A stretch of DNA of 44,190 nt, from positions 1 through 44,190 of the forward strand of contig CADCVU010000204.1 in the NCBI GenBank assembly GCA_902806245.1. Direction: 5' to 3'. The position numbers and the translations under genes are program-made. A model generated the notes under the pieces. That model searched no databases. It saw only the letters and a list, made by a program, of their open reading frames with translations, and was not told where the DNA came from. This DNA comes from an uncultured Solirubrobacterales bacterium. Its GTDB lineage: Bacteria > Actinomycetota > Thermoleophilia > Solirubrobacterales > Thermoleophilaceae. Shown here in pieces: positions 1-44,190 of the stretch (position 1 is the stretch's first letter; every line of letters starts with the position of its first letter).

Positions 1-433
1 ACGAGCAGACCGCCGTGAGGTCGAAGCAGAAGAAGATCACGATCAGGTCCTGCGCGGTGGCGAGGCCGATCATCGACGCCATGAACACGACGAGGAGGGC
101 GTAGAACGACCTCCCGTCGCGGACCGGTCGCTGCATATGGCGCAGGTGCAGCGGCAGGTAGCGGATCGAGTAGGCGAACACGACGGCGCCCACCCCGCTC
201 GCGAGCAGGGCGTAGAGCGCTCCGAGTCCGTCGAGGGCAAAGGCAAGGCGAAGATCGAGCGTGGGCGCCCAGGGGACGTCCACCTCCGCGCCCCCCGACA
301 GCCAGACCACGAGCACCCCGACGAACGTAAGCGCGGCCACGGCCGCGGCGAGTAGGGCTTCGGCGCGCGGAAGCGCTCGTTCGCTCTGGCGCGCCAGACC
401 GAGGGAGGTGCGGACGGAGATCGTCGAGGGCAT
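1..433 (-). CDS. Partial N-terminal part of MrpA/NuoL-like proton-translocating antiporter subunit (runs off the left edge)
   Basis: Reverse-complement reading from ATG at 433: MPSTISVRTSLGLARQSERALPRAEALLAAAVAALTFVGVLVVWLSGG...FALDGLGALYALLASGVGAVVFAYSIRYLP...FYALLVVFMASMIGLATAQDLIVIFFCFDLTAVCS. No stop to the window edge; absent from the ORF track because it is truncated. Confidence 0.75.
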   Translation of the reverse strand, partial: MPSTISVRTSLGLARQSERALPRAEALLAAAVAALTFVGVLVVWLSGGAEVDVPWAPTLDLRLAFALDGLGALYALLASGVGAVVFAYSIRYLPLHLRHMQRPVRDGRSFYALLVVFMASMIGLATAQDLIVIFFCFDLTAVCS

Positions 434-526
434 GAGCGCAGGAAGAGAGTGCGGCCGCTCGCGGAGGCGGGCGGCCGCTCCCACATTCTCCCGGATCGCC
501 GAGGCCGCCGGCGGACGGCGGCTTCC

Positions 527-532
527 TAGACT
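527..532 (+). promoter_or_regulatory. Candidate -10 element TAGACT, 9 nt before the ATG at 542 (leaderless-type)
   Basis: TAGACT-N9-ATG; the same TAGnnT arrangement recurs at other genes in the window. Confidence 0.4.
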
Positions 533-541
533 GGCCGCCCC

Positions 542-2338
542 ATGACCGACGGCAGCCTGATCCTCGTCACCGGAGCGCTGCTCGCGCTCGGGATCGCGGC
601 GTCCCTGGCCGCCGGCCGGCTGCGGGTGCCGGGCCTGATCCTCTTCCTCGCGCTCGGCATGGCCATCGGGTCCGACGGTCTGGGGCTGATCGTCTTCGAC
701 GACTTCGAGCTGACACGGACGATCGGCGTGGTCGCGCTCGCGCTCATCCTCTTCGAGGGCGGATTGACCGCCGGTTGGTCGGAGATCCGTCCCGTGTTCT
801 GGCCGGCCTTGTCCCTGGCCACGGTCGGCACGCTGATAACCGCGGGAGTGGTCGGCGTCGCCGCGGCATGGCTGCTCGACCTGCCCCTGCTCTACGGGCT
901 GCTGCTCGGATCGATCGTCTCGACCACCGACAGCGCGGCGATCTTCTCGGTCCTGCGCGGATCGAACCTCAAGCGCCGCATCGCCCGGCTGCTCGAGGCC
1001 GAGTCGGGACTCAACGACCCGGTGGCCATCCTGCTGGTGATCGGCTTCATCGAGTGGATCTCTCAGCCGGACTACGGCCTGGGCGACATGGCGATCCTGT
1101 TCGTGGAGGAGCTCGGGATCGGCGCCGTGGCGGGGGTCGCCTTCGGCTGGTTCTCGGTGACGGCGTTCAAGCGGGTGCCGTTCGTCTCGAGCGGCCTCTA
1201 CCCCGTGGCCTCGATCGCCACCGCGGCGATCGCCTTTGGCGCCGCCGACGTGCTCGGAGGCTCGGGCTTCCTCGCGGTCTACCTGGCCGGCCTGGCCCTC
1301 GGCGGCTCGCGCGTGCCGGCGCGCACGACGATCATCGACTTCCACGCCGGGCTCGGCTGGGTGAGCCAGATCGTCCTCTTCTTCACGCTCGGGCTGCTCG
1401 TCTTTCCGACCCAGCTCGGCCCGGTCGCCGCTCCCGCCCTTCTCCTGGCGGTGGTGCTGGCGGTCGTGGCCCGCCCGATCGCCGCCCTCGTGGCCACGCG
1501 CGTGGGCCGCTTCCCCCCGCGAGAGGCGATCCTGATCGGGTGGGCGGGCCTGCGCGGGGCGATCCCGATCGTCCTCGCCACCTTCCCGGTGATCGCCGAG
1601 ACCCCGCGCGCCGGCGTGTTCTTCAACATCGTCTTCTTCGTGGTCCTGACCTCCACGCTCGTGCAGGGCGCGACCTTCGAGCTGCTGGCGCGCGCGCTGG
1701 GGGTGACCTCGAACGAGCCGGCGCTGCCGCGGCCGCTGATCGAGGTCGGCGCGATCCGCCGCCTCGGAGCGGAAGTCATCGAGTATCCGGTGGGCGAGGG
1801 CGAGGCGGTGGTCGGGCGCGTGGTCAACGAGCTCGGCCTGCCGCGCGACGCGCTCGTGAACGTGCTCGTGCGCGGCGAGGAGGCGCTCCTGCCGCGCGGT
1901 TCGACGCGGATCGAGGCCGGTGACCGCCTGCACATACTCACGCGCGCGAGCGTGCGCGACGAGGTGGAGGCGCTGCGCGTGCGCTGGCGCGACGGGCCGA
2001 TGGAGACTCCTGCGGTCGTCGCGCCCCAGAGCGCCGGGCGCGCCACGATCTTCACGGTCCGCCCATGGGCGCCCGGCGACGGCGACCTCTCGCGGCCCGA
2101 GCGTCTCGGCGGCGTGGCGGTCACCCGGCGCCTGCGCACCCGGCGAGGGCGCGAGGGCGCACTGGTGCTGCTGGAGGACGGGCGCTTCGGCATCACCGGC
2201 GACGGTCTGGTCGCGGTCGGGGGCTCGCGCCAGCTCCTGCGCTACTGCGGCGAGCGGATCCGCCGGGCCAGCGAGCCCGAGGAGCGCGCGTGGTGGCAGG
2301 AGGCGGCGGGGGTGGTCTCTCAGCGGGCGGTGGGCTGA
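542..2338 (+). CDS. Potassium/proton antiporter (CPA family, NhaP2/CvrA-like, TrkA_C-like C-terminus)
   Basis: 598 aa; multi-TM with LRVPGLILFLALGMAIGSDGLG, STTDSAAIFSVLRGSNLKRRIARLLEAESGLNDPVAILL, and a C-terminal RCK_C-like segment. Confidence 0.85.
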   Translation: MTDGSLILVTGALLALGIAASLAAGRLRVPGLILFLALGMAIGSDGLGLIVFDDFELTRTIGVVALALILFEGGLTAGWSEIRPVFWPALSLATVGTLITAGVVGVAAAWLLDLPLLYGLLLGSIVSTTDSAAIFSVLRGSNLKRRIARLLEAESGLNDPVAILLVIGFIEWISQPDYGLGDMAILFVEELGIGAVAGVAFGWFSVTAFKRVPFVSSGLYPVASIATAAIAFGAADVLGGSGFLAVYLAGLALGGSRVPARTTIIDFHAGLGWVSQIVLFFTLGLLVFPTQLGPVAAPALLLAVVLAVVARPIAALVATRVGRFPPREAILIGWAGLRGAIPIVLATFPVIAETPRAGVFFNIVFFVVLTSTLVQGATFELLARALGVTSNEPALPRPLIEVGAIRRLGAEVIEYPVGEGEAVVGRVVNELGLPRDALVNVLVRGEEALLPRGSTRIEAGDRLHILTRASVRDEVEALRVRWRDGPMETPAVVAPQSAGRATIFTVRPWAPGDGDLSRPERLGGVAVTRRLRTRRGREGALVLLEDGRFGITGDGLVAVGGSRQLLRYCGERIRRASEPEERAWWQEAAGVVSQRAVG

Positions 2339-3174
2339 GCGCCGGCGCGTTCGACCAGGACCGAGGTCCAGCCGCGCGAGCTCACCCGGCGGCGCTCGGT
2401 GAGCCCGGGCCCGAGCGCAGCCACGACCTCGTCGGCCTCGGGGTCGAGCAGCCCGGAGACGATCACCCGCTCCGGCGCGAGCTCGACCAGGCGCGGCGCC
2501 AGGCGCAGCAGCAACGGGCGCATGAGGTTGGCCACGACGGTCTCGGCGCCGGGCGGGCGGTCGTCGCGGAGGTTGACGCGCTCGACCCGCTCGAGCTCCA
2601 CGCCGTTGGCGCGCGCGTTGCGCTCGGTGGCCTCGAGCGCGGCGAGGTCGGCGTCGACGGCGCTCACCGGTGAGAAGCCGAGCTTGGCCGCCGCGATCGC
2701 GAGGACGCCGGAGCCGCAGCCGAGGTCGGCGAGCGAGCCGCGGCGCCCGCGCGCGCGCCGCTGCTGCGCGAGGTCGACGAGCAGCTCGAGGCAGCCCTCC
2801 GTGGTCGCGTGGGCGCCGGTTCCGAAGGCCTGCCCCGGATCGATCACCACCTCCTCGACCCCCGGCCGGACCGCGGGCCCCTCCCACGGCGGTCGCACGT
2901 AGATGCGCCCCGCCACGAGCACCGGCCGGTGGAAGCGCTGCCAGCGCTCGGCCCAGTCGTCGGGCACCTCCTGGCCGCGCACCGAGACCGTCACCCCGCC
3001 CACCTCGGCCTCGCCCTCGCCGAGGGCCGGCAGCTCGCCGGGAGCGCCGTAGAGCGCGAACTCCACGTGGTCGTCGCCGTCGACCTGCTCCACCCCGCCC
3101 GGCGCGAGCTCGAGGATGGCGGCCAGGACCTGCTCGGCCGCGGCCGCCGGCGCGCGCACGGCGAGGCGGATCAA
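2320..3174 (-). CDS. prmA: Ribosomal protein L11 methyltransferase-like (PrmA), probable TTG start
   Basis: MIRLAVRAPAAAAEQVLAAILELAPGGVEQVD...VVIDPGQAFGTGAHATTEGCLELL...LADLGCGSGVLAIAAAKLG. In-frame TTG at 3174 fits the family N-terminus better than the ORF-track ATG at 3336. Confidence 0.85.
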   Translation of the reverse strand: MIRLAVRAPAAAAEQVLAAILELAPGGVEQVDGDDHVEFALYGAPGELPALGEGEAEVGGVTVSVRGQEVPDDWAERWQRFHRPVLVAGRIYVRPPWEGPAVRPGVEEVVIDPGQAFGTGAHATTEGCLELLVDLAQQRRARGRRGSLADLGCGSGVLAIAAAKLGFSPVSAVDADLAALEATERNARANGVELERVERVNLRDDRPPGAETVVANLMRPLLLRLAPRLVELAPERVIVSGLLDPEADEVVAALGPGLTERRRVSSRGWTSVLVERAGAQPTAR

Positions 3175-3205
3175 GGCCGGTGGGCGGCTGCGCGGCGCGC
3201 GGCGC

Positions 3206-4342
3206 TCACCCGAGCGCCCGGCGCACCCGCGCGAACAGCGACTCGTGGCCGCGCTCGGAAGCCGGGCGCAGGTTGCGCTCCTCGAGCGAGCCCTCGAGCT
3301 CCTCGAGCAGGCCGCGCTGGCGTGCCGAGAGCTCACGCGGGACGACGACGTTGACGACCACGCGCTGGTCCCCCGGACGCCCGCGGCGCAGCGAAGGCAT
3401 CCCCAGGCCGGTCAGATTGACCACCGAACCGGGCTGCGTCCCCGCCTCGAGCTCGATCGTCTCCTCGCCCTCCAAAGTGGGGACGGTGACCGACGTGCCG
3501 AGCGCCGCCGCCGGAGCCGAGACGTCGACGACGCTGACCAGATCGTTGCCGTCGCGGACGAAGCGCTCGTCCTCGGCCACGCGGACGACGACGTACAGGT
3601 CGCCGGGCGGACCGCCGCCCTCACCCGCGTGCCCGCGACCGGTCAGGCGGATGCGCTGGTCGTCGGCGATCCCGGCCGGGATGTCGACCTCGAGCTGCGC
3701 GCGTCGGGCCTCGCGGCCCCGCCCGCGACAGCGGGTGCACGGTGTTCGCGCGATCTTACCGTCGCCGCCGCAGGCATCGCAGAGGTGGGCGCGGACGACC
3801 TGCCCGAAGGCCGAGCGCATCGCGGTGCGCAGCTCGCCCGAGCCGCCGCAGCGCCCGCAGGTCTCGATCGGCGTGCCCGGCTCGGCCGCGTTGCCGTGGC
3901 AGCGCTCGCACGGGGCCACGACCTCGTACTCGACGTCGACCGCGGCGCCGCGCGCGGCCTGAGCGAGCGAGATCTCCGCCGCCACGGCGACGTCTCCACC
4001 CTGAACTCCCGCCGCGCGCCCCCCGCCGCCGAAGGCATCGCCGCCGCCGAAGAAGGCGTCGAAGATGTCGGAGACCGAGCCGAAGCCCGAGAAGTTGGGC
4101 TCGCGGCCCTGTCCGGACAGGCCCTCGTGGCCGTAGCGGTCGTAGACCTGGCGCCGCTCGGGATCGGAGAGGATCTCGTAGGCGTCGGCGGCCTCCTTGA
4201 AGCGCTCCTCGGCGTCGTGGTCGTGGCGGTTGACGTCGGGATGGAGCTCGCGCGCGAGCCTGCGGAACGAGCGCTTGATCTCGCGCTCGTCGGCGTCGCG
4301 GGCGATACCGAGGACCTCGTAGGCGTCGCGCTTGACGGTCAC
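3206..4342 (-). CDS. dnaJ: Chaperone protein DnaJ
   Basis: GTG start at 4342 overlapping the hrcA stop (GTGA). J domain with HPD (LARELHPDVNRHDHD), four CxxCxGxG-type repeats, C-terminal domain. Confidence 0.92.
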   Translation of the reverse strand: MTVKRDAYEVLGIARDADEREIKRSFRRLARELHPDVNRHDHDAEERFKEAADAYEILSDPERRQVYDRYGHEGLSGQGREPNFSGFGSVSDIFDAFFGGGDAFGGGGRAAGVQGGDVAVAAEISLAQAARGAAVDVEYEVVAPCERCHGNAAEPGTPIETCGRCGGSGELRTAMRSAFGQVVRAHLCDACGGDGKIARTPCTRCRGRGREARRAQLEVDIPAGIADDQRIRLTGRGHAGEGGGPPGDLYVVVRVAEDERFVRDGNDLVSVVDVSAPAAALGTSVTVPTLEGEETIELEAGTQPGSVVNLTGLGMPSLRRGRPGDQRVVVNVVVPRELSARQRGLLEELEGSLEERNLRPASERGHESLFARVRRALG

Positions 4343-5373
4343 GACTCGCTCCACACGGAGTCGACGTAGCGCGAGAGCTCGGCGGCGGCCTCGCGCACGG
4401 AGCCGATCGCCGTCGGGTAGTCCATGCTCTTCGGGCCGACCACGCTGACCACGCCCAGGCGGCGGACCGGCATGCCGTAGCCGGCGGCCACCACGCTCAG
4501 CGACTGGAGCTCGGGGGCCTCGTTCTCGGCGCCGATGCGCAGGTAGATCCGCGGCTCGTCGAGGGCGCGGCGCAGGAGGCCGAGCAGGGTCACGCGATGC
4601 TCGAGCAGCCGCAGGAGGTCCTCGATCTGCGACAGCTCCTGGAAGCGATCCTCGCCGAGCAGCCGCGAGGTGCCCTCGACGTAGAGCGCGTCCTCCGCGG
4701 TCGCCTCGAGCTCGACAAAGGCGGGGGCGAGCGAGGCCAGGAACTCGCGCTCGGTCGGCGAGAGCTCGGGATCGGCGAGCTTGGCGTGCAGCATGCGCGC
4801 GCCGAGGCCCATCCCCGCGAGCTGCTCGTTGAGGTAGCTCGCCGCCCAGTCGACGAGCCCGAGGTCGACCGGGTGCTCGTAGCTGACCACCCGCTTCGAG
4901 ACGCCCCCGGTCGAGGTGATGACCACGACCATCGCCACCTGGGGCTGGAGGCGCAGGACGTCGACGCGCCGGATGGTGGTGGCGGCGATCGGCGGAGCCG
5001 AGACGATGGCCAGCATGTTGGTGACCTGCGACAGCTGCTCGGTGGTCGCCCGCACCGCCTCGTCGACCTCGCGACGGACGAGGTCGAGCTCGAGTCGGGG
5101 CCGCGGCGCCGGCAGGTTGCCCGGCTCGAGCAGCTCGTCGACGTAATGTCGGTAGCCGGCGTCGGTCGGAACCCGGCCGGCGGAGGTGTAGGGGTGCTGG
5201 AGCAGCCCGAGGCCCTCGAGGGCCGCGAGCTCGCTGCGCACGGTGGAGGGCCCCCAGGGGACGTCGCCGCGCTCGGCGAGCCACCTCGAGGCGACCGGCG
5301 CGCCGAGCTCGAGGTGGCCCTCGACGACGAGGCGGAGAACGTCGGCCTGGCGGGGGCTGAGCGCGGTGTCCAT
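4339..5373 (-). CDS. hrcA: Heat-inducible transcription repressor HrcA
   Basis: 344 aa; LSPRQADVLRLVVEGHLELGAPVASRWLAERGDVPWGPSTVRSELAALEGLGLLQHPYTSAGRVPTDAGYRHYVDELL is diagnostic of HrcA. Confidence 0.93.
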   Translation of the reverse strand: MDTALSPRQADVLRLVVEGHLELGAPVASRWLAERGDVPWGPSTVRSELAALEGLGLLQHPYTSAGRVPTDAGYRHYVDELLEPGNLPAPRPRLELDLVRREVDEAVRATTEQLSQVTNMLAIVSAPPIAATTIRRVDVLRLQPQVAMVVVITSTGGVSKRVVSYEHPVDLGLVDWAASYLNEQLAGMGLGARMLHAKLADPELSPTEREFLASLAPAFVELEATAEDALYVEGTSRLLGEDRFQELSQIEDLLRLLEHRVTLLGLLRRALDEPRIYLRIGAENEAPELQSLSVVAAGYGMPVRRLGVVSVVGPKSMDYPTAIGSVREAAAELSRYVDSVWSES

Positions 5374-5413
5374 GCTCCTATTGTGGCGGCTCGCTCCGGC
5401 CGCGGCAGGTCGG

Positions 5414-5806
5414 TCAGCCCGGAGTCAGCTCGGCCTCGGCGTTGCGGACGATTCGATTGCCGTCCTGCTCGGCCTCGGTGTCGACGAGCGTTCCGCCCTC
5501 TCCGGCGGCCCGCACCGTCCCACGCACGACGATCTCCTTCTCCGGCAGGCCCATCCCGCGGAACTGCACCGCGAGGCGCCGCAGCGAACGCGGATCGCCG
5601 CCCGCGGCGGCGGTGTTGGCCCGCGCCACCAGCGCCATGGTGTAGAGGCCGTGAAGGATCGTCGAGGGCAGCCCGACCTGGCGCGCGAACTCGGGGTCGA
5701 TGTGAATCGGGTTGAAGTCGCCCGATGCGCCCGCGTAGCGGTGCGGCAGGTAGCGGTCGGGGGTCACGCGCAGCTCCGGGATCTGCTCGCCCTCGTTCAT
5801 GGTCAT
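5414..5806 (-). CDS. MaoC-family (R)-hydratase/dehydratase (HadB-like)
   Basis: 130 aa; DRYLPHRYAGASGDFNPIHIDPEFARQVGLPSTILHGLYTMALVARA hot-dog fold MaoC signature. Confidence 0.82.
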   Translation of the reverse strand: MTMNEGEQIPELRVTPDRYLPHRYAGASGDFNPIHIDPEFARQVGLPSTILHGLYTMALVARANTAAAGGDPRSLRRLAVQFRGMGLPEKEIVVRGTVRAAGEGGTLVDTEAEQDGNRIVRNAEAELTPG

Positions 5807-6243
5807 CCTCCCCGCTCGATGTTGGTCCAGGTCCCACGCGTGACCTCTCGGCCGTCCTGGTTGACCGAGACGGTCTCGAAGACGTAGAAGGTCTTGTCGT
5901 CGCGCTTGGAGATGTCGAGGACCGAGGCGGTGGTGGTGATGGTGTCGCCCGCGTAGACGAGATCCGACCAGGCGAACTCCTGCCCGCCGTGGACCATCAT
6001 CGCGAAGTTCATGCCCACGTCGGGATCGAACATGGCCGGCACGATGGCTCCCGACGAGTAGACGACGGCGAACATCGGCGGCGCGACGACGGCGCGAAAG
6101 CCGGCCCCGCTCGCGGCGTGCGGATCGTGGTGAACGGGGTTCTCCTCGCCGACCGCGTTGGCGTACTCGCGGATCTTCTCACGCCCGACCTCGTACTCGA
6201 AGGGCTCGTAGCCCTTGCCGACGACCGTGCTCTGCTCGGCCAC
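5803..6243 (-). CDS. FAS1-like/MaoC N-terminal dehydratase (HadA/HadC-like)
   Basis: 146 aa; YEPFEYEVGREKIREYANAVGEENPVHHDPHAASGAGFRAVVAPPMFAVVYS; 4-nt overlap with the downstream HadB-like gene. Confidence 0.82.
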   Translation of the reverse strand: MAEQSTVVGKGYEPFEYEVGREKIREYANAVGEENPVHHDPHAASGAGFRAVVAPPMFAVVYSSGAIVPAMFDPDVGMNFAMMVHGGQEFAWSDLVYAGDTITTTASVLDISKRDDKTFYVFETVSVNQDGREVTRGTWTNIERGG

Positions 6244-6395
6244 GTCACCTCCCGGTTGCGGTCATCCGGCCGGGAGCTTTCCGGCGCGGCGCGCGGCAGT
6301 CTAGTCGCGGCGAGCAGCCGCGCGCCGACCGGCGGGTTGCCTGAGCCGCGCGCGTGCGCGGCTCCGGCCGACCCGCCGGCGGGTTCGTGCGCTCG

Positions 6396-6518
6396 CTACA
6401 GGCGGCGCCTGCGCGCCGGGGGCCGACCACCGCGGCCGCCGCGTGGTGCGCCGCCCTTGCGGCCCCGCACCATGTCGAACAGCCGTTTTGCGGCGAAAAG
6501 TCGCATCAACTTGCCCAT
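6396..6518 (-). CDS. Small basic RGG-rich protein (40 aa)
   Basis: MGKLMRLFAAKRLFDMVRGRKGGAPRGGRGGRPPARRRRL*, preceded by GGAGGAGACACAGGA (strong SD). Shorter than the ORF-track cutoff. Confidence 0.55.
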   Translation of the reverse strand: MGKLMRLFAAKRLFDMVRGRKGGAPRGGRGGRPPARRRRL

Positions 6519-6654
6519 TCCTGTGTCTCCTCCTCAGCCGTTGGGCCCTCCGCGAGCGCCCTGTCCAGGGTTTGTACCCACTTGCGAGGACGGACAAGCG
6601 GACGGCAACGCGGTATGACGGATGGCGCGTCCGCGGCCGACCGGCCGCGTCGCT

Positions 6655-7953
6655 CTAGCGCCCGCCGCCGCTGCGCGCCGGAGAGCGCCGGCGGCCCCTC
6701 CCGCTCGAGGGACTCGCGCTGTAGGTGCGCCCGCCCCCGCCGTGCCCGTTGGTCGACGGGCGACCCGAGCGGCCGTTCGATGAGCGTCGATTCGAAGAGC
6801 GTCCGCCGGACGAGCGTCCGCTCGACACCGGCCCGGTCGACAGGCCCGACTCGGCGAATTCGCTCTGCAGCGAGAGGCTCGAGGCGATCCGGCCGATGTC
6901 GTGGGCCTGATCGGGCGCGACGAAGGTCACCCCGACGCCGGTCTTGCCGGCGCGCCCGGTCCGCCCGACGCGGTGGACGTAGGCGTCGCGGTCGCCCGGC
7001 GCGTCGAAGTTGATCACGTGGGTGATGTCGTCGACGTCGATCCCGCGTGAGGCCACGTCGGTGGCGATCAGCGTGTCGACCGAGCCGGAGCCGAAGCGGG
7101 CGAGCGCCTTTTCGCGCTGGGCCTGCGACTTGTCGCCGTGCATGGCCAGGACCTCGAGGTCGTGGCCGCGCAGGCGCTTGACCAGCCGGTCGGCGCCACG
7201 CTTGGTGCGCACGAACACCAGCGTGAGGCCGCGCTCGTCGTCGCGCAGCTCGCGCACCAGGGCGTCGATCTTCGAGTCGCCGCTCACCGCCACGAAGCGA
7301 TGCCGCACGTCGGCGCGCTGCTCCCGCGGCGCGGCGTGCTCGTGCACGCGGGCACCGTGAGTGTAGGCCTGCGCGACGCGGTTGACCTCGGCGTCGAGGG
7401 TCGCCGAGAAGAAGAGCGTCTGGCGCTTCTTGGGAAGCTTGGAGACGATCCGGTCGACGGGCGGGCGGAAGCCCATGTCGAGCATCCGGTCGGCCTCGTC
7501 GAGGATGAGGATCCGCGTCCTCGAGAGGTCGACGGCGCGGCGGGCCATCAGATCCTCGAGCCGGCCGGGGGTGGCCACGAGGATGTGGGCGCGGCGGGCC
7601 AGCTTGGCCTGCTTCTCGATCCCGGCGCCGCCGTAGACCGCAGCGATGGAGAGCGCGCGCGCCTGAGCCAGCGGCCGCAGCTCCTCGACGATCTGACCCG
7701 CCAGCTCGCGGGTGGGAACGAGCACGAGCGCGCTCGGGCGTGGGTCCTCGGCCTCGATGAGGTCGACGAGCGGCACGCCAAAGGCGAGCGTCTTGCCCGA
7801 CCCGGTGGGCGACTTGACGAGGACGTCCTGACCCGCGAGGGCGTCGGGGACGACGAGCTGCTGGACCGGAAAGGCCGAGTCGATGCCGCGCTCGGCGAGC
7901 GCCGAGACCACAGCTCGAGACGCGCCGAGATCGGCGAAGGCGTTGGAGGACAT
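6655..7953 (-). CDS. DEAD-box RNA helicase
   Basis: SPTGSGKTLAFGVPL, LVLVPTRELAGQI, ILDEADRMLDMGF, SATL, ATDVASRGIDVDDITHVINFDAP, HRVGRTGRAGKTG; Ser/Arg/Gly-rich tail. Confidence 0.93.
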   Translation of the reverse strand: MSSNAFADLGASRAVVSALAERGIDSAFPVQQLVVPDALAGQDVLVKSPTGSGKTLAFGVPLVDLIEAEDPRPSALVLVPTRELAGQIVEELRPLAQARALSIAAVYGGAGIEKQAKLARRAHILVATPGRLEDLMARRAVDLSRTRILILDEADRMLDMGFRPPVDRIVSKLPKKRQTLFFSATLDAEVNRVAQAYTHGARVHEHAAPREQRADVRHRFVAVSGDSKIDALVRELRDDERGLTLVFVRTKRGADRLVKRLRGHDLEVLAMHGDKSQAQREKALARFGSGSVDTLIATDVASRGIDVDDITHVINFDAPGDRDAYVHRVGRTGRAGKTGVGVTFVAPDQAHDIGRIASSLSLQSEFAESGLSTGPVSSGRSSGGRSSNRRSSNGRSGRPSTNGHGGGGRTYSASPSSGRGRRRSPARSGGGR

Positions 7954-8101
7954 AGGGTGAAAGCTCCTTGCTGGCGGCGCTACGGGCGGCCGCCTAACGA
8001 TTCGGGAGATTCAACTGACCCGGATCGCTGGAGCGTTACGGAAGAGGAACCTCGCGGCGGCCGATTGCCGCGCGCTGAAGCGACGCTAGCAGGGAGATCC
8101 G

Positions 8102-9145
8102 CTAGGCGGGAGAGCTCGCCCCGGTCCCCGGCGCGTCCCGTCGCGCCCGCTCGCGCTCGTCCACCCACGCGTCCAGCCTTCGCCACCAGCCGAACAGCCA
8201 GTCGATCCGCTCGTGGTGATCGGTCGGTATCGCGCTGCGCGGCTCGTGCCACAGCCGCACCTCGATGGTCTGGGGCTCGGGCATCAGCCGCCAGACCTCG
8301 CCGAGGCCGGTCGGGAAACCGACGTGCCCCATGACCACGACGTCGATCTCGGGTGCCGACTCGACGGCCGCGAGCGTCCCGCCCGGTCGTGGGGCGCTCA
8401 CGTGACGCATCCCGCGCGCCCACCCCGCCTGCTCGGTGTGCCCGGCCCGATCGAGACGCTCGATGCTCTTGAGCCGGCGCTCCTCGGTCACGTTCCCGCC
8501 CTCGGGGAAGATCACGAGGGCCGCGCGTGCGTCGAGCTCCTCGGCCATGGCGGCGATCTCGACCTCGGTGTCGCCGCCGCGCGGGTCGACGAAGCGGTTC
8601 GGGAGCCGGTCGCCGAGCACGTCGATCAGCGGGTCGAGCCTCAGCCTCTCGTGCATGACCACCCGCGGCCCACGATCGCGGCGGCACAGCAGCTCGTGGA
8701 TGACCAGCAGCGTGTCACCCTCCCCGGCGTGGCGGCTCAGCACGAGCACGGGCCGCCCCGTGGCCGCGAGCGCGTCCTCGGCGGCGGGCGAGGCCGAGAC
8801 GCTCACCTCGACCCGGGCGAGCCTGACGATCGGGCGGTAGACGCCCGCGACGAACCACCGCAGGACCGCATAGTGGGCGCGCTGCATGGACTCAGAGCCG
8901 CCGCGGGCGCCGAAGCCGCTGGCGAGCCAGAGCCCGAGGCAGGCCAGCGTGGCCGCGAGGTGATGCGCCGCAAAGGCGAGCACGATCACCGCCATGCGCA
9001 GCGGCCGGGCGCCGCCGAAGATCGGCGAGAGCACCGCTGCGAGCAGCAGCAGCGCCGGCGAGGCGACGATCAGGGCGGCCTCGACCAGCGCGACGAGCGG
9101 CGCCACCACCAGCCGGCGCAGCAGCTTCGGCGGCATGGGCCTCAT
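8102..9145 (-). CDS. 1-acyl-sn-glycerol-3-phosphate acyltransferase-like membrane protein
   Basis: 347 aa; RPVLVLSRHAGEGDTLLVIHELL...VIFPEGGNVT; N-terminal TM segments. Confidence 0.75.
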   Translation of the reverse strand: MRPMPPKLLRRLVVAPLVALVEAALIVASPALLLLAAVLSPIFGGARPLRMAVIVLAFAAHHLAATLACLGLWLASGFGARGGSESMQRAHYAVLRWFVAGVYRPIVRLARVEVSVSASPAAEDALAATGRPVLVLSRHAGEGDTLLVIHELLCRRDRGPRVVMHERLRLDPLIDVLGDRLPNRFVDPRGGDTEVEIAAMAEELDARAALVIFPEGGNVTEERRLKSIERLDRAGHTEQAGWARGMRHVSAPRPGGTLAAVESAPEIDVVVMGHVGFPTGLGEVWRLMPEPQTIEVRLWHEPRSAIPTDHHERIDWLFGWWRRLDAWVDERERARRDAPGTGASSPA

Positions 9146-9984
9146 CGCCGGGCGCTCCCCTGCTCGCTCAGGTAGCGCAGCGAGGCCTCGTAGGCACCCG
9201 CGATGTGACCGGCGATCCTCGACGTATCGCCGAAGCGCAGGCCGGCGAGAGTCGTGGGCGAGCTCGTCCGGCCGGTGGGCATGACGTGGACCGCGACGTC
9301 CTCGCCCAGCGCGGCCAGGTCACCGAAGAAGCGGTGGCGCCGGGCGATCTCGAAGGCGACGAGCCCGACCTCCCACGGCCACCGCGGGACCCTGAGCGGC
9401 TGCTCGACGCGCCCTACGTGCAGCACGTAGATCTCCCGCGCGCCGAGCGCGGCCGCGCGGCCGACCGGGATGCTGTTGACGATCCCCCCGTCCAGGAAGT
9501 GCTCTCCGCCGATCTCGACCGCGGGGAGGAGGCCCGGAACGGCCGAGGAGGCGAGCACCGCGTCGACCAGCGGGCCGGAGTCGAACCAGCGCTCCGAGGC
9601 GGTCTCGACGCAGGCCGCGACGCATTCGAAGCGCACGGCCAGGTCCTCGATCCGCCCGACCGCAAGCGACTCCTCGAGCAGCGTGCGCAGCGCCTCGTTG
9701 CTCTGGAGGTGAGTGCGGCTTCGCGCCAGGGTGGTCAGCCGGCCCACGATCGATCCGTCGAAGAAGTCGCTGCGCTCGATCCGCGACCACACCTCGCTCA
9801 GGCGCGCGACCGCTTCGGTCGTCGGCTCGGCCGCGACCGCCGCGCCGTTGATGGCCCCAATCGACGTCCCGACCACGAGGTCGGGGACGATCCCGCGCTC
9901 GAGCAGCGCTCGCAGCATGCCGACCTCGTGCGCGCCGAGCTGGCCGCCCCCGCCGAGCACGAACGCGACCTCGCCTGTGGCCAT
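9142..9984 (-). CDS. Patatin-like phospholipase
   Basis: FVLGGGGQLGAHEVGMLRALLERGIVPDLVVGTSIGAINGAAVA (GGGxxG, GxSxG) and DGG (FLDGGIVNSIPV). Confidence 0.9.
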   Translation of the reverse strand: MATGEVAFVLGGGGQLGAHEVGMLRALLERGIVPDLVVGTSIGAINGAAVAAEPTTEAVARLSEVWSRIERSDFFDGSIVGRLTTLARSRTHLQSNEALRTLLEESLAVGRIEDLAVRFECVAACVETASERWFDSGPLVDAVLASSAVPGLLPAVEIGGEHFLDGGIVNSIPVGRAAALGAREIYVLHVGRVEQPLRVPRWPWEVGLVAFEIARRHRFFGDLAALGEDVAVHVMPTGRTSSPTTLAGLRFGDTSRIAGHIAGAYEASLRYLSEQGSARR

Positions 9985-10023
9985 GACGAGGGACCTACCC
10001 GCGGCGGGCGGGCGGGTACTCGC

Positions 10024-10842
10024 TCATCCGTCGTCCGCCGGATCGAGTCCCCGTGCGGCGAGCACGTCGCGCAGGAGCCGCGGACGGTCGGTCATCACCC
10101 CGTCGACGCCGAGGTCGAGCAGACGGTGCATGGTCGGTGCGTCGTTCACCGTCCAGACGTGAACCGGCAGGCCGGCGCGATGGGCCGCCCGGACGAAGCC
10201 GGCGGTGACGAGCGGGATCGCGCCGGTGCGCAGCGGAACCTGCACGCAGTCGGCGCCCTGGCGCGGCATCCGGCCGCTCAGCGCCGAAGCGCGTGCGACG
10301 GCCACGGCGCGCGGTCCCTTCGAGGTGCACGCGCGACCGCCGCTGAGCGCTTGGATGCGGCGCAGGCGGCGATCGGAAAAGGCGCCAAAGGCGACGCGGT
10401 CCCACGCCCCGAGCCGCTCGATCAGCGCGGCGAGCGGCTCGACCGAGGCGTCGTGCTTGGGGTCGATGTTGACCCGGACCTGAGGCCAGCGCGTGAGCAG
10501 CGCCTCGAGCCGCGGGACGCTCAGACCGCGACCGCGAAACGGAAAGCTCCGCCCGCCGTCCGGCGAGAAGACGTGGCCGGCGTCGGCGGCCTCGACCTCG
10601 GCGACGGTCAGCTCGGCGATCGCTCCGGTCCGGTCGGTGAGCTCGTCGAGCCGCGGGTCGTGGAAGGCCACGAGCACCCCGTCGCGGGTCAGGTGCGCGT
10701 CGGTCTCGAGGTACCGATACCCGAGCGCGACCGCGGCGGCGAAGGCCTCGAGCGTGTTCTCGGGCGCCTCCTCGGCGCCGCCGCGGTGGGCGATCGCGAG
10801 CGGTGGCGGATGGTCGAGGAAGGGGTGGAGAGAGCGGGGCAC
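10024..10842 (-). CDS. Glycerophosphodiester phosphodiesterase (GDPD)
   Basis: AIAHRGGAEEAPENTLEAFAAAVALGYRYLETDAHLTRDGVLVAFHDPRLDELTDRTG...VHVWTVNDAPTMHRLLDLGVDGVMTDRP. Confidence 0.92.
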   Translation of the reverse strand: MPRSLHPFLDHPPPLAIAHRGGAEEAPENTLEAFAAAVALGYRYLETDAHLTRDGVLVAFHDPRLDELTDRTGAIAELTVAEVEAADAGHVFSPDGGRSFPFRGRGLSVPRLEALLTRWPQVRVNIDPKHDASVEPLAALIERLGAWDRVAFGAFSDRRLRRIQALSGGRACTSKGPRAVAVARASALSGRMPRQGADCVQVPLRTGAIPLVTAGFVRAAHRAGLPVHVWTVNDAPTMHRLLDLGVDGVMTDRPRLLRDVLAARGLDPADDG

Positions 10843-10961
10843 GTCTCAGAGGATCGCCGTTCCCGCCGGAGCCGTGCCGTGCTCGGCCGGATCGTGGTGT
10901 GTTTCGGGGTCCGAGGGGTAGAGATCCGTGATGGGAAACCGACAGGGGGTAAGGGGAGAGC

Positions 10962-12176
10962 ATGGCTGACAACAGAGGCGTGGTCTACATGGGGCCGGGC
11001 AACGTCGAGGTCCAGGACATCGACTTTCCGAAGCTCGAGCTCGTGGACGGTCCGGGTGTGCCGAAGGAGAACGCCGGGCGCCCGACTCCGCACGGGGTCA
11101 TCCTCAAGGTCGTCTCGTCCAACATCTGCGGCTCCGACCAGCACATGGTCCGGGGGCGCACCACCGCGCCCGAGGGCCTGATCCTCGGCCACGAGATCAC
11201 CGGCGAGATCGTCGAGTGCGGCCGCGACGTCGAGTTCCTGCACGAGGGCGACCTGTGCTCGGTGCCCTTCAACATCGCCTGCGGGCGCTGTCGCAACTGC
11301 AAGGAGCGCCACACCGACGTCTGCCTGACCGTCAACCCCGAGAAGCCCGGAGGCGCGTACGGCTACGTCGACATGGGCGGCTGGCGCGGCGGCCAGGCCG
11401 AGTACGTGATGGTCCCCTACGCGGACTGGAACCTGCTCAAGTTCCCCGACAAGGAGCAGGCGCTCGAGAAGATCCTCGACCTGACCATGCTCACCGACAT
11501 CTTCCCGACCGGCTTCCACGGCGCCTACACCGCCGGCGTGGGGCCGGGCTCGACCGTCTACGTCGCCGGCGCGGGGCCGGTAGGGCTCGCCGCCGCGCAC
11601 TCGGCGCAGTTCCTGGGCGCCTCCGTGGTGATCGTCGGGGACCTGCAGGAGGAGCGCCTCGAGCAGGCACGGAGCTTCGGCTGCGAGACGATCGACATCT
11701 CGAAGGGTGACCCCAAGGACCAGCTCGAGCAGCTGCTCGGGGTTCCGGAGGTCGACGCCACCGTCGACGCCGTGGGCTTCGAGGCCTCAGGCCACGGCGG
11801 GGAGGGCAGCGAGGCCCCGGCGACGGTGCTGAACTCGGCCATGGCCATCACCCGGGCACCCGGCTCCATCGGCATTCCCGGCCTCTACGTGACCGAGGAC
11901 CCCGGCGCGGAGGACGAAGCCGCGCAGAGGGGTGCGCTGTCGCTGGACTTCGGACTCGGCTGGTCGAAGTCGCACACCTTCCACACGGGCCAGACCCCGG
12001 TCATGAAGTACAACCGCGGGCTGATGCAGGCGATCCTCCACGATCGGGTGCAGATCGCCAAGGCGGTCAACGCCACCGTGATTCGCCTCGACGAGGCCCC
12101 CACCGGCTACGAGGAGTTCGACCAGGGCGCGGCCAGGAAGTACGTGCTCGATCCGCACGGGATGATCGCTGCGTGA
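10962..12176 (+). CDS. fdhA: Glutathione-independent formaldehyde dehydrogenase (zinc-dependent MDR)
   Basis: 404 aa; SNICGSDQHMVRGRTTAPEGLILGHEITGEIVECG..., IACGRCRNCKERHTDVC, TVYVAGAGPVGLAAAHSAQFLGA. Confidence 0.9.
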   Translation: MADNRGVVYMGPGNVEVQDIDFPKLELVDGPGVPKENAGRPTPHGVILKVVSSNICGSDQHMVRGRTTAPEGLILGHEITGEIVECGRDVEFLHEGDLCSVPFNIACGRCRNCKERHTDVCLTVNPEKPGGAYGYVDMGGWRGGQAEYVMVPYADWNLLKFPDKEQALEKILDLTMLTDIFPTGFHGAYTAGVGPGSTVYVAGAGPVGLAAAHSAQFLGASVVIVGDLQEERLEQARSFGCETIDISKGDPKDQLEQLLGVPEVDATVDAVGFEASGHGGEGSEAPATVLNSAMAITRAPGSIGIPGLYVTEDPGAEDEAAQRGALSLDFGLGWSKSHTFHTGQTPVMKYNRGLMQAILHDRVQIAKAVNATVIRLDEAPTGYEEFDQGAARKYVLDPHGMIAA

Positions 12177-12207
12177 GGGCGCGTAGCCGGGCGATGACGA
12201 GGCCGCG

Positions 12208-12813
12208 GTGAGCGCGACCCTCACCCCCGCCCCCGCTCGGCCTCGCGGGTCGCGCCGAGCGGGGTTCGCCCTGGTCGCCGGCATGGCGACCCTCATGTGG
12301 TTCAGCGAGATCTTCGACCAGGTCAGCGGACTGCAGCTCGACCGGTACGGGATCGAGCCTCGCGACCCCGAGGGTCTGGTCGGGATCGCTGCGTCGCCGT
12401 TCCTCCACGGCGGGCTCGGCCACGTCGCCGCCAACACGGTGCCGTTCCTCATGCTGGGCTTCCTGATCGCGCTCGGCGGCGCGCTGCGGGTCGCGCTCGT
12501 GACCGTGATCGTCGCACTGGTCGGCGGCCTCGGCGTCTGGCTCCTCGCCCCGGCCTCGTCGTTGACGGTCGGGGCGAGCGGGATCGTCTTCGGGTACGCC
12601 GGCTACCTGCTCAGCCGCGGCTTCTTCAGCCGACGGCTGCGGGACTTCGCGCTCGCCGCGGTCATCGCCCTGGTGTGGGGCGGCGCCCTGCTCGGCGGTC
12701 TCCTGCCCCAGGAGGGGATCTCGTGGCAGGGGCATCTCTTCGGGGGGATCGGTGGGCTCGTCGCCGGGTGGGCGCTCGGGGATGTCGCCGGACGCCGCGC
12801 GAGACGTTCGTGA
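12208..12813 (+). CDS. Rhomboid-family intramembrane serine protease
   Basis: 201 aa, GTG start; SPFLHGGLGHVAANTVPFLMLG, SSLTVGASGIVFGYAGYLL (GASG catalytic Ser), ISWQGHLFGGIGGLVAG (catalytic His). Confidence 0.9.
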   Translation: MSATLTPAPARPRGSRRAGFALVAGMATLMWFSEIFDQVSGLQLDRYGIEPRDPEGLVGIAASPFLHGGLGHVAANTVPFLMLGFLIALGGALRVALVTVIVALVGGLGVWLLAPASSLTVGASGIVFGYAGYLLSRGFFSRRLRDFALAAVIALVWGGALLGGLLPQEGISWQGHLFGGIGGLVAGWALGDVAGRRARRS

Positions 12814-12835
12814 CGAGTTCCCGGCGCCCGCGCGG

Positions 12836-12841
12836 TAGGGT
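12836..12841 (+). promoter_or_regulatory. Candidate -10 element TAGGGT, 6 nt before the GTG at 12848
   Basis: TAGGGT-N6-GTG, leaderless-type spacing. Confidence 0.4.
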
Positions 12842-12847
12842 GACCCG

Positions 12848-14248
12848 GTGCTGGGGGCCGACGTTCACTTCGAGCCGTTCCTGCACCTCGCCGACCTGAG
12901 CGCCGACGAGGCGCTGATCGCCTGGGGCGGCTTCTGGTTTCACCGCGAGTCCGCCGGCGATCGGTGGCACATCGTCGACGACGAGGAGCTCTCGGAGGCC
13001 GCGGGCGTGCCCCGCACGGAGAGCATCGGGGCGCGCTCCGAGTCCTTCGGCCACGCCGTCGTCGAGGTCGAGCGCGACGGCGAGGTCGTCGTGCGGGTGG
13101 AGTCCGCGGACCATAACTTCGTCCGGGTGACCGGCCTCGAGCCGGACACCGCCTACAGCTACAGGGTCTTCGTCGACGGCGAGCCGTGGGCCGAGGGCGA
13201 GCTCTGGGACTGGGACATCGATCGGGCCACCCTGGTCAGCGCGGGGAGGACCTACGACAACCGCTTCCGCACCTTCCCCGCCCCGGGCGAGCGCGTGCCC
13301 GTCACCTTCGCCGTCCTCGGCGACTTCGGGATCGGGATCTACGAGCAGGGTGAGGACGGCGAGCGACAGCTCCGGCTCGGGCGCGCACTCGAGCGCGCGG
13401 CGAGCGGGCACGAGGTACGGGTCGTGCTCACCACCGGCGACAACATTTACCACGGCGACGAGGGCACGGTGTCCGGCACCGGCGACGAGGACGACGACTG
13501 GTACCCGTGCTTCTACCAGCCCTACCGCTACCTGCTGAACCGCATCCCCTTCTTCCCGACGGTCGGCAACCACGACACATCCGACACCGAGAACTCCGAC
13601 GACCGCGCCCAGCTCGACGACAACTTCTTCCTGGAGCACCGCTTCCGCTCGTGGGTCGAGGCCGGCCGCGCGTCGCTCGACCCCGGCCTCTTCTATCGCT
13701 TCGGCCTCGGCGGCATGGTCGAGTTCGTGTGCATCGACACCTCGCTGGCCGACGAGCTCGACGTCGAGCACTACTTCGACAACGCCGAGCACCTCGAGTG
13801 GGTGCGCGAGACGCTGCGTCGCGATGGCGGCGACGGCCAGGCCCCCCGCTGGCAGATTCCCTTCTCTCACCATCCGCCCTACTGCGCGGGGCCGCATCAC
13901 GACTCGACGCACGGGATGGTCGAGCGGCTCGTCCCCCTCTTCCAGGAGGCGGGCGTGAGCCTCGTGCTGAGCGGCCACGAGCATAACTTCCAGCACTCGA
14001 CCGTCGACGGCATCCACTACGTGATCAGCGGAGCCGCCGGGAAGCTGCAGACCGAGCCCCCGACCGCGTTCGAGTTCGCCGGGACGCGGGCGTGGGCGAG
14101 CGCGGGGCACTTCCTGATCGTCGAGGCGGACGAGGAGCGGATACGCGTGCATCCGGTCGGGGAGGTGGGCGACGACGGCTCGCTCGAGCCGATCGAGCTG
14201 AGCGATCCCGAGGGCGGGGTGGTGGAGACTCCGCTGGTGGTGCACTGA
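12848..14248 (+). CDS. Metallophosphoesterase with purple-acid-phosphatase-like N-terminal domain
   Basis: VLGDFGIG, TTGDNIYHGDEG, FFPTVGNHDTSD, IPFSHHPPYC, LVLSGHEHNFQHS. Confidence 0.85.
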   Translation: MLGADVHFEPFLHLADLSADEALIAWGGFWFHRESAGDRWHIVDDEELSEAAGVPRTESIGARSESFGHAVVEVERDGEVVVRVESADHNFVRVTGLEPDTAYSYRVFVDGEPWAEGELWDWDIDRATLVSAGRTYDNRFRTFPAPGERVPVTFAVLGDFGIGIYEQGEDGERQLRLGRALERAASGHEVRVVLTTGDNIYHGDEGTVSGTGDEDDDWYPCFYQPYRYLLNRIPFFPTVGNHDTSDTENSDDRAQLDDNFFLEHRFRSWVEAGRASLDPGLFYRFGLGGMVEFVCIDTSLADELDVEHYFDNAEHLEWVRETLRRDGGDGQAPRWQIPFSHHPPYCAGPHHDSTHGMVERLVPLFQEAGVSLVLSGHEHNFQHSTVDGIHYVISGAAGKLQTEPPTAFEFAGTRAWASAGHFLIVEADEERIRVHPVGEVGDDGSLEPIELSDPEGGVVETPLVVH

Positions 14249-14334
14249 GGGTTTGGGGGCGTGGTGGGCGTGGTTGAGCGGGCAGACCCGAGCGCCCGGC
14301 TCGTCCGGCTGGCGCCGATCGGGGTCGGCAGGAG

Positions 14335-14958
14335 ATGAAGAGCTCGCCAGCGGTGGAGCGGCTCACGCGAGACCTGGTCGCGGCGGGCCTGCGAGACGAC
14401 CGCGTGCTCGCCGCCGTGGCGCAGGTGCCGCGCGACCTCTTCGTTCCCCAGGAGTTCCGCCACGCCGCGTGGCAGAACGTGCCCCTGCCGATCGGCGAAG
14501 GTCAGACGATCTCCGCCCCGCTCGTCGTGGCCAGGATGTGCGAGCTGCTCGAGCTCTCCGGGAGCGAGCACGCGCTCGACGTGGGCACCGGCTCCGGGTA
14601 CCACGCCGCATTGATCAGCAGGCTCGCCCGGCACGTCTGGAGCATCGAGAGCCGCCCGGAGCTCTCGCGTCAGGCGGACGCGAACCTACGGTCGGCGGGC
14701 ATAGAGAACGTGACGCTCGTCGTCGGTGACGGAAGCCGGGGCCACCCCGAGGCCGCCCCCTACGATGCGATCAACGTGGCCGCTGCGGCCTCGGGCTCGC
14801 TTCCCGCGGCGCTCGAGGAGCAGCTCGCCTCGGGCGGCCGCCTCCTGGCGCCGGTTGACGGAGCGGACGAGCGGCTCGTCTTGGCGCGGTGTACCGCAGA
14901 GGGCATCGAACGGCAGGACCTCGACCCGGTGCGGTTCGTTCCTCTCAGCACTCCCTAG
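14335..14958 (+). CDS. pcm: Protein-L-isoaspartate O-methyltransferase
   Basis: 207 aa; VPRDLFVPQEFRHAAWQNVPLPIGEGQTISAPLVVARMCELLELSGSEHALDVGTGSGYHAALIS. Confidence 0.92.
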   Translation: MKSSPAVERLTRDLVAAGLRDDRVLAAVAQVPRDLFVPQEFRHAAWQNVPLPIGEGQTISAPLVVARMCELLELSGSEHALDVGTGSGYHAALISRLARHVWSIESRPELSRQADANLRSAGIENVTLVVGDGSRGHPEAAPYDAINVAAAASGSLPAALEEQLASGGRLLAPVDGADERLVLARCTAEGIERQDLDPVRFVPLSTP

Positions 14959-15045
14959 CCTGCACCGCGGAGCCCTTTGCGCTCGCGGGCCGAGCACCGG
15001 CGCGATCTACTCGGCTATCCGCCCGACTCATGCGTCAGGCGAGCG

Positions 15046-15072
15046 CACTTCGGCTGAAGTGTCACGCTTCAG
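15046..15072 (+). promoter_or_regulatory. Two mutually exclusive 6-bp hairpins at the hydrolase start
   Basis: CACTTC-GGCT-GAAGTG (15046-15061) versus CTGAAG-TGTCACG-CTTCAG (15054-15072); the second ends on the G of the proposed GTG start. Confidence 0.3.
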
Positions 15073-15833
15073 TGATCCGCGCGCTGCTGAACTCAATTCT
15101 CTACTCCCCGTCGAGCACGATCGTCGAGACGCCGGGAGACCGCGGTCTCCCCTTCCGCGATCTCACGTTCGAGACCGAGGACGGAGAGTCGCTGCGCGGC
15201 TGGTGGATCGGCGCCCGGACGCCGTCGCTCGGCCACGTGCTGTTCTGCCACGGAAACGGCGGCAACGTCGGCGACCGCGTCGCCCACGCGAGCGCACTGA
15301 CGACCCTCGGCTTCGACGTCCTGCTCTTCGACTACCGCGGTTACGGGGGGAGCAGCGGACGGCCGAGCGAGGAGGGCACCTACCGCGACTCGCGCGCGGC
15401 GCGCGCGGCCCTGCTTCGACAGCAGGGTGTCGAGAAGTCGCACGTCGTCTACCTGGGTGAGTCGCTCGGCGGCGCGGTCGCCCTCGCACTCGCGCTCGAG
15501 TCTCAGCCCATGGGCCTCATCCTTCAGTCGACCTTCACAAGCGTCCGCGACGTCGCCCGGGCCCACTATCCCTTCCTCCCGCGCGCCGCCGTCCCCGACG
15601 CCTACCCGAGCCTGCGCCGCATCGCCGACCTGCAGGCTCCGCTTCTCGTCCTCCACGGCGAGAACGACGAGGTCGTGCCGCTCGCGCACGGCCGCGCGCT
15701 GTTCGAGGCGGCGAAGGTCTCGAAGGAGGTGCGGACCTTCCCGGGTTGCGGGCACAACGACTTGGTGGCGCTCGCGCGTGAGGACTACGCCGAGGCGGTC
15801 GTGTCCTGGGTCAAGGAACTTGACGGCTCTTGA
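15072..15833 (+). CDS. Alpha/beta hydrolase (BEM46/ABHD13-like), probable GTG start
   Basis: VIRALLNSILYSPSSTIVETP...HVLFCHGNGGNVGDR...VVYLGESLGGAVALALA...PLLVLHGENDEVVPL...FPGCGHNDL. Confidence 0.85.
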   Translation: MIRALLNSILYSPSSTIVETPGDRGLPFRDLTFETEDGESLRGWWIGARTPSLGHVLFCHGNGGNVGDRVAHASALTTLGFDVLLFDYRGYGGSSGRPSEEGTYRDSRAARAALLRQQGVEKSHVVYLGESLGGAVALALALESQPMGLILQSTFTSVRDVARAHYPFLPRAAVPDAYPSLRRIADLQAPLLVLHGENDEVVPLAHGRALFEAAKVSKEVRTFPGCGHNDLVALAREDYAEAVVSWVKELDGS

Positions 15834-15896
15834 GCCGGCCGGCGCTTCAGGAGACAGGGGATATGAGTCTCGCCAGCGGCGAGCGGGAGGTCGCGC

Positions 15897-18800
15897 GTGC
15901 AACTTGTCGATGACCGGCTGATCCTCTCGGCCACCGACCTCATCAACCACCTCGAGTGCGCGCACCTGAGCCATCTCGATCTCGAGGTCGTCAGCGGCCG
16001 TCTGGCGATCGAGGAGACCCGCGCCGAGGCCGCGGATCTCGTCGCTCGCAAGGGCGACGAGCACGAGCTCGCCTATCTGGAGTCGCTGCGCGCAGACGAC
16101 CGCGAGGTCGTGGAGATCGAGACCGAGCCCGGCCGCGAGGGACTCAGACGCGGTGCCCAGCGCACCCGTGAGGCCATGCGCGCCGGCGCCGAGATCGTCT
16201 ACCAGGCCGTGCTCTTCGACGGTGAGCGCTGGCGCGGCTACGCCGACTGCCTCGAACGCGTCCCGAGGCGCTCGAACCTCGGCGCGTGGAGCTACGAGGT
16301 GGCCGACACCAAGCTCGCCCGGCGGGTCAAGCCCTACTTCCTGCTCCAGCTGTGCTTCTACTCCGAGCTCCTGACCGCCGAGCAGGGCCTGGCGCCGGAG
16401 TCGATGCACGTGGTGCTCGGCACGCGGACGCGCGAGAGCTTCCGCCTCGCCGACTACGGCGCCTACTACCGCAGCGTGAAGAGCCGCTTCGAGCGCGTGC
16501 TCGCCGCGAGCGCCAACGGCACCTACCCGCATCCCGTCGAGCACTGCGAGCTCTGTCACTGGCAGGAGCACTGCGACGCGCACCGCGAGGCCGACGACCA
16601 CCTGAGCCTCGTCGCCAACATGCGCCGATCGCAGGCCACGCGGCTCAGCGAGAAGGGGATCGAGACGGTCGCAGAGCTGGCGCGGGCCACGGACGCAGGC
16701 CGGCCGCCGGGCGTCGGCCCGCAGACCTTCGAGACCCTGCGCCGCCAGGCCGCGCTACAGGTCGATCAGCGCGCGAGCGGCCATCCGAGCTACGAGCTGC
16801 TCCCGCCCGAGGCCGCTCGCGGCTTCGCCCGCCTCCCCCCTCCGAGCCTCGGAGACCTGTACTTCGACATCGAGGGCGACCCGTTCTTCGACCAGGGCCT
16901 CGAGTACCTGTTCGGCGTCACCTCGATCGAGGACGACGAGCCGCGGTTTCGGGCGTTCTGGGCCACCGACCACGCGCAGGAGAAGCAGGCGTTCGAGCAG
17001 TTCATCGACTTCGTGCTCGAGCGCCTCGAGCGCTTCCCCGATCTGCACGTGTACCACTACGCGCCGTACGAGCCGACGGTGCTCAAGCGCCTCATGGGCC
17101 TACATGCGACCCGCGAGGACGAGCTCGACCACCTGCTGCGCAGCAGGGTGCTCGTCGACCTCTAACGGTGGTCCGCCAAGGGCTGGGGATCTCCCAGCCG
17201 AGCTACTCGATCAAGAAGCTCGAACCCTTCTACATGGACGAGCGCGAGACCGACGTGGCCGAGGGCGGCGACTCGATCCTCGCCTTTGAGGAGTTCCTCG
17301 ACACCGGCGACGCGGTCTGCTCGAGGCCATCGAGCGCTACAACGACGACGACTGCCGCTCGACGTGGCTCCTGCACGGGTGCCTGCTCGGCAAGCGCTCC
17401 GAGGCGATCGAGCAGCACTTCGGCGAGCACATCCCGTGGCGGGGGCCTCCGGAGCCGCACGAGCCGGACCCTGAGTCGCGGGCCGAAGTCGCCGAGCTGC
17501 AGGCCGTCCTCGTCGAGGGGGTGGCCGAGGACCGTGGCGAACGCACCGAGGACGGCCAGGCCCGCTGGCTGGTCGCCCAGCTCGTCGACTACCATCGCCG
17601 CGAGTCGAACCCCGAGTGGTGGGCCTACCACGAGCGCCGGGACGCCGACGAAGAGACGCTCATCGAGCGCGACGGCGAGGCGATCGGCGGCCTCGAGCCC
17701 GACCCGGCCGTCGAGCCTTGGCCGCTACCCAAGCCGGCCCGCTCGCTGATCCACACCCTGCGCTTCCCGCCGCAGGATCACAAGGTCGGTCCGGGTAAGT
17801 ACCTCGATCCGGCCACCTCACAGGTCGTGAACGTCGAGCGGGTGGACGACGGCGCGGGGATCCTCGAGATCAAGCGCTCGATCGCGCGGCGCGACGATCC
17901 GCTCCCGCGCGCGGTCATCCCCGGCAAGCCCTACGACACGAGCGAGCAGCGGGCTGCTCTGCGGCGCTTCTCGAGCGATGTCGTCGATCGAGGTCTCACC
18001 GCCGGCGGACGCTACGGCGCGCTACGCGGCATCGTGCCAGGCGACCTGCCGCGAACGACCGCCCGGGGCATTGGCGAGAACCTCCAGAGCGGGGGCTTTG
18101 ACCTCGAGGAGGCCAAGCACATCGCGGCCGGACTCGAGAACAGCCACCTGTTCGTGCAGGGCCCACCGGGGTCCGGGAAGACCTACAACGGCGCGCGCCT
18201 CATCTGCCACCTGCTCGGGCGCGGCGCCCGCGTGGGCGTCTCCTCGAACAGCCACGCCGCGATCCACAACCTGCTGGCCCGGGTCGAGAGCTTCGCCGGC
18301 GCCGACCCGCCGTGGCGCGGGCTCAAGAAGCCCGGCACGACGCCGGAGAGTCACTTTCGCTCCGAGCGGGGCGACGACGCGCTGATCCGGAGCTCGAACC
18401 GGATCGAGGAGTTCGTCGGCGGCGGAGCGCAGCTCGTGGCTGGAACGGCGTGGCTCTTCGCCCGCCAGGAGCTCGACTCGACGCTCGACTACCTGTTCGT
18501 CGACGAGGCCGGTCAGCTCTCGCTCGCCGGCGCCCTCGCGCTCGGCACGAGCGCCCGCAACCTCATCCTCCTCGGCGACCCCCTTCAGCTCGCTCAGGTG
18601 TCTCAGGCGATCCACCCGCCCAGCGCCGGCGCCTCGGTGCTTGAGCACCTTCTCGGCGACCATGCGACCGTCCCGCGCGATCGGGGACTGTTCATCGATC
18701 AGACGCGGCGCATGCATCCGGACGTGTGCCGGTTCATCTCCGAGGCTCGGCTCGAGTCGTTCGAGGCCTGCGGGCGGCAAGGACTGTCGAGCTCGGGCGA

Positions 18801-19316
18801 GCTGACCGGGACGGGTGTGCGGTACGTGCCGGTGGTCCACGAGGGGAACGTGCGCCAGGCGCCCGAGGAGGCTCACGCCATCGCGTCGCACCTCGATATC
18901 TGCTTGAAGGGCGTTGCGTCGAGGACCGCGGAGATTCGCGCCGTCTGCGACCCGAGGACGTGATGGTGGTCGCGCCCTACAACGCCCAGGTGCGCTGCCT
19001 GCGCGAGCACGTGCCCGAAGGCGTCCGCGTGGGGACCGTGGACAAGTTCCAGGGCCAGGAGGCGGTGGTCACCTTCTTCTCCATGGCGACCTCGAGCGGG
19101 GCGGAGATGCCGCGCAACCTCGAGTTCCTGTTCAGCCGAAACCGGCTGAACGTGGCGGTGTCGCGGGCGCGGTGCCTGGCCGTGCTGGTCTGCAGTCCGG
19201 AGCTTCTGCACGTGCCGTGCCGATCGGCCGAGCAGATGGCGCTGGTGAACGCGCTGTGCCGGCTGGTCGAGGTCGCCGCCGGGGAGCCCTCCTCCGGTCG
19301 GCGTGGTGCTCTGTAA
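15897..19316 (+). pseudogene. TM0106-family RecB-like nuclease fused to a DNA2/UPF1-like SF1 helicase, interrupted by three apparent one-base deletions
   Basis: Homologous reading continues across frames: 15897-17165 (RecB-like nuclease, C..CxxC cluster, DLYFDIEGDPFF), then SYSIKKLEPFYM, then EAIERYNDDDCRSTWLLHGCLL..., helicase VQGPPGSGKTYNGARLI, FVDEAGQLSLA, then PYNAQVRCLREHVPEGVRVGTVDKFQGQEAVVTFFSMATSS...NVAVSRAR. Breaks near 17165, 17315 and 18900. Confidence 0.8.
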
Positions 19317-19319
19317 TGA

Positions 19320-19335
19320 CGCCTTCGCGAAGGCG
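19320..19335. repeat. Perfect 16-bp palindrome CGCCTTCGCGAAGGCG immediately after the helicase stop
   Basis: Self-reverse-complementary; 4 nt after the stop codon; no U-tract seen. Confidence 0.6.
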
Positions 19336-19348
19336 CTGAACAGCAATC

Positions 19349-19373
19349 GGGGCGCCCGGATTTGAACCGAGTA
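19349..19373 (-). other. tRNA 3'-end-like fragment (T-arm + acceptor), possible att site
   Basis: Reverse strand reads GTACTCGGTTCAAATCCGGGCGCCCC. TTCAAAT T-loop flanked by CTCGG/CCGGG; no canonical D-arm/anticodon found 5' of it. Confidence 0.35.
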
Positions 19374-19460
19374 CGCCGCGCGTAGATGTGTCCAAGACGC
19401 GTCCCCGCGTCCCCCTGATCCCCCTCGAGCGACGCATTGGACGCATTGGTCGGTGCAGCC

Positions 19461-19480
19461 GGTACCACGGTGGTACCACG
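19461..19480. repeat. Dyad GGTACCAC-G-GTGGTACC overlapping direct repeats of GGTACCACG
   Basis: Read directly from sequence. Confidence 0.7.
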
Positions 19481-19816
19481 GGTCGTCTGGCGCAGCGACG
19501 GGGCCCCCGTCGGAGGAGAAGAGCCTGCTTTGGGGGCTCAGCTGTCGGACGTAACCAAGGGGACGCTGGGGACGGCGGGGACGGACGGCAGCGAGTCGTT
19601 CCGTCGCGGCGGTAAGAGCGGCGGCCGACCCTCCCGGAGAGCGACGGCTCAAGCTCGTCTACGTGCGCCGCCTCTCCGCTTGAGGTGGCGCGCTCGACGC
19701 AAGCGGCCCGGCACGCCTCAGCGCTTGCCTGCGACCCCGATCGCTCCGACCGTCCTCGAAGGCCGACGCAGCCAATGCAAGCGACGCAGCCCACTGAGCC
19801 GCACAAGGTCGATGCC

Positions 19817-20365
19817 TCAAAACGACGGTCCGGATCGGACATTGTGCCGCCACCGCCCTGCCGTCTGTCGCCTCTTACTAGCAGCTTGCGCCTTGCGTTC
19901 GTGAGCCGGCGGCGACTCGATAATCACCCGACACGGACGCTCGGCGAGCACGTACTCGAGAGTCCGTCCCAGTATCGACGACCTGGTGCGCAGCGGCGGC
20001 GGAGACATCACAAGCGCCCGCGCATGGGCTTCCCGTGCCGCAGCGATGATGCGCCGTCCGGCCTCGCCTGCGCGGACCTTCTCCCAATCGCCCGTCACAC
20101 CCACACCGCGCCCACCAAACGCGCGGGCCGCATCGATTGTACGCCGCGCCGAAGCCTCCTGTTCGGGCAAATCGGCGTTACTCGACACGGTGGCCGGGAC
20201 GCTGATGGTCACGAGCACATGGACCCCACGCCTCCGGCGCGCGGCGAGCTTGACCGCTGTCGCGACAGCCTCGGGGTTGTAGGCGTCGTCCTCGAATGCC
20301 ACGAGAATCGAGTCGTACTCGAAATCGTGATCCACGATCGGTTCTTTAGGCCTGCGCTCCGCCAT
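19817..20365 (-). CDS. Universal stress protein family protein
   Basis: MAERRPKEPIVDHDFEYDSILVAFEDDAYNPEAVATAVKLAARRRRGVHVLVTISVPA...LVMSPPPLRTRSSILGRTLEYVLAERPCRVIIESP. Confidence 0.75.
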   Translation of the reverse strand: MAERRPKEPIVDHDFEYDSILVAFEDDAYNPEAVATAVKLAARRRRGVHVLVTISVPATVSSNADLPEQEASARRTIDAARAFGGRGVGVTGDWEKVRAGEAGRRIIAAAREAHARALVMSPPPLRTRSSILGRTLEYVLAERPCRVIIESPPAHERKAQAASKRRQTAGRWRHNVRSGPSF

Positions 20366-20376
20366 GTGTCGAGGAG

Positions 20377-20382
20377 AGCCTA
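20377..20382 (-). promoter_or_regulatory. Candidate -10 element TAGGCT, 11 nt before the UspA start
   Basis: Reverse strand TAGGCT-N11-ATG. Confidence 0.35.
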
Positions 20383-20530
20383 CGCGGCTGGGCGCGAGGG
20401 CAGGCACCGTGCTTACGAGTCAGCCAGTCCGCCTTCGGACCTTCGTACCGACCCGAGGAGGCACTCAGGCCGAATGCGTCAACCCCAGGGTCGACTTTGA
20501 GCTCTGCGCCTGTCAGGCACACTCGCCCCC

Positions 20531-20914
20531 ATGAAGCGAGAGGCGACATGGGTTCTAACGGTGAGTGCCTTCCTGACGTCGATGGGCGCCCTAGCCCTAG
20601 TCAGTGGTCACCACCTGGCCGGTGTGATTATTTTAGTCGCCTTTGCCTTACCGCTGGCGGGAAAGGGGGCGAGGCAGCTCAAGAGGGCCGGCGGGAGGAG
20701 AGCCACTCAGGAACGAGTTACGCAGGACACGGCCCCGAGCGGCGAAACGGTGGACGGCCCCGCCAAGGGGCTGATGACCCGAACAGGACTGAGCTTTCGC
20801 ATGCCGGGCGACGACCAGTGCAGCCCGGTCTACCGCTCCCGACGACTCGGGCGGCCACGCCCACCTAACCTTGCTGCGGCGGCTTCTCATCGGGGCGGGG
20901 GCCCGCAGCCATAG
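20531..20914 (+). CDS. Small putative two-TM protein
   Basis: MKREATWVLTVSAFLTSMGALALVSGHHLAGVIILVAFALPLAGKGARQLKR...; C-terminal part looks non-conserved and the end is uncertain. Confidence 0.4.
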   Translation: MKREATWVLTVSAFLTSMGALALVSGHHLAGVIILVAFALPLAGKGARQLKRAGGRRATQERVTQDTAPSGETVDGPAKGLMTRTGLSFRMPGDDQCSPVYRSRRLGRPRPPNLAAAASHRGGGPQP

Positions 20915-20960
20915 GCCATGGGGATGAACTTGCGGGACCGAGAGGCGTGATGGGCAAGAC

Positions 20961-20977
20961 AGGCGAACAGTTCGCCT
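20961..20977. repeat. 17-bp dyad AGGCGAAC-A-GTTCGCCT
   Basis: 8+1+8 perfect inverted repeat in the gap between the small TM ORF and trkH. Confidence 0.7.
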
Positions 20978-21197
20978 AGGGCCCTGGCCATGGCGGCCGA
21001 GCGTCTGCCCGAAGGCAAGCTCTGGCCTGGTCGCATAGCCGATTCCCTTCGACCCAAAGGCAAGTCAGAAGATACGGCGCAGCGGCGGCGACGTCGCTGA
21101 TGCGAAGCCTCAGAGCAGCCTTCCCGTGGAGGAGCAAGGTCGCTCAGCTGAAGCGGATAAGCGGAAGTAGGCAGGCGCCCGTGAGTATGCGCGAGGA

Positions 21198-22688
21198 TCA
21201 GGCGACGCTGGGGCGCCAGAAGGCGGGGGTCAAGAGAACGAGGATCGTGAAGACCTCGAGGCGCCCGGCGATCATCAGGCCCGACAGGACAAGCCGCCCC
21301 GCCGGCGAGACCGCGTCGTAGTTCTCGCTCGCACCGACCTCACCGAGGCCCGGCCCGATCACATTGAGTGTCGCCGCGACGCTCGACAATGCGGTGACGA
21401 GGTCGAGGCCCGTCGCAAGCATCATCACGGTGCCGACGATGGCGACCCCCATGTAGATGTAGAAGAACCCGAGCACACCGCGGCGGACATCCTCCCCAAA
21501 GACCCTTCCCCGCGTGCGGAGTACCTGCACTGCCTTCGGCTGGAGTTGATGCTGGATCTCCTGGCTCGCAATCTTGCCCAGCAGGAACACGCGGATGACC
21601 TTGAGTCCGCCCGCCGTCGACCCGGCGCATCCCCCGACGAACATGAGCAGTAGGAGCAGCCATCGGGCGAAGTCGTTCCATCGGTCGAAGTCCGCAGTCG
21701 TGTAGCCGGTCCCGGTCATCACGCTTGTAACCGTGAAAGCCGCTCCGCGAAGATTGTCTCTCAACTCGCCCTCTTGAGCGTTGAGCGCGAGGCTCGCCGT
21801 GACGGCGACGATGCCGGCGACAAGCACGAGCAGGTAGACCCGAACCTCGGCGGCCTGAGGCCAGATCGTCGGCCCCCTTAAGGCCTTCCAGTAGAAGGCG
21901 AAGTTGACTCCGGCGAGGATCATGAAGATGATCGCCACAAGCTCGACGGTGAGAGAGTTAAATGCGGCGAGCGAAGCTGTCTTCGTCGAGAACCCGCCCG
22001 TGGCGAGCGTGGTGAAGGCGTGGTTGACAGCATCAAAGGCGCCCATCCCAGCGATCAAGTAAGCGGCGAAGGCGAGCGCCGTGAGCGTCAGATAGATGCC
22101 CCAGATGATCTTTGCCGTGTCAGCAATCCGGGGGGTGAGGCGGTCTGGAGTCACGCCGGAGGACTCGGCGTAGAACACACGCTGGCTCGCGAGTCCCACG
22201 GCTGGAGCGACCGCCACAACGAGCACGACAATGCCCACGCCACCAAACCATTGCGTGAGGCTGCGCCAAAGCAGCACCGCGTAGGGTGTCCCCTCGACGT
22301 CGTCTAAGAGCGTGGCGCCAGTGGTCGTGAAGCCGCTCATGCTCTCGAACAGAGCGTCGATCGGTCGGTTGAAGGTCCCATCCAGCAGGAAGGGCGCGGC
22401 ACCGACAATGGCCGCGGCCACCCAGGTCGCCGCTACCGCGAAGAAACCGTCACGCGCTCGGAGCGGCATGGTGCCAAGCCGACCCCCGAAGCGGATCCCG
22501 AGCACGGCTGCGGGGAGTACGAGCGCAGCAGGCAGGCCGAAGGCCAATACACCGCGACTGGGCGTCGCCGCGGCGACTGCCGTGCACACCACTAGCCCCA
22601 AGCCGACGAGGATAAGTGCGCCCGATACAACTGGGACGACGATCTGCCAGTTGAGACTCGGCCCTACTCGAACAAGAGGTCCTCTCAC
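21198..22688 (-). CDS. trkH: TrkH-family potassium uptake protein
   Basis: ESMSGFTTTGATLLDDVE, LWRSLTQWFGGVGIVVLVVAV, FVGGCAGSTAGGLKVIRVFLLGK, NVIGPGLGEVG. Confidence 0.92.
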   Translation of the reverse strand: MRGPLVRVGPSLNWQIVVPVVSGALILVGLGLVVCTAVAAATPSRGVLAFGLPAALVLPAAVLGIRFGGRLGTMPLRARDGFFAVAATWVAAAIVGAAPFLLDGTFNRPIDALFESMSGFTTTGATLLDDVEGTPYAVLLWRSLTQWFGGVGIVVLVVAVAPAVGLASQRVFYAESSGVTPDRLTPRIADTAKIIWGIYLTLTALAFAAYLIAGMGAFDAVNHAFTTLATGGFSTKTASLAAFNSLTVELVAIIFMILAGVNFAFYWKALRGPTIWPQAAEVRVYLLVLVAGIVAVTASLALNAQEGELRDNLRGAAFTVTSVMTGTGYTTADFDRWNDFARWLLLLLMFVGGCAGSTAGGLKVIRVFLLGKIASQEIQHQLQPKAVQVLRTRGRVFGEDVRRGVLGFFYIYMGVAIVGTVMMLATGLDLVTALSSVAATLNVIGPGLGEVGASENYDAVSPAGRLVLSGLMIAGRLEVFTILVLLTPAFWRPSVA

Positions 22689-24025
22689 GCCGCGCCGAAC
22701 GTCCGGCGCAGGTCCTGCACCCCCCGCCGAGGACTGAAGGCGAGCACCCGATCGTCCGCGGCGATCCTGTCGTTGTCCGTGGGGATTACGACTCGGCCGT
22801 CGCGCACGAGCGCCGCGATATGAGTCGTGGCCATCGCATTGGCCTGCTCGATGGTCCGACCCTCGGCGCGGCAGCCGGGAGCCGCCAGTACTTCAAGAAT
22901 CTCGCCCCCACCGATCATTAAGTGCATTGCTTGCACGCTCTCGCCTCCGACAGCACGGAGAATCGCCTCCGCGGTCACGAGCCGCGGTGAGAACGCGGCG
23001 TCGATGCCGAGGGCATCGACTAGCGGCACGAACTCTTCACGCGAGACAACGGCCAAGCAGAGCTCGGCCCCGGCCTGCTTGGCGTGCAGAGCAGCCAGCA
23101 GGTTCGATCGGTCGTCGCCTGCACACGCCACAAACGCGTCCGCGTTCTCGACACCGTGCGCGAGGAACGCCTCCTTCCCTACACCCTGCTCGTGGAGCAC
23201 CGTCGTCGAGCCGAGGCGTTCGGCCACGGTTCTCGCGCGCTCGGCGTCACGCTCCATCAGTGTGACGCGAGGGCCACGCGAAGCCTCGAGGTGATGGGCG
23301 AGGGGCAGGCCGATGCGACCCGCTCCGAAGATCACGACGTCGTCCACCTTCGTCCTTCGACCGGCGATGTAAGCGACCGTAGCCTCGATGTCCTCCCGGC
23401 CGGCGGCTACTAGTAGGTGGTCGCCCTGCTTCGGTCGGTAACCCGGCTCCGCCGCGAGTGTGCGGCCTTCGCGAATGATGCCGACGACCGAGTTCGGCCG
23501 CGGTGCCTTCCTTTCGCGGAGAGGGGACCCGACCAAAGGCGACCTATCGGTTAGGGCAATCTCGGCAATCGATGCTCTGCCGTGCGCAAAGTGCTCGACG
23601 TGGACGGCCCCCGGCAGCAGGATCGCTTCAGCGAGGTCCTCGGCGGTGGCGTGCTCCGGATTGATGACGAAGTCGATGCCGAGTGACTCGCGTGCAAACG
23701 AGTCGCCGTCGCCGAAGTAGTCAGGGTCCCTGACCCGGGCCACTGTACGTGCGGTCCCCAGCTGGTGGGCGGCGAGCGCCGCGATCACATTTGCCTCATC
23801 GCTATCAGTCACGGCGCAGAGCAGGTCAGCACCACTCGCGCCGATCTCCTGCAGAAACTTCGGCGACGCTCCGTTCCCTGCGACCAGCATCACGTCGATA
23901 TCCCCTTGCATGGACTCGACCCGAGACCCGTCACGGTCGACGATCGTCACGTCATGACGATCGGCACTCAGCGTTCGCCCGATGTTCTGGCCGACTTCGC
24001 CGAGGCCTATGACGATGACCCGCAT
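22685..24025 (-). CDS. trkA: Trk system potassium transporter TrkA (two RCK domains)
   Basis: MRVIVIGLGEVGQNIGRTLSADRHDVTIVDRDGSRVES...; second Rossmann VVIFGAGRIGLPLAHHLEA; ATGA overlap with trkH. ORF track extends to 24145. Confidence 0.9.
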   Translation of the reverse strand: MRVIVIGLGEVGQNIGRTLSADRHDVTIVDRDGSRVESMQGDIDVMLVAGNGASPKFLQEIGASGADLLCAVTDSDEANVIAALAAHQLGTARTVARVRDPDYFGDGDSFARESLGIDFVINPEHATAEDLAEAILLPGAVHVEHFAHGRASIAEIALTDRSPLVGSPLRERKAPRPNSVVGIIREGRTLAAEPGYRPKQGDHLLVAAGREDIEATVAYIAGRRTKVDDVVIFGAGRIGLPLAHHLEASRGPRVTLMERDAERARTVAERLGSTTVLHEQGVGKEAFLAHGVENADAFVACAGDDRSNLLAALHAKQAGAELCLAVVSREEFVPLVDALGIDAAFSPRLVTAEAILRAVGGESVQAMHLMIGGGEILEVLAAPGCRAEGRTIEQANAMATTHIAALVRDGRVVIPTDNDRIAADDRVLAFSPRRGVQDLRRTFGAA

Positions 24026-24382
24026 CGCCACATTCTGGCGACTCCGCGCTCCGACCACGGTGACTCCCGACGGCCGAGTGAAGCGACCCTCGGTTCGACG
24101 GATCCTGCCGGGAGGCGGCTCCTTAGCGCGGCGCGGGTCACTCAAAGCGCTTCGAGATTCGTCAAAGAGCGGGTAGAGCCGGTACAGCCGTTACGGCTTC
24201 GAGGACTCGCCTACGGACCCGTTGCACCTCATCGTGCTGATGAAAGACTCCGACGCTTCCTCGGCCGATAGCCAGCCAGGCGACGGGAGGACGCAGGAGC
24301 CAGCCGCAGGGTCGCGTCCCTCCCATGCCTGCTTCGACACGCACAAGTTGCCAGCTATCGCATGTGTAGGAAACTTTGCCGC

Positions 24383-24388
24383 TAGGCT
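24383..24388 (+). promoter_or_regulatory. Candidate -10 element TAGGCT, 8 nt before the ATG at 24397
   Basis: TAGGCT-N8-ATG. Confidence 0.4.
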
Positions 24389-24396
24389 CGGAACCG

Positions 24397-25098
24397 ATGG
24401 CGTTCAACACCCGCCACGAGGAGCTCTTCGACAGCATTGCTCGCCTGCGACAGGCTGAGCGCGAGACTCCGCGCAACCGAGACATCGTCACCGTACGCGC
24501 GCGCCTCGAGCATGAATTGGGCGACACGGTCTCGCGTCGGCTGGCGGCGCGGATCCTCGGGGTTAGCCACACGGGCCTCGCCCGCTGGATCAAGTCCGGC
24601 GACCTGGCCGTCGTCCTCACTGCCAGCGGACGGGAACAGATTCCGATCGCCGCACTCCTAGATCTCTACGAGGCCGTGCGGCGAGAGGGCCGATCAGGAT
24701 CCGGTGGCGGCCACGTGCTCGAGCGCGCGTTCGCAGAGGGACGGGACCGCGCTCGCCGGCTCCGCGTCGAGGACCTCCTCCCCGCTGACTCAGCTCACGC
24801 CAACGGCCATGGCAGGGCGGAGCGGCGAAGCCTCGCCTACCACCGGGCGCTCGCCCAACGCCTGGATCGCCCGATGATCGACGACGCTCTGCATCTCCTG
24901 TGGCAGTGGCGCGATCAGGGGAAAGTCGATCCCCGCTATGCCGAGCAGTGGGAGGACGTACTCGACAAGCCTCTGGCCGAGGTCCGACGGATCCTCAGCG
25001 AGGAGAGCGCCTCTGCGCGCGACCTACGACAGAACTCCCCTTTCGCCGGGATGCTGAGCGAGCCCGAGCGGCGCAAGATCCTCGCAGCCGTCCGCTGA
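24397..25098 (+). CDS. HTH DNA-binding protein, putative antitoxin of the downstream nucleotidyltransferase
   Basis: MAFNTRHEELFDSIARLRQAE...SRRLAARILGVSHTGLARWIKSGDLAVVLTASGREQIPIAALLDLYEAV; stop overlaps the next start (TGATG). Confidence 0.6.
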   Translation: MAFNTRHEELFDSIARLRQAERETPRNRDIVTVRARLEHELGDTVSRRLAARILGVSHTGLARWIKSGDLAVVLTASGREQIPIAALLDLYEAVRREGRSGSGGGHVLERAFAEGRDRARRLRVEDLLPADSAHANGHGRAERRSLAYHRALAQRLDRPMIDDALHLLWQWRDQGKVDPRYAEQWEDVLDKPLAEVRRILSEESASARDLRQNSPFAGMLSEPERRKILAAVR

Positions 25099-25643
25099 TG
25101 CGCCGACATGAGTTCGAGCATGTGATCGGCGCAGCGGCGAACGTCGTGGGCGAGACGGAGTTCGTCGTGATCGGGAGCCAAGCGATCCTCGGGGCGCATC
25201 CCGACGCGCCAGAGCCGCTGCTTCGCTCGATGGAGGCCGACCTCTATCCGCGGGCGAGCCCGGAGAAGGCGGGCCTGATCGACGGCGCACTCGGCGACGG
25301 CTCGCCCTTTCACCGCCAGTTCGGCTACTACGCCCACGGCGTGGGTCCAGAGACCGCCAAGGCGCCCGCCGGCTGGGAAAGACGGCTCGTCCGCGTACCC
25401 ATGGCGGCGCGCCCGGGATCCCGAGGCGAGCCGGTGGCACTCTGCCTCGAGCCCCATGACCTCGTCCTCGCGAAGTGCGCCGCCGGCCGTGATCGAGACT
25501 GGGACTTCGCCCGAGAAGCAATCGTGGCTGGCTTGGTCGATCTCGACGGGTTGTTCGGGGGGGTCGCTGACTTGCCGCTCGACGGTCACTATCGGGCGCA
25601 CATTCGGGCAATGCTCGGTCGCTTCAGTTCCGCACGCGGCTGA
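25098..25643 (+). CDS. DUF6036-like nucleotidyltransferase, putative toxin
   Basis: MRRHEFEHVIGAAANVVGETEFVVIGSQAILGAHPDAPEPLLRSMEADLYPRASPEKAGLIDGALGDGSPFHRQFGYYAHGVGPETAKAPAGWERRLV; GS motif followed by ExD as in minimal NTases. Confidence 0.65.
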   Translation: MRRHEFEHVIGAAANVVGETEFVVIGSQAILGAHPDAPEPLLRSMEADLYPRASPEKAGLIDGALGDGSPFHRQFGYYAHGVGPETAKAPAGWERRLVRVPMAARPGSRGEPVALCLEPHDLVLAKCAAGRDRDWDFAREAIVAGLVDLDGLFGGVADLPLDGHYRAHIRAMLGRFSSARG

Positions 25644-25698
25644 CTCAGCCAGCTCCGACTTAGGCCGCACACGGGTCGGCTCATCACTCGCCAACCCC

Positions 25699-26259
25699 TC
25701 AGAGCCTGTCGAGCTCTGCCCGCTGCCAGTCGTTGAACCGATCGTACTCGGAGAGCTCCGAGAGTGTGGAATGCCGCAGCTCGAGGTAGCGGAGCTTGCT
25801 CAAGTCGCGCAGCAACGCCTCTATCTCGGGGCCGAGGCCTGCGAGCGCGCGGTGGCACTCGGCGCACACGCGAGCGTGATGCCCCACTCGCTGCGCACCG
25901 TCCGGGAGGACTTGGGTCCGACAGACCTCGCAGAAGCGGTGTCGCTGCTTCGCCATCGCCTCCTCAATCCGGCTGAGCTCTGTCGACGAGTGGCCCGGGG
26001 TGGTCTTCGCAGAGAGCTCGGCTAGGCAGCCACTGCAGAGATAGTCGCCATTGCGGTGCTTGAGCATTGCGGCGGCAAGTCCTTGAAAGGACTCGATCGT
26101 CCCGCAGGCCTGGCAGACCTCCGCGCCGGCAATCCCGACTCCGGCTCCCTCGCGAGTGCGACGTCCGAGGATCCTCTGCTGCAGCTCGCCTCGTCGTGGG
26201 TCGCCGGCACCTCCGGTGAGCAGAGTGAGCGCGAGGGCGCGGACTTTCTCTGAGGACAT
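25699..26259 (-). CDS. Zinc-ribbon-like protein with four CxxC motifs
   Basis: MSSEKVRALALTLLTGG...CQAC...CSGC...CEVC...CAEC...; GGAGGTGG SD upstream of the ATG at 26259. Confidence 0.6.
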   Translation of the reverse strand: MSSEKVRALALTLLTGGAGDPRRGELQQRILGRRTREGAGVGIAGAEVCQACGTIESFQGLAAAMLKHRNGDYLCSGCLAELSAKTTPGHSSTELSRIEEAMAKQRHRFCEVCRTQVLPDGAQRVGHHARVCAECHRALAGLGPEIEALLRDLSKLRYLELRHSTLSELSEYDRFNDWQRAELDRL

Positions 26260-26285
26260 CCTAGGCCACCTCCTCGTGCGGGGTA

Positions 26286-27407
26286 TCACGCGGCGCTTGG
26301 CCGCTTGGTTGCGGTCAGAGGGCCCGCTATCCCTGCGGAGTTCGGCTCTCTTTGCCTAGGCCGCTCTCCGGCGAGATGGCGACGGATGCGCGCACGGCGA
26401 GCCGCGGCTGACGAATCTCCCGCCTCGCCGCTTTCATCCCGGAAAGCCGTGAGTTGAACGAGCTCGTTGCCGCACAGGAGCGCGGCCCCTGCCACGCCAT
26501 CGCCCTCGAAGCGCCCAGCGCGCCCGAGGCCGACACCGTCGCTTTCGAAGAGGCGCTGTTCGAAGATCTGGGCGACGAAGCTGCTCGCATCCTCGATCGA
26601 CGGCGCCCCGGAGGGCGTCGCCTCAAGCGCGTCGAGGGCATAACCCTGGACCAGCGGCTCCTGAAGGATCGTGAAGACCTCCGGGCGACTCACGTGATCG
26701 AGCACGCTGAACCGACCGCCGACCGCGGCCAGCATCCCCACTTGACCGGCGTGCGACGCGATCCCGGTCCTCAGCTCGCCGAGCCGGTCTCGGCGCTGCT
26801 CGAAGGCGTCGTGCATGGCGCCGGTGGTCGAGCGGGTGCCGATCCGCTGATGCTTGGCCGCAACCTCCTCCCAGACCTCGCTCTGCGCGGCGCGCGCCTC
26901 AAGTCCCGCAGACGCCTGCTCGCGAACGCGGGCCGCCTTCATGCGGCGCAGCTCGGGGTATGCGGCCTGCGGTGCCGAGGCGAACGCCTCGCCGTGGCGA
27001 GAACCGTCCCAGCGGCCGTGCTCGACGCAGCTGACCGGCACGTCGAGCTTCGCCCCCGCCGGGACGAGGACCGAGACGTCGAAGGTCCGGTTCTGCTGCG
27101 CGCCGAGCACCTCCTCGCCGTCGTAGAGCAGAACGCCGAGGTCGAGCGGATTGACGACGCTCAAGTCGTTGACCGACGCCCCGCCTGATAGCTCGTGGAC
27201 GCGAACGCCACGATCGACCCCGTCCGCGAAGGCGAGATAGTCGAGCTGCGGCTCGGGGCCGAAGAGCGGGAAGACTGCGAGGGCCCCGACCACATCGGGC
27301 GGACCGACGCGGAGGTGCTCGGGGACGTACTGCTGAAGCCGGGAAGGGCGGTTTCGGTCATGGGCTGGCTCCTTTCGTCCTCGAGACGGCGACTCTGCTT
27401 CGGGCAC
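26286..27407 (-). CDS. ARPP-1/DUF6569-like domain protein
   Basis: VGPPDVVGALAVFPLFGPEPQLDYLAFADG...VNDLSVVNPLDLGVLLYDGEEVLGAQQNRTFDVSVLVPAGAKLDVPVSCVEHGRWDGSRHGEAFASAPQAAYPELRRMKAARV. Exact start uncertain. Confidence 0.65.
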   Translation of the reverse strand: MPEAESPSRGRKEPAHDRNRPSRLQQYVPEHLRVGPPDVVGALAVFPLFGPEPQLDYLAFADGVDRGVRVHELSGGASVNDLSVVNPLDLGVLLYDGEEVLGAQQNRTFDVSVLVPAGAKLDVPVSCVEHGRWDGSRHGEAFASAPQAAYPELRRMKAARVREQASAGLEARAAQSEVWEEVAAKHQRIGTRSTTGAMHDAFEQRRDRLGELRTGIASHAGQVGMLAAVGGRFSVLDHVSRPEVFTILQEPLVQGYALDALEATPSGAPSIEDASSFVAQIFEQRLFESDGVGLGRAGRFEGDGVAGAALLCGNELVQLTAFRDESGEAGDSSAAARRARIRRHLAGERPRQREPNSAGIAGPLTATKRPSAA

Positions 27408-28056
27408 ATCTGATCGCTCAGCCGGTCGATCTCCTCCCCGGCCCGAGCCTGAGCGTCCTTGAGCTCTGGCCTCACACGCGCAGAGCCCCGTCTCTGGCGC
27501 CTCGATCGGGCACGCTTTGAACTTGATCTCGAGCGCTTGGTCGAGGTCCCTCGCCGGTTAGCGCGCGCACGAGCGGGCACGCCGGCGACTCGCCGGGACG
27601 GATCACAGACCCGCGCCGGTCAAGAGGTTGTCGCGGGCGTGTGTTCACAGCCCGCTGCCGGTGTCGTTGTGGAAGCAGCAGACGGCACCCCCGACTCATG
27701 CTGTAGAGGCCGGACAGGGCGCCGTGCTCGCCCTCGGGTATCTAGCGGAGTCAGGAGGGCATAAGGGAAGCGCCCATAATTCACGCCTTTTCCGAAGCCA
27801 CGAAGGCCCCGGGCGGGCGGCGCTGCCGACGGAGGGTTTCCCTAACGCGGTGTCCCCGGTGGGGAGCCCCGTCCGAACATCGACACCGCCGAGGCGCCAT
27901 TGTCCGCCGGCGTCTGTTGATCCGTGCCCTGCCCATGCACGTCCGACGCCGGCTTCGCATGCCCGACCACGGCTGCCATCACCGAGGCTCTCGAATCTCA
28001 GTGCCGCGGTCGCTAAGAGAGACGAACGAATCCGCGCCCTGGCCGCTGCCGAATAA

Positions 28057-29001
28057 TCACTTCTCGATCTCTATCGACTGGGCGACCACGGCAGGGCGCT
28101 TGGCGAGATCGCCCAAGATGTCGTCGTCAGGCAGGTCTTGACCGCCCCCGCGCAGCTGATCCGGATCGAGGGGCCGCACGGGACCGAGTACACGGACCTG
28201 TTCGCCTTCGCGCGGACGCCGCTGACCGAAGTCCCCCGTAAGGGCGACGAGCCGACCGTCAAGGATAAGAGCTCCCGAGCGGAGCACGTCAGTGACCTCT
28301 CCGTCGACGGAGACGATCTTCCCGTAGAAGTCCTTTGGTCGCTCGACGACTTCCTCGCTCGTGCGCGCCTCGGCGATGGGTGTGGTGCTCGAGGCGAAGG
28401 CGACGGAGTCGGCGAGGACCGCAGGGTCGCCCTCGCGGGCCGCAAGGTCGTCGCCGATGAAGCTGTCGAACTCACGCCGGAGATCGGCACCGGCTGCAAC
28501 CTCGAAGGCTGAAATATCGAACCTGCGGACGTCCCCTGCAGCAGTGACGGCATCGCCCTCGAGCACCGGGCGGGAGCCTCCTCTTGCGGTCGGGGCTGCA
28601 AGGGGCTCCTTAGTCACCACAAGCAGCGCGGGCCCGAAGAATCCAGGCTCGCCTACCGTAAAGGCACGGGGAGAGAGGATCTCCCGAACTTCGCCTCCTA
28701 TGCCGATGTCCTTGCCGACGAACTCGTCGGGCTTAGTGACGATCCGTTAAAGGTTGGTGTCGAAGATTGGACTCTGCGCGACGGCATTCTGCTCCTCCTC
28801 TCCCTTGAGGACGAGAGCCCCGATGATGAACCCAATAACCGCGCCGATTAACAGAGCCAGGACGAGGGGCAGCGCAAGCCGTGACCATCGACAGCGGTTT
28901 CGGAGGACTTCTGTTGCACTTGACTTGAGGTCATGAGGCTCCTTTTCCTTGCGTCCCGCGTGGCACTTGGAGGGTGAGTCCACCCGGTCGTTACACGGCA
29001 T
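28057..29001 (-). pseudogene. Membrane-anchored hypothetical protein split by an in-frame TAA at 28747-28749
   Basis: Same frame both sides: ...RLALPLVLALLIGAVIGFIIGALVLKGEEEQNAVAQSPIFDTNL*RIVTKPDEFVGKDIGIGGEVREILSPRAFTVGEPGFFGPALLVVTKEPLAAP...; both halves look coding. Confidence 0.55.
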
Positions 29002-29707
29002 AACGCCCTAAAGCCGCGCAGAAATGGGCCCTGCGCTCGGCCGATGGCGGTCGGATGGCTCTCCCCGGCACCTTGTCTCGAGCATTCCCCTTGTCTCTCA
29101 GGCTGCGGTAAAAGTCAGGGAGCAGACTGTCTGACATCTGACATCGCACCGGAGAGCTCAGATGAACGAGCGGGCGTTCTCGGTCGAGCCCACGCGACGG
29201 AAGGGGTCCAGCCGGGCAGCGACCTAGGCACGCGCTAGAGGTCAAGCTCAACGCGCGCCGCCGCCGGTCTCGGGCGACTGCGAGCCCGGGGGTCTCACCC
29301 CCTTGCGATCGCCGCCGGGCGCCGGGCACCTGCTCGACCGCATCGACCAAACGATCGCTAGACAACCCGCGGGCGGGCCCGAGGAAGACGCGGCCTCTCC
29401 GTTCGAACGAGGGGCTCGCCAGCTGGGCGCGCACGGACCGGCTCGATCCGGACGGAGAGAGTTATCGTCTCGCGCGCCGCGATTTCGCGCCCACTCAGCG
29501 CCCGCCCAGACAGCCATGCTCATGCGCCGACTTGCTCCGCTCGCCCTCTCGCTTCTCCTTAGTCGCGTCGCTCGCCGGGGGCTCAACGCCCCGACCCTTG
29601 AAGGAGGCGCCTGCCCATCGGCGACGGCCGAGCCAAGCTCGGCGGACGCGCGAGATCCGGCGATGCGACTCCCGGCTAAGACCAAGTCTCGGCAGAGCGG
29701 TGCGTGA

Positions 29708-30170
29708 GTGACTCCGAACCGACGCGCCGTCGCCTCGTTCGGCCACTATGGCGAAGCCGAACGTGCGGTCGACTACCTCTCCGATAAGGGCTTCCCCGTC
29801 GAGCAGACGGCGATCGCAGCGCAGGGACTGCGCTTCGTCGAGCAGGTGACCGGTCGCCGGACCTCCATCCGAGCAGCCGCCGAAGGAGCAGGCCACGGCG
29901 TGGTCGTCGGCGGCCTGACTGGCCTCTTTCTCGGTCTCTTCGCGACCGCGAGCGGGGGCCTCGTCCTTCTCGGTTACGGCGTCCTGCTCGGGGTCGTCCT
30001 AGGCGCCGTATCGGGCTTCGCGTTCCACGCCGCTTCGCGAGGCCGGCGCGACTTCTCCTCGGCCGGACGGATGGAGGCCGACCACTGACCTCTTGGTCGA
30101 CGAGCCGGTGGCAGACGAGGCAGTTCGACTGCTGAGGGAGATCCCACCGCTCGCGGCTGATCGACGAGGC
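29708..30170 (+). pseudogene. General stress protein 17M-like/glycine-zipper membrane protein, frameshifted near 30085
   Basis: MTPNRRAVASFGHYGEAERAVDYLSDKGFPVEQTAIAAQGLRFVEQVTGRRTSIRAAAEGAGHGVVVGGLTGLFLGLF...GRMEADH* then, in another frame, DLLVDEPVADEAVRLLREIP. Confidence 0.6.
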
Positions 30171-30454
30171 TCGACCGCTGCTCACTCGCCGACGGTGATC
30201 ACGCCGCGTGTGCCGCACTCGATGCAAGACGCACGGTCCAGGACGCCGGCCTCTCGGTCACACCCGAGCCCGCCCTTCCCGTCAAGTGCAGGGTCGATGA
30301 ACGGAGCGAGCGGGGACCGGCCCTCCAGGGAGCGAGATCGTGGTCAGAATCTCGTGCCCGAAGCAGTGAAGACCCGCGCGTTTATGAGCCAAGGGCGTGG
30401 CCGAGACGAACGCGCGCGGTTGGCCGTATCCCTACTGGGGACAAGCCTCACACG

Positions 30455-30850
30455 GTGCCGAGCCTGACTAGGTGGCGAGCGCAGGTACTCGACTTCTTCA
30501 GGACCGGCTTCTAATCCTTGCCGGCGCTGGCGAGCGTGCTCGCCGTAGTCGCGGGCGTCGGGCTTCCACAGCTCGAAGCTGATATTCGGTCGACGTTCCC
30601 CTGAGACCGCCGGACGTGGAGCGAGAGCGCGGGACATCGCGAGCGCGGTCGGCCAGATCGCGGCCCCTGTCGGAGGGCCACGTTCTCCCTGACCCTGGTC
30701 GTCGTGGCTGCGCAGCTCTACTCACCGCGCGTCCTACGCGTCTTTCGCGGCAAGCGGCTGTACCAGGCGACGCTCGCCGGCTTCCTCGCCACCCTCATCT
30801 TTGCGCTGCTGGTGCTGGTCGCGATGCGGTCGGTGCCGGCGACAGAGGGC
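30455..30850 (+). pseudogene. DUF2254 membrane protein remnant
   Basis: VPSLTRWRAQVLDFFRTGF*SLPALASVLAVVAGVGLPQLEADIRSTFP*, then ATFSLTLVVVAAQLYSPRVLRVFRGKRLYQATLAGFLATLIFALLVLVAMRSVPA (30677 onward). Confidence 0.6.
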
Positions 30851-30936
30851 AGCCCGCGCCGAGCTCGGCCGGGTCTTCGGTTTCGTAGCCGGCTCGTCGA
30901 ACTGAGGCAAGGCGGAGAAGTTCGTGAACCGCTGTC

Positions 30937-30942
30937 TAGCCT
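30937..30942 (+). promoter_or_regulatory. Candidate -10 element TAGCCT, 6 nt before the ATG at 30949
   Basis: TAGCCT-N6-ATG. Confidence 0.4.
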
Positions 30943-30948
30943 GAGCTG

Positions 30949-32120
30949 ATGAGGGATCGCACTGGCCCGCCCCCTGAGACGGGCACCGGCGACCTGACCC
31001 CGAGGGCGCTGCGCAAGGCCGCCGCGTACTCCTGGCAACTGCTGCTAGTCGCCGCAGCGCTCGCGGTAGTGATCTTCGCGGTGACCCGGCTTGGCCTCGT
31101 CGTGCTTCCCGTCCTCGGGGCGCTGTTCGTCACGGCGGTACTCGACTCGCCGGCCGGCTGGCTGGGCCGCCGAGGCCTGCCGTCGTGGGCGGCGACCGTG
31201 CTCACCCTGCTCGGCGCGCTGGCGCTGAGCGCGGGAGTCGGGGGTTGATCCTGCCTTCGGTGATCGAGCAGTTCGGCAGTCTCGACTTCAACGTGCAGCA
31301 GGGCCTCGAGCGCGTCGAGCGCTATCTCGGCGGCGTGCTGCCCGTCTCGCAGGCGGCCTTGCGCTCGACCCTCGGCGACGCATTGAACACGCTCCAGGCG
31401 CAGCTTCGAGGGCTCACCGGAGGCTTCTTCGGGATCGCCCGGATCGTCGTCGACCTGCTGATCGGCGCATTCCTCGCTCTGTTCACGGTGTTCTTCTTCC
31501 TCAAGGACGGGCGTGGCTTGTACCGAGGCTTCTGCCAGCTGTTCCCCGACCGGCGCCAGGACGACGTCCGCGAGATCGGCCACCGCTGCTGGCGGGTGCT
31601 TCAGCACTACATCCGCGGCCTCGCGTTTGTCGCCCTCGTGGACTCGGTACTCATTGCGGCCGCGCTGCTGCTGATCGGGGTGCCCCTCGTGCTGCCCCTG
31701 GCGGTGATCACCTTCAGCGCCGCCTTTGTCCCCTACGTGGGCGCCATCGTCGCCGGGCTGCTTGCCGCGCTCGTGGCCCTCGTGTCCGGAGGGTTCGCCG
31801 ACGCGCTGCTGGTCATCGGCGCGATCGTCCTCATCCAGCAGATCGAGGGCAACCTGCTCTACCCGCTGATCGTCGGGCGCCAGGTGCGCCTGCACCCGCT
31901 GGCCACCCTGCTGGCCGTGACCGCCGGCGGGCTCTTGGCCGGGCTGCTCGGGGCGGTGTTGGCGGTCCCGCTCACGGCGGTCGTGGTCACCGTCATCACC
32001 TATCTGCGTTCCCCAGACTCCCGGCCGAGAGGGGACGGCGCCTCGACGCAGCGGGTAGGTCCCGCTGTACCGGTGCCGGCAGGGCAGGGCTCCGAGGCTT
32101 CGACCGCGCCCTCGAACTAA
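30949..32120 (+). pseudogene. AI-2E family transporter (PerM-like), one-base frameshift near 31236
   Basis: Frame 1 ...VLTLLGALALSAGVGG* then next frame GLILPSVIEQFGSLDFNVQQGLERVERYLGG...FFFLKDGRGLYRGFCQLFP...ITFSAAFVPYVGAIVAGLLAALVAL...QIEGNLLYPLIVGRQVRLHPLATLLAVTAGG. Confidence 0.8.
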
Positions 32121-33411
32121 CCCGGAACTTCCTCGACCGCCTCGGCGTCAATCCGGCGAACGAACGGGATGCTGAGGAGGATGGCCGCCGAGACCACCCA
32201 AACACGGCCGAGTAGCCCTGAGTGGCTTCGAGCACGGGCTGGCTGAGCTCAATGGCCACGCCGGCGAGCACCGGACCCAGGACGACGCCGGCGCCGCGGC
32301 TGAACTCGTACAGTCCGGCGGCGGCGCCGTGGTTCTGCGCGGGCATGAGGCCCATCATGAGCGAGTACGGCAACGCCAGCAGGATGCCGGCGGCAAAGGC
32401 GACGACGAAAACGGCGGGGAGCAGCCACAACGAGCTCGTGAAGAGGAACAGCAGCGACCCGAGCCCGTAGAACCACAGCGTGGTACGCACCACCCGCAGA
32501 TGCCCGAAGCGATCGGCGAGTTTGCCGCCCGTCACCGCGGCCGCCAGCACCGCCACCGCGACGAAGGCGAGGACCGCGGAGGCGACCGCCGGCGATCGCC
32601 CCAGACCGACGGTGATGTAGAGGACGGCAAAGGTCTTCAGCGCGGCGATCGTCGACTCCCATAGGGCGTTGGCGATGATCAACCAACGCAGTACCGGCCG
32701 CCCGCGTACCAGCTCCCGCAGCCGCTCGAACGTCTGTCGCAAGCCCTGCTCGCGCTGAGCGTCCTCCTCGTCGTCCACCGAGGGCTCCTCGACGGAGAGG
32801 AACAACACGAGCGTCACAGCGGAGAGCACGACCGCCGCGATCAGGAAGGGCAGCGGCTGCCAGAGGCCGAGCAAGATGCCACCACCCACCAGCGACAGGC
32901 CGAGGCCCGCCTCTCGCCACGTCGCCTGAAAGCTCTGCGAGCGACCGCGCAACTCGTCGCTGACGAGGTCCGGATACAGGGCGCGGTACGGAGCGTAATA
33001 GCTGAAATAGCCGATGTAGAAGCAGAGCAGTAGGACCCCGATGGCCAGCAAAGATCCGAACACCGGCATGAGGATCAGGGCGACGACCGCGATCGGTGTG
33101 GCCGCCAGCACGAACGGCATCCGTCGCCCGAGACGCGTGTCCACTCGGTCCGACCACGACCCGATGAGGATCGGCAGCGAGATCGCGAGCAGACCCTCCA
33201 TCCCTATCAGTGCGCCGATCACTGTCGGGCCCGCCAGCTCGGAGAGCAGGACCGGCAGGTACGTCGTGACGGTAGTCGCGGCGAGCGCCAGTCCGAAGGT
33301 CGGTAGCCCCAGTAGGGCGAGCGATCGCCGCTGCGCTCGCGTGAGCCGGCCATCGTCGCGCACTGCCTGCCCGCCTTCGGCTCCTTGGCCGGCTCCGGGT
33401 GTTCCCGACAC
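32117..33411 (-). pseudogene. MFS transporter (SLC45/GPH-like), one-base frameshift near 32203
   Basis: ...LPTFGLALAATTVTTYLPVLLSELAG...SWSDRVDTRLGRRMPFVLAATP...; after GYSAVFG the other frame reads VVSAAILLSIPFVRRIDAEAVEEVPG*, giving a clean end at 32117. Confidence 0.75.
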
Positions 33412-33439
33412 GGCCTTCAGAGGTAGCCGTGTGTCGCGC

Positions 33440-33886
33440 TCAGCGCTTAGCCGCCGCGATCCGCTCGAGCGCGATGTAGGGCGCTCCCTGTGTACGTCGC
33501 GCGCGTACGACCTCAGGTGGTCGGCGAGCTGTTGCGGCGGGGCCTCGGGCCGGGCTCAGCATTGCCACCTCGTCGGCGAGCTCGGTGGCCTGGTCACCCT
33601 CGAGGCGCTCCACCGAACCGCTAACCACAACTTCCTGCCCGGGGCGACGGATGCCGCGCACGACCACGGGGTCCGCGAAAACGAAAATCGAGCGCTCGCC
33701 GCCGGCGAGCACGAACTGCGTCCGCCCCACGGGGAAGGCTCGTCCTCGCACGAAGGTCCCCTCCAGCTGTGCCGGTCGCGCGAGGACCTGTGGAACGGTA
33801 AGGGTGGGACGGGCCTTCGGTTCCCCGCCACAGCCGACCACGGCGAGTAGAGCGACCAGGGTGGTGCGAGTGACGACGCGACGCAT
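33440..33886 (-). CDS. Putative lipoprotein
   Basis: MRRVVTRTTLVALLAVVGCGGEPKARPTLTVPQVLARPAQLEGTFVRGRAFPVGRTQFVLAGGERSIFVFADPVVVRGIRRPGQEVVVSGSVERLEG; lipobox and possible OB-fold. Confidence 0.6.
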   Translation of the reverse strand: MRRVVTRTTLVALLAVVGCGGEPKARPTLTVPQVLARPAQLEGTFVRGRAFPVGRTQFVLAGGERSIFVFADPVVVRGIRRPGQEVVVSGSVERLEGDQATELADEVAMLSPARGPAATARRPPEVVRARRTQGAPYIALERIAAAKR

Positions 33887-34540
33887 GCGGAGGGGTCCGT
33901 ACCCGTTGGCGTTGAACGAAACACACGCGCTCATGGGGGCGTTTCTGCCCGAGTGCCGCTGGACCCGGGTGAGAACGCGTCTGCGCCAGCAGCGCGACAT
34001 TTTTGTTGCCGTCTGTCCCGTTGTTGCCTCCACACCACTTCGACCACACCCCCGAGGTGCCGTTAGCGGAAGCTGCGCGACGGGCGTCGAAGCCTCTCCT
34101 CGGGCCCAATCGCCTTGATCTGAGCCACCGCCGCAGTCGGCGATTGCGTGGCGACGGACGACCTCCCTGAGTTCGCAGACCTGCCGACGCTGAGACTCCC
34201 TATAGGAAGCGGCCGGCTCTCAGCGTGTCGCGGCTTAGCCCCATACGCCTCGGTCCTCAAGGACCGGCTCGCGCTGGAGGCGCGCTCCCTCGATTGTGGC
34301 TGGCTGTCAGCGCGGAGACCCGAGTGGAGCGGCGGCGCCGTTGGGGGCGTGTCACCCGGAGGGAGTGGTGATCGGCCGTCCAGGTGGGGATGCCGGCGAG
34401 CGACGACACTCCAGGGCCGTTCCCGATTCTCGCCGAACCGTTGATGGAGCACGGACGAGCCGCGACTCGTTCGCGGCACTGAGGAACCTCGGATCGAGTC
34501 GAAGATCAGGTCGACTCCCGCTCTTTACGGGCGGCGCCGG

Positions 34541-34942
34541 TTGATCACTTGGACGCTCGTCCCGGTCGGCCTCGCCGCGAGCGTCACCGGCGTCGTCTTC
34601 GACCTGTACGACAGCCTCGGGTGGTTCGATGAGGTCGTGCACGCCTTCAACTTCTTCTCGGCGACATTGCTCATAGGGCTCTTTGCCTACGGGAAGGTGC
34701 TGACCGGAGGCGAGAAGCATCGCGCGCTCCTATTCGCGGTCCTGCTTGGCTTCGGCCTCGGGCTCGGAGCGGTCTGGGAGACAGTCGAGTGGGCCTACGA
34801 CCACATCAGGCAGCCCAACTTGATCCTCGGCAAGACTGACACGATCATCGATCTGCTCGTGGACGGAGCGGGAGCCGCATTGGCGGGGACTGGCCGTTCT
34901 GGTGAGACCTCCTGCCATACATTCCACGAGAAGACGTTGTAG
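34541..34942 (+). CDS. DUF2238/YjdF-like membrane protein, C-terminus possibly frameshifted near 34895
   Basis: LYDSLGWFDEVVHAFNFFSATLLIGLFAYG...GLGLGAVWETVEWAYDHIRQPNLILGKTDTIIDLLVDGAGAALAG; then an alternate frame GLAVLVR. Confidence 0.55.
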   Translation: MITWTLVPVGLAASVTGVVFDLYDSLGWFDEVVHAFNFFSATLLIGLFAYGKVLTGGEKHRALLFAVLLGFGLGLGAVWETVEWAYDHIRQPNLILGKTDTIIDLLVDGAGAALAGTGRSGETSCHTFHEKTL

Positions 34943-35000
34943 ACCGACCCGAGGAGCTCTGAGGAGGACCACCGCCCTCCATCCCCGCGTGGAGGCGCGC

Positions 35001-35723
35001 CTACGCCCCCTCAGCAGCGGCGTTGGCCCGCAGGTCATGCGGTTTGCCGTGAAGTAGCCACACCCCTCGCCGCGGGACGCTTATCAATCCACGGTCCTCG
35101 AGATGGCCAACCGCCGTGGTCACCGAAGGTCGTCGAGCCGCGACTACGCCAGCGAGCACCTCATGCGTCACCGGTAGGTCGAGTCGCACCCCATGGAGGC
35201 CCACGCGACCCCAGCGCTCGGCAAGGTGCCAAAAAAGGATCAAAAGTCGCTCGTCCACCCGCGTGAATTGCGTCAGGGTTAGATGGCCGGCGAGGTAGCG
35301 AGCCCGCATCATGGCTCGCTCGACGATCACCGCCATAACTTCCGGCCAGCGACAGATCTGGTCAGCGGTCTCCCCATCGAGAACTGCTACTTCCACCCTC
35401 TCGAGGACCTCGAACCACGCCTCGAACGGCGCCACGGCGTGCTCTCCGTCATCTAGGTCAGGCCTGAGGAGGTCGCCCTCACCAAGCAACTCGGTACACG
35501 AGCGGTCTGCGAGAGCGACACGGCGAGTAATCAGTCCGCGGAGTATCAAGAGGCCGATGAACTTTTGGCTGCCGAATTGCTCGGCGCCTGGACTCCAGGA
35601 ACCTCGTTCTACGATCCGAAGGGGTGCGATGAGCGACCGCCTCGCCTCGCTGGCGGCAACCTCGTCGAGGCCTTCGACGAGGTCGGGATCCGCCTCCGCC
35701 AGGCGAACTCTGCCGGGAGCCAC
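35001..35723 (-). CDS. Crp/Fnr family transcriptional regulator
   Basis: 240 aa; N-terminal cNMP-binding-like half and a Crp HTH: TRVDERLLILFWHLAERWG...LPVTHEVLAGVVAARRPSVTTAVGHLEDRGLISVPRRGVWLLHG. Confidence 0.8.
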   Translation of the reverse strand: MAPGRVRLAEADPDLVEGLDEVAASEARRSLIAPLRIVERGSWSPGAEQFGSQKFIGLLILRGLITRRVALADRSCTELLGEGDLLRPDLDDGEHAVAPFEAWFEVLERVEVAVLDGETADQICRWPEVMAVIVERAMMRARYLAGHLTLTQFTRVDERLLILFWHLAERWGRVGLHGVRLDLPVTHEVLAGVVAARRPSVTTAVGHLEDRGLISVPRRGVWLLHGKPHDLRANAAAEGA

Positions 35724-35972
35724 TAGCCCACCTTAGACCTACGGGTGGAGGAAGTGGAATTCCCGGGAGGTCGCCGCCTGCCCTGAGCAGCCCCCGCGCT
35801 CGATCGCCTTCGACTCATCCCGCCTCGAGGATCTGCGACTTGCCCTATCTCTCTGCCGTAGGACGGCTGACCCGAGGCGGTGCAACGGCGGACGACGCGT
35901 GGTCTAACTGGGAGCTCCCGATAGGACCGGACGCGCGGTCGACTGGGTTGCCCATCGCTCGTTACCCGGTCT

Positions 35973-36245
35973 TCAGTCCTCCCCCCGTCGATACGGGCAC
36001 GATACCTTCAGGACGATCTCGGTGCCTTGAGGAACCCGTCCCTGTGCGCTCTGGTCAGTCACCTCGCACTTGGTCGGAGAGGGCGGTTTGGGGTCCAGCG
36101 TCGCGGATAAGCCGACCTTCGCGATTACGCGCTGGGCATCAAGCGCTCTGATTCCCCTGACATCTGGCACCTTCGTTCCGTCGTCGCCCCCGCACCCGGC
36201 GAGTGCCAGGGCGAGCACGGTAATGGTTCGTAGTTGCCATCTCAT
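35973..36245 (-). CDS. Single-PASTA-domain lipoprotein
   Basis: MRWQLRTITVLALALAGCGGDDGTKVPDVRGIRALDAQRVIAKVGLSATLDPKPPSPTKCEVTDQSAQGRVPQGTEIVLKVSCPYRRGED. Confidence 0.7.
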   Translation of the reverse strand: MRWQLRTITVLALALAGCGGDDGTKVPDVRGIRALDAQRVIAKVGLSATLDPKPPSPTKCEVTDQSAQGRVPQGTEIVLKVSCPYRRGED

Positions 36246-36301
36246 TCCGGTCGTCCTTTCGGTCAAGAGAGCAGACGCTTGTCGTGACACCTCATGCTCA
36301 T

Positions 36302-36601
36302 CTACCTCGCTGAGGCAGTCGTCACCCCGTCGACTCGGCGCAGCAGCAGAGCAACGGCCTGCCCGATGAGGAGCCACACCATCGCCGCCAGGCCCCAGTT
36401 GGTCACCACGTAGCGGTTCACGCTTCGACTGGGGAAGAGCCCGTCGAACGGTCCCGCCAAGAACCGTCCAGCGTCGAAGGCGAAGCCGACCGGGAAGGGG
36501 TCGAGGCTCGGGGCGGCGACCACCAGCGCGATGCAGACAACCATGAGCCCGAAGACGACCAGGGAGATGACCGAGATTACCTTCGCCGCGGTACGGAGCA
36601 T
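36302..36601 (-). CDS. Small integral membrane protein
   Basis: MLRTAAKVISVISLVVFGLMVVCIALVVAAPSLDPFPVGFAFDAGRFLAGPFDGLFPSRSVNRYVVTNWGLAAMVWLLIGQAVALLLRR. Confidence 0.6.
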   Translation of the reverse strand: MLRTAAKVISVISLVVFGLMVVCIALVVAAPSLDPFPVGFAFDAGRFLAGPFDGLFPSRSVNRYVVTNWGLAAMVWLLIGQAVALLLRRVDGVTTASAR

Positions 36602-36636
36602 GCTTTCTCCCTCATGGTCGCGGGCGCGGCGGCGGT

Positions 36637-37020
36637 TCAGCCATCTTTAACGGTGATGTGCCCTCGCATCCCGCGCTCGGCGTGATTCTCCAGGGGGCAG
36701 TACCACTTGTACCTGCCTGGTTCGCTGAGCGCAACTCGCAGCGTGGCTCCCGAACCTGGCTTGATCGTGTCGGTCTTCGCCTCGCCCTCCGGTCCGTCGA
36801 CCGCGAGAACATGCGGAGAGCGCCCGTCATTGCTGATACGGAGGAAGACCTCGCCGGGCTTGTCGACCGTCGGACTCGACGGCGAGATGTCGAAGTCCGT
36901 AAGTCGGACGCTCAGAGTCGGGATCTGGGGCGCCGCGGTCTCTTCTCGATTTGCACAGCCCGCGAGCGAGGCGACGATCACAAGCGCCGCTATAGCGGTT
37001 CCGAGGCGACCGGCCATCAT
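36637..37020 (-). CDS. Cupredoxin (plastocyanin-like) lipoprotein
   Basis: AALVIVASLAGCANREE...RLTDFDISPSSPTVDKPGEVFLRISNDGRSPHVLAVDGPEGEAKTDTIKPGSGATLRVALSEPGRYKWYCPLENHAERGMRGHITV; type-1 Cu ligands H, C, H, M. Confidence 0.85.
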   Translation of the reverse strand: MMAGRLGTAIAALVIVASLAGCANREETAAPQIPTLSVRLTDFDISPSSPTVDKPGEVFLRISNDGRSPHVLAVDGPEGEAKTDTIKPGSGATLRVALSEPGRYKWYCPLENHAERGMRGHITVKDG

Positions 37021-37453
37021 CTCGCCCCTTTCTTGGTCATCGCGAACACTCTCCCCAACGCGCGGTGGCGACTAACCAGGCTCTCGCTTCCGAGAGGCTT
37101 ACGACTGCTCGCCGACGGTTGCGTTCGAGAAGCACGGCGCGTCGGCATCTCAAGGTCTCGGGTTCCACGAGGCTCGCGGCCCCCTCGCCTCGCAGGGCCT
37201 TCGCCGCCTGCTCAGTAGAGGTCGAAAGCTCTTGCGCGAGCCGGAGGAGGGTTGATTGCACCCCTATGGCCGGCGAGCAAGCCCAGCTCGACGCCGAGGT
37301 CGTCCGCGGCGGCCTCAGGACCGGGGGCGCGCCGAGGATGAGGCGGCCTGAGCGCCCCGACGCCACGGCATGGCGCCGTGAGAGGGTCGAGAATTTCACT
37401 CCTGCGTCTTAGGACCGCAGGGCAGGGTCCTGACCTTCCATTTCGAGCCTTGT

Positions 37454-37785
37454 TTATTTCGTCAACGAAACGACTACCTCGCCTTGCGGCCGGCTGACTT
37501 GCCCCCTTGCCTCCCCGTCCGTCGGGAACTGGATCTTGCCGACCCCAACGCCTCGACAGTCCGAGAAGGTGTCGCCCGGCAGCGACTCGACCACCTTTGA
37601 GCAGCCGAGAGGAACGGGCTTGAGAGCAGCCACCTCGAACTGCGCCTTGTTCGTGAGCGACTTGCATGCTCTGGCTCCGTCGCGATCGGCTAAGCCCCAG
37701 CGACCCTCTCCACGGCGGCCTTCACCTCCGCCTCGGAGCCACAGCCGATTGCCGCCACGGCAAGCGTGAGGAGCAGAGACAACAT
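37454..37785 (-). pseudogene. Small lipoprotein, one-base frameshift near 37692
   Basis: MLSLLLTLAVAAIGCGSEAEVKAAVERVAGA* then the other frame LADRDGARACKSLTNKAQFEVAALKPVPLGCSKVVESLPGDTFSDCRGVGVGKIQFPTDGEARGQVSRPQGEVVVSLTK*. Confidence 0.6.
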
Positions 37786-37991
37786 GGACGCTCGCGACAA
37801 GCGCCGGACTGTAGTCCTGTCGGTCAGTGGAACGTTGTATCGAACGCGCGAGGGGTGAGTGCTGCCTCGACCGGCGCTCCGCCGTGTCTGAGCTGCGACT
37901 ACCTCTGCGTCGAGCCCCACGAGGCGGCGTGAACCCCGACCGGATGGGGCCACCTGCAAGAGCTCGCGGGTGAGCGGCCCTTGAGCCCTAC

Positions 37992-38156
37992 TCATGGAAG
38001 CGGGGTTCGCCGGTTAACGGCGACGCCGATGACGAGGAGCGCGAAGAGGCCCACCGGGGCAAGCACAGCGACGGTCAAAGGCGTGCTCTCCTCGAGGAGG
38101 ACTGCGGTTGCGCCGACGAGCGCTCCGAGGGCGAAAGCCAGGCGGCCAGGTCGCAT
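37992..38156 (-). CDS. 54-aa membrane protein
   Basis: MRPGRLAFALGALVGATAVLLEESTPLTVAVLAPVGLFALLVIGVAVNRRTPLP*; two hydrophobic segments. Below the ORF-track length cutoff. Confidence 0.45.
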   Translation of the reverse strand: MRPGRLAFALGALVGATAVLLEESTPLTVAVLAPVGLFALLVIGVAVNRRTPLP

Positions 38157-38383
38157 GTTCGCGAAAACCCTTGGGCGCTCGACTTGTTGTGGCGAGCCAT
38201 CGCGCTTGTCAGGAGTCTGACGTCTCTTAGCGCTACCTCAAATTCCAAGTCGAAGGCGAGACAAGTGACGGCCGCTGGGGGTCGGCAAACGACTTCCGTA
38301 TCGCTCTGAGAGCGACTGGCGAGCTCCGCGTAAAGCCAGAGACGTACGACTTGAAAAGCGAACCGCTGTACACCGCTAACGAC

Positions 38384-39679
38384 CTAAGCGCTCTCCTCAA
38401 CCTCAGCTCGCAGCGGATGACGAAGCGTCCCGAGTGGCGAGCGCCCGGCGAACCATCTGACGCCCGGCGTCGCCGTCACCGAGTGCACGAGCACCGACGC
38501 ACAGATGGCAAGCGTCGCGGCGGCAAAGATCCGCTCCGACTCGGGCACGTTGAAGCGCTCGATGTAGGTCACGTAGAAGACGGCCGCGACTCCTATCGGG
38601 CCGAACCAGCCTAGGAAGGCAGTACCGCGCCTCCCTGTGTCCGAGCCCGCGAGCGCGAGTGGCACCACCGGCGGGCGCCGCACGAGCAACACCCACGCGG
38701 CGAACGCGAGACCCGACACTCCGAGTGCCGCCCACTGCGACCAGGGCAGGATCGCTCCGAGGAAGATGAACACCGGCAGGATCAGGTACTTGCTGACCGA
38801 GTCCTGTACCTGCTCGAGCTGCTCGCGCACCTCCTCCTCAAGCACCGCGGAGAAGAAAATCGCCGCGACGAAGACGGCCAGAATGCCGCTGCCACCGAGC
38901 AAATGGATGAGGCCGACCGTCAGGAGAGCGAGCGAAATCCCGAGACCGATCAGGTTCGTCTCCTCGATTTCCGATCGCCGCAGGCTGAGCTCGGTCAGCT
39001 TCCCGCTCGCGTAGCCAATCGGTGCCCCGAGCGCGACGGCGAGCCCGACTCCCTTTAGCGTCTCGGTCGCCCAATGCCCGAGCGCAGCGCCGACCGGCTC
39101 GGTCAACATGAAGGCGGCGACCAGGACGAAGGGGAGCGCCAACCCGTCGTTGGCGCCAGACTCAAGCTGCAGGGAGCGGCGCAGCCACCGCGGCAGGTTC
39201 TTATCGGCGAGCCCTCCGGTCACCAGGGCGGAGGCGACGACCGGATCGGTCGGCGTGAGAATCGCCCCGAGCAGGAACGCGGCCCAGAACGGAAGGCCGA
39301 GCAGGAGCCAGGCGCCAAGGCCGGTGAGCACCCACATTCCGACCATCCCGACGGTCAGGAGCCCGACAAAGCGTCGGGCGTTGGTGCGCAGGTCGGCCCG
39401 CGTGATCTGAAGGCCGGCGCCCATGAGCGCGAGTGCGAGCGTTACGCGAGCGATCTCCTCGAGGATCCGGCGCTCGTCTCCCTCTCTCGCCGGGTTGAGC
39501 ACGCCGAGGACCTCCGGCCCGAGGACCACTCCAAGCAACAAGGCGATGAGTACGGAGGACAGAAACAGGCGTTTGAGGACCCGCGAGAGCAGCCCGAGGA
39601 CGAGCATCGAGCCACCCACGACGATCAAGGCAGTGTCGAGCGTCACGGGGCCGTGCTTCCCGGTCGACGCCGGGCTCAT
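38384..39679 (-). CDS. CPA1-type Na+/H+ (cation/proton) antiporter
   Basis: LRTNARRFVGLLTVGMVGMWVLTGLGAWLLLGLPFWAAFLLGAILTPTDPVVASALVTGGLADKNLPRWLRRSLQLESGANDGLALPFVLVA. Confidence 0.9.
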   Translation of the reverse strand: MSPASTGKHGPVTLDTALIVVGGSMLVLGLLSRVLKRLFLSSVLIALLLGVVLGPEVLGVLNPAREGDERRILEEIARVTLALALMGAGLQITRADLRTNARRFVGLLTVGMVGMWVLTGLGAWLLLGLPFWAAFLLGAILTPTDPVVASALVTGGLADKNLPRWLRRSLQLESGANDGLALPFVLVAAFMLTEPVGAALGHWATETLKGVGLAVALGAPIGYASGKLTELSLRRSEIEETNLIGLGISLALLTVGLIHLLGGSGILAVFVAAIFFSAVLEEEVREQLEQVQDSVSKYLILPVFIFLGAILPWSQWAALGVSGLAFAAWVLLVRRPPVVPLALAGSDTGRRGTAFLGWFGPIGVAAVFYVTYIERFNVPESERIFAAATLAICASVLVHSVTATPGVRWFAGRSPLGTLRHPLRAEVEESA

Positions 39680-40354
39680 TCCCGTCGTTCGCAGGAGATG
39701 GCCATCCCCTGAGAATCGGGCGCCCGACGTGCACGAGGTGAGCTCCAGCCACCAACCGAGCGGCCACCTCGACCGTGTCTCCGGCGACCGTGCGGACGAT
39801 CCCCATGCTGGCTAGACCGAGCATCAGGCGGACGTACAGGCCTCACGCCAGATCATGACGCTGCTTTTCGAGACGATCACTCAGCTTTGGTGCATCAGCG
39901 AGTGATTTGCGTCTCGTCCTTCTCGCTCTGGTCTCTTTCGCGGCTAAAAAGGGTGCGCTCTGAGCGCGCCGCGGGACCTCGACACGCTCTCCCGCGCGTA
40001 TTGCGCGGTGGCTCGAGTGGTCTCGCGCGGTTGGCGGCGATCTTCGTTTTCGACCTCCGAGAGCCGCTGAGCGGCGCCGTCGACCTGCGCGCGACGATGG
40101 CTGACAGGATCGAGGCTGGCGATTTGGCTGGGCACGGCGGCACTTCACGCTCGCTACCGTCGGCCGATGGTCCATCCCCTCGTGCATTCATCCGTTCACA
40201 CTCGCTGGTCAATAGACTTGCCCAGGGCGAGGCGCTTGCGTCGCTCGCGGACACGGCCATGCTCGAGACTTACCGCGACGGAGGCCCTTGGGTTGCCTTC
40301 GCCACTGCCGGCGGGCTTTCTCGTCTCGACGGATTGAGATCGCCGGCTAGAGGT

Positions 40355-41059
40355 ATGCGGGTTAGGCACGAACGCTCGGACGACGACTTCGAGTTCTGGG
40401 TGAGGCACGTGACCGAGCGTGCCGATCCCTTCATGTCGTGGCTTGGAGTGCTCTTCGCTCTGCTTGTCGGCTTCGAGTTCGCCGTGTCGTTGAATGCGCC
40501 CGCGTCGTTCGTGCTCTCCGTGGCCGGTTGGACGATCTGGAGCGTCTTCGTGCTCGAGTTCGTGGCCAAGCTCGCGCTCGCCCCCCGGCGCGGCCGCTTT
40601 CTTCGGCGCCATTGGGTGCAGGCGCTCGCCCTGCTAGTGCCGACCCTCCGGGTCCTCGGCTTCCTGCGACTGATGCGGCTGGGCCGCGCGCTCCCTGCCG
40701 CGCGCGTTCTGTCGTCCTCGTACCGGAGTGTCGGCACCGCGGGCCGGCTGATTCGATCCCGACTCGGTTACCTCGGTGCGCTGACGGTCGTCGCGACCGT
40801 GGCGGTGGCTCAGCTCGCCTACCTCTTTGAGCACGAGGTTCGTGCTGGCGCGGTGCGCTCGTTCGGCGATTCAATCCTCTGGGCTCTCTCGGTGGTGCTC
40901 GCCGGCCAGGGTGACCCGGTCCCCGCCACGCCCGGAGGAAGACTCGTCATGGTTGCTGGCTTCGCGTTCGGAGTCGTCGTCGTCGCCGCTCTCGCCGGCA
41001 CGATCGGCGCCTTCCTTGTCGATGAACGCCGCGAGCGAGCCGAGCAAGAGCGCTCATGA
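40355..41059 (+). CDS. Voltage-gated-cation-channel-like protein with non-canonical pore sequence
   Basis: MRVRHERSDDDFEFWVRHVTERADPFMSWLGVLFALLVGFEFAV...GWTIWSVFVLEFVAKLALAPRRGRFLRRHWVQALALLVPTLRVLGFLRLMRLGRALPAARVL (S4-like) ...FGDSILWALSVVLAGQGDPVPATPGGRLVMV. Confidence 0.75.
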   Translation: MRVRHERSDDDFEFWVRHVTERADPFMSWLGVLFALLVGFEFAVSLNAPASFVLSVAGWTIWSVFVLEFVAKLALAPRRGRFLRRHWVQALALLVPTLRVLGFLRLMRLGRALPAARVLSSSYRSVGTAGRLIRSRLGYLGALTVVATVAVAQLAYLFEHEVRAGAVRSFGDSILWALSVVLAGQGDPVPATPGGRLVMVAGFAFGVVVVAALAGTIGAFLVDERRERAEQERS

Positions 41060-41101
41060 TCGGCGCGTCGACGTGCTCGTACAACCCGTAGCGGCATCAG
41101 C

Positions 41102-41157
41102 GGACACAGGGCGCTTGGGGACTTGCATAGGCGCGCCCTCGCCGATGCCCTGTGTCC
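41102..41157. repeat. 11-bp perfect inverted repeat GGACACAGGGC ... GCCCTGTGTCC with 34-nt loop, downstream of the channel gene
   Basis: Arms 41102-41112 and 41147-41157; loop contains GGCGCGCC. Confidence 0.7.
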
Positions 41158-41337
41158 CCTCATCTCGCCGCGTTTCCGGTCGTCGACCAGTTTGCAGTGG
41201 CGCAGTTCCTGCACGTTTCTCTTACAGAGGCCCGGCCTCCGCGGAGCGCTCGGTCGGGTCGCTGGAGCGCTCTCGAGACACACCGCTAGTCGCGTCATGC
41301 CCTCTAGGAGGCTCCGGTGAACCACTAGCGAAACGCC

Positions 41338-41643
41338 TTAGCTAGAGCGAAGCCACAGCACTGTCGCCACGACGAGCAGGCAGAGGGCGACGCTCGGGAT
41401 GATGACGTGCCCAGCGGGCCACAGCTTGAGGGCGAGGAGCAGGTTGTTGACCGCGAGGATCGCCGTAGCTGCGACGGCGAACGGAAAGAAGGCGGGCCGC
41501 AAGGGGGTCAGCCTACGGCTAACCCAAGAGCGAGTCGCACCGCTGGACGCACGCGCGCCGGCGGAGTCGCGCATGCGAGCCACGCCTCTAATGCGGCGGC
41601 CAACGCGAACTACGCCGACTAAGCGGCTGCTCGACTCGGTCAA
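41338..41643 (-). CDS. Small two-TM protein
   Basis: ...RLTPLRPAFFPFAVAATAILAVNNLLLALKLWPAGHVIIPSVALCLLVVATVLWLRSS; start uncertain. Confidence 0.4.
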   Translation of the reverse strand: MTESSSRLVGVVRVGRRIRGVARMRDSAGARASSGATRSWVSRRLTPLRPAFFPFAVAATAILAVNNLLLALKLWPAGHVIIPSVALCLLVVATVLWLRSS

Positions 41644-42017
41644 GCCGCCCGGCGACTAGGGCGCTCGTCGACGTTCTGAAAGCACTGGTAACGGAGCGCC
41701 TGCTCGCTCAGGTGAACATGCGCTGGTGTCGGTTAAGGGGAAGCATGGGGACCGAGGGCCGCCACGGAGTGCCCTCCGCGCTCCCTCTCGACTCCGACCT
41801 AGGATCCCCCGTCCCGAGGCGGGAGTCAGGCGGCCCTCACTTCTTTCTCCCGCCTCGCCAGCGAGAAAGGCGACGGCGCGCGGTGCCGATCCGTGAACCT
41901 TTGCCGCGCGCCTGTCGTCTCACAGCCGACGGGGGACTCCAACGCCAGTCGCCGTCGGCGAAGCAGTTATTCCCTCGTCGAGCCGCGAGTTAACACCGTG
42001 ACCAATGGCCGGAGGGC

Positions 42018-42236
42018 TCAGTTCCCGCGGATCAGTTCGAGAACCCGCTCCGCGCCCGAGTGGGGATTGCTGCAGTTGCGCGGGAACTCGTTATCCCCGA
42101 AGGGGTTCCTGATCGACCACTCGTCGTTCACGCGCCCGCCTTGGCGGCACTCCACGCTCTGGGACAACAGCAGAACGGCCGCGAACACTAAGACGATCAG
42201 CAGCACCGCTCCGAGCACGAGAAGCAGAACACGCAC
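42018..42236 (-). CDS. Small single-TM protein
   Basis: VRVLLLVLGAVLLIVLVFAAVLLLSQSVECRQGGRVNDEWSIRNPFGDNEFPRNCSNPHSGAERVLELIRGN; possible GTG start, TATAAG a few nt upstream. Confidence 0.45.
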   Translation of the reverse strand: MRVLLLVLGAVLLIVLVFAAVLLLSQSVECRQGGRVNDEWSIRNPFGDNEFPRNCSNPHSGAERVLELIRGN

Positions 42237-42563
42237 GGCCCCCTTATACCTCGCGCCTGCTGACGAGGAACCAGACGGTGCCGCGCGTGCGGCACGATCC
42301 CTCAACCTTCGGCGAGCGACCTATCCGTGCTTTTTGTCTCGGACCGGTGATTCGCTCTGGACCGCTCGGGTCTGTCCTCGCATACCTCTTGACCTGAGGG
42401 TCATGGCCGGTGTCGCGCTTGCACGCTCCCAACATCGAGCGCCGCTTGCAACACGGAGATCGCTCTTCGGTCAACTGCACCATGCGCCTCACGTCGCGCG
42501 CGGGAACGTACCAAGAGAGGCCAGATGCTTTCCACGCTGCGACCATAAGCGGGGTCGGAACCC

Positions 42564-42664
42564 CTAGTGGCCTTCTGCGATCCCTCGAAGCGCCGCCTCT
42601 GCTCGGTTCGCCTCCTCGACGAGCACGGCGAAGGCGTCAAGCGCCTCCCGCAGCTCCGCCAGCC
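42564..42664 (-). pseudogene. Coding remnant A of a small repeated family
   Basis: RLAELREALDAFAVLVEEANRAEAALRGIAEGH*; shares 26 identical nt with 43938-43963. Confidence 0.4.
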
Positions 42665-42688
42665 GTCACGCGAGGGCGTCCGAGAGAC

Positions 42689-43252
42689 TCAACATGTCGG
42701 TGCAGGGTTCTCCCCGCAGACGTCTTCCTCGCTGGGCGTGTCGACCTTCGGTTCCTTCGGTTCCTTCGGTTCCTTGGGTTGCTCCGGCTTCTTAGGTTCC
42801 TTCGGCTCCTCCGGCTTCTCCGGCTCAGGCTCCGGCTCCGGCTCGGGTTCCAGGTCCGGCTCGGGTTCCAGGTCCGGCTCCGGCTCCGGCTCGGGCTCGG
42901 GCTCCGGCTCGGGCTCGGGCTCGGGCTCCGGCTCGGGCTCGGGCTCTTGCGCCTGCTTGCACTGGTCCTTGAACAGCCGCGTGAGGTTGTCGACCCCTCC
43001 CTCCAGCGTCGAGCGTACGTCCGGGTCCACCTCCTCAGGGAGATCCGAGACCTGCCGCTTGAGCTGGCTCAGGGTTGGTCGCGTCCGCTCGCACTCTCCC
43101 TCGCGGACACCCTGCTCGACGGTGTCCAGGTTGCCGACCAGACGCGTCGCGGTTTCAGAAGGGATCTTCTCCCCCCCGGCGCCGCACGCGGCGATGGTCA
43201 GGCACAGCCCCGAGCTCAGAGCTAGTGCGCGAATCCGTCGAAGCGCTCCCAC
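42689..43252 (-). CDS. Lipoprotein with long Glu-Pro/Lys-Pro low-complexity tail
   Basis: GTG start; ALALSSGLCLTIAACGAGG lipobox, helical middle, (EP)n, PDLEPEP and KEPKEPKEP repeats, terminal two-Cys segment EEDVCGENPAPTC. Confidence 0.75.
   Translation of the reverse strand: MGALRRIRALALSSGLCLTIAACGAGGEKIPSETATRLVGNLDTVEQGVREGECERTRPTLSQLKRQVSDLPEEVDPDVRSTLEGGVDNLTRLFKDQCKQAQEPEPEPEPEPEPEPEPEPEPEPEPDLEPEPDLEPEPEPEPEPEKPEEPKEPKKPEQPKEPKEPKEPKVDTPSEEDVCGENPAPTC
42746..42952. repeat. Coding tandem repeat encoding EP/KEP units
   Basis: GGTTCCTTC units and GGCTCGGGCTCC-like units on the + strand. Confidence 0.85.
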
Positions 43253-43260
43253 TGGGGGTC

Positions 43261-43266
43261 AGGCTA
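43261..43266 (-). promoter_or_regulatory. Candidate -10 element TAGCCT, 8 nt before the GTG of the EP-repeat lipoprotein
   Basis: Reverse strand TAGCCT-N8-GTG. Confidence 0.4.
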
Positions 43267-43831
43267 GTAGCGGAGCATCCTAGACTCCGCTTCGGGAACC
43301 TCGCCTCAGCCGCGTCAGGCTCCTCGACCGCCCAGAGGACCGCCTGCTCAAGCCGACAAGCGCGAAGGCTGGAGCTGTGGCACAGCTTCGGGCGGCGGTC
43401 CGGCCCGCGCCCCCGGCTTCTTCAGTTAGTTCTGACCTTTCACGTCGAGGGCGACACCGCCTGATGGCACTACTGACCCGCTCGCCGGCCAACGAGGACG
43501 ATGACGGCTAGGAGCGCGAGGGTGCTCGCAGGGGTCAGCACAGGCGCTGTCTGCGGCGTGCCGTGTTCGAGCAGCGACGGCGGCTACGCCCACACGCGCC
43601 GAGGCCGAAGGCGACCTGGCCTGCGGTCAGGGCCATATCCCGCGAACCACTCGGGCCCGCGTGCGGTTGTGGTGCGAGAGAAGTTTGTAAGGCGTCTGAC
43701 CGTCTTTAAGGCACCCTTATCTTCGAGCACGAAGTTGGAGAGGAGTGAGGGCCGCTGGGGAGCGGCGTTGCTCCTTACACATCGAGATCCGTCCCCCCTG
43801 TGAGCGGACTTGAGTCGTGCGGCCCTCACTC

Positions 43832-43978
43832 TTAACTCAGCGACGAGTCAACCGCCGCCGGCGTTTGAGAGCGCGTCACGCACTGCCGCGGCTGTGAGCC
43901 CGCAAGCCGCCTGAGCTTCGCCTCGGCCGCGTCCGGGTCCTCGACGAGCACGGCGAAGGCGTCGAACGCCTCCCGTAT
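43832..43978 (-). pseudogene. Coding remnant B of the same small family
   Basis: IREAFDAFAVLVEDPDAAEAKLRRLAGSQPRQCVTRSQTPAAVDSSLS*. Confidence 0.4.
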
Positions 43979-44087
43979 CTACGAGAGCTACGGGCGCGCC
44001 CGCGATGAGTCGGACTGACACCGCCGTCCGACCGCGGCCTCGTCCTGTTAGCCCAGCCGTGCAGTCGCGGCGCCGTGCGACGCTCGC

Positions 44088-44190
44088 TCAGCGGTCGTGT
44101 CGGCGGAGCGTCAGGGCCACGGCACCGTCGAAGACGGTTAGGGCTGCCATGCCGGCGGCACCGAGCTTCGCCCGGCGACTCTCGGGCTCG
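44088..44190 (-). CDS. C-terminal end of an unidentified protein (runs off the right edge)
   Basis: ...EPESRRAKLGAAGMAALTVFDGAVALTLRRHDR*. Confidence 0.4.
   Translation of the reverse strand, partial: EPESRRAKLGAAGMAALTVFDGAVALTLRRHDR

What the first reader, a model, noticed from the sequence alone, without database searches (positions are those of the whole stretch)
40355..41059. Voltage-gated-type channel with an AGQGD pore signature instead of TVGYGD
The ORF has S1-S4-like segments (an arginine-repeat stretch RFLRRHWVQALALLVPTLRVLGFLRLMRLGRALPAARVL) and a pore-helix region FGDSILWALSVVLAGQGDPVPATPGGRLVMVAGFAFGVVVVAALAGTIGAFLVDERRE. Potassium channels of this layout carry T-V-G-Y-G-D at the filter. 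Here the aligned residues are L-A-G-Q-G-D (40901-40915). The GxGDxxPxTxxGR frame is kept, so it looks like a substituted filter and not a broken gene. This could be a channel class with altered selectivity. The gene neighbours a CPA1 antiporter.
Basis: partly seen in the sequence, partly recalled or inferred. Interest (0 to 1): 0.62.

Follow-up and report, generated by a model that had tools for sequence, protein, structure and literature searches.

The report
Ion channel with rewritten filter loop
An actinobacterium carries a voltage-gated-style ion channel gene whose potassium-selecting filter has been replaced, across a whole clade of related bacteria, by a shorter conserved x-Q-G-D-P-x-P loop; it probably lets several cations through and widens what is known about how such filters evolve, but nobody has measured it.

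Summary
The ORF (40355-41059 +, 234 aa) and its AGQGD pore loop are real. It is a six-helix Kv-like protein (Pfam Ion_trans E 1.7e-8; nearest solved sequence KvAP E 2.6e-7). The filter change is not a lone mutation: fifteen orthologues, found only in Thermoleophilia, form one clade (100/99 support with pore columns left out) and none has TVGYGD. The conserved motif is A-x-Q-G-[D/E]-P-x-P (Q and G 14/15 each, both P 15/15). The first Gly of "GQG" is present in only 3 of 15, and the loop is shorter than in K+ channels (one residue by sequence; 9 against 11 loop residues in AlphaFold models), so it is not a point-substituted TVGYGD. Sister clades in other actinobacteria have yet other non-GYG loops. 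The gene is under purifying selection and keeps S4 arginines. In 4 of 15 cases it lies within 2 kb of a CPA-type antiporter; three members also have an adjacent small two-helix gene. Most likely it is a weakly selective cation channel in cation homeostasis (inferred; precedents NirBac, NaKTs). A non-conducting role is not excluded. Resemblance to the AMPA-receptor filter failed a specificity control. New variant of a known kind.

The parts
40355..41059 (+). Kv-like six-helix channel gene, 234 aa, xQGDP clade
40424..40585 (+). S1-S2 (residues 24-77); S2 keeps W62, F65, E68 of the charge-transfer pattern
40649..40705 (+). S4 (residues 99-117) with R99, R105, R108, R111, R117
   Evidence: low model confidence here
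40760..40831 (+). S5 (residues 136-159)
40862..40903 (+). pore helix (residues 170-183), FGDSILWALSVVLA
40904..40930 (+). filter loop (residues 184-192), GQGDPVPAT; conserved core Q-G-D-P-x-P at 40907-40924
40931..41053 (+). S6 and its cytoplasmic extension (residues 193-233)
38384..39679 (-). CPA-type Na+/H+ exchanger-family antiporter (PF00999, E 1.9e-43), divergent from the channel; homologous antiporters adjoin the channel in G004 and G198

Best explanation
A tetrameric voltage-gated-type cation channel homologue whose K+ filter has been replaced by a shortened x-Q-G-[D/E]-P-x-P loop. Shown by sequence and monomer model: Kv-like six-helix architecture, retained S4 arginines, and a filter loop that is conserved across a Thermoleophilia clade, shorter than in TVGYGD relatives, and without the threonine and paired glycines of the K+ ladder. 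Inferred: tetramer assembly; lacking four stacked dehydrated sites, the pore conducts monovalent cations with little selectivity and may be modulated or blocked by divalents at the Q/D ring; it works beside a CPA antiporter (and in some species a small two-helix protein) to adjust membrane potential and Na+/K+ balance.
For: Family assignment and pore position. Clade of 15 with pore columns left out 100/99, none TVGYGD. Loop of 9 residues against 11 in a folded TVGYGD relative. Filter more conserved than the protein average, 0.77 against 0.60; whole-gene dN/dS about 0.11-0.29. Antiporter within 2 kb in 4 of 15; one-strand antiporter / small genes / channel array in G198. Experimental precedents for rewritten bacterial filters that are non-selective: NirBac (PMC4607889) and NaKTs, filter LPMGNGPLSP (PMC5052707).
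Against: No function has been measured. Pairwise dN/dS is higher in the pore segment 169-197 than in S1-S5 or S6 in most pairs, and L081 (HADP) and L087 (QGSP) vary even the core motif, weaker constraint than a strict filter would suggest. In the sister SN clade the filter is the least conserved segment. The S3 aspartate is lost. The model is a monomer and S3-S4 is poorly resolved.
Confidence: 0.55

Rival explanations
1. Non-conducting relative: the voltage-sensor/pore scaffold serves as a sensor or as a regulatory subunit of another channel or of the neighbouring antiporter, and the loop is a structural plug.
For: Pore segment less constrained than S4 and the S4-S5 linker, the most conserved parts; drifting or truncated loops in the sister SN and TGQ clades; own genome has other conducting-type channels.
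Against: The xQGDP motif is conserved above the protein average, and S6 pore-lining glycines and the pore helix are intact.
Confidence: 0.2
2. A genuinely selective pore of another kind (divalent or Na+ selective), with D187 as a high-field ring.
For: Acidic residue at 187 in 14 of 15 and Q at 185; rings of acidic side chains set Na+/Ca2+ selectivity in BacNaV/CaV (established knowledge).
Against: L087 has Ser at 187 and a clade member keeps function-agnostic variation (HADP); sequence is unrelated to TLESW-type filters; closest functional precedents are non-selective.
Confidence: 0.12
3. Still K+ selective through an unusual backbone arrangement of G184-Q185-G186-D187, i.e. an ordinary K+ channel with a cosmetic change.
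For: The window copy keeps G-x-G-D, and Kv-like kinship.
Against: First Gly kept in 3 of 15 only; T75-equivalent lost; loop two residues shorter than the control.
Confidence: 0.07
4. Lone mutant, decaying gene or sequencing error.
For: Patchy distribution: 13 of 399 class genomes and none of three congeners; a partial second copy with an in-frame TAG in G004.
Against: 15 orthologues share the motif; dN/dS well below 1.
Confidence: 0.02

Closest known systems
Kv-type K+ channels such as KvAP (VGIC superfamily, Pfam Ion_trans PF00520)
   Same: Six-helix frame, S4 arginines, pore helix, PxTxxGR after the loop; best sequence and fold matches.
   Different: No T-V-G-Y-G; loop shorter; S3 aspartate missing.
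NirBac channels (PMC4607889)
   Same: Bacterial K+-channel relatives whose P-loop was replaced while the rest was kept; shown to be non-selective.
   Different: NirBac are Kir-domain 2TM channels with unrelated loops; this one has a voltage-sensor domain and no Kir domain.
NaKTs of Tsukamurella (PMC5052707)
   Same: Actinobacterial, short Gly/Pro-containing filter (LPMGNGPLSP against LAGQGDPVP); functionally a non-selective, Ca2+-activated cation channel.
   Different: 2TM; its authors found no other channel with that filter; the key Pro63 at the inner end is absent here.
Bacterial TTxGSD/TTVGSE-type 'ion transporter' family (e.g. Sinorhizobium WP_324765488, Gloeothece WP_013334678)
   Same: Same six-helix frame, same one-residue-short filter, about 28-34% identity.
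   Different: Keeps TT and one Gly; loop sequence differs. No functional paper found.
Ionotropic glutamate receptor pore (AMPA, MQQGCDISP)
   Same: x-Q-G then D before P, Gly-Arg after it, similar end of the inner helix.
   Different: Opposite membrane orientation, no ligand-binding domain; profile similarity no greater than for ordinary K+ channels.

Membership tests
Voltage-gated-like ion channel superfamily (Pfam Ion_trans PF00520) | Score above the curated cut-off | tested here: met
   34.4 bits against 25; all 15 clade members match
Voltage-gated-like ion channel superfamily (Pfam Ion_trans PF00520) | S4 with basic residues every third position | tested here: met
   R99, R105, R108, R111 in 13-15 of 15; R102 in 11 of 15 but Gly in the window
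K+ channel | T-x-G-[YF]-G filter | tested here: not met
   LAGQGD in the window, A-x-Q-G-[DE]-P in the clade
K+ channel | K+ selectivity | not testable with these tools
   needs flux or electrophysiology
NirBac | C-terminal Kir domain | tested here: not met
   no Kir domain; 234 aa with only channel matches in Pfam
NaKTs-like | 2TM pore-only subunit with LPMGNGPLSP filter | tested here: not met
   six-helix subunit, LAGQGDPVP
BacNaV / CaV-like | T-x-E/D-x-W type filter | tested here: not met
   absent here; a separate TLENLPD-type gene in the same genome is the BacNaV-like one
CNG/HCN | Cyclic-nucleotide-binding domain after S6 | tested here: not met
   protein ends about 12 residues after the predicted membrane part of S6; no such Pfam match
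Ionotropic glutamate receptor | Lig_chan match above cut-off and specific to this clade | tested here: not met
   15.2 bits against 30.8; equally frequent in control groups

The most novel reading that the evidence does not exclude
The x-Q-G-[D/E]-P-x-P loop is a new class of selectivity filter with a selectivity of its own (for example divalent or Na+), fixed once in Thermoleophilia within a radiation of voltage-sensor-bearing channels that had already given up the K+ filter, and it works as a module with a CPA antiporter and a small two-helix subunit.
Probability: 0.15. Interest if true: 0.75.

Novelty: new variant of a known kind. Interest (0 to 1): 0.5.

Why it matters
Filter sequences are thought to be nearly frozen in the Kv branch: a survey of eukaryotic Kv and CNBD channels found that strong deviations are features of single channels, with metazoan CNG the only clade-level exception (PMC7576140). 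Here, in one bacterial phylum, several related clades (TTVGSE, ASNLVxxPVT, TGQ, xQGDP) keep the same voltage-sensor/pore frame with different loops. That is a natural series from K+ to non-K+ pores, so how a K+ filter is lost and replaced becomes directly testable with small bacterial proteins.

Tried and rejected
Glutamate-receptor kinship: suggested by (Q)QG..D..P and weak Lig_chan matches; rejected because control groups match equally. Lone mutant or pseudogene: rejected by 15 orthologues and dN/dS. Simple Y-to-Q substitution in GYGD: rejected because the first Gly is not conserved and a gap is needed. Phage origin: no tblastn match in phage records. Operon with the antiporter in the window itself: not supported; the genes are divergent with a 675-bp gap and no sigma-70-like promoter was found. 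A first scan of genome contigs with the single sequence found nothing; the alignment query found 10 loci. Literature: the string GQGD with 'selectivity filter' and 'channel' gave nothing, and the TTIGSD/TTVGSE strings gave no channel paper; most subscription papers are not held.

Full report
OBSERVATION. The ORF at 40355-41059 (+) encodes 234 aa exactly as read, with A-G-Q-G-D at 40901-40915. Pfam assigns Ion_trans (34.4 bits, cut-off 25) and Ion_trans_2 (25.9, cut-off 22.5). By sequence the nearest solved structure is KvAP (E 2.6e-7); the alignment needs one extra residue in KvAP within pore helix/filter: DALWWAVVTATTVGYGDVVPATP against DSILWAL-SVVLAGQGDPVPATP. Foldseek on the model also returns Kv4, Kv2, MlotiK1 and KCNQ channels; overall TM-scores are low (0.3-0.4), probably because the voltage-sensor/pore arrangement of a monomer model is unreliable.

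STRUCTURE. The AlphaFold2 model (51-sequence alignment, mean pLDDT 82.2) has helices 9-43 (S1), 48-75 (S2), 136-159 (S5), 170-183 (pore helix) and 193-233 (S6), with the filter loop at 184-192. The pore half is at about pLDDT 90-95; residues 101-140 (S4 and linker) are at 50-66. As a control a TVGYGD relative (L034) was folded: pore helix of 13 residues (150-162), loop of 11 (163-173). The window loop is thus two residues shorter and its pore helix one longer. The threonine of TVGYG is replaced by a non-hydroxyl residue and the first Gly is not conserved, so four stacked carbonyl sites are unlikely. That last step is inference from a monomer model.

CLADE. Close homologues (E < 1e-80) occur in 13 of 399 sampled genomes of the class, in one further genome of the order (G775, two genes), and in 10 named contigs titled Thermoleophilia, Thermoleophilaceae, Solirubrobacteraceae/-ales or Actinomycetota. 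Contig coordinates identify G004, G018 and G019 of the window's family with contigs titled 'Thermoleophilaceae bacterium'. Fifteen distinct sequences align over the full length at 53-68% identity to the window protein. Loop: A183 14/15; position 184 L8 G3 Q2 M1 T1; Q185 14/15; G186 14/15; D187 13 D, 1 E, 1 S; P188 and P190 15/15. Mean identity of 183-190 is 0.77 against 0.60 overall. The exceptions are L081 (HADP) and L087 (QGSP). With pore columns removed the fifteen form one clade (100/99), sister to an 'SN' clade with ASNLVHQPVT-type loops (97/84); with a 'TGQ' clade these 34 sequences group at 99/98. None of the 34 has a GYG filter. Further out lie TTVGSELYPVT-type and TVGYGD channels. The order among those outer groups is not resolved (82/7), so the direction of change (K+ filter lost) is the usual expectation and is not shown by the tree. 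Relatives on Sinorhizobium and cyanobacterial plasmids, two of them annotated 'ion transporter' and 'potassium channel family protein', have TT[IM]GSD[YF]xP loops, also one residue short.

SELECTION. NG86 dN/dS over the gene is about 0.11-0.29 for six pairs, so the genes are maintained; within pairs the segment 169-197 has higher ratios than S1-S5 or S6 in most cases. The motif is conserved, but its surroundings are not held especially tightly. In the SN clade the filter is the least conserved segment (0.48 against 0.68 overall), whereas in the xQGDP and TTVGSE-type clades it is above average. I read this as a pore that lost the K+ filter in a common ancestor and was fixed anew in the xQGDP line. 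A non-conducting role for some of these proteins remains possible.

VOLTAGE SENSOR. S4 carries R99, R105, R108 and R111 (13-15 of 15). S2 keeps W62, F65 and E/D68. The S3 aspartate present in the TTVGSE-type and several TVGYGD relatives (LD) is Q/R/S/A here. Voltage sensing is plausible but may be weakened.

NEIGHBOURS. A PF00999 antiporter lies within 2 kb of the channel in 4 of 15 genes (G000, G004, G198, G339), in differing orders and orientations; expected about 0.1 from antiporter counts, Poisson p 5e-6 (the 2-kb cut-off was set after seeing the data). In G198 the antiporter, a small gene with a lipoprotein-like start, a two-helix protein and the channel follow each other on one strand with overlaps or gaps of a few bases; in G004 the two-helix gene overlaps the channel's stop codon. 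The two-helix family (75-83 aa, no Pfam match) occurs in 14 of 399 class genomes; 7 of its 9 strong carriers also have the xQGDP channel (Fisher p 2e-10; shared ancestry is not corrected for). Elsewhere it lies beside TVGYGD or TVGFGD channels or antiporters. The window's genome has no detectable copy. These links point to cation homeostasis.

FUNCTION. Best reading: a non-selective or weakly selective cation channel. Precedents are experimental: NirBac (PMC4607889) and NaKTs (PMC5052707) have rewritten filters and conduct cations without selectivity. The resemblance to AMPA-receptor QQGCD is attractive but fails a specificity control: Lig_chan matches occur in 11/15 xQGDP, 11/16 SN/TGQ and 12/17 TTVGSE/TVGYGD proteins, and pore-profile scores against GluA2 are similar for xQGDP (14.8 bits), TTVGSE (13.6) and TVGYGD (14.8); what differs is the score against KvAP (18.3, 33.2 and 78.4). 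The window's genome also encodes a BacNaV-like channel (TLENLPD) and a TVGYGD channel, so this gene adds to an ordinary set.

VERDICT. A real, clade-conserved variant of the Kv-like frame with a new loop; selectivity unmeasured. Limits: incomplete metagenome-assembled genomes, Actinomycetota-centred sampling, no cellular protein database, monomer models, and a library without most subscription papers.

Noticed in passing
L077:4346-4597, L081:5387-5638, L084:6717-6944, L019:490-744, L092:1486-1776, L094:1489-1785, L095:1342-1743: A family of small two-helix proteins (75-83 aa core, conserved GITLL..LLSIGVTV...WW.R.L.G) without a Pfam match sits directly beside xQGDP channels, TVGYGD/TVGFGD channels or CPA antiporters in Thermoleophilia; possible channel or antiporter accessory subunit.
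   Followed up: partly
L048-L058, L061, L073 (SN clade); L059, L060, L063, L066, L069, L074 (TGQ clade): Two further actinobacterial clades of Kv-like proteins without any GYG filter; in the TGQ clade the loop is shortened further and in the SN clade the filter is the least conserved part.
   Followed up: partly
L062, L064, L065, L067, L068, L070-L072, L075 (GSE); L012, L038, L040, L045, L047 (GSE2); L103-L107: TTVGSE/TTxGSD-type filters, one residue short and reminiscent of CNG TIGE, occur in at least two separate branches of bacterial Kv-like proteins and on Sinorhizobium and cyanobacterial plasmids; no paper on them was found.
   Followed up: partly
L014, L015, L017, L037, L039, L042, L043, L046: Pore-domain relatives in the same class with a LLTVSSQMPNP-type loop, several apparently two-helix proteins: another non-GYG pore family.
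   Followed up: no
L018/L088 (G004:C1:653011-653487): A nearly identical partial second copy of the channel, 9 kb from the intact one, with an in-frame TAG; duplication remnant or assembly artefact.
   Followed up: no
L001 (G000:C152:3564-4220) and L003 (G000:C226:263-787): The same genome has a BacNaV/CaV-like channel with a TLENLPD filter and a TVGYGD K+ channel.
   Followed up: partly
window 542-2338 (+): A second Na+/H+ exchanger-family antiporter lies at the other end of the same contig (PF00999, E 4.8e-57).
   Followed up: no
window 42689-43252 (-): Secreted or lipoprotein-like ORF with a long EPEPEP/PEPE repeat tract.
   Followed up: no
window 40355-41056: phrog_7872 (unknown function, 254 positions) matches the channel at E 9e-15, so some phages or prophages may carry channels of this type, although tblastn against phage records found none.
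   Followed up: no
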